Translations under genes and position numbers: made by a program | Shown here: positions 1 to 64,000 of the stretch, in pieces | Position numbering within the stretch: the first letter of the stretch is position 1 | How the letters are laid out: every line of letters starts with the position of its first letter | Notes under the pieces: generated by a model | Told to the model about the DNA's origin: nothing | Database searches by the model: none | What the model saw: only the letters and a program-made list of their open reading frames with translations | Assembly (NCBI GenBank): GCA_000697355.1 | Contig: JNEN01000861.1 | Coordinates: forward strand, 186,001-250,000 | Direction of reading: 5' to 3' | DNA length: 64,000 nucleotides | From: Syncephalastrum monosporum B8922 | Lineage: Eukaryota; Mucoromycota; Mucoromycetes; Mucorales; Syncephalastraceae

Positions 1-316
1 CAAACCCAAGTTAGATTGCAATATTGAAAAGTCATGCAAAGTCATTACGCTTTTTCTCGGCTGGTGCAGAGGAACGTCTGTTTGCAAACGGAGCAAATGA
101 TATTCTTGGCAGCCACATTCTGTCAAGACAGTCAGGAATCAAGGCTCATTGTGGTTTGTCCTTACACCCTGACTTACGGCTTTGAGTTGGGACTTGGCTT
201 CCTTGGGACCATTCTTAGCGTTGCGGTCCCGACGCATCTGAGCTTTTTGTCCCTATGTTTTTTAATGGTAAAGAATCCATTTTTCACTTTGTTTATTTTA
301 GGCTTACGTTTCCCAT
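1..316 (-). CDS. small C2H2-like zinc-finger protein (At2g23090-like family), 3' part beyond the window
   Basis: Three exons can be read on the minus strand: ATG GGA AAC (316-308), then 252-178, then a third from about position 70 toward the edge. Spliced, the product begins MGNGQKAQMRRDRNAKNG and continues KEAKSQLKA, then NVAAKNIICSVCKQTFLC. This is the layout of the small eukaryotic At2g23090-like family: a basic SERF-like N-terminus, then a single zinc finger starting CxxC and KQTFLC. Donors GTAAGC and GTAAGTC and acceptors CATAG and GACAG support the model. The finger is incomplete; a GTAATG donor near position 45 probably leads to a last exon left of the window. The first coding exon is only 9 nt. 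The start lies 97 bp past the stop of the O-mannosyltransferase gene on the same strand. Molecular role of the family is poorly known. Confidence 0.8.
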
Positions 317-413
317 GGCGTAAAAAAAAATATGAAGTTAAAGAAGTAAGGGTAAAGAGGTTGCTGGAAAAACAAAAGTTTATTTTGGCGGTACCTGAAT
401 CAATCCCCACTCA

Positions 414-3400
414 TTATTGCAGCCACATACTTTGACCTTCTTGATTGGTGAACTCGCCCATCATCATCTGGGCTTCCGATCCGCTTGCATTATGGTTATA
501 CTCGTTGCCAAAGTCGCCAGTGACTTGGTATCTAAGATGAGAAGAAAAGAAAAGAAGTCAGCTCATGGCATCACAGAAGCCTTGCCTTGTTCACCTGTCG
601 CAGCCAAATTTCCAATCTGGATGCCATTGCGCACTGGTGCAAGCTTCTTCCGTCCATGGTAATCCGTACGTGATAGGTGTATACATTGAAAAGGTATAGA
701 CTATCATTGATACCAGCAGAACTACCATGGACGTCTTGCCCGTATTATGTAGCCGGAGCATGCCAAGGTCTAACCCGGCACCCAAGGCGAGGATCGAAAA
801 GTAGAGTGCAGGCAGGTAATGGTGGAGGAATAACTGTCGGCTCATGGCATAGAATGGCAGGTAGTGTAACGCCCACGCACCGACATAGAAGCCCGTCGAA
901 GCCTCATAGAATTGCCGCCGGCCTGTCAAAATTAGGAACGCCCTTGAAATGTAAGAGGCCAATATTCTTTTCTTTTTCGCTACTACCTTCGAACCGGTCC
1001 TGATAACCTCGTTTGTCACGGACTTGAAAGAAGCTCCATATAATGATGAAGTTGAGAACGACGAGAAAAGCTAGCCAACATGCCACTGGATTTCCAAGAA
1101 GGTAAATGTGGCGATTTTCGCGTGCCCAGAAGGAGATACCGCTGCGCAGAGTAGGCCAGGAGGGTGGCCTGGATTCAAACGGATGCGGCTCGGTCAGGCC
1201 AGCGTTGATCTTCCACATGACTTGGTGCAGTTCAATAAACCTGCGACCGAAGCTCATCTTCCGGTAGTTCACCTGTGGCGTCGTGTCCAGTACTAGTTTC
1301 GGTTGATCAATGCAAAAGCAAGCGTGAGTTGAATACATTTTGGGGGAGAGTATACTTGCTCGTCCAATGGAAAGGAATCAAATACTTACACAAGTCATTC
1401 CTGGTTTCCTCAATGACCCACATTGTTTTTGGTTTCTTCCCGTTTTGTATGCAAGTGACCTCTTGCTGTCTGAACCCCCATTCAGGCAAAGCGATCGGGT
1501 GAGAAAACAATGCGCAGGATTGCAGCGGGTGTAACAGACGGATCTTGCTTCGTAGTGTCTGCAAACGGGTGCGCGCCTCTCCTTCTTCTGATTGTTCCTG
1601 ATCGATTTCAACAATCCAGTAATCGTTAGCGTCCCCTTCGTGACCAGGGAAGCCGTAACCGCTATATTTGCTTTTGTGTAAGTTCTTCCTTTTCTGTTAT
1701 CTTCCCCCGACCCAACGTATCATGCCCATTGTACGTGGTTTTTTTTTTTTTTGGGGGGGGGTTAAGCATTCGTCTTTGTTATTACCTAACTTCCTTGTGG
1801 TAGTCCGCCTCGGTAACGGGCGCCTTTTCGTTGTGGCTGTGCAGCCTGCGTGGACTGGTCGCTACATGTTCCAGTCGAACCGTATCACCATTCTTGACCC
1901 ATTCAAGCCAGGTTCGATCATCTGATCCCAACACATCACCTGGTTCATTGGTGGCATCCAGAGTACTGTTCATCTTGCGTATCTGCCACCAATTGTTCTC
2001 ATCCCGAAACGGATAAAGGGTAACCTGCTGTTCTGTAACGAAGAAGGGTCAGTCAAGGGGTTCCCAATAACAGGATCCTCTGATTTAATGTGACAGAGGC
2101 CGCGCCTGATCACGTACGACGACTTCCTTCTGGGTATCCAGATGCATGCGAATGGAGATAACCGCCATTCGTGGCCACATGGCGCAAGGTGATATGTGAC
2201 CCATATGCAATATCTACAGATAGCATGGTCAGCATGGTTCATACGATCGTTATTATTTACGTAAAAAATGGTTTGCTTCATATCTGTACCTATGGGACTA
2301 TCCGGTATCTCACGACCGGTCAACGAGTGCTGGAAGTCGGCCGACATGTGCAAGTCACCGTCGCCTGAATGAGGCAGGAGCGCCAAGTGCACGTAAAACA
2401 GTGCAACATATATGACGGCAGGAATGCATATCAAGCACAGGGCACGTGCCAACAGGTGGTACAGACATTCCCTCTGACAGAAATCAGTGTTTGATCTAAA
2501 GTTCGGTATTATTCTTCTTTTTTTGATCGCTCGACTTACCACGGATATATTGAGGTCACCCAAGATCTGCCATAGATCGTGGGCGGCGGAAAGGCCTACC
2601 GTGGCAATGAGAAACAAACCGACCCATTTGCAGCTGACAGTCAGGCCTAGACCAAGGCCCGTGGCTGCTAACCAACCCCACCACGCCTTGCTCCAGGACC
2701 TACTCATACGTCATCTAATATTAGGCAATGTTTTCGCATGGGGACGCCAATAAGGTAGCACACGTTGTAATCTCTTCTTACCTCTGTTGAAAGAAGCGTA
2801 CCCAAGCGAGCGTTGTCAGCGCAGTGAAAAACAGGAGATAGGCATCCAGTAAGATCAGGCGATTGTTTGTGATCAAACCGTTTTCTTATAAATCGACGCA
2901 TGACATGAAATAAGGCCTTGTCGATTTTCATGCGATGCACACGCTTACCACAGCAGATGAACAAGGCAGCAGTAAGAGACGCCGCGAGAGAGTGACCGGC
3001 CGTCCGCAGAGTCAGAAAGGCCATCGGCGCAAGCATGGCACCCATACACGCTCCTAACGTCCGCATTTCGGCATACGGGACGTCGGCAGTATACTGGCTA
3101 ATGGATGAAAGACCACTAGCTCGCGTCGCTCTTCCTTTTTGAAGTTTATGTGCATAACGTATACTTACTTGCCAATAGTGCCAAAGTCAAATTCACCCCG
3201 ATAGCCGGACAGCCAAGCAACGAGAGTAATAAGTAACTTGGCCAGCTAAAGAACCACAGAAGATGCAGTTAGACCAGTGCACGTATTCAAGCTCTTTCTT
3301 TGTGGTACCGGTGGATGGACATCAACAAAGAATCGACCGCGAAGATAATGGTTTGCAAATGTGCCAAAATGAACCTCATCAAACCTGACCACACCATTGT

Positions 3401-3642
3401 TAGCTTGAGAATCAAACGTTGTAAACGCGGTCTTACACGACTTCAGCTGGATCTGCAATCTTATACAGGCGAATGCCTAGGGAAAGACAACTCAAGCCAA
3501 TGGCCACAGCCGCATCCCCTTTCTTCTGTCTGCTGTTATTTTCTATTGACGTCTGAGGTCGTTTATCTTTGTGTTTGGGCCGCTTTATTAGAGTGGCGGA
3601 AGGCGACGGAGGCGGGTCCTGCTCTTGTAGCTCGTCCGTCAT
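414..3642 (-). CDS. PMT: protein O-mannosyltransferase (PMT family, probably PMT2-type)
   Basis: ER multi-pass enzyme that moves mannose from dolichyl-phosphate-mannose to Ser/Thr of secretory proteins. Read on the minus strand over many exons. The N-terminus MTDELQEQDPPPS is followed by a first membrane segment and the luminal loop RFDEVHFGTFANHY, which carries the conserved Asp-Glu of the active site. Then come membrane helices (SCKWVGLFLIATVGL), a MIR region with DANDYWIVEID and LPEWGFRQQEVTC, and the C-terminal membrane block LFLHHYLPALYF. The MIR wording is PMT2-like. The frame would stop at 591, but a good donor (CAG/GTGAAC) and acceptor (TCTTAG at about 536) join a final exon reading YQVTGDFGNEYNHNASGSE and ending at 414, so I extend the gene. 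An AATAAA follows at about 382. Fungal PMT1 and PMT2 types act as a heterodimer; no partner is in the window. Confidence 0.9.
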
Positions 3643-3917
3643 GGAATAAAGTTAAAGAATGGCCCACAAGCGCCAAGACGGGAAATCTATGTAACTGTCA
3701 ATGCTCCTTTGATTTTCGCGTTTCGTGATTGGTGTGATTGATGATTTTAATATATAAAATAACAAAGTATTATCGAATAGAATGGCAACAAGTTCGTGGT
3801 GAGTATGTGGTGTGTGCGTGGGAAAAGAAAGAAAGAAAAAGAAAAGCAGTGGGATATGGGTTAAAGTAAGTGTGGTGTGTATGTTGTAATGTGATAATGG
3901 TATAATAGCTGGAGTTC

Positions 3918-6228
3918 CTACAAAGCATCCAGATCGGCTATTTTTCCATCGTTCAACTCTTGCTCGAGCTCTTTGAAGAGTGCCTCGTCGTCATCCTCGA
4001 CACCACGATAGGCACGCACTGGTTTGGGCGTACGTTCTGCCTTGGTCGGCGATGCCGGAGGAGTCACTACCTTGGCAGCTGGGCGCAAGAAGTCGGTCTG
4101 AAGGTCGACTTGATCGTCCAACAGACGCACCAGGTCTTCGTACTGACCACGGTACTGACCGCCAACGTAGATTTGAGGCACGCCACCTTCGTTGGATTCC
4201 TTGACCCGCTCGCGCGCGGCCTCATTCGCAGCGACATCGATGACCTCAAACGAGACGTTGTTGGCGTGGAGTAGCTGCTGTAAATGGTCCTGTTTCTGCT
4301 TAAGCTAATTTTAACAGTGAATGAGTATCATCCTGGAATCCTATTTTTGGTGCTTCTTGACTTACCGATGCATTGCCGCTAACCGAGGACATATATACTT
4401 GCACAGTGGATACGTCCTTTGGGGTCAGGTCGGTGGCGCCCACAGAGGACAATGACTTCTTTGGGCCGGTCGTCTTGCGGAGCGTGACCTGCTGAGGAGC
4501 GGGCCAAGACACGGCCTCGGTGGGCAGATAGCGCGAGGTCCAGCCTTGGCGCGTCTGGTTCTGTGCTTTCTTCAGATTGGTGAGCTGAGCCACATGGTTC
4601 TGCTGCATGCTGGTAAGTTCAGACTCGTGCGACTGCTGCATATGCTCAATCTGAACGGCATGCGTGTGCTGGGCCTGCTCAAACTCTTCCAGGATACGCT
4701 CAATCTCCTCGTCGTTCATCGCTCCCTTTGCGCTTTCCTTGGCCTTGGCTTCTGCCTCCGCCAAGCGCTGCTGCAGATCTTCCATATCCTGTTGGTGCTT
4801 GGTCTTCATGGCCATGATATTGCTCGATTGGCCCTCGCGTAACTTCAGCAATTCTTCGCTGTGATCGCCCTGAAGCTTCTCGAGCGCCTCTTTCTGCTCC
4901 GCGAGAAGCTTTTCTTTCTCTTCGAGCGCTTCCTGATGGCGCTTCAGACTCTCTTCATGTGCCTGTCTCTCGGTCTAGTTCCATCCCGGACATCAATATA
5001 TTGCTATGGCGATCCTCCCACTATCCCGGTTTCCGCTGCTTACCTCGAGCTGCTTGTTGAGTTCCTCAATTTTGGAGAGCTGGGCTTTGTCTTCCTCGGT
5101 CGAGGCCTCTTGGGTCTGCAGATGGGCACGCAACGCCTCCAGCTCCTTTTCTTTCTCGGCCAAACGCTGTACGGCCTCTTCATTCTACAAAGAAAGTGTA
5201 AGCTTTTCGCAAGGAAAACGTAATAAAGATAGCTCGTTTACCGAGGTCTTGAGCTGTTCGAGCTGGGCAGCTGCGTCCTCAATCTTGGACTGTTCCCATT
5301 TCTGGCGTTGCTCTTCAAGGGCACGCTCCTTTTCTTGAAGAATGCGCTCACGTTCTTCGAGATCATTATTTTCGCTGACGACAATGCTGGGCACTTGCTT
5401 CTCGTTTTCAATCTGCTGACGGAGAGCCTCGAGGTCGCGCTCACGTTCCTTTAATTGTTCTTCCTTTTCGTGAAGCATGTTGCTCGTCTCGGCATTTTGG
5501 GCTTGGAGGTTATTGAAATCGAGCTGGCTGATGGATGGTGCCAGGGCAGGCGGTTCGAGTGGTTGCTGTTGCTGCAGCAGCTGCTGTTTCTGTTCGTGCT
5601 CCTTCTTTTGCTTCTCTTCAGCCTGCTTGAGCAGCTGCTGCTTGAGCTGTTCGAGTTCGGCTTTTTGTTTTTCAATGAGCTCCATATTTTCATTATTCTA
5701 AAAGAATGTGTATGCATTAGATCGCGTCTAAGGAAACAACCAAACCCATAGCAACCCCCAAACTCCACCCGACGACGGGCAGGCGCAAACCAGTCTCCAT
5801 GACAATTCACATTATAGTATTACCTTGAGCTTCAACTCATCGAACTCTTCTCTCATCTGGGCTACAGGTGATTTGCGAATGGAGGAAGCTGCGCTAGCAT
5901 TACGAGAGTGATTGGCAGGACGTCCTGGAGTGCCATTGCGTGCTGCGGCGGGGCCAGGGCTGGGCGATCTTATACGCTGGCTGGGTGTAAGAGAAGCGCG
6001 TGAAGCAGGCTGTCTTAGCTGTCGGTTGGGCTGGGCATGCGGAGGAAGTGCGCTCTCCATCGACGGTCGTGGTGAGCCCGACTTGCGCGACTGGACCGAC
6101 GGCGCCTTAGTCGAAGGGACACTCTTCTTCGTGGGGGATTTGACGGAGCGCGTTTGCCCGCCTTTCGCACCGTCTGGACTCAAGTAGGCGTTCTTATCTT
6201 TCTTCTTTCGCGGACCGAGGCAGACCAT
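3918..6228 (-). CDS. coiled-coil protein with C-terminal SH3BGR/glutaredoxin-like domain
   Basis: The start MVCLGPRKKKDKNAYLSPDG is fixed by an in-frame TGA two codons upstream. Residues 1 to about 130 are a basic, Ser/Pro-rich disordered region (KSPTKKSVPSTKAPS, SQRIRSPSPGPAAARNG). A long charged coiled coil rich in Glu, Gln and Lys follows over several exons. The last two exons form a thioredoxin-fold module: VQVYMSSVSGNAS, then KQDHLQQLLHANNVSFEV, GGVPQIYVGGQYRGQYEDL and an acidic tail. The first strand and the QIYVGGQYRGQYED stretch match the SH3BGR(L) branch of glutaredoxin-like proteins. The CxxC of true glutaredoxins is absent, so redox catalysis is unlikely and a binding role is more plausible. 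A conserved Pro before the QIYVGG strand is kept. Cellular role unknown; the coil suggests a scaffold or cytoskeleton-linked protein. Confidence 0.8.
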
Positions 6229-6231
6229 GAC

Positions 6232-6453
6232 TCAGAACAAGATACAGGTTGCTGGGGAGCAAAGAATAAGAGGAAAACAAAAAGAACTGGAAATTGAATT
6301 TGAAACATGGACCAAGTTTGTCCATGCGTGCTCCAACCATTTTCGGAAGTCGGTGTTGGGTGGCAAAATAGAACAAGATGGCAAAACATTTCCTTCTTCA
6401 TCAAATGCCGTCCTTGTATTGCCTTCCATGTGTACTTGCATCTTCTCTACCAT
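6232..6453 (-). CDS. uncertain ORF upstream of the coiled-coil gene
   Basis: An ATG-initiated frame gives a hydrophilic, protein-like stretch (MEGNTRTAFDEEGNVLPSC, then NTDFRKWLEHAWTNL), then turns into an unnatural pyrimidine-derived tail ending at 6232. The tail looks like an intron or 5' UTR of the neighbouring gene. It could be an upstream ORF in the leader of the coiled-coil gene or an exon of an unmodelled gene. A splice to the coiled-coil frame does not keep the frame, so I do not join them. No family recognised. Confidence 0.2.
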   Translation of the reverse strand: MVEKMQVHMEGNTRTAFDEEGNVLPSCSILPPNTDFRKWLEHAWTNLVHVSNSISSSFCFPLILCSPATCILF

Positions 6454-7264
6454 CTTTTAGTATTGCTATTATGCTGCTTGTGCTATCAGTCAAATGAAGA
6501 GGAAGCAAAATTGTACATAGTACACATGTAGCTACGAAGGTAGTCCGTCGAATAGATCATACTATGCCTGTACATGAAGCCTTTCTATCCCTTCTTTGCG
6601 CACGCAATGCCCATACGCATCTGTGTCAATCACCCGTTTACTTTGTCTTACCTATCTCCATAGAGGCAGGCTCGCAATTTGCTATCCCTGAACAACCCCT
6701 TTCGGTATCCTGGCTACTTTATGGTTTGCCGCTTTTAGGCTGACCGTTCCTTGTTGCACGCAACACATGCCCCCGTACCCTTAAAAAGCCACGAAAAGCG
6801 TGATACAGAATGCAGGTTGTAGAAAAACCGCCAATCGTTTCGGTTGTTCTCGTCCTTTAAAGTCACTCGACTTCTTTGCTCTTCCAAATTGGGTTTAACC
6901 TTTGTCTCTGTAAATTTATTGGCTTCATAAAGCTCCACCCAATATGATACTAGGCCCGATTGATAACACCATGCAGCTGTATAACTGATCGACGTAAGAA
7001 CAGGGTAATTGCAATTCCTTCTCAGTCAAATAAAGTTTACTGCTAAAAACAATGGCGCAAGTGTACTCATACACTGAATAAATGCAATTGACGCCCTTGA
7101 CATACATGCATCTAATACAATGATATCGGGAGCTGGAGTGATGCACCATTAGAAAAATACAAAGGTAACCGGGCTCTGGATGCTAACAAAAACACATGCT
7201 TTATGTATGCGTGACGCATTAGCCCGAGACCGTTGAGCCCCCTACTATTAATGAAATGGAATGC
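6454..7264. other. gene-poor stretch
   Basis: No convincing gene. A minus-strand frame at 6735-6938 is open for 67 codons and hydrophilic (KFTETKVKPNLEEQRSRV) but has no ATG, no recognised family and no clear splice partners. Stops are frequent elsewhere. Confidence 0.4.
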
Positions 7265-7642
7265 GTTTCTACATTTGTATTCTCACTCCAGCACGGACGG
7301 AAAAACGTGTCCAGGAATGAAGGGCAGACAAAAGTTCAGCACGAGACTTGTTGACTTGCATTGCCATATATCGAAATATTTCATTTCTTTTGTGACAGGG
7401 CTTACAGCTACTTTTTAAACTGTCTTCATAACAGCCCGATAAGTCATGCTTGGGGTATGATAAAGTTTCGTTACACTGAAATCGACCTGAAGCTCTGAAG
7501 AAACTGTTTCAGTTGGACGGATATTTCGTTCAAAATTAATCTCACCTTTGACAATGCTGCCTAATATAAGTGGGTATGTGAAAGAGCACTCTATCATCGC
7601 CATATTATTTGCTGGCCTCCGTGGCATCTCCAGTCCAAGCAT
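7265..7642 (-). pseudogene. possible decayed coding sequence
   Basis: A minus-strand ATG frame (MLGLEMPRRPANN...) is open for 75 codons to a TAA at 7415-7417. The same frame then continues open for about 50 more codons (KVAVSPVTKEMKYFDIWQ). One in-frame stop in an otherwise open stretch of about 125 codons is mildly suggestive of a broken gene. No family recognised; chance cannot be excluded. Confidence 0.15.
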
Positions 7643-7781
7643 GACACTTTTAATATATTTGTGGTTAAATAATCATATTTCATAGTCTAATTTAGCTATG
7701 TATACAGAAAAGAACGGGAGAGAGCGAGAGAGAGAGAATTAGAAAAACCATTGATCGAAGGATGTTATCTCTCAAGGGAAG

Positions 7782-8460
7782 CTAGACAACTCTGTTAACA
7801 GGTTCAACGACACTGGTTAAGGTGCTTTTGATGACTGATTCGTGTTCGCCTGTCACTTTTGGAGTTCCGTTTTCGTCAGCATCGTCAGTATCGTCGTCAT
7901 CCATAATATTTTAGTTACCGTTTTCGATGGTAGTTGAGTCGCTTCAATACTTCGTCTTCGCTGTCAAGTTCATCGCCCGGACGACATCTTTGTCTCGGTG
8001 CGCTCCAAATTCAAGAATATGACTCGTACTCAATTATCAAATTAAACTATACTGTTATCATTGGCCTCTTCAGTTTTTGATAATAACGTGTGGCGTCAAA
8101 TTGAGCCCCTTTGCCTAAACTTCATTCGTGACTAGTACAGCCTTATCGAAAATAGTCTCAGTATATGTAGTTGGTGGCTGTTAATTATATAACGTAGAAT
8201 GGCAAAAGAAAAGGGAAGCCTTTTGTATCTGGGAGGTTGTCTCGAGAGGTCTGCCTATTTTCCTCTGTGGCATGTATATAACAGCCTGGGGCTTTCCTGT
8301 TCCAGATGGGCCGTTAATATGTACCAGTGTCACGTAGCAGCAGTAAAGATCAAGTACTTAAAGTACTGTACATCGGATTGCGACTTGTCAAGAGCAAAAG
8401 TTGATTTCGAGTGACTCAGAGTCGGTATTTGGCTGAAGCCCTTTGCCCCAAACATAGCCG
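7782..8460 (-). pseudogene. possible remnant of a P-loop helicase/ATPase (PIF1- or SF1-like)
   Basis: On the minus strand around 8340-8200 the sequence reads FALDKSQSDVQYFKYL and, after a frame change, LVHINGPSGTGKPQAVIY. This resembles the Q-motif-like start plus Walker A (GPxGTGKT) of SF1 helicases such as the PIF1 or Helitron type; the Walker Thr is Pro here. Further along are short in-frame pieces (TIFDKAVLVTNEV; DELDSEDEVLKRLNYHRKR) separated by stops and frame changes. There is no intact ORF. If real, it is an old, decayed mobile-element or helicase copy. The evidence is one motif only. Confidence 0.3.
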
Positions 8461-8553
8461 AGATTTTTATTGTCATTATATTTATTCACTCACATCCATT
8501 ATGGGTATACAAAGATAAATATATTTCAATCAATGATTGACCATTGAAAAATG

Positions 8554-8751
8554 TCAGGCACTATTCAGAGGGACAGGGAGGCCATTAACCTCAACTGGAG
8601 TGACCATAAAGAATCTATTATTTGGCGATTTAATTGGCCAGCGATTTCTCCCTATGTTATCCGCGCCCTGATTGCCAAAGAAAAAGCTTTTTAAGCAGAG
8701 AAAGATGACAAGGACTGCAAAGCCCTTGTATTGGTACTCGGAAAGATCCAT
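8554..8751 (-). CDS. small hydrophobic ORF, unrecognised
   Basis: ATG frame of 65 codons, MDLSEYQYKGFAVLVIFLCL..., with one probable membrane segment at residues 10-25 followed by a polar tail. The pattern (a membrane helix, then QGADNIGRNRWP) is faintly like the first half of MAPEG proteins but far too short. Could be a relic or chance. Confidence 0.2.
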   Translation of the reverse strand: MDLSEYQYKGFAVLVIFLCLKSFFFGNQGADNIGRNRWPIKSPNNRFFMVTPVEVNGLPVPLNSA

Positions 8752-9226
8752 TGCTTGTATGACCTAAAAAAAAGTAAACAATAGCGCATAAATAGCAATG
8801 CATGATGATGGTTGAATATAGCACGCAGCGTTTGGGCAAGTGTGTACCAAGTGGGGCTGAAGTGTGTCTAACTTGGATGTATTTATTCCCGGCTCTGGCC
8901 AGTGTGTAACCTATTTTTTTGTAAAAGTGGAGTAGTGGAACAGACGCGCGGTACATCACGAGGGCGCCAAAAAAAAAAAAAAAAAAAGGCATCAGGACTA
9001 AGGCTCGGCCGGGCCTGCTGTCTCTGAAAGCCCGCAAAAAGCTGAATGCCCACCAACAAAAATACGCACGCAAGTGTCGGTCCTTATTCCCGCCGTAAGA
9101 GCACAAACAACTTTAACTCAGCGACCAGCCAAAATACCTATTTTTAGGCAAAAGAGTAACAGCAGGTACTTGCTGTTGAGTGTTTTCCTCGTTCTCCTTC
9201 CCTCTTTCCCTCTTTCCGTTATTCTT

Positions 9227-10125
9227 ATGTTATTCAAATCGCTGCTGGCAGTGGCACTTTTCAGTGCAAACGCTTTGGCCTGTGAGCCTCTGTGCCGTCA
9301 TGGCGTTGCTAATGCTTTTGCTGGTTTCTACGGACCCGTTGTGGAGTTGGCTGTGAAAGACCTGCACACGAGTCTGGAATCGAGCTTGACCAATGTCACG
9401 GTGCCTGCGCATCTCAAGGCTCTGGTTCCCGAGGATGCCCTTCATAACAGCATTCAGAACGACTTGTCGGCTGCGCTCGATGCCTTTGTGGATCACGCCA
9501 AGGGCAAGCATCTCGAAGATGGCATCTACAAAGTCATGTTTGCCGAGGCCGACCCTTTCAAGGGAGACTGCAACGCTCCCCCAAGACGCCTGACCCGTAA
9601 CATGCCTCCCGCTGGCGAGTCATGGACAAGAGAAGAATGTAAGTCGGTGAGACACGCATCAGGAATAAGGATGACTGAACGTGTTGCATCCTATAGGTGA
9701 GAAAATGGACTACATCTGCGGTAACCCGCCTTCCATCTGCCATTTCCTGGATCAGGTAAAAGACAGCACGGCACGGATTTGACCTCGAGACTTACGCTTT
9801 TTGCCTGCAGATCAAGGAACGTATCGTGGGTCGCATCCGCGAGCAGCTCACCGAATATGCTACCTTTGACAATGGCTACCTTGTCCGCAGCCTTGTAAGC
9901 AACATTAAGGAGTCGACGCACGCCGTGCTGAACCAGTACGGTGCTGGCTTCACCGACGATCCCCGTGTCAAGAGCTACACTGAAGCGATGGTGAGCAATG
10001 CTGTGAGCGCCTTGGATACTTGGGTTTCCGAGGACTTGAAGACCCTGTGTACCCGTTCCGACCACGACCAAGCCTGCAACGGTTTTGACGAGCAGATCAT
10101 TCCCGAGATCCTCAAGTGGCCTTAA
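9227..10125 (+). CDS. secreted cysteine-containing protein of unknown function
   Basis: The start is the ATG at 9227, because residues 1-18 (MLFKSLLAVALFSANALA) form a clean signal peptide with an AxA-type end. The mature protein of about 240 residues has a helical, charged make-up and about seven or eight cysteines (CEPLC, GDCNAPP, REECEKMDYICGNPPSICHF, TLC, QACNGF). Two introns are clear: GAAGAAT/GTAAGT to ATAG/GTGAG, and GATCAG/GTAAAA to CTGCAG/ATCAAG. Both keep the frame. No transmembrane anchor or GPI signal is seen. I do not recognise a domain; even cysteine spacing suggests a disulfide-bonded extracellular protein. Confidence 0.8.
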
Positions 10126-10180
10126 AGCACACTATTTCATTATGCTACCTGTTCCCGCTCTAATTAGACATAGCAAACAT

Positions 10181-10220
10181 GCACACATACACACACACAC
10201 ACTCACACGCACTCACGCAT
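10181..10220. repeat. CA-rich microsatellite
   Basis: Imperfect (CA)n run with interspersed CTCA and CACG units, between the 3' ends of the secreted-protein gene and the convergent ceramidase gene. Confidence 0.85.
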
Positions 10221-10352
10221 TGATATACACGCCATGCAGATCACCTAACGCGTACCGCGCGTACATAATACATCATCCGTCTTTGGAGCTGTAATAAAAC
10301 AACCTGTTTCATATCTCTATGTGCTAGCATAATCTATATATACTGCAAGTCC

Positions 10353-11726
10353 TTAAGCTGTCTTAGATTCCGTGGCTGGCTTCAGGTAGCACAGAGCGCC
10401 TTTCCATACCAGCTGGTAGCGCTGTTTCCGGCCCGAGAGGACTTGCGTGATCCACTGATTGTAGACCACGAAGTAGTACACGCCAATACCTAGCAGTCGT
10501 CCAGTTCATACTTCAGTGTTATTTCTCTTTTTTATCTGCCTTTCGTATACCTGTGCCAATATGCCACCAACCGTGAAGCTTTAAAAGGGGACGACATATA
10601 GAAAGAGTCTTTAGCTACACTTCTCGACCAGTAGATGGACGTATACCTCACTCAGAGCAGCCAGAGGCATGCCGACCACATCGCGCAAGTTGTGAAGGGA
10701 GCCGCAGAACTGGTTATCGATGTTCCATACCACGAAGGCACCACCAAAGCTGCTTGCCGAGATCCACAACAGGCGGGTCATTGTCTTCTTTTCGTAAGTG
10801 AGAGTATTTGGTAGGGTGCGGACGAGATAGACGGAGCGGAAGACGACTGTGAAGACAAGGATGGCGTAGCAAACTTGGTGGTATACCGGGTTCTTTATGA
10901 TCAAATAGGAATACGTGACGAAGACCGAGTAGAACACCAAAAAGATAGGAAGAAGGGCGCCATACTGTCGAGTGCTGTATACCTCGAAGCTGTATACAAA
11001 GTCATGAAGTCAGCGACCTGAAGCCGGTAAAAGAAACGCGTAGACTCACATGTGCCACACCATGACGCATCCAGCATATATCACTGATGGAACATAGAGA
11101 GAAAGAATTTAGCATAGGCCAGGTTTTGATCGATGCATTTGACATACTCGGCAACTCGTCGAGGAGCTGCATTTCATACTGCAGTGTCATGTGAAAACAC
11201 CAGCTAGATGGAGATAGAATACATTATCAGCCGAGCGTTGTCATACAGGACAGTTGATGGACGTAAACATACGAACCAACGCCAACAAAGAGCACGGAAA
11301 GGTGAGCCAGGATAAAGGACTTGTTAAAGCCGTTCTGAATAGTATTGTAAATGCCAAAGAGGGCCAAAAAGGCTGGTATGTCGTGTCAGAAAAATGCAAA
11401 TAATGAGCGTTGCTGTCTGGTGTACCAAAAGCCAGGTTGGTTGTAGTCTAAAACGTAGGATAATGGATAAGTATTCAGAGTCGCTCTTGAGTAGCAATAC
11501 GACTCACATTGAAGAATTCAGCGATATAAGGCGAGATAGCGTAGTTGTCCTGTGCACGACACACGGTCTGTCAGTTTCCCATTCAAAATGAAGTAGACAA
11601 TGTGGAGAGTCTAGAGATTATTACCTCACACCAGTCAATGGTGGACGTCCTAATTCAGTACTGTGAGCTTGGATACTTGCATTGTTTTCATTTGACTTAC
11701 GGTTCGCCCCAGTAGTTGATAGCCAT
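10353..11726 (-). CDS. alkaline ceramidase (ACER/YPC1/YDC1 family)
   Basis: ER/Golgi seven-helix hydrolase that cleaves ceramide to sphingoid base and fatty acid. Exons are short. MAINYWGEP joins TSTIDWCE, then DNYAISPYIAEFFN, giving the hallmark CEDNY...IAEFFNTTTNLAF. Next come the [22 protein letters not shown] motif with a zinc-ligand His, several membrane helices (LVFTVVFRSVYL), and LHGWWHIGTG with the other conserved His residues. The C-terminus is basic and ends ATESKTA. All family motifs are present, so it should be active. At least eight exons; a donor GTATGT after GGTTC sets the frame into WCFHM. Divergent from YIF1 across about 600 bp. Confidence 0.92.
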
Positions 11727-12330
11727 GGTTATTAAACTTGTTAAAGGTGGCAAAAAGGGTATAAACAAAGGATACGCGATGCAGAGAAAGTTAACCTGGC
11801 CGAATTCGGTAAAATAAAGCACCGGTCTTAGTTTCACAAACCAGGTCCGCGCGCGGGTCGTCCATATTTTGGTATGCAGTCTTTCTTATGCTCAGTGTCC
11901 ATCGCAGGTCTCATACACCAAAAGACCCTTTCTACTCACGTACGCAAATATACCTCTGAGCTATTGGTAACCAGATAGTTCGATGCCTCTCGTAGATAAA
12001 GTAATTAAATCACTGCCTTACTATGACCATTATCACGTGACATGTGTAGCATGTACCTGATACCTACCTTCAGTAAACATGGCCCATGTCAAGAGTAGAT
12101 GTATAATAGAAACAAAATTCAAATCTATGTAGTTTAACAGTGTGCAAAAATAAGATGATCCCATGAAGTTGGACAACGTGGCAGAATGCCAGCTAGCAAC
12201 CCACAAGGTGGGATCGGTGTTTGAATATGTGACCTCAAGTGTGAGAGGAGGGATCAATGAAAAATGAAGAAGGGACCGGAAGTTCGTGTTTCTTGCGATA
12301 ATAAAAGAGCGCGTCTCGAGTGGCAAGGAG
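11727..12330. promoter_or_regulatory. divergent intergenic region between ceramidase and YIF1
   Basis: About 600 bp without a supportable gene; it must hold both promoters. An AT-rich ATAATAAAAG at about 12297 could be a TATA-like element for YIF1. Nothing else stands out. Confidence 0.4.
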
Positions 12331-13722
12331 ATGTACCCGTCCGGAAATGCACAGAACAATGCGGCTTACCAGCAGCAATATTACCACCCAGAGCAACAAC
12401 AGCAACAACAATATGCGTCGCCCCAGTTAGGCAAGCGGTCGCCGCCCCCTTTGCAACATCCCATTCCACAGCATCCGATTCCGAACTTCAACCAGGCTGT
12501 GCATCATCATCCGTCTCCGCCTCCTGGAGGCGCGTCTGCTACCACTGCACAAGCCCAACAGCATCAAAACTATCAATACAGACCAGGTCCTCAGCAGCAG
12601 CACCAGCAGCAACAGTACGCTTCGGGCATGATGGGTCAGCAATCGCAGCCGAATATGGGTCAGAATCCTTATGCACAATTTGGTCTCAATGACCCTGCTG
12701 CTCAGCTCGGCATGCAGTTCGCTGGTAATGCTGTTGCACAGGGCACTGCTTACATGGAGAAAAATGTAATGTATACGACACATTATAACATGCTTTAGTC
12801 TAACTCGATGTATTCTATAGTTCAATCGATGGGTTGATATGCCTGCATTGCGCCACTACTTTAATGTCAATAACCTGTATGTTGTGTCCAAGATCAAGCT
12901 CATTCTTTTTCCGTGGAGACACTCGGTAGGGCATATCATATAGTGTGCTTTTTGACCATACTCTTACGTCCGTTTTCTTCTTCGCAGCCCTGGGGCCGTT
13001 CAATAAAGCGTAATGAGACAGGCCAAATGGACGGCTTCCGACCACCCCGAGAAGATATCAACTCCCCTGATATGTATATCCCAGGTAAAGCAGGCTATGG
13101 TATTGCATGCGTTACGGATGATCTTATTTTGAGTCAATAGTCATGGCTCTTACGACCTATATTCTGCTCTGTGGACTTGCAGCTGGACAGCAAGGCTCGT
13201 AAGTAGATACTAAGGAGATCAACCTAGTAATATGCCTATCCTTGGCTAACACGGTCCTCCAGATTTCATCCTGAGCAACTATATATTGCGGGATGGACGT
13301 CCATAGCCGTCATCTTTTCCGAGCTCGTTTTCGTCCGACTTGGATGCTACTTCCTGAATATACCATTTGAGGCGTCGATGCTGGACCTGATCTCTTATTC
13401 CGGATACAAGTATGTCTGTATCATTGTCACCGATGTTGTCAAGCTGCTCGGTGCCGGAAAATGGCTTTCCTGGTCTGTCTTTCTGTATACATCTCTGAGC
13501 GTCGGTTTCTTCCTGGTAAGAGGGAAAAAAGGTTCATAGTGTAAAGGTCTTTTGCTGAAGCAGAATATTTTCATACCTCAGCTGCGATCGATGCGGTATG
13601 TGATCCTTCCCGATGCTGCGGCAGGTCCATCCACCCTGAACCCGCAACGAAAGCGTCGCATGTGGTTCCTCTTAATGATTGCAGCTCTGCAAATGGTGTA
13701 CATTTTTTTCCTCGTTAACTGA
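12331..13722 (+). CDS. YIF1: YIF1 family protein (ER-Golgi vesicle transport)
   Basis: Five-helix membrane protein that pairs with YIP1 in ER-to-Golgi traffic and Rab handling. The N-terminus MYPSGNAQNNAAYQQQYYH begins a long Gln/Pro/His-rich disordered region to about residue 130. Then comes the conserved core: NPYAQFGLNDPAAQLGMQF, NRWVDMPALRHYFNVNNLYV, KIKLILFPW and the DMYIP segment. Membrane spans follow (TYILLCGLAAGQ, AVIFSELVFVRLGCYFL, KYVCIIVTDVVKLL, the LYTSLSVGFFLL span), then RSMRYVILPD and the last helix to FFLVN. The in-frame ATG at 12331 is chosen; upstream there is only a GTG at 12286. Several introns (about 12770, 12930, 13085, 13195, 13515). Polyglutamine is partly coded by CAA/CAG runs. 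Confidence 0.92.
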
Positions 13723-13758
13723 ACGAAAAAATATACAATTTTTTTATTACTAAGTTAT

Positions 13759-16066
13759 TTACGCAGCATCCTGGGCTTCGGCTCCTTTAGACTCCTTTTC
13801 GTCGACTTGTCTCGTTTCACTCTCTTCTTCATCTTGCGCGTCGTCCATCACTTCTTCATGTTCATCTTCTTTTTGTGGCGGCATAAACTCTGTCTCAGAG
13901 GGCATGATTTTGTAAAATGCAGCTTTCGCTTCCTTGGTAGCGGACTCAAAGTCGAGTGAAGCAGTCGGGTCACTGCATGGTATCACATTATCAGGTGTAT
14001 GGAAATATTCAGCCAAGTCAGGGACGTGGCGCTTGCGCTGGTCATAGAATAACATCCACTCAGCAGTAATTGCTTTGCATTTGTTAGCACATCGGCCCTG
14101 GCCCTCTTCCGTTTGAATTACCTAAACTTTTTAAAAGTGCATTAATGACGTCTTGAAGAGTGGTGCTATCATACTGGTCCTGCCAGAAGTAGGTAATGTC
14201 TGCATAAAAAAAAAGATGAGGCGAGCCAGCTTGTAAGACACTGCTATGCAACTTACACTTTCCAGGAGGACAGGCCATACTCTCATTGTTCTGGTGTAGT
14301 GCCAATACCGGCGCCGCGACATCTTCTAAAGGAATTACACTGTACGACAGCATATTGGGATCTTCCGTCTCAACAAGCGGGCTCCTTGTGACGATGACGC
14401 TGCGCGCAATCCATGATCTAGAGGCACGCTTTTGTAAGCCTATTTCTACTTTTATTTTATAATTCTCATGGACATACCCAAATTCCCTGCCTTTGGGCAG
14501 CCACTTGTCGCACAGGTAGTCAGGAGACGCTATCAGCCAGTCGCAATGGAACACTTGTTTGTCATCCGTGACAACGCCCTTGCACTTGCCCGTTTCCTCA
14601 TCCACGATAAACGACGCCAGTTTCTGGTTTAAAATGTAGATACCACCATAGACGGCACAAATACTGAAATATGTGAGACAACAGGTAAGTCTAGCGAATC
14701 AAGACTCTTACCGGCAAAAGGCTTGCGCTATCTCACTTCCGCCGCCGTATAATGTGCACAGATAAGCGCCCTTGCTAAATCGTCCAATCGACTTCATGAA
14801 AGCTTGCGTCCGATCGAGACCCGTCTTGACATCGGCTAATAACCCTTTAGTCTCCCTCTTCTCCTTCCCTTGACCTTCTTTCTTACTATGCATATCCACA
14901 ACAGCAATAGCATACATAATCGCTATTTGCAGGCGTCCCGTGATTTTGAACTTCTCTTCCAGGTACTGAGCATAAGTAGCTGACTCGAATCCTATAAACA
15001 CAAAGAAGATCAGCGGAGTCAGCCCAAGCCTACTCGAAAAATTACCTTCAAGCGCAGCAGGGTCACTTTGATAGTCCATGGCGAAGGTGAGGAAGTTCAT
15101 CAACTTCCGTTTATCAATCAACTTGATGGATTTGTCGCTAAACACATCTTCTTTGGAACTAGGCACCTATAGCGACATCGATGTCAGCGTTATTCCCTAT
15201 TCTGCGAACCCTTTACCTGCCTTTTCCATCTTTTCAGTGTCATGACTGAAGACAAACATATCATCGACGCCTTTGAATTCGAGGTACCGGCCGACACCGC
15301 TCTGAATCAAAACTTCAACGAGGTCACCGCGGCTAGCCAGCAGCTTGGGGGCCAAGTCAATATTGTACTGGCGTGCCTGCTTGAGCGCTTCTCCTATGAC
15401 TTCCAATCGAGAGAGAGCAGGCTGCAAATCGATGTCGACGTTTTCTTGGTCAGGCGTAGCAAGCTGATCGGCTGCGTGTGCGATTTGTGATTCCCAAAGG
15501 TCACGCGAGACTGTATCGTGAAATGCGTATTGAAGACGAGACTTGATTTCCTCGGCAATGGTGGAGGGAAGTGCCTTTTCAAAAGTATGAACCGCCGTCA
15601 CGCCGTCCTTTGGGTGATGTCCATTGACTTGGAGCGCGACGTTCTTAAAGTTGGCGTTGTACATGGATTGATAAGCAATCGCAGTATTGTTCTCGCTGCC
15701 TTTCAGATGTTTAAGATATTGTATGTGTATCTGCCGTATTCTAAATACCTTGTTGACGAGTATCATCCACTTTATCATTATTAGTACGATGCGCATAGTA
15801 AATAGATGTTCCTTAGAGTTAAAAGTACCTTTCTCGCACCATTGCAAGAGATCCTTGAAACTCAAGACCCCCCAAGGACCACCGTAGTTCTCATTACTGT
15901 CGAGATGTAGCACTTTTTTGCCCGCTCGTGCCAATGCACTATGGCGCTTTGTCAGCATCCGTTTATATTCTCACTCTATCGTTTGCTGTTATTACCCAGC
16001 TATGATGGACTCGGTCAGCCCTGTTCCGAGGACGATCGCGTCAAAGTCTGTTTCTTCGAGGGACAT
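13759..16066 (-). CDS. MRS6: Rab escort protein (Rab GDI-like, Mrs6/CHM type)
   Basis: Presents newly made Rab GTPases to Rab geranylgeranyltransferase. The start MSLEETDFDAIVLGTGLTES carries the GxGxxE dinucleotide-fold motif of the GDI/REP family. It is followed by ALARAGKKVLHLDSNENYGG and WGVLSFKDLLQWCE; this wording and the large size separate REP from RabGDI. Further blocks include FSHDTEKMEKAGK, GRFSKGAYLCTLYGGGSEIAQAF, CDWLIASPDYLCDKW, DITYFWQDQYDSTTL and VIPCSDPTASLDFE. The C-terminus is an acidic low-complexity tail (DEHEEVMDDAQDEEESE). Many short introns. Its position 36 bp from the YIF1 stop gives a convergent pair of two membrane-traffic genes. Confidence 0.9.
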
Positions 16067-16288
16067 GGAAAGAGAACTATGGGCCAGCTCTGATCATAGC
16101 GCGAAAATCCGCTTTTGACGCCGTCAACTCAGTTTCCCAGTTTGGTTTACACCAGCGGCAACTGCTACATTTAGGTTATCAGGTCCGGGTATATGGGGCT
16201 ACAGTAGCTGTATCTATAGCATAGTATATACACGCCTTTTCTCCTTGCCATCACTATCCGTCCTCCTTCCTCGCGTTGTCATGAGACC

Positions 16289-16625
16289 TCAGTCATCGAA
16301 AGGCTCGAGCGTGTTCGTCATAATGATAGCACGTAACAGAGTGCTTTTGACCGATCTATTTCCACTTTCGGAGGCGCTCAATATTCTGCACCGTCTTGCG
16401 AGCATAGCTGTAGATAGAATGAAGCCTCCGGGAAGCTGAGTGATGATTTCGTCTAACAAGATGAACGACGAAATGCGCTGAAGCTGATATAATTGCCACA
16501 AGAGGACAGTTTCCAGTCCATTGCAGGACTTCTCGGCTTGAGATTCTCCGACAGAAGTTTCTACTGGCCTCATTTTCCTTATCTCAAGGATTACCGTTTT
16601 TGACAGACCTAGCAAACTTGACCAT
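16289..16625 (-). CDS. possible two-exon small gene, unrecognised
   Basis: ATG frame MVKFARSVKN runs into a GTAATCC donor. Splicing to the AG at GTCGGAG (49-nt intron) enters a long open frame, ESQAEKSCNGLETVLLWQLY and onward, ending EPFDD. The frame is open for over 100 codons, with no ATG unless spliced. A second frame on the same strand is also open over much of this stretch, which weakens the call. No domain recognised. It sits between fumarase (downstream end) and the start of the Rab escort gene, same strand. Confidence 0.3.
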
Positions 16626-16750
16626 CCCACTTGGCCATCCTATGCGATCTCTCTTGGTTTTATCAAGTGTAGTTACTACACAGATGTGTTCGCATACAAA
16701 AGATGAGTCGAAAAAAGGTCCAAGTAATGAACAAATAGCGTTGCATGTCT

Positions 16751-18666
16751 TTATTTAGGGCCCAACATCTGCTCAGGACGCACCCACTCGTCGAACTGCT
16801 GTTCGTTCAGGTATTGAAGAGAAAGAGCAGCTTCCTTGAGCGTGGTGCCTTCTTTGTGCGCTTTCTTGGCTGCTGCCGCTGCTTTGTCATAACCAATATG
16901 GGGGTTCAAGCTCGTTACTAACATCAGTGACTCGTTCATGATGCTCTTGATGCGTTCGCGATTAGCCTCGATACCGACAACGCAGTTCTTTGTGAACGAG
17001 AGAGATGCGTCAGCCAGCAAAGTGATGGACTGTAACAAGTTCTTGATCATGACAGGCTTGAACACGTTGAGCTCGAACTGGCCGTAGCTGCCAGCAGTAG
17101 AAATAGTCACTTGGTTACTATCGCAAACTAGTTAGCCACTCGACGATATAACAGTAGATATCGCTGCCTACCCCATGACCTGAGCGCAGACCATGGTCAT
17201 GGCCTCGCACTGGGTAGGGTTGACCTTGCCAGGCATGATGGACGAACCAGGCTCGTTCTCGGGGAGAGAAAGCTCGCCCAGACCGCAGCGAGGGCCGGAG
17301 CCAAGGTATCGGATGTCGTTAGCGATCTTCATGAGTGACACAGCAACGGTGTTCAGGGCGCCGTGCGCTTCAACGACAGCATCATTGGCGGCCAAAGCTT
17401 CAAACTAACCAATTTTCTTTCAACACTTCACCTTTTCCTTCCTCCTTTTCGTTTCCTTCTTTACCTTGTTGACAGCCGTCTCAAATGGGAAGCCCGTCAC
17501 CTCTGTCACCGTCTCGGCGATCTTGACGTCAAAGCCCACACGGCTGTTGAGACCTGTACCCACAGCAGTGCCGCCCTGTGCAAGACGCGACAGACGGGGC
17601 AAAACACCGCGGATGCGCTCCAGACCATACGTGAGCTGCTGGACGTAGCCGGAGAATTCCTGACCGAGCGTCAACGGCGTGGCGTCTTGAAGATGGGTAC
17701 GACCAATCTGATGATGGATCAGCAACGCGTGTGTTCAATGATTGTGTTGTTGCTTACCTTGATGATATCTGCGAATTCCTTCGACTTGGCGTCCAAGGCA
17801 TCACGCAACTCTGTAATGGCTGGGAGCAGTTGCTCATTGATTTCGACCACGGCAGCGATATGCATGGCAGTCGGGAACCTTGATGGCAATCACATGCGTG
17901 TGTGAGCACTTTTGTTTTCAGCGTAATACACGCCTTTACGCGATTTCTCTCGCCAAGACGTTCTTCTGCCTGTCTCTTCAACTTACGAATCATTAGAAGA
18001 CTGACCCATGTTGACATGGTCGTTGGGGTGCACCGGTTCCTTGGTGCCGAGGGTACCGCCCAGGATTTCAATCGCACGGTTTGATAACACTTCATTGACG
18101 TTCATACTACACGAGCCAGACCATCGCGCATTAAAGTCAAACCCAAAAAATAAAAAGTGGGACCACAACTTACTGAGTCTGTGTGCCGGAACCGGTCTGC
18201 CACACGACGAGAGGAAAATGATCATAGAGTTTGCCTGCAATCACCTATGCGAAATGAACGTGATGGTCACACACACAAACACGCACACACATAAATGCGC
18301 GTCAGCACGAATCATTCAATTTACCACGCCCATCGACTTTCATATGTCCCATCATGAACCTACCTCATCGGCAGCCTGGATGATCGCGTTACCCAGGCGC
18401 TCGTCTAGGATACCATAGCTCATGTTGGCCTTGGCGGCTGCTTTTTTGAGAATAGCAAAGGCCTTGATCAGCGCAGGTGGCATACGTTCTGAAGGACCGC
18501 CGATCCGGAAGTTTTGGAGCGACCTGCGTTTTCCCGAAGTTTTCATGAGCCAGTCTCAGAACGCGTTTCCAGCTTACCGTTGGGTCTGGGCGCCCCAGTA
18601 CTTGTCGGCGGGGACCTTGAGCTCGCCGAAAGTATCGCGCTCGGTTCTGAAATTAGTCTCAGACAT
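16751..18666 (-). CDS. FUM1: fumarate hydratase, class II
   Basis: Interconverts fumarate and malate in the TCA cycle and cytosol. [20 protein letters not shown] leads into KYWGAQTQR, then [31 protein letters not shown], the [17 protein letters not shown] block, [13 protein letters not shown], the [20 protein letters not shown] motif, the signature [17 protein letters not shown], and [19 protein letters not shown] near the end. These are all class II fumarase blocks, including the catalytic-Ser signature loop. About seven introns. The first ATG of the frame at 18666 gives a protein without a mitochondrial presequence; see findings for the open frame upstream. Confidence 0.95.
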
Positions 18667-18935
18667 CGGGTAAGGTGTTGGAGAGAAAGAGGGGTAGAAA
18701 AACAAATAAAAAGTGGAGAAGCGTTTAAAAGGGAAGAAGCGGTAATTGTGGAACAAAAAGCCAATAAGATTGTTCACATCACCCGAGATTACGCGAAGTC
18801 TGGCGAACCACCAAATTTTTCAAGCGGAGTGGACCGAGTCATTTGACCGAACACGGTCGCATACGGCCCAAGTATGTAGTTATGCATGATAAAAGAGATA
18901 CGCCGTGCATTTATTGTAGAGTATGTTCAGTTCGG

Positions 18936-19733
18936 CTATTTCTGGTAACAGCTGTTAGCCTTGTGCCATTCTTCAAGCGATACGTCGGGGTACTCGCTAA
19001 AGGCATGCTTGTCTGGGTTCGGTTCGGGTGCGATAACCCAGTTGGCCTTGGACTGGTCGTTCAGCATTATATGATAGATGTCTTTGGGGTCCACGACCGG
19101 AAGCGGCGTGTCGATCGCGCATGCCATCGGATAAACACAGTCAGCCCACTGTTTGTCATACGCATACAAATGACTGCCACATTCGCCGCAAAAGTAGCGA
19201 ATGTTGCCGCTACATTAGAAAACGTGCGCTGGTCAGTTTTCCGTGCCCTCTCACCGTCCTTCCCTCCAGCGTTGGAAAGTACCAGAGCTCTTTCGATTCC
19301 TTGTCTCGCAAGGCGCGGTATTCTTTCAAATACTCTTTTCCGACCACTTTCAGAGACTTGTACTAGTTTTGTTTGTGAAAAGTTGTGTGAGTGCGAGGGT
19401 ACTAGAATGGTGTGGGATGGTGATGTAACCGTCTTCGTGGGATGGATAGACTTACTTCGCCCATCAGGTTAATGGCAAAGCCTCCACCACCCTGGCATTT
19501 GCGACAAATGGAGCTTTTTCAGCATCAATGTAATGAGTTCGCGAAAAGTTTACGACGCGTTCTTTTTCTTTGTTTGCTTACCAGTAGCACCGCATAAACT
19601 GTACGCATACAGCATATGAGAGATGAGAAAAACTGCAGTGGTATGCATCTAACGCGTCGCTTACCGGGGAGGGAGTATGTGATATAACAGAGAATTTGAC
19701 CTTCTCGCAGTGGCAGGATCCTTTCAGCTCCAT
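18936..19733 (-). CDS. GFA/CENP-V-type zinc protein
   Basis: Member of the glutathione-dependent formaldehyde-activating (GFA)/CENP-V fold, small zinc-binding proteins of mostly unknown substrate. MELKGSCHCEKVKFSV gives the first Zn motif. A 17-nt microexon (19582-19598) then supplies FMRCY, joined to CSICRKCQGGGGFAINLMGE, the central CxxC motif. Further exons give YLKEYRALRDKESKELWYF and RYFCGECGSHLYAYDKQWAD, the last CxxC. The C-terminus ends EEWHKANSCYQK. All zinc cysteines expected for the family are present. Enzymatic formaldehyde activation is not assured; many members lack it. Confidence 0.85.
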
Positions 19734-20262
19734 GGGAATTAGTAATAAAGGAAGAGGAAGAAGTGGAAAGAAAACGTAAACGCTTGCATTTCTACATCAT
19801 TGTAATATTCAATCCCCGCTCCCGCATTACTGCACAGCATGGGGTTTCAGGATTGAAAACCAACGGCCAGGCTTTTGCAGCGCTGGTCTGTGTTCCATGA
19901 CTGCATACGCGCGAAATATGGGATTTTTTTTTATAAAAAATATACGGCTGTATAGAAGCGTGATGATACTCAAACTGCTGTGCAAATCGGTTGTATCCGC
20001 TAGACACAAAGCGCATCAACTCCTTTATACCCAGGCAACACAGCATACCCCGTGGAGCTATAGATTAAGCTTCTACACAAACCTACTTGTCTCTTCTTTA
20101 AGGGGTGACTCATCAATGGACTAGGTGTCTCGCTATTGTATACCATCATTTGCCCCTGTACATGATGTTTCTTTCGTGCTTGACATCTAACAAACTGTTG
20201 CTTTATAATTTGTGTACTCAGTACATATATTAGCGGCGTCCGCATATAATGTTGAGTTTCCA

Positions 20263-20409
20263 TCAAACGTTGGATTGCTGAAGAAAGGCTGCCAATGCCG
20301 CAAGTGAAAGATAGGCAAACCAAGGTAGCTTCCATGGCTGGTATCTATAGTGATTGATGGATGCATTATTTACATTATGTTCCGACTCTTTTCTTGTTTG
20401 CATATCCAT
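20263..20409 (-). CDS. candidate small tail-anchored protein
   Basis: ATG frame of 48 codons: a polar N-terminus (MDMQTRKESEHNVNN...) followed by PWKLPWFAYLSLAALAAFL, a good single membrane helix, and a four-residue tail. This is the architecture of a tail-anchored micropeptide or the last exon of one. No family recognised. The rest of 19734-20684, between the divergent GFA and acyl-CoA synthetase genes, shows nothing else I can support. Confidence 0.25.
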   Translation of the reverse strand: MDMQTRKESEHNVNNASINHYRYQPWKLPWFAYLSLAALAAFLQQSNV

Positions 20410-20684
20410 TCCATCCTTGACCTCCTTTATGTTTTACGACAAGTGACATGGTACACAATAATGTCTAGTTGTCCTTTGTAGCATAGTGATATCACATTTT
20501 AAGGAAAGCAATGAGTGATTTTGGGTCTTAGATTGAGGAACCCAGCAATACAATAATGAAACGAGAGAGGCACGTGAAAATGAACGATTTTATGTGCGTG
20601 AATGGCGGGAAAAGGTACGAGTACGATATAGAAATTCAATCAAATTGAATTCACGCGTCTCTTTTTTCTCTCTCACTTTTTCCC

Positions 20685-22983
20685 ATGGCGCAACAGGTGT
20701 ACTCCATCCCGGTTGATGAGCCATACAAGGCTGGCGAGACGCACACCCGTCGGTCGATCCTGTCAGCACCCGAGCTGATGCAGATCCCTACTCCAGGCGT
20801 CGAGACGCTGTATGATGTCCTGAATCACAGCGCAGAGACGTTCAAGGACAGACGAGCGTTCGGTTACCGCAAGCTGCTCAACACCTTCCATGAAAAGAAG
20901 GAAGTGCCCAAGGTCGTGGACGGCGTTGAGAAGAAGGAAACCAAGACATGGACCTATTTCGAGCTGAGCCATTATGAATATTACACATATGTCGAGGCCG
21001 TCGAGAAGACTCGCCACCTCGGTGCCGGTCTGCGTCAGCTGGGTCTCCACAAGGGCGACAAAATCCATATTTTTGCGTCAACCAGGTACGCCAAAGCATA
21101 GCCGTAGAAGGATGCATATACCTAAGCGTGATGTGCATCTAGTGTCGAATGGATGCTGCTCGCCCATGGCGCTTTCACACAAGCCATTACGATTGTCACA
21201 GCCTACGACACTCTCGGCGCCGACGGCTTGCGTCATTCAATTAACGAGACAGGCACCACGGTCTGCTTCGTCAACGGAGACCAGCTTCCCATTATTGAGA
21301 AGATCCTGCCTTCCTGTCCTAACCTCAAATCCATCATTTACCGCGGTGATCCTTCCGACCAGACCACCGTCGATCGCTTGTCAGAGAAGCTGACGCATCT
21401 GATTCCCTTTGAACGTCTGGAAGCCAACGGCAAGGCGAACCCCGTCGACGTCGTCAAACCCACCAGTGCTGATATGTGCTGTATTATGTACACCAGCGGC
21501 AGTACCGGAAACCCGAAAGGTGTCATGCTGACCCATGGCAATGTGGTGGCTGCAGGTAAAGATGTTCATGCGGTAGATACCATGGATCCTCGTATGCTTA
21601 TTGCTCACTCCCTGGCTCGACTTATTTACAATAGTCGCTGCCACATCGCTTATGCTGCAGCATCTGGTGGAGACCAACGATACGATGATGGCCTACCTCC
21701 CGTTGGCTCATGTGCTCGAGTTCCTGGTTGAGAACCTCTGTATCTTCCTGGGCCTGACCCTTGGCTATGGCTCGATTCGGACCCTGACTGACCAGTCGGT
21801 TCGCAACTGCCAAGGTGATCTTCAAGAGTTCGGCCCCACCATTATGACCGGCGTGCCTCAAGTGTGGGAGACGATCCGCAAGACCATCTTAGCCAAGGTC
21901 GCCCTTCGTGGCCCTCGCATTGAAAAAATCTTTGGGAACGCCCTCAGACTCAAGGCCTACCTCAAAGGGAAAGGTCTTCCCACTGGTTTCTTGGATCGCA
22001 TCGTGTTCAACAATGTCAAAAAGCAGCTGGGCGGCCGCTTGCGTTATGGCCTGTCGGGTGGCGCACCCCTCTCATGCGAAACACAAGAGTTCTTGTCGAC
22101 CTGTCTGGCTCCCATCATTTGTGGCTACGGCATGACAGAAAGGTAAAAAGTCACACACGCACATACATACACAACAAGAGAGACGGATAAGAAACAAGGG
22201 ACTCACTCAGCCTTTACTTATCAGCTGTGGTATGTGCGCTCTGATGGCACCCGAACAATTTGCACTCGGCGAGGTGGGCTCGCCCGTGCCGTGTGTGGAA
22301 GTCAAGCTAGTGGACGTGCCCGAACTGAATTACCGTGCCACGAACCCCAAGCCGCAGGGTGAGATCTGGATCCGTGGCACGAGTGTCACCTCGGGCTACT
22401 ACAACCGGCCCGACTTGACAGAGGAAGCCCTCACGCCCGATGGCTGGCTGATGACGGGCGATATTGGTGAATGGAACGCAGCCGGCACACTGACTATCAT
22501 TGACCGCAAGAAGAATCTCGTCAAGCTGAGCAATGGCGAGTACATCGCACTCGAGAAGCTGGAAAGCGTGTACAAGACCTGTCTCCTTGTTGAAAACATC
22601 TGCGTCCATGTCGATCCCTTATACCCTAAGCCAGTAGCGCTGGTGGTTCCAATCGAAAAGTCGCTTCGCGAGCTGGCTGCTGCTCATGAGATCCAGGACA
22701 ACGATTGGCAGAAGCTATGCGAGAGCGCTCAGGTGCGTAGCCTGGTACTTAACCAGCTCCAGCAGCAAGCGCGCAAGTCGGGTCTCAAGGGCGCCGAAAT
22801 CATCAGCGATGTCTGGCTCTGCAAGGACCTCTGGACCACCGAAATGGTATGTCAGTAGAAAGAAAAGGAATATTCCGTCTCACCCTGTTCTTTGAACGTT
22901 TATAGGGCTTGCTGACGGCAGCACAAAAGCTTAAGCGAAAAGAAATCACGGAAACTTTCTCTAAGCATTTGCAGGAAATGTAG
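20685..22983 (+). CDS. long-chain fatty acid-CoA ligase (acyl-CoA synthetase)
   Basis: Activates fatty acids to acyl-CoA using ATP, for lipid synthesis, oxidation and import. The start MAQQVYSIPVDEPYKAGETH is followed by TLYDVLNHSAETFKDRRAFG and the AMP-binding domain. The P-loop-like motif MYTSGSTGNPKGVMLTHGN is intact. Next come AYLPLAHVLEFLVE, GYGSIRTLTD, GPTIMTGVPQVWETIRKT, LRYGLSGGAPLS, GYGMTE, GEIWIRGTSVTSGYYNRPD and DGWLMTGDIGEW, then IIDRKKNLVKLSNGEYIALE. The order and the linker after IIDRKK fit the LACS/FAA class. Four introns (about 21087, 21555, 22143, 22847). No N-terminal membrane helix is evident. Confidence 0.93.
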
Positions 22984-23171
22984 GTTCTTTTATACACATT
23001 CATGAGAGAAGACAATCTAAAACAATTTGTGAATGCAGGACCACATCCAAGTAAAAAAAAAAATCCATAACACAATAAGAGTCATCATGTTATATTGCTT
23101 TTATACCACACTGAAACATAATTAAAAACTCAATCTCTGGCATGTATACATGGTCACCGGGTTATATTCAT

Positions 23172-24543
23172 TTATTTCTTATCCTCGTCCTTCTTGGGAC
23201 CCTTTCCCTTCTTCTCTCGTAATTCATCCATCGCCTTCTTTATGCGCTCGTCGCTCGCGTCGACACCAGGCAGAGAGCCAAGAACGGCAGACATCATTTC
23301 CTCATTGACTTCATCCGTGTTATCGTTGTCCATGGACATTTCGAGGGCGCGTGCGAGCTGTGCCTGTTCGTCGAGATCTTCCATATTCACGTCGCCGTCG
23401 TGGTCGGCGTTTTCGCCCATGGACATGGCCAAGGCGGCCTGCAGCTCGGCATCATCCTCGTACATCTCATGGTCCTCGTTCTTGGGTTCCTGTGGTGCTG
23501 CATCAGGTGCTGTTGATGCAGCCGACGATTCGCCCTGCTGCTCCTGTTTCTCGCCACCACCCGATTTTGCTGCCTCGGCCTCTTGACGTGCCTTTTCCTC
23601 TTCCATTGAAATACGTAATGCGAGCGCAAGTTCCGGATCCAGGTTGGGGTCAACACCGAATTCATAGTCGTTGCCGCCCCCGCTGCTGCCACCGAAACCA
23701 CCTGCGCCGCCTTGTTCACCCGCAATAATGGGAGTCGAAATCAGCATATCGCTCAGAATATGAGGTCCGGGAGGAATTGTCACGAGGTGGCTATCATACA
23801 TTCGGCGTGTTAGGCATGAGGACGGACCGTCAAAAGGGCCATATCTCCTGTGTGTTCTTACCTGTTGTCACTGTTGTTGACATTGTTGATAAATGCCTCG
23901 AGTTTGGACGTGTTTTCGCCCTCCTCACCGAAATTGATTACGTCGATAGCCACGTTGTTCTTCTTCATCTTCTTGGCGAGGCGCACCAAGGATCGCTCAT
24001 CTGCTTCGATCGGACTGCCGACAAATACGATAATGCGCTGGCGCTGATTTCGGTTCTGTCTATGTTTTAATGCGAGCTACGAGAGAGGTGAGGAAACGCT
24101 GCGTTGGGGACCCATCGTATATTGGAAAGTGCGTTTTGTATGTACCTGAGCAATCTGTATGCCGGTCATAAAGTTGGATTTGTTTCCCATCTTGACACCA
24201 TGGAGCGCAGTCAGGATCTTGCCCACATCGGACGTCAGCGTGACGAGGACTTCAGGACTCTTTCCGGCCATGGTCATGAGACCGACCGTGTTCTCGCGGT
24301 TGACTTGGGTCTTTGAAGAGAAAATTGTGTTGACAGCTTCGTTTTGTGCATCGAGACGAGTGGGAGTGAAATCGCCGTTCCGCATCCACTCCGAATTATC
24401 GATGCTGCAAGGATGCAAGGATGCAAGGATGCAAAAGAAAAGTGGCAATGATAAGTCGAACCAGACGCAGATGGGGACGAGTGGAATGTGGAACGAATGG
24501 GAGTCGAGTCTACTTACACTATCATAGACGCTTCCAAAGACAT
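23172..24543 (-). CDS. RPN10: 26S proteasome regulatory subunit RPN10/PSMD4 (ubiquitin receptor)
   Basis: Binds polyubiquitin in the 19S cap. The N-terminal VWA domain is spread over short exons: MSLEASMI, then [58 protein letters not shown] and [20 protein letters not shown]. The C-terminal part has three ubiquitin-interacting motifs: [29 protein letters not shown] and [15 protein letters not shown]. Yeast Rpn10 has one UIM and animals have two, so a three-UIM form is notable. The tail is Lys-rich ([13 protein letters not shown]). Divergent from CTP synthase over 296 bp. Confidence 0.95.
24406..24434. repeat. 8-bp tandem repeat in an RPN10 intron
   Basis: TGCAAGGA repeated 3.6 times without mismatch, inside the first intron of RPN10. 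Confidence 0.9.
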
Positions 24544-24839
24544 GGTGGTTATTTATAAAATGAAAGAGATGTACGCGTCCTCTGTTTCGACTGTGGATAA
24601 TTGGTTGGTTGGCTGTTCGCGCTCTATTCCCCGCCTCCGTCGTATCCTCCTTTGTGTCTTCAGGTCCACCGCATGACGAATATAGGATACGTCACATCTT
24701 TCACATTCCGACCGTATGAGCCACCTCACGAAACCCCGTCACATTTTCACTTCCCCGACTCCCTTTTTTTTTAACTCGAGGCCGAGCCTAATTGGAATTC
24801 TCTTTCCTCAACAGGCACTTCTCTTTGGCCAAGGTTAGC

Positions 24840-26587
<1,748 letters not shown>

Positions 26588-27270
26588 ATCTCTCTTTTTT
26601 TTTTTTTTAATCTCTCTATCTCTCTCTCTTTCTCCCTTGCATTTTCATTCATCTTCATCTTCCTCTTTTGTGTTCCTTTTCTCCCTCCGGCCGCAAATAG
26701 TAGACAAACTAGTAATCATTTCAATTCATCCAATGCTTGATTCATTCTATCAATATATACTGGCATTCTTTGAAACGAGCAATACAAGTGCGCGATGCTA
26801 AAAATGAATACTGGGAGTTCTAGTGCCCTTTCGCATAATGCAGAGAGGAAATAGGAACGCGAATAAACAGTAGGCATATCGGCTTCATTACTCTATGTCG
26901 TGTAGACAGGTCCTGGGAACATAGGCTTATCCTTTACAATCTGAAGGCATTATATATTGAAGCCCTAACTCCACCCGTGGGTGACGGGCTGCAGGGAACG
27001 GCTGTCCCTTTTAAAAAAGACATGCGTTATATGTAGGAAGTATACGCTCCATGTGAGCCCGAAATACATTCAATGCTTTTGTGTAAGCGTCAGACTCATC
27101 ATATGGTAAGTGAAATACAGGGTAGAGCAGAACGCGGAAGCATGGGGCCTTTACAAGCGGGATTGTCTTTCTCTCTCAGATACTGTATCCTCCAGAACAA
27201 AGGCTCATTGGTGGAGGGAGTCGCTGTATTACTAAATTGGGTATTTGACTAGGCGTGACAACCTTGAAGC
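26588..27270. other. intergenic region, no gene seen
   Basis: The pyrimidine-rich 3' UTR of CTP synthase, then about 600 bp that separates the convergent MoaE-type gene. No ORF or RNA gene supported. Confidence 0.5.
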
Positions 27271-27745
27271 TTAAGCACAGGAACCTTTCCAGACACTCCC
27301 GTCTTCATAGACTTCCTTCTTCCATATGGGACATCGTGCCTTGAGATGGTCGATCAGGAACTCGGTGGCATGGAGGGCTTCGGCGCGGTGGACCGACGAG
27401 CAGGCGATGACGACGCTGATACCACCAATGGGCACGGTGCCTACCCGGTGATAGATCGCGATATGGGTCAGATCCCACTGTCGACGCGCTTCCTCGGTCA
27501 GTTCTCTGAGCACCTTGATGGCCATGGGCTCGTAAGCTTCATAGTCAAGCTGCACGACACGCTTGCCTAAGACAACTCAGTCTACTCAGCAGAATGCAAA
27601 ATAAGCGCCTTCACAATGGACCTTGGAAAGTGTCCCGGGTGCTCCCGGAGAAGGTAGCAATGGCACCCGCTCCATTGTCATGGACTTTCTCACTAATGGC
27701 ATCCAAGGTCGGGAGTTCCTGGTCGGTGATTTCAATGAAGTTCAT
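27271..27745 (-). CDS. MOCS2B: molybdopterin synthase catalytic (large) subunit
   Basis: MoaE-type subunit that, with the sulfur-carrier small subunit, converts precursor Z to molybdopterin. MNFIEITDQELPTLDAISEK is followed by GAGAIATFSGSTRDTFQGK, RVVQLDYEAYEPMAIKVL, IAIYHRVGTVPIGGISVVI and HRAEALHATEFLIDHLKA, ending PIWKKEVYEDGSVW. The Arg, His and Lys residues of the active-site blocks (HRVG, HR, PIWKKE) are present. The one intron makes sense only with donor G/GTCCAT and acceptor CTTAG, giving DTFQ-GKRVV, which matches the family. The organism should therefore use molybdenum enzymes. Small subunit not in the window. Confidence 0.92.
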
Positions 27746-28027
27746 GGAAGAAAGAGACGCTGAGAGTGCGAGTGAGGAGAAAAGGACGGGTTACAGGCCC
27801 CGCCCTGATAGTGGAGCAATTCCCGTTATCATGACACATAGACGGTCATGGGAGGCTCAGGATATCAATAAAATAGCAGTAACGCTGACTGTCTATGAGT
27901 AAACTACTGTCAACCAAGCCTTGTACGCATCATGGCGTGGCGTGGAACAGGGCCAGTGGAGAGTCACCAATAGAGATAGAGCAATGAATCATAGGCGAGA
28001 TAATAGACAGTGTGGCTTTGCTTCAGG

Positions 28028-28040
28028 GTATAATATAAAG
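28028..28040 (+). promoter_or_regulatory. TATA-like element of the AsnRS gene
   Basis: TATAATATAAAG, about 70 bp upstream of the AsnRS start codon, in the 361-bp divergent region with the MoaE-type gene. Confidence 0.35.
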
Positions 28041-28106
28041 AAGGGGCGTATGACTCAACGCGCTGTCTAACTGTGGCGTCTTTCATTCTCCTGAAAATAG
28101 AACCCA

Positions 28107-30097
28107 ATGGCATCGACCACTGAACCCACAAGTACGCCTTCCTCCTCCTACTACTCCACCACGCTGTTGACTCACTGCCATTCCATGTTGTTAGTTGCTT
28201 ACGTTGACGAAGTTGCGGGCTGTGACGAGACCGGTCTCGGTTCCGAAGCTGCTCCCTTCAAAACCACCATCAAGGCTCTCGAGAAGCTTGGCGAGAATGC
28301 CAAGGTCCTCATCAAGAAGGACGCCGAGGGCTACAAGGATATCTCTGGTGCTGCTCTGAAGAAGGCCAAGAAGACCCTCGTCGAGCAGCAGCGCAAGGCC
28401 AAGAAGCTCGAGGAGCAGAAGGCCAAGCAGGAGGAGGAGCAAAAGAAGAAGGCCGAGGATGAGGCCAAGGCCCTCGAGGCTGCCAAGTCGATTGTCCTGA
28501 CCGAGGACGCCAGCCTGCCTGCTGCCAAGAAGGTATGACTCTCTACACGCAAGGCGCAATGGCCCCAAGGGTGAGGTTAACACGATGGGTGTAGATCAAA
28601 ATTAGACAGGGCGTCGAGACACGTGGCCAGCGTGTCAAGGTCTCTGGCTGGGTGCATCGTCTCCGTGTCCAGGGCAAGGACATGATGTTTGTCATCCTCC
28701 GTGACGGCTCCGGTTTCTTGCAATGTGTCCTGACTGGCAAGCTCGTAAGTCATCCCGAGTCATGTGCGAGAGGACGTGTTAGACAGATCCCATCTGACCG
28801 ATTTGCAGTGCCACACCTATGATGCCATTACCCTCACGACCGAGTCGACCATCACCGTGCACGGTGTCATCAACGCTCTGCCCGAGGGCAAGACCGCGCC
28901 CGATAACCACGAGCTCGTCGTCGACTACTGGTACGTCGTTGGCAAGGCTCCCGGCGGTGATGAGGCCTTCAACAACAAGGTCACCCAGGATGCCGATCCT
29001 TCTTATCTCCTTGATAACCGCCACCTTGTCTTGCGTGGCGAGACCTCCGCTGCGGTCATGAAGGCCAGAGCCGAGGTCATCAAGGCCTTCCGTGCTCATT
29101 ACGATGCGCGTGGCTACACCGAGGTAACGCCTCCCTGCATGGTGCAGACCCAGGTCGAGGGTGGCTCCACGCTCTTTGAGTTCAACTACTATGGCGAGAA
29201 GGTAGGCCGCGGCAATGTGTTAGGAAAGGAAGGCAGATCACTTACCTTGTAGTTTCTCAATTGCGTAGGCCTACTTGACACAGTCCTCGCAGCTCTACCT
29301 GGAGACCTGCTTGCCCTCGCTGGGTGACGTCTTCTGCTTGGCCGAGTCGTACCGTGCCGAAAAGTCGCACACGCGCCGCCACTTGTCTGAATACTCGCAT
29401 CTCGAAGCCGAGCTGGCGTTCATCACCTTTGACGAAATGCTGGACGGTCTGGAGGATCTGATGTGCGACGTGATTGACCGTATCATGGACAACGCCGCGA
29501 CCCGCAAGCTGATCGAGCAGCTCAACCCTGGCTTCCAGAAGCCCGCGCGTCCTTTCCTGCGCATGAAGTATGCTGATGCCATCCAGTATCTGAAAGACAA
29601 CGACATCAAGAAGGAAGATGGTACTTTCTACGAGTTTGGTGAAGATATCCCCGAGGCGCCCGAGCGTGCCATGACCGACAAGATCAACCGTCCCATCCTG
29701 CTCACTCACTTCCCCGCCGAGATCAAGGCGTTCTACATGCAGCGCTGCCAGGACGACCGCCGCCTGACCGAGAGTGTCGATGTGCTCATGCCCGGCGTCG
29801 GTGAAATTGTGGGTGGCAGTATGAGAATGTACGATCGGGTAAGTATCAGTATCCTTGCTCTAGGAGCCCTGGATGGCTGACCTATTGTGTTATTAGGAGG
29901 AGCTTCTCGAGGCATACAAGAAGGAGGGCATCGACCCTGCCCCGTACTACTGGTACACTGACCAGCGGAAATACGGCACGACCCCTCACGGTGGTTATGG
30001 TCTGGGCGTTGAGCGCTTCCTGGCCTGGCTGCTCAACCGATACACCGTCCGCGACTGCAGCTTGTACCCTCGCTTCACTGGTAGATGCACCCCCTAG
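28107..30097 (+). CDS. DED81: asparaginyl-tRNA synthetase, cytoplasmic
   Basis: Class IIb enzyme charging tRNA-Asn. The first exon MASTTEPT joins [19 protein letters not shown] after a 64-nt intron. This starts the eukaryote-specific N-terminal domain with a Lys/Glu helix (about residues 60-125). The OB-fold anticodon domain reads [20 protein letters not shown]. The catalytic core has the class II motif 2 region ([20 protein letters not shown]), [18 protein letters not shown], and motif 3 in [17 protein letters not shown]. The C-terminus [14 protein letters not shown] is typical. Six or so introns. Normal length and intact motifs. The gene body has strong G/C-ending codon choice, as expected for a highly expressed gene. 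Confidence 0.96.
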
Positions 30098-30236
30098 AAG
30101 GTCTTTTTTTTTTTCCTCTCTCTCTTTTTTTTTATCCTACTTTACCATTTACCTGGGATTATCAAAAACTCCACATATGTGTGTGTTGACCGTGGGGATA
30201 GGTGCACTGCTATATGCAGAGGGGCATGGAGTGGGG

Positions 30237-30244
30237 TATATAAA
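30237..30244 (+). promoter_or_regulatory. TATA box upstream of TGS1
   Basis: TATATAAA, 73 bp before the first candidate ATG of TGS1 and downstream of the AsnRS stop. Confidence 0.4.
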
Positions 30245-30316
30245 CTGAACTGTGCGCAGAGAAAAATACGGACATGGGATCCGTAAGCCACTGTCTTCCC
30301 GCTCATTTTTAATTTT

Positions 30317-31756
<1,440 letters not shown>

Positions 31757-31765
31757 AATAGTCAT

Positions 31766-34017
31766 CTAAAAGTTCATGAGAGGAGTATGTTGTGCTCCTC
31801 GGGGGTATACAATGAGGTTAGCGATGAAAAGGCCCACCGTGATACCTGCAGCTCTTGTAAATAAAATCAATTGTTTCCCTTTTGTCTGCACACTCACCGA
31901 TCGCGGTCTGAATCATGCTTAATGCAAAGTTGGCGCCCTGGGTGCCGTACACGCTTTCCTGGGTGCCAAACAAGCCGAGTGCAGCCTTGAGACCCAGACT
32001 GCCGGGCACAAGGTAGAACACGGCGAGAAGAACGGCGTCAAAGGACATGCGTTGGGTGATCTTGGTAAGCAGGTTGCCAATCAGGCCGACGGCAAAAGCC
32101 GGGACGACCTGGATGACTTGGGTCGGCGCATCCGCGCGGCAGGACAGAGCCCAATTGACGATAAAGCCCGAGACAGCGACCAGCACCATGGTGGGCCACC
32201 TCGGCGGCCTTGCGCGCAAAAGCTGACAGTAGCCGAGAGCGAACAGGGGGACGGTCATAAAGTGGAACCACTGCGATTCTTGGACATTGCACGAACTTGC
32301 ATTCGCGGCGCGCTGACAGGCGCTGGATTCCTTCTGTACGACGTCGTTGTCGAATGTGATATAGAGTTCAGAGCCCATCTCGACGCCGTAGCCGAGCAAA
32401 AAGGCGTAGAGGATGGCGTACACCATGCGGACGACGCCGCTCACGGGTTGCCGGGACACGATCTCGATAATACCTACAGCCATCGAGTAACCGGGCAAGA
32501 TGACGATAAAAGATGCAAAGGCGATGGGGGTAAAACAAAACTCGTACTGGGTGACAGCTAAACACATGGAACATGGATCAGGGACATTCGTCAAACATAA
32601 AGACGTGTTTCTTGGTCTGATCCTGCTTACCGCGTGCCACGAAACCGATGAAGATGCACACAGTGATCTCCCAGATCGGCTGGAAACCCCAGAACCGACC
32701 GCTGAAGAGCTCGTAAACGGCAAAGAACACTGCACAAAAAATAAAACAAAAGAAGTTAAGTAGGATAGCGCTATGGTGTGGACGTCACATACTGGCAAGG
32801 GCGGCAGAAAGCCCAGCTTCGTGCCATCGACCGCCAAAGAACATGATGCAACCGCAGAAACTGACGAGGGCGTAGATGAATGGATTGAGCCAGGTCGGAT
32901 AAAACTGAGGGTCCTGCACGACCTGGTCAATAAAGGCGAGGGCCTCGTCGACGGTGACCTCGCCGTGGGCCACCAGCTTTTCAAGACGGTAGACCTCGGC
33001 GAGCTTGTGCATGTCGAAAGACTGATTCTGCTTGATGAAGTGGGTTTCGGTGGTGTGTGTGCTGGAGTCGTAGAAGGAGGTGAACATGATGTTGGGCACG
33101 TAGACAAACTCGGCGTCGACCTTGAGAGTATCCGAGACGTGTTTCAAGATATATTCGAGGCGATGGGCGGGGCACCCGTAAAGCATGAGGGCCTTGGTGA
33201 GTTTGCGGATGAATTCCTGCTTCTGCAGGACGTTGGCGATTTCAAAGGTGACGCGCACGCGGTCCTCGAGAGTGAGCGGGTCGAACTGGGAGGCGGTCGT
33301 GTACGTGCTGTCGGCTGAGCTTCTGCGGCGACGGCGGGAAGAGGTGGGCATGTCCCACTGTCGTTTCTCGAGACTGGGCACGACGTGGCTGCTCGACGTG
33401 ACAGAGTTCAGCCATTGCTTTGGACGCCTCTCCCTGTTGCGGTGCGGACGGTGCTTAGGGTGGAAGGGCTCTTCTACGTGTGTCCGGAGCGCGTGCAGAT
33501 CCGGCGTGGATTTGCTTGTCTTGAACTTGGGCCGTGTGGGGAGAGATAAGATCGACGGGGCAGGTGAATCGGCCGCCTGCGGTGTGCCCGGTCGGCTCAT
33601 AGGTGTCGCTGTTCCTGTTGGTGTCGCTGCTGTTGGTGTCGATTTATTATGCTTGCGGTGTCGATGAGGCCCAATAAACCCGTTGAGGCTTAAAAGATTT
33701 GCGAGGACACTCATACTGGGCCGGTCTGTGTCCTCCTGGTGCGAGCTCTCCTCGTCCTGGGCCCGGGAACGGTAGCTGGTGTCCGAAACACGACGATCCT
33801 TGAGCAGCTGATGGACGATCTGGGCCGATTCAGCAACGTGGTTGGCAAACTGGACATGACGGTTTTTTGCGTCAGGCTGTTGCAAAGTGAGATCGGCCAA
33901 CTCCCCCGAGGGCTCGCGCGCAAGCGACGGGGACAGCCGATCGGGAGAATCTTTGTCATCGGATGGGGAAGTCACTGTCGAGTTCGTGTCCTCTGATTCA
34001 GCCTCTTCTTTGTTCAT
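31766..34017 (-). CDS. Prm10-like membrane protein (ThrE/DUF1212 family)
   Basis: Ten-helix-type ThrE/Prm10 family; bacterial members export amino acids, the fungal role is unclear. MNKEEAESEDTNSTVTSPSD begins a long disordered Ser/Pro-rich cytosolic region (to about residue 250, with HRHRKHNKS and a basic RRRRRSS). The conserved soluble ThrE domain follows: FIRKLTKALMLYGCPAHRLE, FVYVPNIMFTSFYD and YRLEKLVAHGEVTVDEAL. Then come multiple membrane helices, including FCFTPIAFASFIVILPGYSM and PAFAVGLIGNLLTKITQRM. The last exon is joined after SMIQTAI to GITVGLFIANLIVYPRG, ending TPLMNF; this is the usual family C-terminus. A frame reading through the last intron would end elsewhere and looks wrong. 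Confidence 0.9.
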
Positions 34018-34566
34018 CGGTCCAGAAAGTGATATCGAAGGAGAGGAGAAGAAAGGCAGAAAGAACTTTTTTTTTATTTTTTTTTTCTCACGACTACTTC
34101 CTGTGGGGGCCAACAGGTATGGGATATATTGTATATTCAAGTGGCGTGGCAAAAAAAAAAAAAGATAATCCCCGCCCCCAAGAGAGAGGGGAGAGAGAGG
34201 GAGGATCGTAAACCCATCGGCTGAGAATGTGCGCAGAGTTATGATGACAAGAAAGGGCAGTAGAAGTTTAAAAAGGTCAAAAGATGGGAAGGAAGAATTC
34301 ATGCCGCCTTTTTTCCTTTTTTCTTCGCCCCACCCCAAACAATCACCTTTCACGCGCTTTCTCACCGACAGTCAGCAACAAATCTCCACACAGAAGATGC
34401 ATTTAACGTAAACATGTGAAATATTTTATGTCCTTCAATACATACTTTGCTTTAAAGATAACCCCTCTTTTCCTCTCCCCTTTCTTACTTCTCATATTTT
34501 TTTATTCCTTCCTCTCCAACTTTTTTTCTTCACTCTCTTCCTTGGATATAGATTTATATTCTCGTC
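34018..34566. promoter_or_regulatory. divergent intergenic region (Prm10-like / carboxyltransferase)
   Basis: About 550 bp with long homopurine/homopyrimidine blocks, poly-T and poly-A runs and no gene. It must carry both promoters and 5' UTRs. The 60 bp before the carboxyltransferase start are a pyrimidine-rich leader. Confidence 0.45.
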
Positions 34567-36309
34567 ATGTCCACTCAGACCACCCTCGACCACCTCGTCC
34601 AGCGAATGCCCACCGCTGTCAACACGTCGAGCCCAGAATACAAGAAGAACCTCGAAGAATGGAAGGGTCTCATCGATGAACTGCGCGAACGCCTGGCCGA
34701 GGCGACCAATGAAGGCAAGCCGAAGCATATCGCTTTACATCGCAAGCGTGGCCAGTTGTCAGGTAAAATGAACGCTCCCCGCTCTCTCTCCCCCCATCCC
34801 CCAATCAAATGAAATAGGACACCAAAAAAAAATGGCAACACGAAAAATTTCAAGGCCAGATTGATTTTCTTTGGCCTTATCGTCATACCCCATCGATCAC
34901 AAGCACTTACCCCACATTATTCATGCAATAGCCCGTGAACGTATTGATCTCGTCCTCGACGAGGATTCGCCCTTCCTCGAGCTCTGCCCACTCGTTGGCT
35001 ATGGCCAAGATGATATGACCCTCGGTACGTCTCTTCTTCGTGCGCTACTTACCGACTCATCCGTTTGCCCCGATCCGTTCTAGGTGGTTCCGTCGTCTCC
35101 GGTATCGGTCTTGTTAGGTATGTGGAATACAAACGCACCAGGCCATAGAAAAGGGTTACACACGATGACATGCTTATTCTAAAAATGTAATGTTATATAG
35201 CGGCGTGCTGTGCATTGTTTCCGCCAACGTGCCCACCCTGGCTGGTGGTGCCATGAACGAGGCCTCGACTCTGAAGGGTGGTCGTATCCACCAGATCGCC
35301 ATGGCCAACCGCCTGCCTACCATCACCTTCACTCAGTCGGCCGGTGCGAATCTTCAGCAGCAGTTCCGCGTCTTCCACCGCGGCGGTGCTGGCTTCCGTA
35401 ACCAGGCTCTCCAGTAAGCGCAATCCGCCGCTCAGCTTTTGCATTGCTTGTACCAACGGCCCTTTTCTTCTTCGTAGGTCCAAGGCCCAGATCCCCTCCT
35501 GCTGCGTTGTCTTTGGTAGCTCCACTGCTGGTGGTGCCTATACCCCTGGTATGAGTGACTACGTCATCATGGTCAAGAAGAAAGCCCAGGTCTTCTTGGG
35601 TGGTCCTCCATTGGTGCAGATGGCCACAGGTGAAATCACCGATGCCGAGAGCCTGGGTGGTGCCGACATGCACTCGCGCGTCTCGGGTGTCAGTGACCAG
35701 CTCGCCGCGGACGAGTACGATGGTATCCGCAAGGCCCGTGAGTGGATGGCCAACCTCAACTGGGAGCCCAAGGGCAAGTTGCCCGAGCGCCACCTCCTAG
35801 GCCAGTACGAGGAACCCTACTACGACCCCCAGGAGCTGCTTGGTATCGTATCGGCCAACATTCGTCTTCCCTTTGATGCAAACGAAGTCATCCTTCGTAT
35901 CGTGGATGGCTCGCGCTTCACGCCATTCAAACCCAACTATGGCGTCAATCTCGTCTGCGGCTGGGCCTTTATCCAAGGCGTCCCCGTCGGTATCATCGCC
36001 AACAACAATGTCATTTTCACCTCCGAGGCCAACAAGGCTACCCAGTTCATCCAGCTGTGTAACATCAAGTGAGTTTCCAATTGCCACCCCCCGTTGCAAA
36101 AAAAAACTCAACCAAAATCTAGGAACACCCCCTTGATCTACCTGCAGAATATCACTGGCTTCATGGTCGGCAAACAGTACGAAGAAGAGGGTATTATCAA
36201 AGCCGGTTCGCGTTTTATCAACGCTGTGAGCAACTCGGAGGTGCCTGCCATTACCATCATGATGGGTGCCTCGTACGGTGCAGGCAACTACGCCATGTCT
36301 GGCCGCGCC

Positions 36310-36341
<32 letters not shown>

Positions 36342-36636
36342 CTCCAAGTGCTCCGTCATGGGTGCAGAGCAGCTCACGGGTGTGCTGGACATCGTCATGC
36401 GTCAGGGCGCCAAGCGCGCTGGCATCGAGATCGACGAGGAGTTGGCCTCGCAGCGCAAGGCACTCTTCCAGGCCTCGGTTGAGGCCGAGTCGGATGTGTA
36501 TTACACATCCTCGCGCGCCCTCGATGATGGCATCATCGATCCGCGCGACACCCGCACTGTCATTGGCTTCTGCCTTGCAGCGATTTACAACCAGAAGGTC
36601 GAAGGTGGCAACATTTACGGTGTCAGCCGTATGTAG
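34567..36636 (+). CDS. acyl-CoA carboxylase carboxyltransferase (beta) subunit
   Basis: Biotin-dependent carboxyltransferase of the MCC/PCC beta family, moving a carboxyl group from biotin to an acyl-Co[21 protein letters not shown] leads through an intron to [20 protein letters not shown]. Then: [75 protein letters not shown]. The second domain has [40 protein letters not shown] and [19 protein letters not shown], ending YGVSRM. Both oxyanion-hole-type Gly-rich blocks are present. Introns at about 34764, 35026, 35116, 35415 and 36069. There is no obvious mitochondrial presequence, unlike the classical MCC subunit, so substrate (methylcrotonyl-, propionyl- or other CoA) and location are open. 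The biotin-bearing alpha partner is not in this window. Confidence 0.88.
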
Positions 36637-36952
36637 ACGAGTCCTACTACTACTTTTTCCTTGTGCTTGCCTTATAAAAGTCATGAGTATATAATAAAAG
36701 AGACCTTTTTGTGTACATGTACCATAATACGCTCTCGTGTCATGCATTTTGTGATATGGAGTACTGACTATCACCGAGCATACTGTTCCACCTCCCAAGT
36801 GTACACAGACTGACTTTATCGACGGTAGACGATTGTGTCGGCGTTTTCTATGCGGCGCATAGTACTAGCGCCAACCGTCTGCAAAGGACTTGTATGACCC
36901 AAAAATACAGAGCGTCTATGTACATGTATATTTGCTTGAAAGCTGTTTGGTA

Positions 36953-38545
36953 TCAATTGAAAGACCAGACGCGGATACTATTACTGGGGACTTCCTTTGG
37001 CAGCCAATGGCGCATGACGGCGACCACCTTGTCGCAGTCGAAATGAAGTGACTGAATGTCCCAGGGCGGTGCACCCAGCTCTTCGTCATACTCATTGTCA
37101 ATCTCGATAAACTCGGACGGCTTGCGATATTTTCTCCGTCGCCCATGGTGTATGTAGTCTTTCTGGCGGCTTCGATGGACGAGATCCCATATCTTGATGC
37201 CAGAGCGATCTCCGCTGACGAGCCGGCCCGCGGCTGCTTGGAGCGCAACGGCCGTGACACTGCAGGTATGACCGGTGAGCATACGCACAAAGCGGATGCG
37301 TAATCGTCCGTACGACCGGTCGACCTGATATTGCCGGATAGTGTTGTCGGCATGGGCCGTCATAATGTATGGTTCTGAAATGACGAGCGCGTTCGTCCTT
37401 CGGGCAAGTAGGAGAGGGTCTAGCGTAGACGGCAAAAAAAGATCGTCATAATCCAACGAAGTGGACGAACGAGAGGATATCAAGGTGCGGCTCGAGAAAA
37501 GTAATTCCTATATGCATCGAGTGAGCCAACCCAGATAGCTATTTATATGTATCTTACCTCAATAGAAACGGAATGTACGCTCGACGGTGGTTCAAAGCAG
37601 ATCATGACGCGCCACATTGGGCCCCAGGCAGGATGATCGTCTGGTTGACGGGATATATCAACAGACGGACAATAACAATCGAGTTCGCACTGCAGGTCAT
37701 AGATGTGATGCGGCCCGCCGCGGTCGCCATCAAGGTAGAAGGCTGACAGATGCATATCACTGGTGCATGTCACGAGAATGGGATAGCAGAACCCAATGGT
37801 TTGTACGGACTTGACGAAGCGTATGCTGGGTGCAAAGGACACGAGCTGCTGTGGTGCAAAAGAGGTGTTCTGATCATACAATTCCCATACTGCGCATCCG
37901 CCATCGCTGAAGCCCACTGCAATACGAAAAGGGGCTGTGGATTGCCGATCTAATTTAAAGCTTGTGATAGCGCACGTCTCTTGGAGGTGTCCGACAGAAA
38001 CAGGCGAGTCGCCGTTGCGCAGTCGCCACAGCTCAATGGTGGAGCTCTGTCGGTGACCGATACAGAGCAAATCGTTCAAGAAATCGACCATTATATCGTG
38101 ATGGTTGGCAACGCCAGGCAATGGGGACGGTATATCCAGGTGCGAAATATGACAGTTGCCTGAGAGCCAATTGTGCCCGATCTTATACTGCGTCTTCCAC
38201 TTGTGTCTGCGAACGCTGGGTGACTGGGTCCTGGCCGCAGGCGGAAGACTGCATCGAAAGTGGAATCGTTCCAAATAAAGTGGTTTCCATAGCTACCAAA
38301 CAATCAGAATCCTGATCCAGAAAAACAAAAGACATAAGTACCTGTTCATCGTTGGCCAAGCGATGCCAGTTTGAGTTGACTTGGGAGCAGACAGTCAGAT
38401 CAACGGGCGACAGAAAGTTGAATATGTGCAGGATAATCTCCTCGGAGAGGACTGCATTTGTAAAATCAACGGGCTTGCCTCTCTGCAGCGAGTTTGGTTT
38501 GACGACAGCAGATGACCTGGATCGTGGCCTCTTCCTTGGTGGCAT
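36953..38545 (-). CDS. F-box protein with WD-like repeats
   Basis: Likely substrate adaptor of an SCF ubiquitin ligase. The start MPPRKRPRSRSSAVVKPNSL is basic. The F-box at about residues 27-70 reads LSEEIILHIFNFLSPVDLTV and VCSQVNSNWHRLANDEQ. After an intron, LWKPLYLERF begins a set of WD-like blades: DIMVDFLNDLLCIGHRQSST, IELWRLRNGDSPVSVGHL, IAVGFSDGGCAVWELYDQ, IMTAHADNTIRQYQVDRS, MLTGHTCSVTAVALQAA, RLVSGDRSGIKIWDLVHRS and VVAVMRHWLPKEVPSNSIRV. At least five blades are visible, with GH...WD signatures in some. Two or three introns. Specific target unknown. Confidence 0.85.
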
Positions 38546-39316
38546 CCTGTGTGTCTCTCTCTATTGAGTTATAGTAGATAAAGTAATAGTATATGTAAAG
38601 CACGAAAAAACCTTGCAACAACCGGACTCCGAAGTTTGTAGCGGCATTGTTCATCATCGACCGCAGCAAGAAACACAAACGCGGGTACACGAGAATATCG
38701 ACGTGGAAACTTTGTTAGGTGGAGTCGATACTTTTTCCAGTTCCCCAATCTCTTTTATTTCATGTTTTTTGTTTTATCTATGCTCCATCCATGCGTTTAC
38801 AAGCTTTCTTATCCACAGTTATGAATACAATCATTGCATTGCTTTGGATTCCTCTTGACAGAGGCACAGCATCCAATCAGCAACATGTATCAGATGACCT
38901 ACTATTACATACTTCATTCACAAGCGAAGGCACGGTGCTCTCATGTATTTCTTCGACAGATGTATGTTCAGGACAGCTGATGGTGTAGATAGGACGCGTA
39001 TAGATGGCATTCTCGGAGGCACATTGCGTTCGCTTTGTTATGTAATTGTCTCAGCCCGACCGTACATATTATTGCTTCAAATTAGTGGACCCAAGTTGAA
39101 GCAGTAACAGATTGACCTGTATGAGAACTACACATCTGTAAATAGTCGAATATATATTAGAGCGCTTTCTTGTATGAGATGCTTGGTTTCATAGACTGCA
39201 CGATAGGCGGAAGATCATGCAAATACCCTACGCCACATGACCCAGCTTTGCTTTTCAGACCCAAATTTAATGTCTGTGTTTCTTCACTGTGCATTTGTAA
39301 AATAGAGAATACACAC
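38546..39316. other. intergenic region, no gene seen
   Basis: About 770 bp between the F-box gene start and PCC1. The short open frames lack ATG starts or family features. It must include both divergent promoters. Confidence 0.45.
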
Positions 39317-41578
<2,262 letters not shown>

Positions 41579-41740
41579 ACTAGAATACTACATAGAAAAA
41601 GTTCCATAAGTTGTAATCATGGAATAGGGAATAAAGTATAGCCGCTCCCCTGCAGTGGAAATGAAATCATGCATGTCCAGAATTGTCCTCTTTTATTCCT
41701 TTCCCGACCCCACCGTCCGCAGCAGCAGCACCAGCACACC

Positions 41741-42070
41741 ATGCCTGGATTGACAACCCCCAAGACCAATTTGTCCTCGAGGCACGACATGTCGCGAATG
41801 GAAAGCTACAATCGTCTGGATTCATTTATTGAGAACAACCCACAAGCAACTGTCTTCACCGTGGACGACGACAATCACAACATGGGTCTAGTGTCGTGCG
41901 CTGAAGGAGACGACAGCCGGCGTCTACGTGCCACCACAGTGCGACTGTCTCGCAGCGAGATTAGCAACTTCATGCGCACGCATGGTTTCCAGTGTGTCCC
42001 AGCCGAAAGTGGGACAGGCATCCTGTGCTCGCGTCCTACCAACATCCCTACGACTGGAAACCAACAATAG
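41741..42070 (+). CDS. small hypothetical protein
   Basis: Single-exon ATG frame of 109 residues. It is hydrophilic (MPGLTTPKTNLSSRHDMSRM), with a middle segment FIENNPQATVFTVDDDNHNM and a charged helix-like part RLSRSEISNFMRTHGFQCVP. It has three cysteines but no signal peptide or membrane segment. A polyadenylation-like ATTAAA follows at about 42110. No domain recognised. Placed 160 bp after PGI1 on the same strand. The ATG at 41741 is chosen because it is the only ATG upstream of the conserved-looking part with good context (CACCATG). Confidence 0.55.
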   Translation: MPGLTTPKTNLSSRHDMSRMESYNRLDSFIENNPQATVFTVDDDNHNMGLVSCAEGDDSRRLRATTVRLSRSEISNFMRTHGFQCVPAESGTGILCSRPTNIPTTGNQQ

Positions 42071-42380
42071 AGCGTTCGCCCTGTATGTACTGTAATGTGA
42101 TTTTTTGTATTAAAAGACGACTTGTACTCCCCTAGATGCACGTATTTTGAATTTTCTCTTTCGGATCGTATGACGCTTTGGCGCTGTATTTGTTACCTGA
42201 GCAAGGAGCGCTTGAATTTTTTAATAACCTGTGTGATATTGGCGAGGATCCCTTTCAAATAGCACTACTTGGCCACTTGATCAGCTAACCTGACTCAAAA
42301 GGGGGACGTTAAGGTACAAAAGCAGAAGGGACTCCAGCTTTTTCGGCTTGCTATCCATTCAGATCTTGGCATTTCTACAC

Positions 42381-43624
42381 ATGGCCTCGGATACGCTACC
42401 TTTGAAAGCAAGCTTGCAAGGCGCACACGTGCTGCTATGTATCATGGCTGTCTTCGCTGCCATGACATCCGCTCAACAAGACGAGGCGATTCATGTGCCG
42501 ACCCCTCTCGAGCGAACCAAGCCCTTGGACCTATCACACGTCCCTTCGCTGCCCATACGACCCGTCGGCTCCGGCGTATGTCAGGACGCCAAGTGCGACG
42601 GCACCGATGACGACATGTGTTTTGAAAGCTGTGGCAATCCACCCAAACCAGACGACCATTATGGCTGTCGGGATCCTCACCAGTGGGCATTGACCTTTGA
42701 TGACGGCCCGAGCACGTACACAGACCATCTGCTTGATATCCTCGACCAGTATCAGGTCAAGGCTACGTTCTGCATGATGGGCGCGCACGTTGCCAAATAC
42801 CCCGCCACCGTCAAACGTGCCTATGAGGCCGGCCACCAGATTGTATCGCACACCTACTCCCATCCGCATCTCATGAGTCTGACCAACGAGCAGATCGTGC
42901 AAGAGCTCCAGACGACCGAGGATGCTATTATCAGGGCCACTGGCGTTCGTCCGCGTTACGTACGTCCGCCCTTTGGCGAAGCCGATGCCCGTGTCAAGGG
43001 CATATTTAGCGCGATGGAGTACAAGACACTCTTGTGGAACGTGGATCCGACCGATTACGACGTCTACCAAAAGGAGAATGCCTCCGAAATTATACTGGAT
43101 TCCTTTGTGCGAGCTGCGCAGGGCGTGAAAACCGGGCTGAATGCTCATGATGATCCAGGTTTCATCAGTCTGCAGCATGGTAAGTCACACACACACACAC
43201 ATGCTCGTCCGTGATTTGTTTTCTTGCGAGGTCCGTCGCCGTCCACTCACATCGTTTGCCTGTCGCAGACCTTTATGATGTATCCATTGCCCAAGTCCCT
43301 CGTATCATTCAGCACCTGACAAAGGCGGGTTTTACATTCCAGACATCGGCTGCTTGCCTCCAAGACCCAGCCGGCGCGCATGACCATGTTTTTCTTGGTG
43401 ATGGAGGAGACAAAGTCCAAGAAGTACGGGCGGCAACGACCAAAAGCCAAAATGAAGCGTCCAGAAGCGCCGAAACGCCTCCCATGAGTCCAAACAGCCA
43501 AAACACGGCTGATGATCAGCACGTTCACTCCCAGTCAGGTCAAGCATCCTTCCTTCGATCCCTGAATACGCAATACTACCTTTATGAGTCTCTTTTTGTT
43601 CTTTTTGTCTCGTTACTCTTGTAA
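42381..43624 (+). CDS. chitin deacetylase (NodB polysaccharide deacetylase), probably GPI-anchored
   Basis: Removes acetyl groups from cell-wall chitin to give chitosan, a major wall polymer in Mucoromycota. The start is the ATG at 42381. A hydrophobic segment (HVLLCIMAVFAAMTSAQQ) serves as signal or anchor. The NodB domain shows motif 1 ALTFDDGPSTYTDHLLD, motif 2 SHTYSHPHLMS (metal His), motif 3 YVRPPFGEAD, motif 4 LLWNVDPTDYDV and motif 5 FISLQHDLYD. The single intron falls inside motif 5 (after LQH). A Ser/Gln-rich stalk (about 50 residues) and a final hydrophobic stretch ESLFVLFVSLLL look like a GPI-attachment signal. A Cys-rich spacer (CQDAKCDGTDDDMCFESCGN) lies before the catalytic domain. 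All catalytic residues are intact. Confidence 0.93.
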
Positions 43625-43749
43625 AAAGTGCATACGTAAACGTGTATGAACACTATTGCTTTTTGTATCTAGTTAAGAAAATAGCTAGCTAAATACCCTT
43701 TCCGGATCAAATAATGATAATACAAACATGCCATCATCTATCTTTTCTC

Positions 43750-45028
43750 TTAGAGCTCGTTGTGTGCTCGCAGTTTGTTTTGGTAGACCGGCATCTTGAT
43801 ATCTTTGGGCAGGCCAAATCCATAAGAGCCCCATGCCAATGTCGCATAGTAGTCTTCCAGCAGTTTGACGCCTTCATCTTCTTCAGCAGCACCAATAGCC
43901 ACGTGGAACGGAACCAAATGCTGATGCAATGGGTTTGCTATTAGTTGGACAGAGCATAAATAAACGTAAGAAATGTACCTCAGCAGTTGGATGGCAGTTT
44001 CGGAAATCCTTGTGCTGTGATAATGTATTGCATGCTTCTTTCCGAGCAGAACCCTAGATACACAACTGTCAGACGTCTACCCCATGTATATATATATATA
44101 TATATATGTAGACTTATGCTTGCTTACCACCATGCCACATGCGTATTTCTCCATGTCCTTATCAAAGTCGACCACAAACTGGGGCGAAGGCTTGTTACCA
44201 TAGGTCCACAAGCCTCGCAGGTTGTGTACAGCGCTGCCACTACCGATAATCACGACACCCTCCTCACTAAAAAAAGCAGGCAATAAATACACGCTTCGTT
44301 TGCTTTCCAGGCTTTTGGGATTACCGAAGAGGCGCGAGGGCTTCACCCATCTTGGTATGCAATGCCATATCCTCGTGACCAAAGGTAGATACTTCAATGA
44401 TAGGGATATCGGGGTTAGACCGCATGGCGCGCTTCAAAGGCACCCAAACGCCGTGGTCATTGCCGTAACGAGTGCCTGATGCATTGAGACCGGCTTTTTT
44501 CAGGAGACCGACCACACGTTCGGCCACCTCGGGTGAGCCTTGATGGTCCCAGGTTTCTTCGTAATAGCGCTGGGGGAAGTTGTAAAAGTCGTAGATAAGC
44601 TCGGGCTTTTCTGAGGTGTCCACTAGAAATATAGACATATGGACAGCACGGTATGAGTCTTCAGTCCAAGGCCATAAACCGCCTTATCTTACCTGAAATG
44701 CCCGTTCTGCCGGCGCCTTGCCAGTGCGCGCTGATAATCACGATCGCCTTGGGCTTGAGCTCATTCTTGAGGTACTTGCCGAACCAGTTATAGAAATCGC
44801 CCGGCATTTCCTTGTCGTCCAGCAAATTGGGACCTGCATAAACAAAAGTAAGCGTCTGGACTAGCCCCTTCTATCGTGCATAAAAGGCTGACCTCCGTGC
44901 GAGATGTAGAAAACAGGTGCTTTTTGCGTCATTGTCACTGTAGAGTAGTGGTAATAGCGATGAGAGGTAGCAGCAGCAAGAGGAATGGTAGCGATGAGAG
45001 GAGCAAGTCGTCGGAATGCACGATGCAT
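43750..45028 (-). CDS. DODA/LigB-type extradiol ring-cleavage dioxygenase
   Basis: Family of Fe(II)/Zn(II) enzymes that open catechol-like rings (4,5-DOPA dioxygenase type). TQKAPVFYISHGGPNLLDD has the first metal His (SHGG). Next come KPKAIVIISAHWQGAGRTG (second His), PELIYDFYNFPQRYYE, RYGNDHGVWVPLKRAM (NDHGVWVP, third His region) and PIIEVSTFGHEDMALHTKMG. It ends VPFHVAIGAAEEDEGVKLL and LRAHNEL. Six or so exons. Two starts are possible: 45028 adds MHRAFRRLAPLIATIPLAAA and a Tyr/His-rich linker, which looks like a mitochondrial presequence; 44932 gives the bare enzyme (MTQKAPVF). Native substrate unknown. Confidence 0.88.
44087..44107. repeat. (TA)n microsatellite in an intron of the dioxygenase gene
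   Basis: Uninterrupted TA dinucleotide run of about 21 bp, inside an intron. Confidence 0.9.
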
Positions 45029-45539
45029 ACAAGATGCATTTTTCTCAGGGCGAAAAAATGGACGCTTATAAACAAGGTCGCGGGTTCGCCGGACAGCGCA
45101 CGGATGAATTTCTAGCCGCCCACATGCTGAGTAATATTGGAGGCAATTCATGCAATTGTTGGCTCACTCACCAATCAAAACTTGACCCCGTTGATCAGCC
45201 TTCGTTGTGTTGCCCTCATCCAGCAAACACACCTGTCAGCCTCGCGAGATATTCAAGGTCTTTACTTTGCATGGTACAGTATCAGCACTGCCTTATTTTG
45301 GATGCAGTGAACTCTGCATCTTAGTGGCAGGGGACGCCTCATTGGTACCTGGTCACTGCCACGGCATAACACGGTCGATGCACGTTACCCTTTTTTGGTG
45401 GTCTCTTGCTGCCCGTTGTTTATGTACACTTGTGGCACGAACAGTTTCACGGTTTAGGAGCTGTAATAAAAAGAGAGACGTTATAGCTTTTTGAAACCTT
45501 TCTCCTTTCCTGATCTTTGACATTGTATTAGAGCATAAT
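45029..45539. promoter_or_regulatory. divergent intergenic region (dioxygenase / sulfotransferase-like)
   Basis: About 510 bp with no supportable gene; it should contain the two promoters. Confidence 0.4.
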
Positions 45540-46347
45540 ATGACCCTAAAAGTCATCGGTGCAGGGTTGGGCCGAACAGGTACAATGAGCCTGCAGGAAG
45601 CACTTCAGATCCTGGGGTATGTACCGGCGTGTGGTCTACCACCGTGCTCTTTGTTATCTTCTCTCGAGTTAACTCGGCGCCGCATAGGTTGCGGACGCAC
45701 CATATGCGCGATCTGGTGGCAGACACAAACCAGGACCCTGGCATCTGGCTCAGGGCTATGGAAGCTGCAGATCATCCAGATGAGTGGGACAAGGTACATA
45801 CATAAGCAGTAGAGTCAAACGTAAGCACCAACATATATGTATGTAGGCATACGAGGGTTATGAAGCCGCAGTGGATTGGCCCACGGCGCCTTTCTACAAA
45901 GAGCTCATGGAAAAGTACCCAGAAGCTAAGGTGATCTTAACCGTCCGCAGCCCAGAGTCCTGGTATGACTCCATGAACAAGACTGCCTTCGAGCGACAGA
46001 GAACTCGCCATCAAAGAGTGTCTACGCCTCATCAACAAGAAGCCTTTCGCATGATGAGGTCTGTGATGCTGGATGGCCGTGTCGAGCACTATGCTTTGAG
46101 CGCACCAACCACCAAGCAGGAAGTGATGGATTTGTTTGTGAAGCATAATCAGCAAGTCATCGAGACAGTGCCGGGCGACCGGCTTCTGGTGCTCCAGCTC
46201 GGAGAAGGCTGGGACAGGTTATGTCAGTTCCTCGGCGTACCCATACCAGACGCCCCCTACCCTTGCATCAACCAAGCTAAGGCTTTTATCAAAATGACGA
46301 ACGCCATTGATCAAGGAAGCGGACAAGCAACGACTGTAGCCAAGTAA
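45540..46347 (+). CDS. P-loop sulfotransferase-like protein
   Basis: Belongs to the family of P-loop proteins related to sulfotransferases that is common in fungi. MTLKVIGAGLGRTGTMSLQE has the PAPS-binding P-loop (GRTGT). Exon 1 ends QILGG and joins LRTHHMRDLVADTNQDPG, the usual HM...D block. Later parts: AVDWPTAPFYKELMEKYPEA, KVILTVRSPESWYDSM (the conserved RxxxxW/Y motif binding the 3'-phosphate), GDRLLVLQLGEGWDRLCQFL. Two introns. About 225 residues. True sulfotransfer is not proven for this branch and the acceptor is unknown. An AATAAA polyadenylation signal lies 40 bp after the stop. Confidence 0.85.
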
Positions 46348-46386
46348 AGGCAGGCAGAAAAAGAGAAAGCGTATACGAATGATTTC

Positions 46387-46392
46387 AATAAA
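46387..46392 (+). terminator. polyadenylation signal of the sulfotransferase-like gene
   Basis: Canonical AATAAA 40 bp after the stop codon, upstream of the convergent PHD gene end. Confidence 0.5.
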
Positions 46393-46537
46393 TTGTATTT
46401 ACAAAGGATAAGATGAACCTATAAACAAATTGCGCAAATAAAGCAGCAAACGATAGAGCGTAGGATATGACTATGTAGAGTAAGTGGGGGGGGTGTTGTG
46501 GGGAGGGGAAGGTAGTATGATAATAGCATGGCATGGG

Positions 46538-48483
46538 TTATACATGAGCAACGGGCTGCTCAGGAGGAAACGAATCATCCTGGGCGGTTGGCTCTTCACT
46601 CCCACTCATGGATTCATCTTCTGCAGCATCGTGATGCCTTGGCCGTATACTACCGAAGCGCCGTTGGAACCGAATCAGCTCGCCCGTCAGCATATCCATG
46701 ATCTCCATCGACGTCTGCTCCTTTTTCGACCGGGTGGTATTACTGCTGCTGCTTTCACCAGTCGTTTCGTTCATCTGATCGAGCGTTTCTTGCGCGACAC
46801 TCTTTTCACGGTACAGTGCTTCGGAATTTTCACCTGGGCCATCCTCAGCCGTCAAGGGTTCCTCCAACGGGATCGTGCTGGCACTGCTCAGAGAAGAACT
46901 GGGTCCCTTTTCTGACTTGTCCGGGATCACAATAGCACCAGGCTTCCTGCCACGTCTGCTGCTCTCTTTGGTGCTGGTATTTTCCGTCAGGGGCGCGGTG
47001 CCATCAGCGATGTCCATCTTTTGGACTTGAGGTGAGCCGTTGCCGGCGGTGGTGGTAGCCATTTCGACTTGGATGGAGCTGATATACTCGAGGATCTGCT
47101 TTGCACGCTTATTCATCTCGGAGATGGTCATGCGTGCAGACGGATAGCGCACCTTTGCAGGCGGGGATGACTCGCGGGCGCACTGCGAGAGCTTGTCAAA
47201 GATGGATGTGCTGATCTCAGGCTCGATGGGCGTCTCGTCACCGGCCTGGCTGGAGGGTTGCGGAGTGGAAGTGCGAGAGCGTGATTTGGCAGCTGTGGCA
47301 GCGCGGCGAGCAGAAGTAGCGCTTCGGCGAGAGGCAGGCTTAGGTCGCTTTGGCTCCTTCGTGGCTCGATTAGAATCGTCAGAGCGGCTTCGTGTGGCGG
47401 CGGGGCTTTTCGGCTTCGCTGCCGCCGTAGCCGTAGGAGTCGTCGTAGCCGGGGTAGGCCGTTCATCTGAGGTAGGCAGGGAGGAAGGCGTGTCTGGGGA
47501 GGTACCGAGCATGGTTTGCGTAACCGAACCTTGTTCATGTTTAAGGTCTGGCATCTCCGAATCTGAGCCCTTCTCATCCTTGGCTGCTGTATCACGGTCG
47601 CTGTTACTGTTACTGTTGTTGTTGTTGTTGTTGTTGTTGTTGCTGTTGTTGCTATCCTGTGCAGACGTGGCTTTTTCTTCCTCCTTTTTCTCACTTTCCG
47701 AAGTTGCTTCCTCCTTGGGTGACTCCGGCGGCGATTCCGATTCTATACGGTCAAGTGGGAATTCCAATGCGCTTCTGGCAGCCAAGACATCTTCCAACGA
47801 CATGGACGCCTCGCGGCTGTTGAAGGTCATGCGCTTCTTTGTAACTCGCTTGTCACCATCCAAAACGGTCGTGGAAGAGGCATTGTAAGCTCGCCTACCC
47901 CTTTAACGAGAAGCAGAAACGAAACGAGCATGAGGATGAGCTTATGTTTTTTCCGTAGGTAAAAAAAAAACAGCAAAAGACTCTACGTTACCTCGTGACC
48001 TTTTTGGGAGCGTGGTTTTCAGGTTTGCACTGCTCGCAATAGTAGTGCTCGGGTATATCTTGTTCCCCCAGTCCCATACACTCACAATGCTGCCACACCT
48101 CGCATTGATCACATTGCACCATGAGACCAACATTATCTAAGCAGACACGATCAGCATACGCTCACACCGTAGCTCATTCATCACTTACGGCTTTCTTGGC
48201 AGATACAACGGGTCACTGATCCCGAATCGGTACTTTCTTCGTCTGAGGGGGTCTGTGATGGAGGCTCTTGCTGTTGCTGTTCTTCTTGCTGCTGCTCTTG
48301 TTGTTGCTTCTGCTGCTGCTGCGATCGACGTGGTTTCTGACGCCGTCTACCACCGTAGCCAGCTCGACCCCGTTTCTGCGCGGCTAATGAACGAATGCGG
48401 GTCAGTTTCCATACGGGTAAAGTAACCGGCCTGAAATCGAGCAGAGGGGAGACATGTCGTTCAACTGAAAAAGACTTACCCAT
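46538..48483 (-). CDS. CTI6: Cti6-like PHD-finger protein (Rpd3L histone deacetylase complex)
   Basis: Reads histone tails, probably H3K4me, and links to the Rpd3L-type histone deacetylase complex. The best model starts with a 4-nt coding exon (ATGG), intron GTAAGTC...TTAG, then [12 protein letters not shown] and a Gln-rich stretch. The PHD finger is CICQES, then [40 protein letters not shown] (Cys4-His-Cys3 present). After it come a long Ser/Asn/Ala-rich region with a poly-Asn run, a basic AT-hook-like patch, and the Cti6 signature [20 protein letters not shown]. That helical motif is the strongest evidence for Cti6. It ends with an acidic tail. If the first intron is not spliced, the same ATG gives [12 protein letters not shown], a less likely start. 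Confidence 0.85.
47601..47655. repeat. CAA/AAC trinucleotide repeat coding poly-Asn/Ser in the Cti6-like gene
   Basis: Run of TTG units (AAC on the coding strand) giving nine consecutive Asn within an Asn/Ser tract; likely length-variable. Confidence 0.85.
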
Positions 48484-51360
48484 GCTAAACTCTCGTTTGA
48501 ATTTAGGGTTCCAAAGTCAATAGAAAGGTGTCCGTTGGTCACTGAAAGAGGCGTTCAACTCTGTGAATATGGCACACACCGCACAGAAAGAGAAGTGGAC
48601 AAAGCACAATACTTTTTTTTTTTTTTTTCACAAACAAAAATATGAGGAAAAGTTGCAGGATAAATTCAGTCCCCGCCCATCCACTGTCGCTTCGGCTTAT
48701 CGTTTTGCATGTCTTCAGAATCGACGCTGGTTTTGCATTGGTGAGTCTAAATAGACGGTCTTTATGGAGTATCTGTTCCACGATACATTTGGACTGGTAA
48801 TAGTAGTATATGTGTGATATTCTCCCATCTGAATTAGCTGAACATGTTGGATACAGAAAGGAAGAAAGACGCAAATACAGCTGGGTACCCTGCCGACTTA
48901 CTGGGCAGCACTAAATTCGAAGTTGGTGCTACGCATGAAATATGCTTCTTTTTTGATTGTTCTCTTTTGCTACTGGCATTTATTGGCAGCCATCAAAATG
49001 CTCGTTATAGCAGTGCGTTGGTTATATCCATACGACTGAAATACGTCGATGATTCCGCTCAGTTATTTATCTGAAATCAAAATGCACTGGTGAGGAATGT
49101 CGAATCGACACGTACGAAAATAAACTTAACATCTTTTGCGATGCTTCTATACCTTTATTGCGTATCCTTAATAAGCCGCTGCTCGTAAAGGTCTGAATTC
49201 GTAGTCAAATGTATCGCTGTTTAACCTCTTTCAATGCTTTCATTACCGTTTAAGCTCGCTGACCGCAAATCTGACTTCAGCCCGCACGAACATGAAGATA
49301 CACACGCGGCTGACCGTACTCATTCCGATTTGCTTCTGTCTCATTTTATCAGCGGTGCATCTACAGAGCTTGAAATGGGCGTGCCTGGTTAGATTTATGC
49401 TTCGATGCGATTACATACATCATATATTAATTCAATATGAGTATATATAAGTTGTTAGTATTAAACATCATCTTGGGATGTATAGAACAGAAGAGGACAC
49501 TCCTATGTGTCCTTTGAATTTTCTGTGAACATAGACGGAAAACCAATGGTTCCTGACGTTGTAGCAGTCATAACAGGTATAGCGAATAAGGAAGTAGGAT
49601 GAAGAATTATATGTGTACTTTGTTAAATATTAAAATTACATACCTCGTTTAGCCAAGGGAGCCAGAGATAGAGCCGCAGCTACTTTTGGAATATCAACAA
49701 AAAGCTCACTGCTGGCACCAGTCATATCAAGAATGAGCCATCTGAACTTTATGCAAGATCAATGCTATCGGTGTGGTTGATGTTCAAGAGCCTAAATGAT
49801 TGCGATTGTATAGGTAGCGCAGCGTAAAATTTTGCTCTGGTTGCTGGGATTATAATTATATGAGAGTCGGTAAGTAGCCTGAGAAGTAAAGTCCAAATGA
49901 AAACATAAGGAATGTACCGAATTGTGAGTTCTTCTATGGTGGCGTCTGACCGCGATGTTAGCGTCTACGTACTTAGCAGTAAGGCCAGTAGATTAAGATT
50001 TATGTGGTCATTTTGACACTAACTCAAGAAGCACGTAAAACTCAACCACGCCTCATAGGGGGGGGGGTTTGGACACTTTTACCTGTAACATACCGTCAGT
50101 GCATCACCGAAAGACGAGGAAGTAGTTCCGGAAACATTAGATTTACGCACTAGTTATATCGATGACACGATCTTGTGCGTGAAAAACACTAGATTGTCGT
50201 CTTTGTCCTCAGGATGGGACTTCCTCCATTGAGCAAGTGTTGGCAAACCATGAATAAATAGGGGTAAAAACAATAAGAATTGGGGAAGATGTGATCAGCT
50301 TTCATGTAATTTAAGTAAGTTGCGTACTATAGCTACCGCCATTATTATAGCCACTCCCGAGTATTATATTTTTCCCTAGTCTATATTCCTTATACCCCTT
50401 TACGAACGTAACAAAGGTAGAACGTAGATGTCTACAGCACCATACATGTATACTTTATATCTTAAGGACACTAAGAGCTGCAATAAAACATATGTATTCA
50501 CCAAATCCAGCATTTATACAAGTTGCTTTTATATATCTTATTTTTTTCTGTTATTACAGATGCAGACGAAAAGATTCTTTCCCGCAAAAGAAACACAGGT
50601 TTTTTGAAGCATATTGTTGAATGAGATGTGACACACTATATATATATGACTTGCTTTTTACATGTATGTGGAGGTAAGTAGTCACTTGATCTATTGATTT
50701 CAGGTACATATCAAGTAAAATACCTTTTTGATCTGCGAGACGCATTCACGTACATAGGTGAGATCACAAGGTATCACAGACAGAACGTAGCGCGGTTAAT
50801 ATGGAAGCATAGCCACAAAAAGATAGGTAGACTTTTTTGTGCGTTGATTGCGCAACCGAGGACAAGAGCATAAGGCATACGTGATAATTGTGGCGCTGGA
50901 AAGACAGCACGCCAAGCGTTGGAAGCTGTGACAGAAATAATATGGAAAAAGAAGAAGGCGACATCAAATCAGAAAGCTTCTTTCTATAAATAGCAATGGT
51001 AAAAATAATGGACCTGACGGACTGGGGAAGGACAATAGATCACAAAAAAAAAATAAAGACAACACCAGAGGTTTAAAAAAAATAATAACAAAAGTCTTTT
51101 CGAACAGTAAGTACGGCAGTGGCCGGAGTGGAGGTGAAAAGACAATGAGCCAAGACTTTTTGCAATAAGCAGCGTGGCACAAACTGCGGGCGGGCCGAAC
51201 GAGCCCCTAAAAAAGTTCGGGCCGGTCCCCTTTCTTTTCCTTCTCTTTTCTTTTTTTATTGAAGGACTCTCCTTTAAACAGATCCTTTTTATATCGAGTA
51301 CAAAGCCGGCTGACTCTAGTCTTATACAAACAATACAGCACACAGCAAGACAGAACCAAA
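48484..51360. other. 2.9 kb gene-poor AT-rich divergent region
   Basis: It lies between the PHD gene start and the rhomboid start. Apart from the possible relic at 49500-50000, I see only short frames without family features, A/T runs, a GGGGGGGGG tract near 50060, and no tRNA-like fold. The last 200 bp hold a pyrimidine-rich leader for the rhomboid gene. Confidence 0.45.
49500..50000 (-). pseudogene. possible relic exons of an unrecognised gene
   Basis: On the minus strand an exon-like piece bounded by TTCAG and G/GTATGT reads WLILDMTGASSELFVDIPK, then VAAALSLAPLAKRG. Upstream, two more exon-like pieces join in frame (TAKYVDANIAVRRHHRRTHN + SATYRLSYNYNPSNQ), but the junction to the first piece lacks any GT donor. 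Downstream, GTIGFPSMFTENSKDT ends in a stop. The pieces look coding but no complete gene can be built, so I read this tentatively as a decayed gene. Confidence 0.2.
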
Positions 51361-53150
51361 ATGAGCCGTGACCAGCACAGTGGGTTTGCAGCCGACTCTC
51401 TGCACTCGCCTCCACCTACGCGAGCGAACTGGGACTCGCGTGAGGAACCTACAACCGACATTCCTCTCCACGACACTTCTTCCCCTCACGTCCAGTTCGC
51501 GCCTAAATCACCCTCCGTTATTCCCTCGCCCATCTACAATTCCCCTTCCGCCATGGCATCTCCTTCTCTTCAGTCTCCCATGCCTTTGCATTCACTTTCC
51601 ACGACCCACGCACCTTCAGCAGGCGGTCCTCGCAATTTTGCACAGGACACCTTTGCAAGGAATAATGCTGGGGGCAGCAGTATGAATACACCTATTCCTG
51701 CTATGGGTGATGAAAAGACGGCTGTCGAGACACGCGGTGATATGGGCTACGACATGTACAACAAGGCGTCAGACACGTCCACTTATTATGGTAACGCAAA
51801 GAACGGCTTGCGGTCGGATGGGTTTATGCGCCTGGAGAACAACGATGATGACGAGCCAAATCCATCTCAAGACAATAGTAACTACAACGCCGCGCGCGGC
51901 TACCCACCACCACCACCCCACATTCCACCCCAGCAGCAAAATCCATACCCGCCTTATATCCAACCTGTTGAAGACAAGCGGGGTCTGCTGACGCGGGCCC
52001 TGCTCGGCCCTGTCAGACGGCCCTGGTTCAGCTGGCTCTCTGGCGTTGCTATGCTTATCGTCTTGGTCATCGAACTCGTTAAAAACTCCCAGCTCACCGG
52101 AAGCGTCATCGAAACAAACCCTTTCAACGTCATGATTGGCCCAAGTTTCTCGGTAAGCATGCTCCACGTCAATCTTATGTGAACGCTACTTACACTCGAG
52201 ATTAGGTCCTCGTCAATATGGGCGCCAAGTTTACTCCTTGCATGCGCACCCTACCTGAATATTCCACTTCCTCACAGTTCAGCGGCTGCTGGACCGACAC
52301 AGAATCATGTTCTCTCGAAGAAATGTGCGGTTTTGGTGGATTTGGCGGCAGCGCTCCGAACCAGTCGTTCCGTTTCGTCGTACCCATATTTATGCACGCC
52401 GGTATCGTTCATTACGTAATGAACATGCTTTGCCACTTGCGGCTGGGTGCCGATCTCGAATGTCTTTTGGGTGCACCACGATACATTCTCCTCTACATGG
52501 CTGCCGGTATCTGGGGCTTTGTGCTCTCTGCCATGTTCAACCAAAGTACTTCGGGTACGTCGTGCTATATTTATCCCATTGGTATGGGTCGACTTATCCC
52601 CCTCCTTCTGCTTTGCATAGCATCCATGGGCTGTTCCGGTGCTTTGTTTGGTCTCATTGGATATATGTTCATTGATGTCATCGTTAATTGGAAGACTATT
52701 CATCGCCCCATGGCCGAGTTAATGAAGCTATTAATCATGACGATCATTTCTCTTGTGCTGGGTTTGCTGCCAGGCTTAGATAATTTCTGCCATTTAGGTA
52801 AGTCTGCGCCACATTCCCCTTATGTATACCTCCTCATCATGCCATGACTAGGTGGCTTCGTCGTGGGCCTCGTGATGGGTGCCTTCCTTGCTCCTATGCG
52901 ACCCGGCACATCGGTGCGTGGCAAATGGTTCACTTGGGGTATCCGTATTGTCGCGTTTGTCCTCTTGATCATCATGTTTGCCGTCACCATTAACGCGTTT
53001 TACACCGCAAATGACCCGGCTGAGGTAAGAGAGTACAAACATATTTTTTGGGAAAAAACAAAGACAGCAGTGTACTCAATGGCCGAATAGATTTGCCCCA
53101 ATTGCAAGTATCTCTCGTGTCTGCCCGTGAGGAATTGGTGCGATATGTAA
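51361..53150 (+). CDS. rhomboid family intramembrane serine protease
   Basis: Polytopic protease cutting membrane helices. A long disordered N-terminal region (to about 215 residues: Ser/Pro-rich, with PPPPPHIPPQQQNPYPP) precedes the first helix, FSWLSGVAMLIVLVIELVKN. The luminal loop is Cys-rich (CWTDTESCSLEEMCGFGGFG). Then FRFVVPIFMHAGIVHYVMNM, the catalytic Ser in ASMGCSGALFGLIGYMF, and the catalytic His in LDNFCHLGGFVVGLVMGAFL. Both residues of the Ser-His dyad are present. The last exon adds a Cys-rich cytosolic tail, ICPNCKYLSCLPVRNWCDM. The tail exon starts after a 64-nt intron; without it the protein would end differently. The ATG at 51361 is the first with the Ser/Pro region. Confidence 0.92.
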
Positions 53151-53550
53151 CCAGCACCAATCACACCATGTGGCATTTCCTCTACCAGAACTCTTGTTCG
53201 ACTATGGATAAAAATAGATGCCAAGTAAATACGCCTCTTTGCATAAACAAGAGGCTTCGTACGATGATGATGAGACCCTTGTAAAATACAAAATATTTTT
53301 TTAAAGGAAAAAGCACGTTCGGACGGAACAGGCTATATTACTCATTTTCTCATAAATGACTGAGCGATGAAATACATTGCAGACTCGGTTAAAGAGGAAC
53401 AAAGAGCGCGCGAGCTGATGAAATCTATCAGATTGTAATAATCAGATAGAAGAGGTTGAAGAGCAGACATAAAGCAAACCGGCATGGCGGATATTTCATA
53501 TAAACATGCTCGATCCTCCGATGGTCACACAGAAACACTTGAAAATCAGG

Positions 53551-53558
53551 TATAAAAG
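53551..53558 (+). promoter_or_regulatory. TATA box of the SOD1 gene
   Basis: TATAAAAG 74 bp before the SOD1 start codon, with a pyrimidine-rich stretch between; a good match in sequence and spacing for a short leader. Confidence 0.6.
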
Positions 53559-53624
53559 CTGGTCTAAATCCACTAGCCCAAAGTCTCTACCTCACTTTTC
53601 CACATTCGCACGTTTACATTCGCT

Positions 53625-54280
53625 ATGGTTAACGCTGTTGCTATCCTGAGCCAGTCTGCTGCCATCACCGGCATGATCAACTTCACTCAGCCCCATCCTG
53701 GTGCCCAAACTACCATCACCGCCAAGATCCACGGCCTTGAGCCTGGCAAACATGGTATCCACGTCCACTCACTCGGCGATATTTCGGGTGGTATGTACTT
53801 CTGTCGCTTCATGCGGTGCACGCGTTGACAGAATCGCTTACGCGTTCATAGGTTGTAACTCTACTGGCACTCACTGGAACCCTAAAAACATGACGCACGG
53901 TGGCCCCGAGGACAAGGTCCGCCACGCCGGTGACTTTGGCAACGTGGTGGCGGATGGTAATGGCGACGTCGACTTCAACCTTCATGACGACGTCGCCACG
54001 CTTTTTGGCCCAGAATCTATTATTGGGTAAGCTATTGAAAAATAAGCCTCGTGACACACCTTTTTTGACAAATTGAGGCGCAATTACAGCCGTGCTATTG
54101 TGGTCCACGCTTTGGAGGATGACCTCGGCCGCGGCGGTGATGCCGAGTCCAAGAAGACTGGTAACGCCGGTGGTCGCCTTGCTTGCGGTATTATTGGCAG
54201 TAAGTAGCACGATAAATGTCAAACTAGGCACGTCTCTAATCTTCTGTTTCACAGTTTCTTCGCTAGAGGACCTTGATTAA
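53625..54280 (+). CDS. SOD1: Cu/Zn superoxide dismutase
   Basis: Cytosolic homodimer that dismutates superoxide. [20 protein letters not shown], then [20 protein letters not shown] with the first two copper His. After the intron, [18 protein letters not shown] gives the bridging His (THWNP), then a zinc His, and [19 protein letters not shown] gives another. [20 protein letters not shown] has the last copper His; [13 protein letters not shown] has the active-site Arg and the disulfide Cys. Three introns (about 53791, 54026, 54201). No signal peptide. All ligands and the structural disulfide pair are present, so it should be active. Variants from common SODs (GTHWNP for GPHFNP) are conservative. 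Confidence 0.95.
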
Positions 54281-54482
54281 CCAAGGAATGTGTTTGCAAA
54301 CGGTTTAATGTACATGATAGAGGTGTATAAAAGAAAAAAATGAAGGAGGGAAACGACGTTGATATGTAGATTACCAGGTACATACACGCGTGGCGATCGA
54401 TGATGTACAGTAAAATTCTTTTCCAATGTTATACATATTTTCTTTTTGCGTCGTATTTTATCCGATTCTGGTCTCGATGTGA

Positions 54483-55643
54483 TCAAAGTTCATTACCGAC
54501 TGTAACCCAGTAATCGCGCAAATTGTTCTTGCGTCCGAAGATTTCGAGGTATTTGCCTGTTTTTGAACTTATTGTCAGTATCAAGATTAAACAATATATG
54601 AACCACCGATTTACCGTTGGGCACCAGCTCCTCGATGAGCTCATAGAGTTCCTCTGGCTTTTGACTTTGTCCTCTCCGTTCGGAGAAAATGACATCCGAT
54701 CCCACTGAATGCCGGCAGTTGGGTGGATCCTCGCCCTAGATGTTTATGTTATATGAGCCTTTGTACATCGTGTCTTTTCCTGTTTTCTACCTTTTTGCCC
54801 ACCAGACAAGTTTCTTTAGCATGCTGCAGGTAGTAACCGTGGCCCTTTGCCATACGTCGATTGACGGTCTGTTTTACCCAGGTAATATCGTCTACATAGC
54901 TATTCACGATAAAAATTAGGGTGACGCATGAGTAGTATGCCCTAAACTTACTGGTAGCCCCACCGCTCCATGAGTTCAAAAGCTTTGGCATATTTGTTAT
55001 TGATGACCCAGATGAATATGAAACCGTTCTTCTGCAGTTTTTGGATAGGGATTTCCTCAATGCAGATGTCGGGCAATTGTTGGTAACCAATGGCAACCTA
55101 ACGAGAGCTTTAGTTCTTCCATATGCGTTAAATACGTCTATATGTTTCTTTGACATACACCGCGTGTGGGGGCGTGGGTAGCTAACTGCCACGGCGGGGC
55201 TGCGACGATCACGTCAAACTGTACTTCGGATGCAAGTGCCTATTATACAGGTTAAATTTGCCCAAGCTTTGCCATAACAGCTTATTTGTTGTACCTCCCA
55301 GTCGAAGGTCATGACGTTGGCCTTGATGGGAACACACCACTCCGGCGCCTCGAATTCCTCAAGGTCTAGAAGAAAAAGTATGTATCAGCCATGTCGCAGA
55401 AGAAGGAGCGTATATGTGGCATTTACCTTGTGGATCGAGTTCTTCGTCATTTTTGTTGTTTTTACCGGCTGCAGTGGATTCCTCGATTTGCGAGATTTCG
55501 GTTTGGAGGGCGTCGATCTGGAGTTGTAGCTCGATTTCTCTGCGCAATAAGTTCTTGAGGGTGGTATCGGTGACGGTCGATTCGTCAATAGTATCAAGAT
55601 CAAAACCAGAAACAGAGCTGGGAGATGCTTCCCGTGATGACAT
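54483..55643 (-). CDS. MT-A70 family N6-adenine methyltransferase-like protein (MTA1/METTL3 type) with altered catalytic motif
   Basis: Built from seven exons, all with good GT/AG and frame. The N-terminus MSSREASPSSVSGFDLDTID leads to a coiled helix (LKNLLRREIELQLQIDALQ), then LEEFEAPEWCVPIKANVMTF. The methyltransferase core reads QFDVIVAAPPWQLATHAPT, GVAIGYQQLPDICIEEIPI, KNGFIFIWVINNKYAKAFEL, VDDITWVKQTVNRRMAKGHG, YYLQHAKETCLVGKKGEDPP, KPEELYELIEELVPNG and KYLEIFGRKNNLRDYWVTVG. MT-A70 enzymes carry DPPW; here the Asp codon reads GCC (Ala), giving APPW. The GHGYYLQHAKETCLVG wording and lack of METTL3-type zinc fingers point to the MTA1-like branch linked to DNA 6mA in ciliates and early-diverging fungi. 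It may be a non-catalytic partner subunit. Divergent from ASF1. Confidence 0.88.
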
Positions 55644-56221
55644 GTTATGGAAAGAAGGACAACAAACGGTTTCTGTGGGTGTATCAAAAATTGAGTGACA
55701 GCAGTGGGAAGTCGCGTTCTCGCGTTCCTATTTTTCACGCGTTGCACCCCGCTTGCCACCACCCGAGAGCTGAATGTCCGCAGATCCTTTGACGGTATAC
55801 ACGTCTTCCTTCTCAAGCCATCCATGGGCTCCTGCGTGTTTTCTTCGGAGTACATACTAGGACTGCGTGCAGTAGAGAGCTATATCTGCAGAGATCATGG
55901 TCAGGGCACAGGTATCACCACGGCGACTCATAGCGCCATTGCAGTGGGAGTATAGCCTAACGGTATAGACAATAGGCTTCTGTCTCGAGATTCAGCAAGC
56001 ACTATCTAGGGCACATACCCTGTGAGTCTTTTTATTACCATACCCTAATGATAGTCTTAATAAAAGTGCGCCTGTGAGGGGACAAAATCCAAGTCCATCA
56101 GGCTGAAAAAGCGGAGAATGGACAATCGACGCGCACGCGTCGCGTCTTTGTCTTTGGCTGCTGAATTTGCTCCTGTGCCTTTTTCTTGTTCTTTTCGTTT
56201 CTTCTCTTCTCCTCAGCTGTC
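55644..56221. promoter_or_regulatory. divergent promoter region of the MT-A70 gene and ASF1
   Basis: 578 bp shared upstream region. A long ATG frame on the minus strand (55855 downward) only overlaps exon 1 of the MT-A70 gene in another frame. No other gene is seen. Confidence 0.5.
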
Positions 56222-56987
56222 ATGTCTCTCGTCAACATTCTCAACATTTCCGTCCTCGACAATCCCGCGCCCTTTTCGCACCCGTTGCAGTTTGAGATTA
56301 CCTTTGAATGCAACGCCGAGCTCAAGAATGGTACACTTCATCTTTTTGCTGGCTTATTTTTACCTTGATTGACCTTGCCCGTTGTAAAGATCTCGAATGG
56401 CGAATGATCTATGTTGGTGCGGCGGAAAGCAAGGATTACGATCAAGTTCTGGACTCCATCATGGTGGGCCCCGTGCCTGTAGGTGTGAATAAGTTTGTTT
56501 TTGCGGTAAGGTGGAGGAAAGCGTGTGCCGAGAGAGGTTCATTAACGTGGGTGGTAATGGCAGGCGGATGCGCCCAAGATTGAGCTGTTACCTCAGCATG
56601 ATCTGTTGGACTGCACTGTTATCCTTCTGAGCTGTCTCTACAACGACCAAGAATTTGTGCGTGTTGGATACTACGTGCACAACGAATACGTCGATGAAGA
56701 GCTCCGCGAGAACCCGCCTGCTACTCCCAAGGTCGACCGCCTGCAGCGAAATATCTTGAGTGAGAAGCCCAAGGTCACCCGATACACGATCAACTGGTAA
56801 TCCTGGCTATCGCTGTCGAGATGGAGTATACTGATGATTTGAACCTTTATAGGTCTGACGATCCTACCCCTGCCGTATCCGACGCACAGCCTCCTTCGGA
56901 ACAGCAGGTAATTAAGACAAGTGCACCATACATATCCGAACCCAACTCACCATATTAAAACATTACCAGGATATGATGGTCCAGTAA
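56222..56987 (+). CDS. ASF1: histone chaperone ASF1
   Basis: Binds H3-H4 dimers and hands them to CAF-1/HIRA during replication-coupled and independent chromatin assembly. [20 protein letters not shown] starts the Ig-like ASF1 core, then [111 protein letters not shown]. These contain the H3-H4-binding face residues of the family. Four or so introns. The acidic C-terminal tail is short ([18 protein letters not shown], then DMMVQ), shorter than the yeast tail. Confidence 0.96.
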
Positions 56988-57829
56988 CAGGGTTAGTTAT
57001 CTATCCAAATCACCCACCCCTTCCATTCAAATGTACATCTGCCAGCCTAAGCAACAATCCTATTTCATACACCTCTCTCAACAAATAAGCAAAGTGTGTG
57101 TTGGGAGAAAGAAAAAGAGACAAATCGCTACTGCACGTACGCCTCTGTGTGTGTCACCCTCGTGAAAGGCGTCTGCATGCAATAAAGCGGATGGTATGGC
57201 AACGTGTTGATCCATATTACCAATTCCATTTGATGCCCGCTCAACGAACCTAATTACGCGATACATACTTGTGTATACATGACATAAGACATGTGCTTGA
57301 CATAATTTCATATGTTTCCTCAATTATCACACCGTACTAGAAAGAGAGTTGGGAAGGTGAGCTTGCTGCAAAACCCAGTATTATGGTTGATATCCACAGG
57401 CACGTCCGATGCGTATACACATGTATCTAGCGGCACATCACCCGTTTTTAAGCATGTCAACAAATGCTATGTATGAGAGTGTGTAGAGGAGTCAAGGTGA
57501 TACTTGGCGAACCTACACCAGGGTGATCGCATCAAATTGATTATTTCAACCGTCTCTTTCCTTTCTTTAGATGGTGTGACAGCAGAAGTCCCCCATGAGA
57601 GAACGAAAAAATGAAGTAAATAGGAAGTTCGTAGTATATTGGTATGCTATGACGTGGAATTGATACATGTGAAAGCGGCGTGATATATAAAGATGGATGT
57701 GTTATGTGAACGTGTGTGCGAGCGTACGGGCGTGTGTGCGTGTGTGTATGTGTGTGTGAATGAACAACGACGATGGAATGATGGAAGGTTATCAAGAAAA
57801 GGAAGGGGAGCGAAAATGCTACAGTGATA
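56988..57829. other. convergent intergenic region, no gene seen
   Basis: About 840 bp between the ends of ASF1 and the coiled-coil gene. Only short frames and a GT-rich microsatellite. Confidence 0.5.
57731..57759. repeat. GT-rich microsatellite
   Basis: Imperfect (GT)n run with GC and TATG interruptions in the 3' region of the coiled-coil gene. Confidence 0.85.
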
Positions 57830-59625
57830 CTATTTTTCCATGATGGCTTCGGGGCCGTGCCACAAATTGATCATTAATGCAGTAGTGAGGACAATAGTGA
57901 ACCGACTCCAGCGCCAGACTGCGTAAAAGACACCTTGAAAGAGAGACATATCACCTTGCGCGGCATCCAAGGCAGCTGCGGTCGACTGATAGTGCTTATG
58001 CCGCAAGCGGACAAGGTTTATATCGTCAGCTGACCGGCCGTGAGGGCTTGGATACAGGTCCTTGACGGCGTATACACTGCTTGACTGGGGGCCAAATAGA
58101 TCATCCCAGGCATCACATTCCTCTGTGGATTCAAGGGAGCGTATTCTGTTTTCCATGGTTTCAAACGCGTTGCTATAAGTAGGTGCGGATGCGGATGGTG
58201 CAAGACGGAGGGGTGTTTTGTCCTGCTTTTTGTTGGATGAAGGTGTTTGTTGTGTAAGGGTAGTCGAGAAGGCGGTCAAGGTGCTCCTGGCACTGTCGGG
58301 CGGTCCAGAAAAAGCGGCCATGCTGTGCTCGGTAAGCTGCGCGGCTACCTCACGCATGCGTGTTAGGGAGCAGCTGATACCGTCGTGTACATCTTGTTCT
58401 TGTTTTTTCCAGGCGTTTTCGAGTTCGCCCATGAGGCTCCTCTGGACTTGTTGTGGCGACTGCAAGCTGGTGTCTCGGAAGTACGATCGTCGTGGTGATG
58501 GTCCGCCGCACTCGCTCGAAATGGGGGACCAGCATACGCCGCGGTCCCGCAAACGGCCGAGGATGACACGGTGCTCTTCGAGGCTGGTGGTGAGTTCCTC
58601 AATGTGTCTAAATTGGCGGTGGTAAGCAGCCTGGAGCGCTGCGTGACCTTCCTGGGTAAATTGAAGTTGCTCGTATTGATGGCGCAGGTGGTCCATGTCG
58701 GCGAGGGCACCGGCAAGTTTCGTTTCGATCGCTTGCTTAGCGGCTGCAAGCTGCGCATGATCAGATTCGAGCTGGGCAAGTTGCACGCTCAAGCGCTGAA
58801 GGTCTTCTTCAGGCTGGGAAGCGTCGTTGCGCACGGTCTTATCTTTTTTTGGGCTGTGATACTCCTGAATGTGATGCTCACGTTTTTGCTCGAGTTCCTG
58901 GATCTTGGACTCTGCACTGTCCAAATGGGCCCGCAGCGAGTCAATATCACGCTGCAGAAGCTCAGCCTGCCGATTATGATTACGTTTGGTTGCGTCGGAC
59001 TCTGTGAACGTCCGATCGAGTGCCGTCTGCATCTCTCGATTTTTACGCTCCAGGGCCTCAATTATGGCTTCACGTGCCCGTTGTTTAGATATTAGTCGCA
59101 TGCCTTCGTCATCATCTGGCTCGTCTGTGTGCCGGTCGCTCGTCGGTGTTTTCAGCAGACCGTATTCTTCCTCAGGTGAAGGCGTGTGCATCGACGTCGC
59201 ACGGACTTGGTCCAATAAACCTTCGTACTTTGCTTTCAACAGCTGGTTGTTTTCCAACAGGGACTTTCCGATTTCGGCAGCTAGTGCGAGGTCTGACAAG
59301 CGTAACAACAATGGCAAGTGAGCCAGTCTGTATCTGCATATGCATGCAGCTAAATATTACCTCGCTCCCTCTCACGAAGCGACGAATACGCGTTCTTGAG
59401 CAATGTCGTCAACTCCTGCGATGATTTTTCCGCAACCCAGGAAAATGTGGACATGAAAGATGTGGATGACAACCCCCCTGGCGACATCGGTTCAGGCCAT
59501 CCTGAACCATTTGTATCCGTCGCTTGCTGCTTCTGTGCGGACGAGCATTGAGTGGGTGTAGACAAGGAAGAGTGCAACAGGCTGTTGTTGTTGTTGAGAC
59601 GGGGCGGTGGGTTGCGACGTAGCAT
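57830..59625 (-). CDS. membrane-anchored coiled-coil protein with CC1-box-like motif
   Basis: Two exons. MLRRNPPPRLNNNNSLLHSS starts a Ser/Gln-rich stretch, then WVAEKSSQELTTLLKNAYSS. The second exon opens with DLALAAEIGKSLLENNQLLK, which matches the CC1-box pattern (AAxxGxxLL) of dynein adaptors such as BICD, TRAK/HAP1 and Spindly. A long coiled coil follows (about residues 90-330), rich in Glu, Gln and Leu (EALERKNREMQTALDRTFTE; LQRLSVQLAQLESDHAQL). After a Ser/Pro linker and an acidic part, the C-terminus has a membrane helix, FTIVLTTALMINLW, with 10 residues after it, so it is tail-anchored. No enzyme domain. A role linking a membrane to microtubule transport is inference. Confidence 0.75.
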
Positions 59626-60094
59626 GTGTAATTTTTTGTTGTTCTGGAGGTAAAAAGGAAAGGGAATGGAAGTAGAAAAATAAAAGAAAAAAAAAAGGTT
59701 GATGAGTGGGAAGAAGAGATTACGGGAGAGAAAAAAGAAGGAAAATGCTTGTGAAAAAGAAGGAGGGCAAAGGGATTAGGTAGGACACTCACTCACTGAA
59801 GAGAGAGAGAGAGGGAAAAAGAGAGAAAAAGAGAGGAGAAAAGGTGTCGGAGTCGTCTGCGCTTTCTCATGCACTCTTCTCTTCCCCATGCGGCGCTGTG
59901 GTCAAGCCCTTATTAGGAATGTGCTCAAAAGACTCAAGCTCAGCAACGTCAAACAATAGTTGGGGGCAATCCATTTCTTTACACACACAACACACACTCG
60001 TAGTTTGCTGTTGTGCAACGTCTTTTTATTTCTTGAGTGTATAGCTTTTAATTACAATACTCATTTAGCAACGTGAGCAAACATTAATCCAAGA
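59626..60094. other. promoter/leader region of the coiled-coil gene
   Basis: Purine/pyrimidine-rich tracts (GAGA and TTTC runs near 59800) and no gene; the RecQ gene ends at its right side on the same strand. Confidence 0.5.
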
Positions 60095-62725
60095 TCATCT
60101 TGTTTGCTTGTGTGGCGTCGCTGCGTTCGGAAAGGGGCCGGTCTGCATATCGTCTTCGTCATCAGACACCACAATAACAGGTGCCGTCCTGCGACGCTTG
60201 GGTGCATTTTCTACCTCGCTTTCCTCCTCGTCTACCTGCCCAGATGCAGCCGTCGTTAGAAAGTCCAGCTTGATTTTGACGGGGCATTCGGCAGTGCCAA
60301 CAATGGGCTTGCGGATATGGTGGAGTGAGGATGCCCGTGCGCCTTCGATGATGTACCTTGGAGGGGAGGTTGCCAGGTGATGTCAGCAAAATATAACGGC
60401 CCACATCCGCGTAAAGACCGACACTTACGAGATGTTGGCGTAGGCTGTAAAATGGAAATCCTCCGCAAGGTAGCCTTCAATCACCAAGTGGTTGACAATT
60501 CTCTCTAAGTCAAAGTCACTGAACTCCTTTTTGGCAGGCACTTCTGCGTCCGGGTCATCTTTAATTGATTCTGCCTTGGCTGCCTTTAGACCGCGGCCAC
60601 GCCAAAGCTGAATCAGCTTCAGCATGGTCACTCGTTCCTTGGCACTCCTCAAGCGTCGGCACAGACGTACGAGCGTGATAGCCTCTAGTGTGATATCCTT
60701 CGTTACCACCCGCGCCCCATCGTTGCTTGTGCGAGTGCAGTTGTCACATTGGCCACAAGGTTTGTCAGGCGTGATTTCGTTCACCAATGTATCGGCGAGT
60801 CCGTTGGATGTAATGGATGGATCGAAGGAGAAGTACTTTTCGAAAAATATCTTCCGACATAAGCGAAAGTCTTGTCCGTACCTGAGTATGCTGTACACTA
60901 TTACATCGAATACCGTGTGAATTCGATATCATTGAAATCCTTTTCTGTCTTTGCCCCTGCAGCACGTGAATAACTTACGATTTGATACACCCTGCACCTC
61001 CGTCACCACCATGGAGGACAATCTGGATGCTAAAGTCATCCTTTGAGTAAGCTAGCACGCGTGTATCCAAAGAGAAATTTCTGATTCTGACCATCTTGCC
61101 CTGGGAATAGAATCATGTGAGTCTAAAGCGATCATCTTCCGTTTCATATCAACCCAGCATACCTCTATAATAGAGTACACACTCAGCTCTCTCCCCGTCC
61201 CGACCTAACATCACAAACGTCAGTGATTTTTGAATTTGCACCGCGCCGGTTGGCGTCGTTACCTGCACGTCCGCTCTCCTGGTAGTAACCCTCAATAGAT
61301 TTTGACATGGAGTGGTGGATGACGAACCGAGTCTTGAGGTGGTTGATGCCCATGCCAAAGGCAATGGTGGCGACAATGACATGGATTTGGTTGTCCCGCC
61401 ATTGGCGATGGATTTCTTCCTTGTCCTCCTATCGTAAACAGTGAGTATCTGCATAGAATTCAAACAAATGCGCACATAGTGCATACATGTTCTAAATCTG
61501 CATGGTATACGCCACACCGAATCCTGCCTCTGCTTTCCTTGTATAGCCCGCCCGCCACTAGGTGTGTTTCTTTCTTTGTGAGACAGTAAACAATTCCAGA
61601 AGACCGCGGATAGTTGTTCGTGATCCACTTGGCCATATGCTGAATCACGGCGCCCGGCTTGTCGGGTTTTTCAAACACCTTGTACACCAGATTCGGTCCT
61701 GTTTATTTCGAAAGCATGCATGCGAGCGCGTGTTTGTAAGTATTATAAGCCTAAGTAGACCTGCTTTGTATACTTACGGTAGAGCGGTGCGCTGTACACG
61801 AGCGTGCCGTTCCGTCTCTGTGGAAGCTCGAGACCGAGGATACTAATGACATCTCTCATGACACGCCAGGGGCAGGTGGCAGTGAGCGCCATGATGGGAG
61901 TCTTGGTGAACACTTTCTTGATAAACACATAAGAATGCAGCCGTGTTTACGCCGATGCACAGCTTACTCGTAGAACATTTAACTGTTTGTAATCGGGCCT
62001 GTGGATGATTTCAGTTTTGTTTAGATCACAGCAACAGCAACCGGAGTCACATGGGCATGGACCTACCGGAAGTCGTGACCTTGCTGGGAACAGCAGTGGG
62101 CTTCATCAATGACGATGCGTGACAAGCGCCCAAGGTCATAAGCCTTATTAAGTTTACTCATGAAGCGCTTGCTTTTGGCGATTTTTTCGGGCGTAACATA
62201 AAGGAGCTTGAAGGAATCCTTCTCCTTCTGTGTCAACTGTGCCTGGATCCGGTCGACCACATTTTTCGGTGATGCTGCGGTCAGGAACTCTGCACGAATG
62301 TCAGCCTCGTGCAGATGATATACTTGGTCTTGAATGAGAGAAACGAGCGGCGATACCACGAGCGTAAACCCTTCCTCCATCAGAGCAGGCAACTGATAGC
62401 ACAGCGACTTGCCACCACCTGTGGGTAGGACAACAAAGATGTCGCGCTTGCGATCCAAAGCCGCATTAAGAATAGGCCGTTGCAACGATCGAAACTCGCG
62501 TATATTCCAATGATCTCTGGCGAGTTGGTCCATGCGCTGAGTCCACGGAAAATGAGTCGACCCATAGTCGGGAAGGCTATCGTCGATACCAGAGCTAGAA
62601 TTCTTCTCCAGTTCTTCCACTTCTGTCAGCTCGAAAAAGAGATCCTGTCGGCGAGCTTCAAGCGTCGCAATGTGCTCATCAATAGCTTCAATCTCGTTCT
62701 GGATCTCCTCCTTTCGGCTTGCCAT
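60095..62725 (-). CDS. RecQ family DNA helicase (RECQ1-like)
   Basis: 3'-5' DNA helicase for replication-fork and recombination repair. A coiled N-terminus [20 protein letters not shown] precedes the helicase core. [20 protein letters not shown] (motif I), [16 protein letters not shown] (Ia), [20 protein letters not shown] (II plus aromatic loop), [20 protein letters not shown] (III), [12 protein letters not shown] (IV), [20 protein letters not shown] (V) and [12 protein letters not shown] (VI). Then the RecQ zinc domain ([11 protein letters not shown]) and an RQC winged helix. The C-terminus ends in [14 protein letters not shown], a SUMO-interaction-like motif, and a basic tail. The loop after motif II reads SQQGHDFRP where RecQ proteins have SQWGHDFRP. 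Architecture most like human RECQ1. About nine exons. Confidence 0.92.
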
Positions 62726-63744
62726 GGTCAAAAGTAAGAACCAAGACAACTATTTTTCGTTTATTTCTCGGTTTGAATACGCGCGTTTTAAGCATGAATC
62801 TCGCGTCGCGTCACACACCCAAGAACAATGCGTCTGCTCGTTATTTGTACACCTTTCACCCGTGAAGTACTCATAAGATAGAGGGTTGGTCTGTACTGTA
62901 CTGTACTGTATAGCACGCCGCTTTCATGAGGTGCTATGACGTGTAGGTTCTTACTCCACCATATGCTATCAAGTCCCATCTTATAATTTATGATCAAGGT
63001 ATAGGCCTGACATTTAACATCAACAAACACGTCTAGCATTCGAGCACTTAAAGAGAGGGTGGTTTCTCGCACAAGGTCTGTATTTGCGTCATCACTGGAT
63101 GGCCCGTAATCATCATCGTCACCATATAATACATGACCTCGGTCATACGTATAGCCTAAAGACCCACTGTGATACTCAAACCCTCATACGCATGTGTTGT
63201 ACATACAGTGATTACATTCGAATTTTCGTCCCATGTATTTAGAGACGCCACCGGTCTGTGACATCCATTAAAACATAATCGCACTGATATACGTACAGTA
63301 TGTGAGCTCATAATCTTAGTGCTGCTTCTGTATTATGTTATATACTAGAATACTTCAACAATGGGGACATGCGAGACTGAGCATATTCTCACATTCTGTA
63401 GAAGAAACTTCATCCTTCGTAAAACTTGTAGAATTTCAGAAATGGTGGTATGCTAAATACTATCTAATTGTAACTACCGTTATATGCATACTTCATATAT
63501 GGACAGAATAGAAATTGTTGCGGATTTTTGTGCATTATGCATCATTTTATTGGACAGAACAGGAGACAGACGGCAGACTTTTTGGTGACCAATATTGAGC
63601 AATTAGATCAATCATATACAATAGGCTAAAGTTTAAGCAATGGCATTCATTCGGCCAGTAGGAGTAGTCAGGGAACAGGTATCATTTAGATGGGAGCAGG
63701 AGTATAAAGGTGCAAAAAACCAGAAAAATTAAAGAAAAGTTGGA
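62726..63744. other. 1 kb intergenic region, no gene seen
   Basis: AT-rich; short frames only, without ATG starts or family features. It includes the RecQ promoter side and the 3' side of the G-gamma gene. Confidence 0.45.
62891..62910. repeat. (CTGTA)4 pentanucleotide repeat
   Basis: Four perfect CTGTA units upstream of the RecQ gene. Confidence 0.9.
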
Positions 63745-64000
63745 TCAAAGTATGGTGCAGCAAACGCCTCTTTGGGTTGGAGCAAACGGATCGTCTTGTT
63801 TATCCAGCGGACCCCAGACAGAAGGCACTAGCGGGTCGTATGTTGCATTGCAAAAATCGAGCAAGCTGTCATACTCTCAATTCTCTGCTCACTCAGATTT
63901 ACAAGTCATATTGAACACTTACTCTTTGGATGCTACGCTGACAGGTTCTCGCGGTGTGTCGAGTTGAGCGCGTAATCTTTGCGTGTAATCCTCAATTTTC
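63745..64000 (-). CDS. heterotrimeric G-protein gamma subunit (partial, 5' end beyond the window)
   Basis: Partner of G-beta in fungal pheromone/nutrient signalling at the plasma membrane. Two exons are visible. The first, from the window edge to 63923, reads KIEDYTQRLRAQLDTPREPV, then SVASK. A 57-nt intron (63866-63922, GTAAGT..ACAG) joins DLLDFCNATYDPLVPSVWGP, then LDKQDDPFAPTQRGVCCTIL. This is the GGL-type gamma pattern (PVSxASKxLLDFC; DPLVPSxWG). The final CTIL is a CaaX box whose last Leu favours geranylgeranylation; the Cys before it may be palmitoylated. The N-terminal helix start is right of the window. Confidence 0.88.

Follow-up and report, generated by a model that had tools for sequence, protein, structure and literature searches.

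Symmetric 6mA at ApT is written by the MTA1-MTA9-p1 complex, in which MTA1 is the catalytic subunit. The window analyzed here, a 64,000-nucleotide stretch of the Syncephalastrum monosporum B8922 assembly, carries an MTA1-type gene in which the catalytic Asp of the DPPW motif reads Ala. Does this gene encode a working writer, an inactive partner or an enzyme that has recently lost its catalysis, or is the change a single wrong base in the assembly?

Exon structure and the APPW motif

Splicing of seven minus-strand exons (Table 1) yields an open protein of 272 residues that ends NEL-stop, and all six introns are GT-AG. The Pfam MT-A70 domain covers residues 104-271 (9.3e-38). As an earlier note on this DNA had claimed, the protein keeps the whole MT-A70 core, including both sequence blocks that the note quoted, and its motif reads APPW instead of DPPW, with Ala110 as the first residue (context AAPPWQL). 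The sequence of the N-terminal helix resembles that of four relatives; in Tetrahymena MTA1, this helix binds p1 and p2 (PMC9174199). Two plus-strand genes flank the locus, a Cu/Zn superoxide dismutase (convergent) at 53577-54207 and an ASF1 histone chaperone at 56165-56800.

Table 1. Features of the MTA1-type gene (window coordinates)
Feature	Position	Strand	Content or basis
MTA1/AMT1-type gene	54483..55643	-	ATG at 55643, stop at 54483; Pfam MT-A70 and tree
Exon 1	55427..55643	-	N-terminal region; p1/p2-binding helix by its Tetrahymena MTA1 counterpart
Exon 2	55295..55365	-	Splice model
Exon 3, APPW-bearing	55159..55239	-	Splice model
Codon GCC, Ala110 replacing the catalytic Asp of DPPW	55198..55200	-	
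Exon 4	54952..55097	-	Y159 (MTA9 contact; Tetrahymena numbering Y258)
Exon 5	54791..54899	-	GHGYYLQHAKETCLVG block; K181, R187, K190
Exon 6	54615..54735	-	Cofactor-pocket S232, K234
Exon 7	54483..54556	-	KYLEIFGRKNNLRDYW block; cofactor-pocket E253, F255, R257, N259, N260, N270, E271

The window protein is an MTA1/AMT1 ortholog

Judged by its sequence, the window protein is an MTA1/AMT1 ortholog and belongs to neither the MTA9 nor the METTL4 type. A tree of 39 rows, which included 22 of the 167 MTA1-type proteins listed among our matches, grouped it with MTA1 and split it from MTA9 at support 96/99, and placed it inside a set of seven MTA1 rows at 99/99; the bootstrap in this tree is unsettled, 7 of the 36 inner branches are well supported, and the METTL4 row, being too long, has no firm position. 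METTL3 and METTL14 are absent from the tree and were compared with the window protein by structure-match score alone. Among solved structures, Tetrahymena MTA1 scored highest (245 bits), followed by METTL3 (114), METTL14 (55) and MTA9 (35). Both results bear out the MTA1-type identity that the note had proposed. The closest of the MTA1 matches listed are from Apophysomyces (87%) and Radiomyces (86%), whose terminal branches (0.096 and 0.13) are comparable to that of the window protein (0.14). Its branch length is ordinary, with no visible speed-up.

The window protein departs from near-invariant columns only at the catalytic Asp

We merged the best 120 of 911 matches with the best 120 of 473 to obtain 167 distinct MTA1-type proteins. 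Their motif is DPPW in 166 cases, NPPW in one and APPW in none; because these are best matches, each representing a 90% cluster in which the motifs of other members are not visible, further motif IV states may lie hidden. The single NPPW protein, MTA1 of Rhizopus stolonifer (P0005), has this motif as its sole deviation at near-invariant columns. Asn is common at the Asp position in bacterial N6-adenine methyltransferases, and by that analogy the R. stolonifer enzyme may still be active. Another of the listed proteins, a metagenome MTA1-type sequence (P0286), comes with PHD-type domains (PF20826, PF00628) and is a possible chromatin-reader fusion. The 90% clustering also limits what can be said of particular species. 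Among the relatives listed, S. racemosum MTA1 has no row of its own as a normal-length or longer model. We dropped the idea of MTA1 loss in Lichtheimia, Phycomyces and Circinella, which are absent among the matches listed, because the clusters hide members.

To define near-invariant columns, we required one residue in at least 97.5% of rows with the window protein excluded, which gave 120 columns. The window protein deviates at one of them, D110. With it included, 95 of 121 rows have no deviation and 20 have exactly one. A single deviation is thus not rare; its location on the catalytic Asp is the unusual part. Five residues are private to the window protein, at positions 13, 14, 53, 110 and 172. 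Two other substitutions, A127G and P142Q, had been considered as signs of relaxed constraint and were discarded, as 7 of the 120 listed relatives share G127 and 22 share Q142.

This pattern bears on whether the gene is dying. An early pseudogene, unneeded or unexpressed, might be expected to lose a catalytic residue, as has happened here, but the open frame, canonical splicing, ordinary branch length and intact remaining near-invariant columns make such decay very improbable. With the rest of the protein so well preserved, either the change is young, or the protein has been kept as a pseudoenzyme, or the base is wrong.

The cofactor pocket is otherwise intact

Two studies name cofactor contacts of Tetrahymena MTA1 (PMC9174199, PMC9852454), eleven of them besides Asp209. 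Ten are identical in the window protein: V90 and the nine pocket residues of exons 6 and 7 (Table 1). The eleventh, Asp182, described as essential in Tetrahymena, corresponds to Asn89 here; Asn occupies this position in 111 of the 120 listed relatives, so the window protein differs from Tetrahymena but agrees with most of its family. The MTA9 contact Y159 and the basic residues K181, R187 and K190 are the same in all 120 listed relatives, and the three positions aligned to the basic residues are reported to have been tested for DNA binding in Tetrahymena MTA1. The fold outside the motif therefore appears to be under constraint, as the note had argued from the sequence.

An active writer should combine these pocket residues with DPPW. 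The window protein has the former and carries APPW in place of the latter. A scaffold paralog should group with MTA9 and show pocket erosion beyond motif IV, and neither is seen. In terms of sequence, the window gene is MTA1 by descent and, by its motif, not an active writer.

Published substitutions of the same residue

The closest characterized enzyme, Tetrahymena MTA1/AMT1 (PDB 7f4l, 7yi8), belongs to the same subfamily and has the same pocket, with the alignment spanning the methyltransferase domain. Changing its Asp209 to Ala is reported to abolish activity and to lower SAM binding strongly, while complexes still assemble (PMC9174199). A second Tetrahymena study found almost no activity left after the Asp to Ala change (PMC9852454). 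In Tetrahymena cells, an APPA form reduced the ratio of full to hemi methylation from 7.58 to 0.02, as in the deletion, and AMT1 expression was lowered too (PMC11760949). One Tetrahymena MTA1 structure (PDB 8xyx_A) has APPW at the same place as the window protein. From its letters this looks like an engineered substitution, unlike the APPW found here in a genome assembly; we found no paper describing this entry in the open-licence literature.

Within the Mucorales, Mucor lusitanicus offers the nearest comparison, with the same complex members (mta1, mta9 and p1) and the same residue change. Deleting mta1 removed all symmetric 6mA sites, and the growth of the deletion strain was rescued by wild-type mta1 but not by an APPW allele (PMC11258239). 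That allele was engineered, whereas the one in the window is apparently natural. For natural APPW or otherwise inactive MTA1, the accessible open-licence literature shows engineered alleles only. A different kind of abnormality is reported for another early-diverging fungus, Rhizoclosmatium globosum, which has little or no 6mA at ApT (PMC8298701). Its AMT1 is short, whereas the window protein has its full length and differs at one key residue.

MTA9 and p1 are present alongside the one MTA1 found

We searched the genome assembly (27.5 Mb, 198 contigs) for further MT-A70 genes. No second MTA1 was found by protein search, by DNA search or by a DPPWQL codon-pattern search, which requires the motif to lie inside one exon; the protein search also gave a weak match on C39 (E 1.36). 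The assembly may be incomplete, with a second MTA1 missing from it. A PF05063 profile search matched METTL4 and MTA9 but not the short exons of the window gene. It can thus miss short-exon MT-A70 genes and is not a full census, and METTL3 or METTL14 homologs may have escaped it. The note had proposed searching the genome for a second MT-A70 gene with DPPW. One was found, METTL4 on C165, the sole further DPPW gene of this family that we recovered, and it is not a second MTA1. Its best match among solved structures is 7cv6, deposited as Methyltransferase-like protein 2, which we take to be METTL4-type.

A separate MTA9 gene lies on C36. Nine exons give an open frame whose best solved-structure match is MTA9/AMT7. 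Its second intron is GC-AG (L005 1335-1393, C36), and expecting GT there produces a false frameshift. The protein differs from S. racemosum MTA9 at 15 of 442 positions, the next listed match being 76% identical, and shows no departures at 53 conserved columns. On this comparison we take the fungus to be a Syncephalastrum distinct from the strain that supplied the S. racemosum protein. Its motif is DPPL, as in 102 of the 120 listed MTA9 proteins, 118 of which keep DPP. Side by side with MTA1, its C-terminal pocket residues differ by eye. Cytidine deaminase domains (PF00383, PF08211) accompany ten of the 120 MTA9-type proteins listed, all ten from Coemansia and a relative (P0214, P0221, P0224-P0226, P0229, P0233-P0235, P0237); they reflect either fusions or merged gene models.

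The note had suggested that the window protein is an inactive scaffold, comparable to MTA9 or METTL14, beside an active partner. Such partners do combine the MT-A70 fold with an altered motif IV, as the window protein does. However, the window gene lies outside the MTA9 clade, its pocket is kept except for one Asp, a separate MTA9 exists in the genome, and our searches turned up no further MTA1 that has DPPW. The suggestion is not supported.

The p1 gene lies on C166. It came from 41 Myb-search matches, of which seven places were inspected and one was compared with solved structures; homeodomain matches were set aside. Six exons give an open protein, and the closest solved structure to its Myb segment is Tetrahymena p1 (6.6e-16), with c-Myb as the next other protein (9.2e-9). 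MTA9 and p1 thus co-occur with the window MTA1. Additional 6mA-related candidates are a MetB-like N6_Mtase frame on C191 with the motif NPPY, named from its Pfam family and motif, and matches on four contigs to the 2OG-Fe(II) oxygenase family of Pfam, to which AlkB belongs. In Mucor, mta1, mta9 and p1 are described as present and p2 as absent (PMC11258239); the set known from the Mucorales is therefore complete here.

With this inventory, we can ask whether symmetric 6mA could be made without the MTA1 Asp, either by an APPW enzyme that is still active or by catalysis shifted to MTA9. S. racemosum is cited as carrying 6mA at or near promoters (PMC9279130), and its own MTA1 motif is not visible among our listings; furthermore, MTA9 here retains DPP. 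We nevertheless consider this reading highly unlikely. In the studies above, the Asp to Ala change inactivates Tetrahymena MTA1 and gives no rescue in Mucor. In our by-eye comparison, the C-terminal pocket residues of MTA1 are absent from MTA9, which led us to drop MTA9 as a replacement catalyst.

A recent loss of catalysis is the favored reading

On balance, we favor, with some reserve, a recent and real loss of the catalytic Asp, at the level of strain or species, in which the complex itself has persisted. In this scheme, the single MTA1 found in a Syncephalastrum-like fungus would have recently exchanged its catalytic Asp for Ala. If it behaves like the published mutants, the Ala110 protein would remain folded and assemble with MTA9 and p1, but its binding of the methyl donor would be weak and methyl transfer would not take place. 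If catalysis is lost, symmetric 6mApT should be missing or nearly so, and any residual 6mA would at most be the work of other enzymes, the MetB-like one among them. To judge from the preserved cofactor pocket, a real loss would be recent. In a survey whose tree includes S. racemosum, every early-diverging fungus with substantial ApT methylation is reported to have AMT1 (PMC8298701). With S. racemosum also cited as carrying 6mA (PMC9279130), the loss would postdate the split from that species, unless APPW is present there too.

A base-calling or consensus error would leave an ordinary MTA1 in the organism and one wrong base in the assembly. Such an error would need a single base in an otherwise ordinary gene, the other near-invariant columns are intact, and APPW is known from one assembly of one strain. 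The requirement for catalysis in Mucor growth makes a natural null less expected, and a review describes loss of the 6mA mark as lethal in Rhizopus microsporus (PMC13297926), which adds to the surprise of such a null and leaves an error less easily set aside. We still regard an error as unlikely, if a serious contender. MTA1, MTA9 and p1 all have clean frames and splice sites, and the conserved columns of MTA9 are without departures. In most assemblies, few bases of the consensus are wrongly substituted. A priori, a natural substitution of this Asp in a single one of hundreds of species seems more probable than a base error.

A long-kept pseudoenzyme is the other way to explain a preserved protein. 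Here, the MTA1-MTA9-p1 complex would have been maintained without catalysis in the Syncephalastrum lineage, as a DNA-bound scaffold or recruiter. All three genes are open and conserved in sequence, and dead MT-A70 partners such as METTL14 and MTA9 are common in the family. The C-terminal pocket residues of MTA9 have changed, whereas the pocket of the window protein is kept, so a young loss fits better than an old pseudoenzyme, which we consider improbable. Equally doubtful is a version in which the writer complex of this Syncephalastrum lineage persists as a DNA-bound assembly with no catalytic function, neither MT-A70 subunit being active and MTA9 and p1 still being conserved.

Implications for 6mA in early-diverging fungi

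If the APPW codon proves to be a base error, its value is limited to correcting one assembly. If a recent loss is confirmed, the window would hold a natural knock-out of the 6mA mark in what seems to be the sole MTA1 gene of the genome. The Mucorales test that we found is the one engineered Mucor allele, for which catalysis was needed for growth. A true loss here would mean that a Mucorales mold can live without the catalytic residue while retaining MTA9 and p1, and would provide a ready comparison with 6mA-bearing S. racemosum. Were the non-catalytic assembly real, it would uncouple what the complex does structurally from the mark. At stake is which of the two matters in early-diverging fungi, the 6mA mark or its writer complex.
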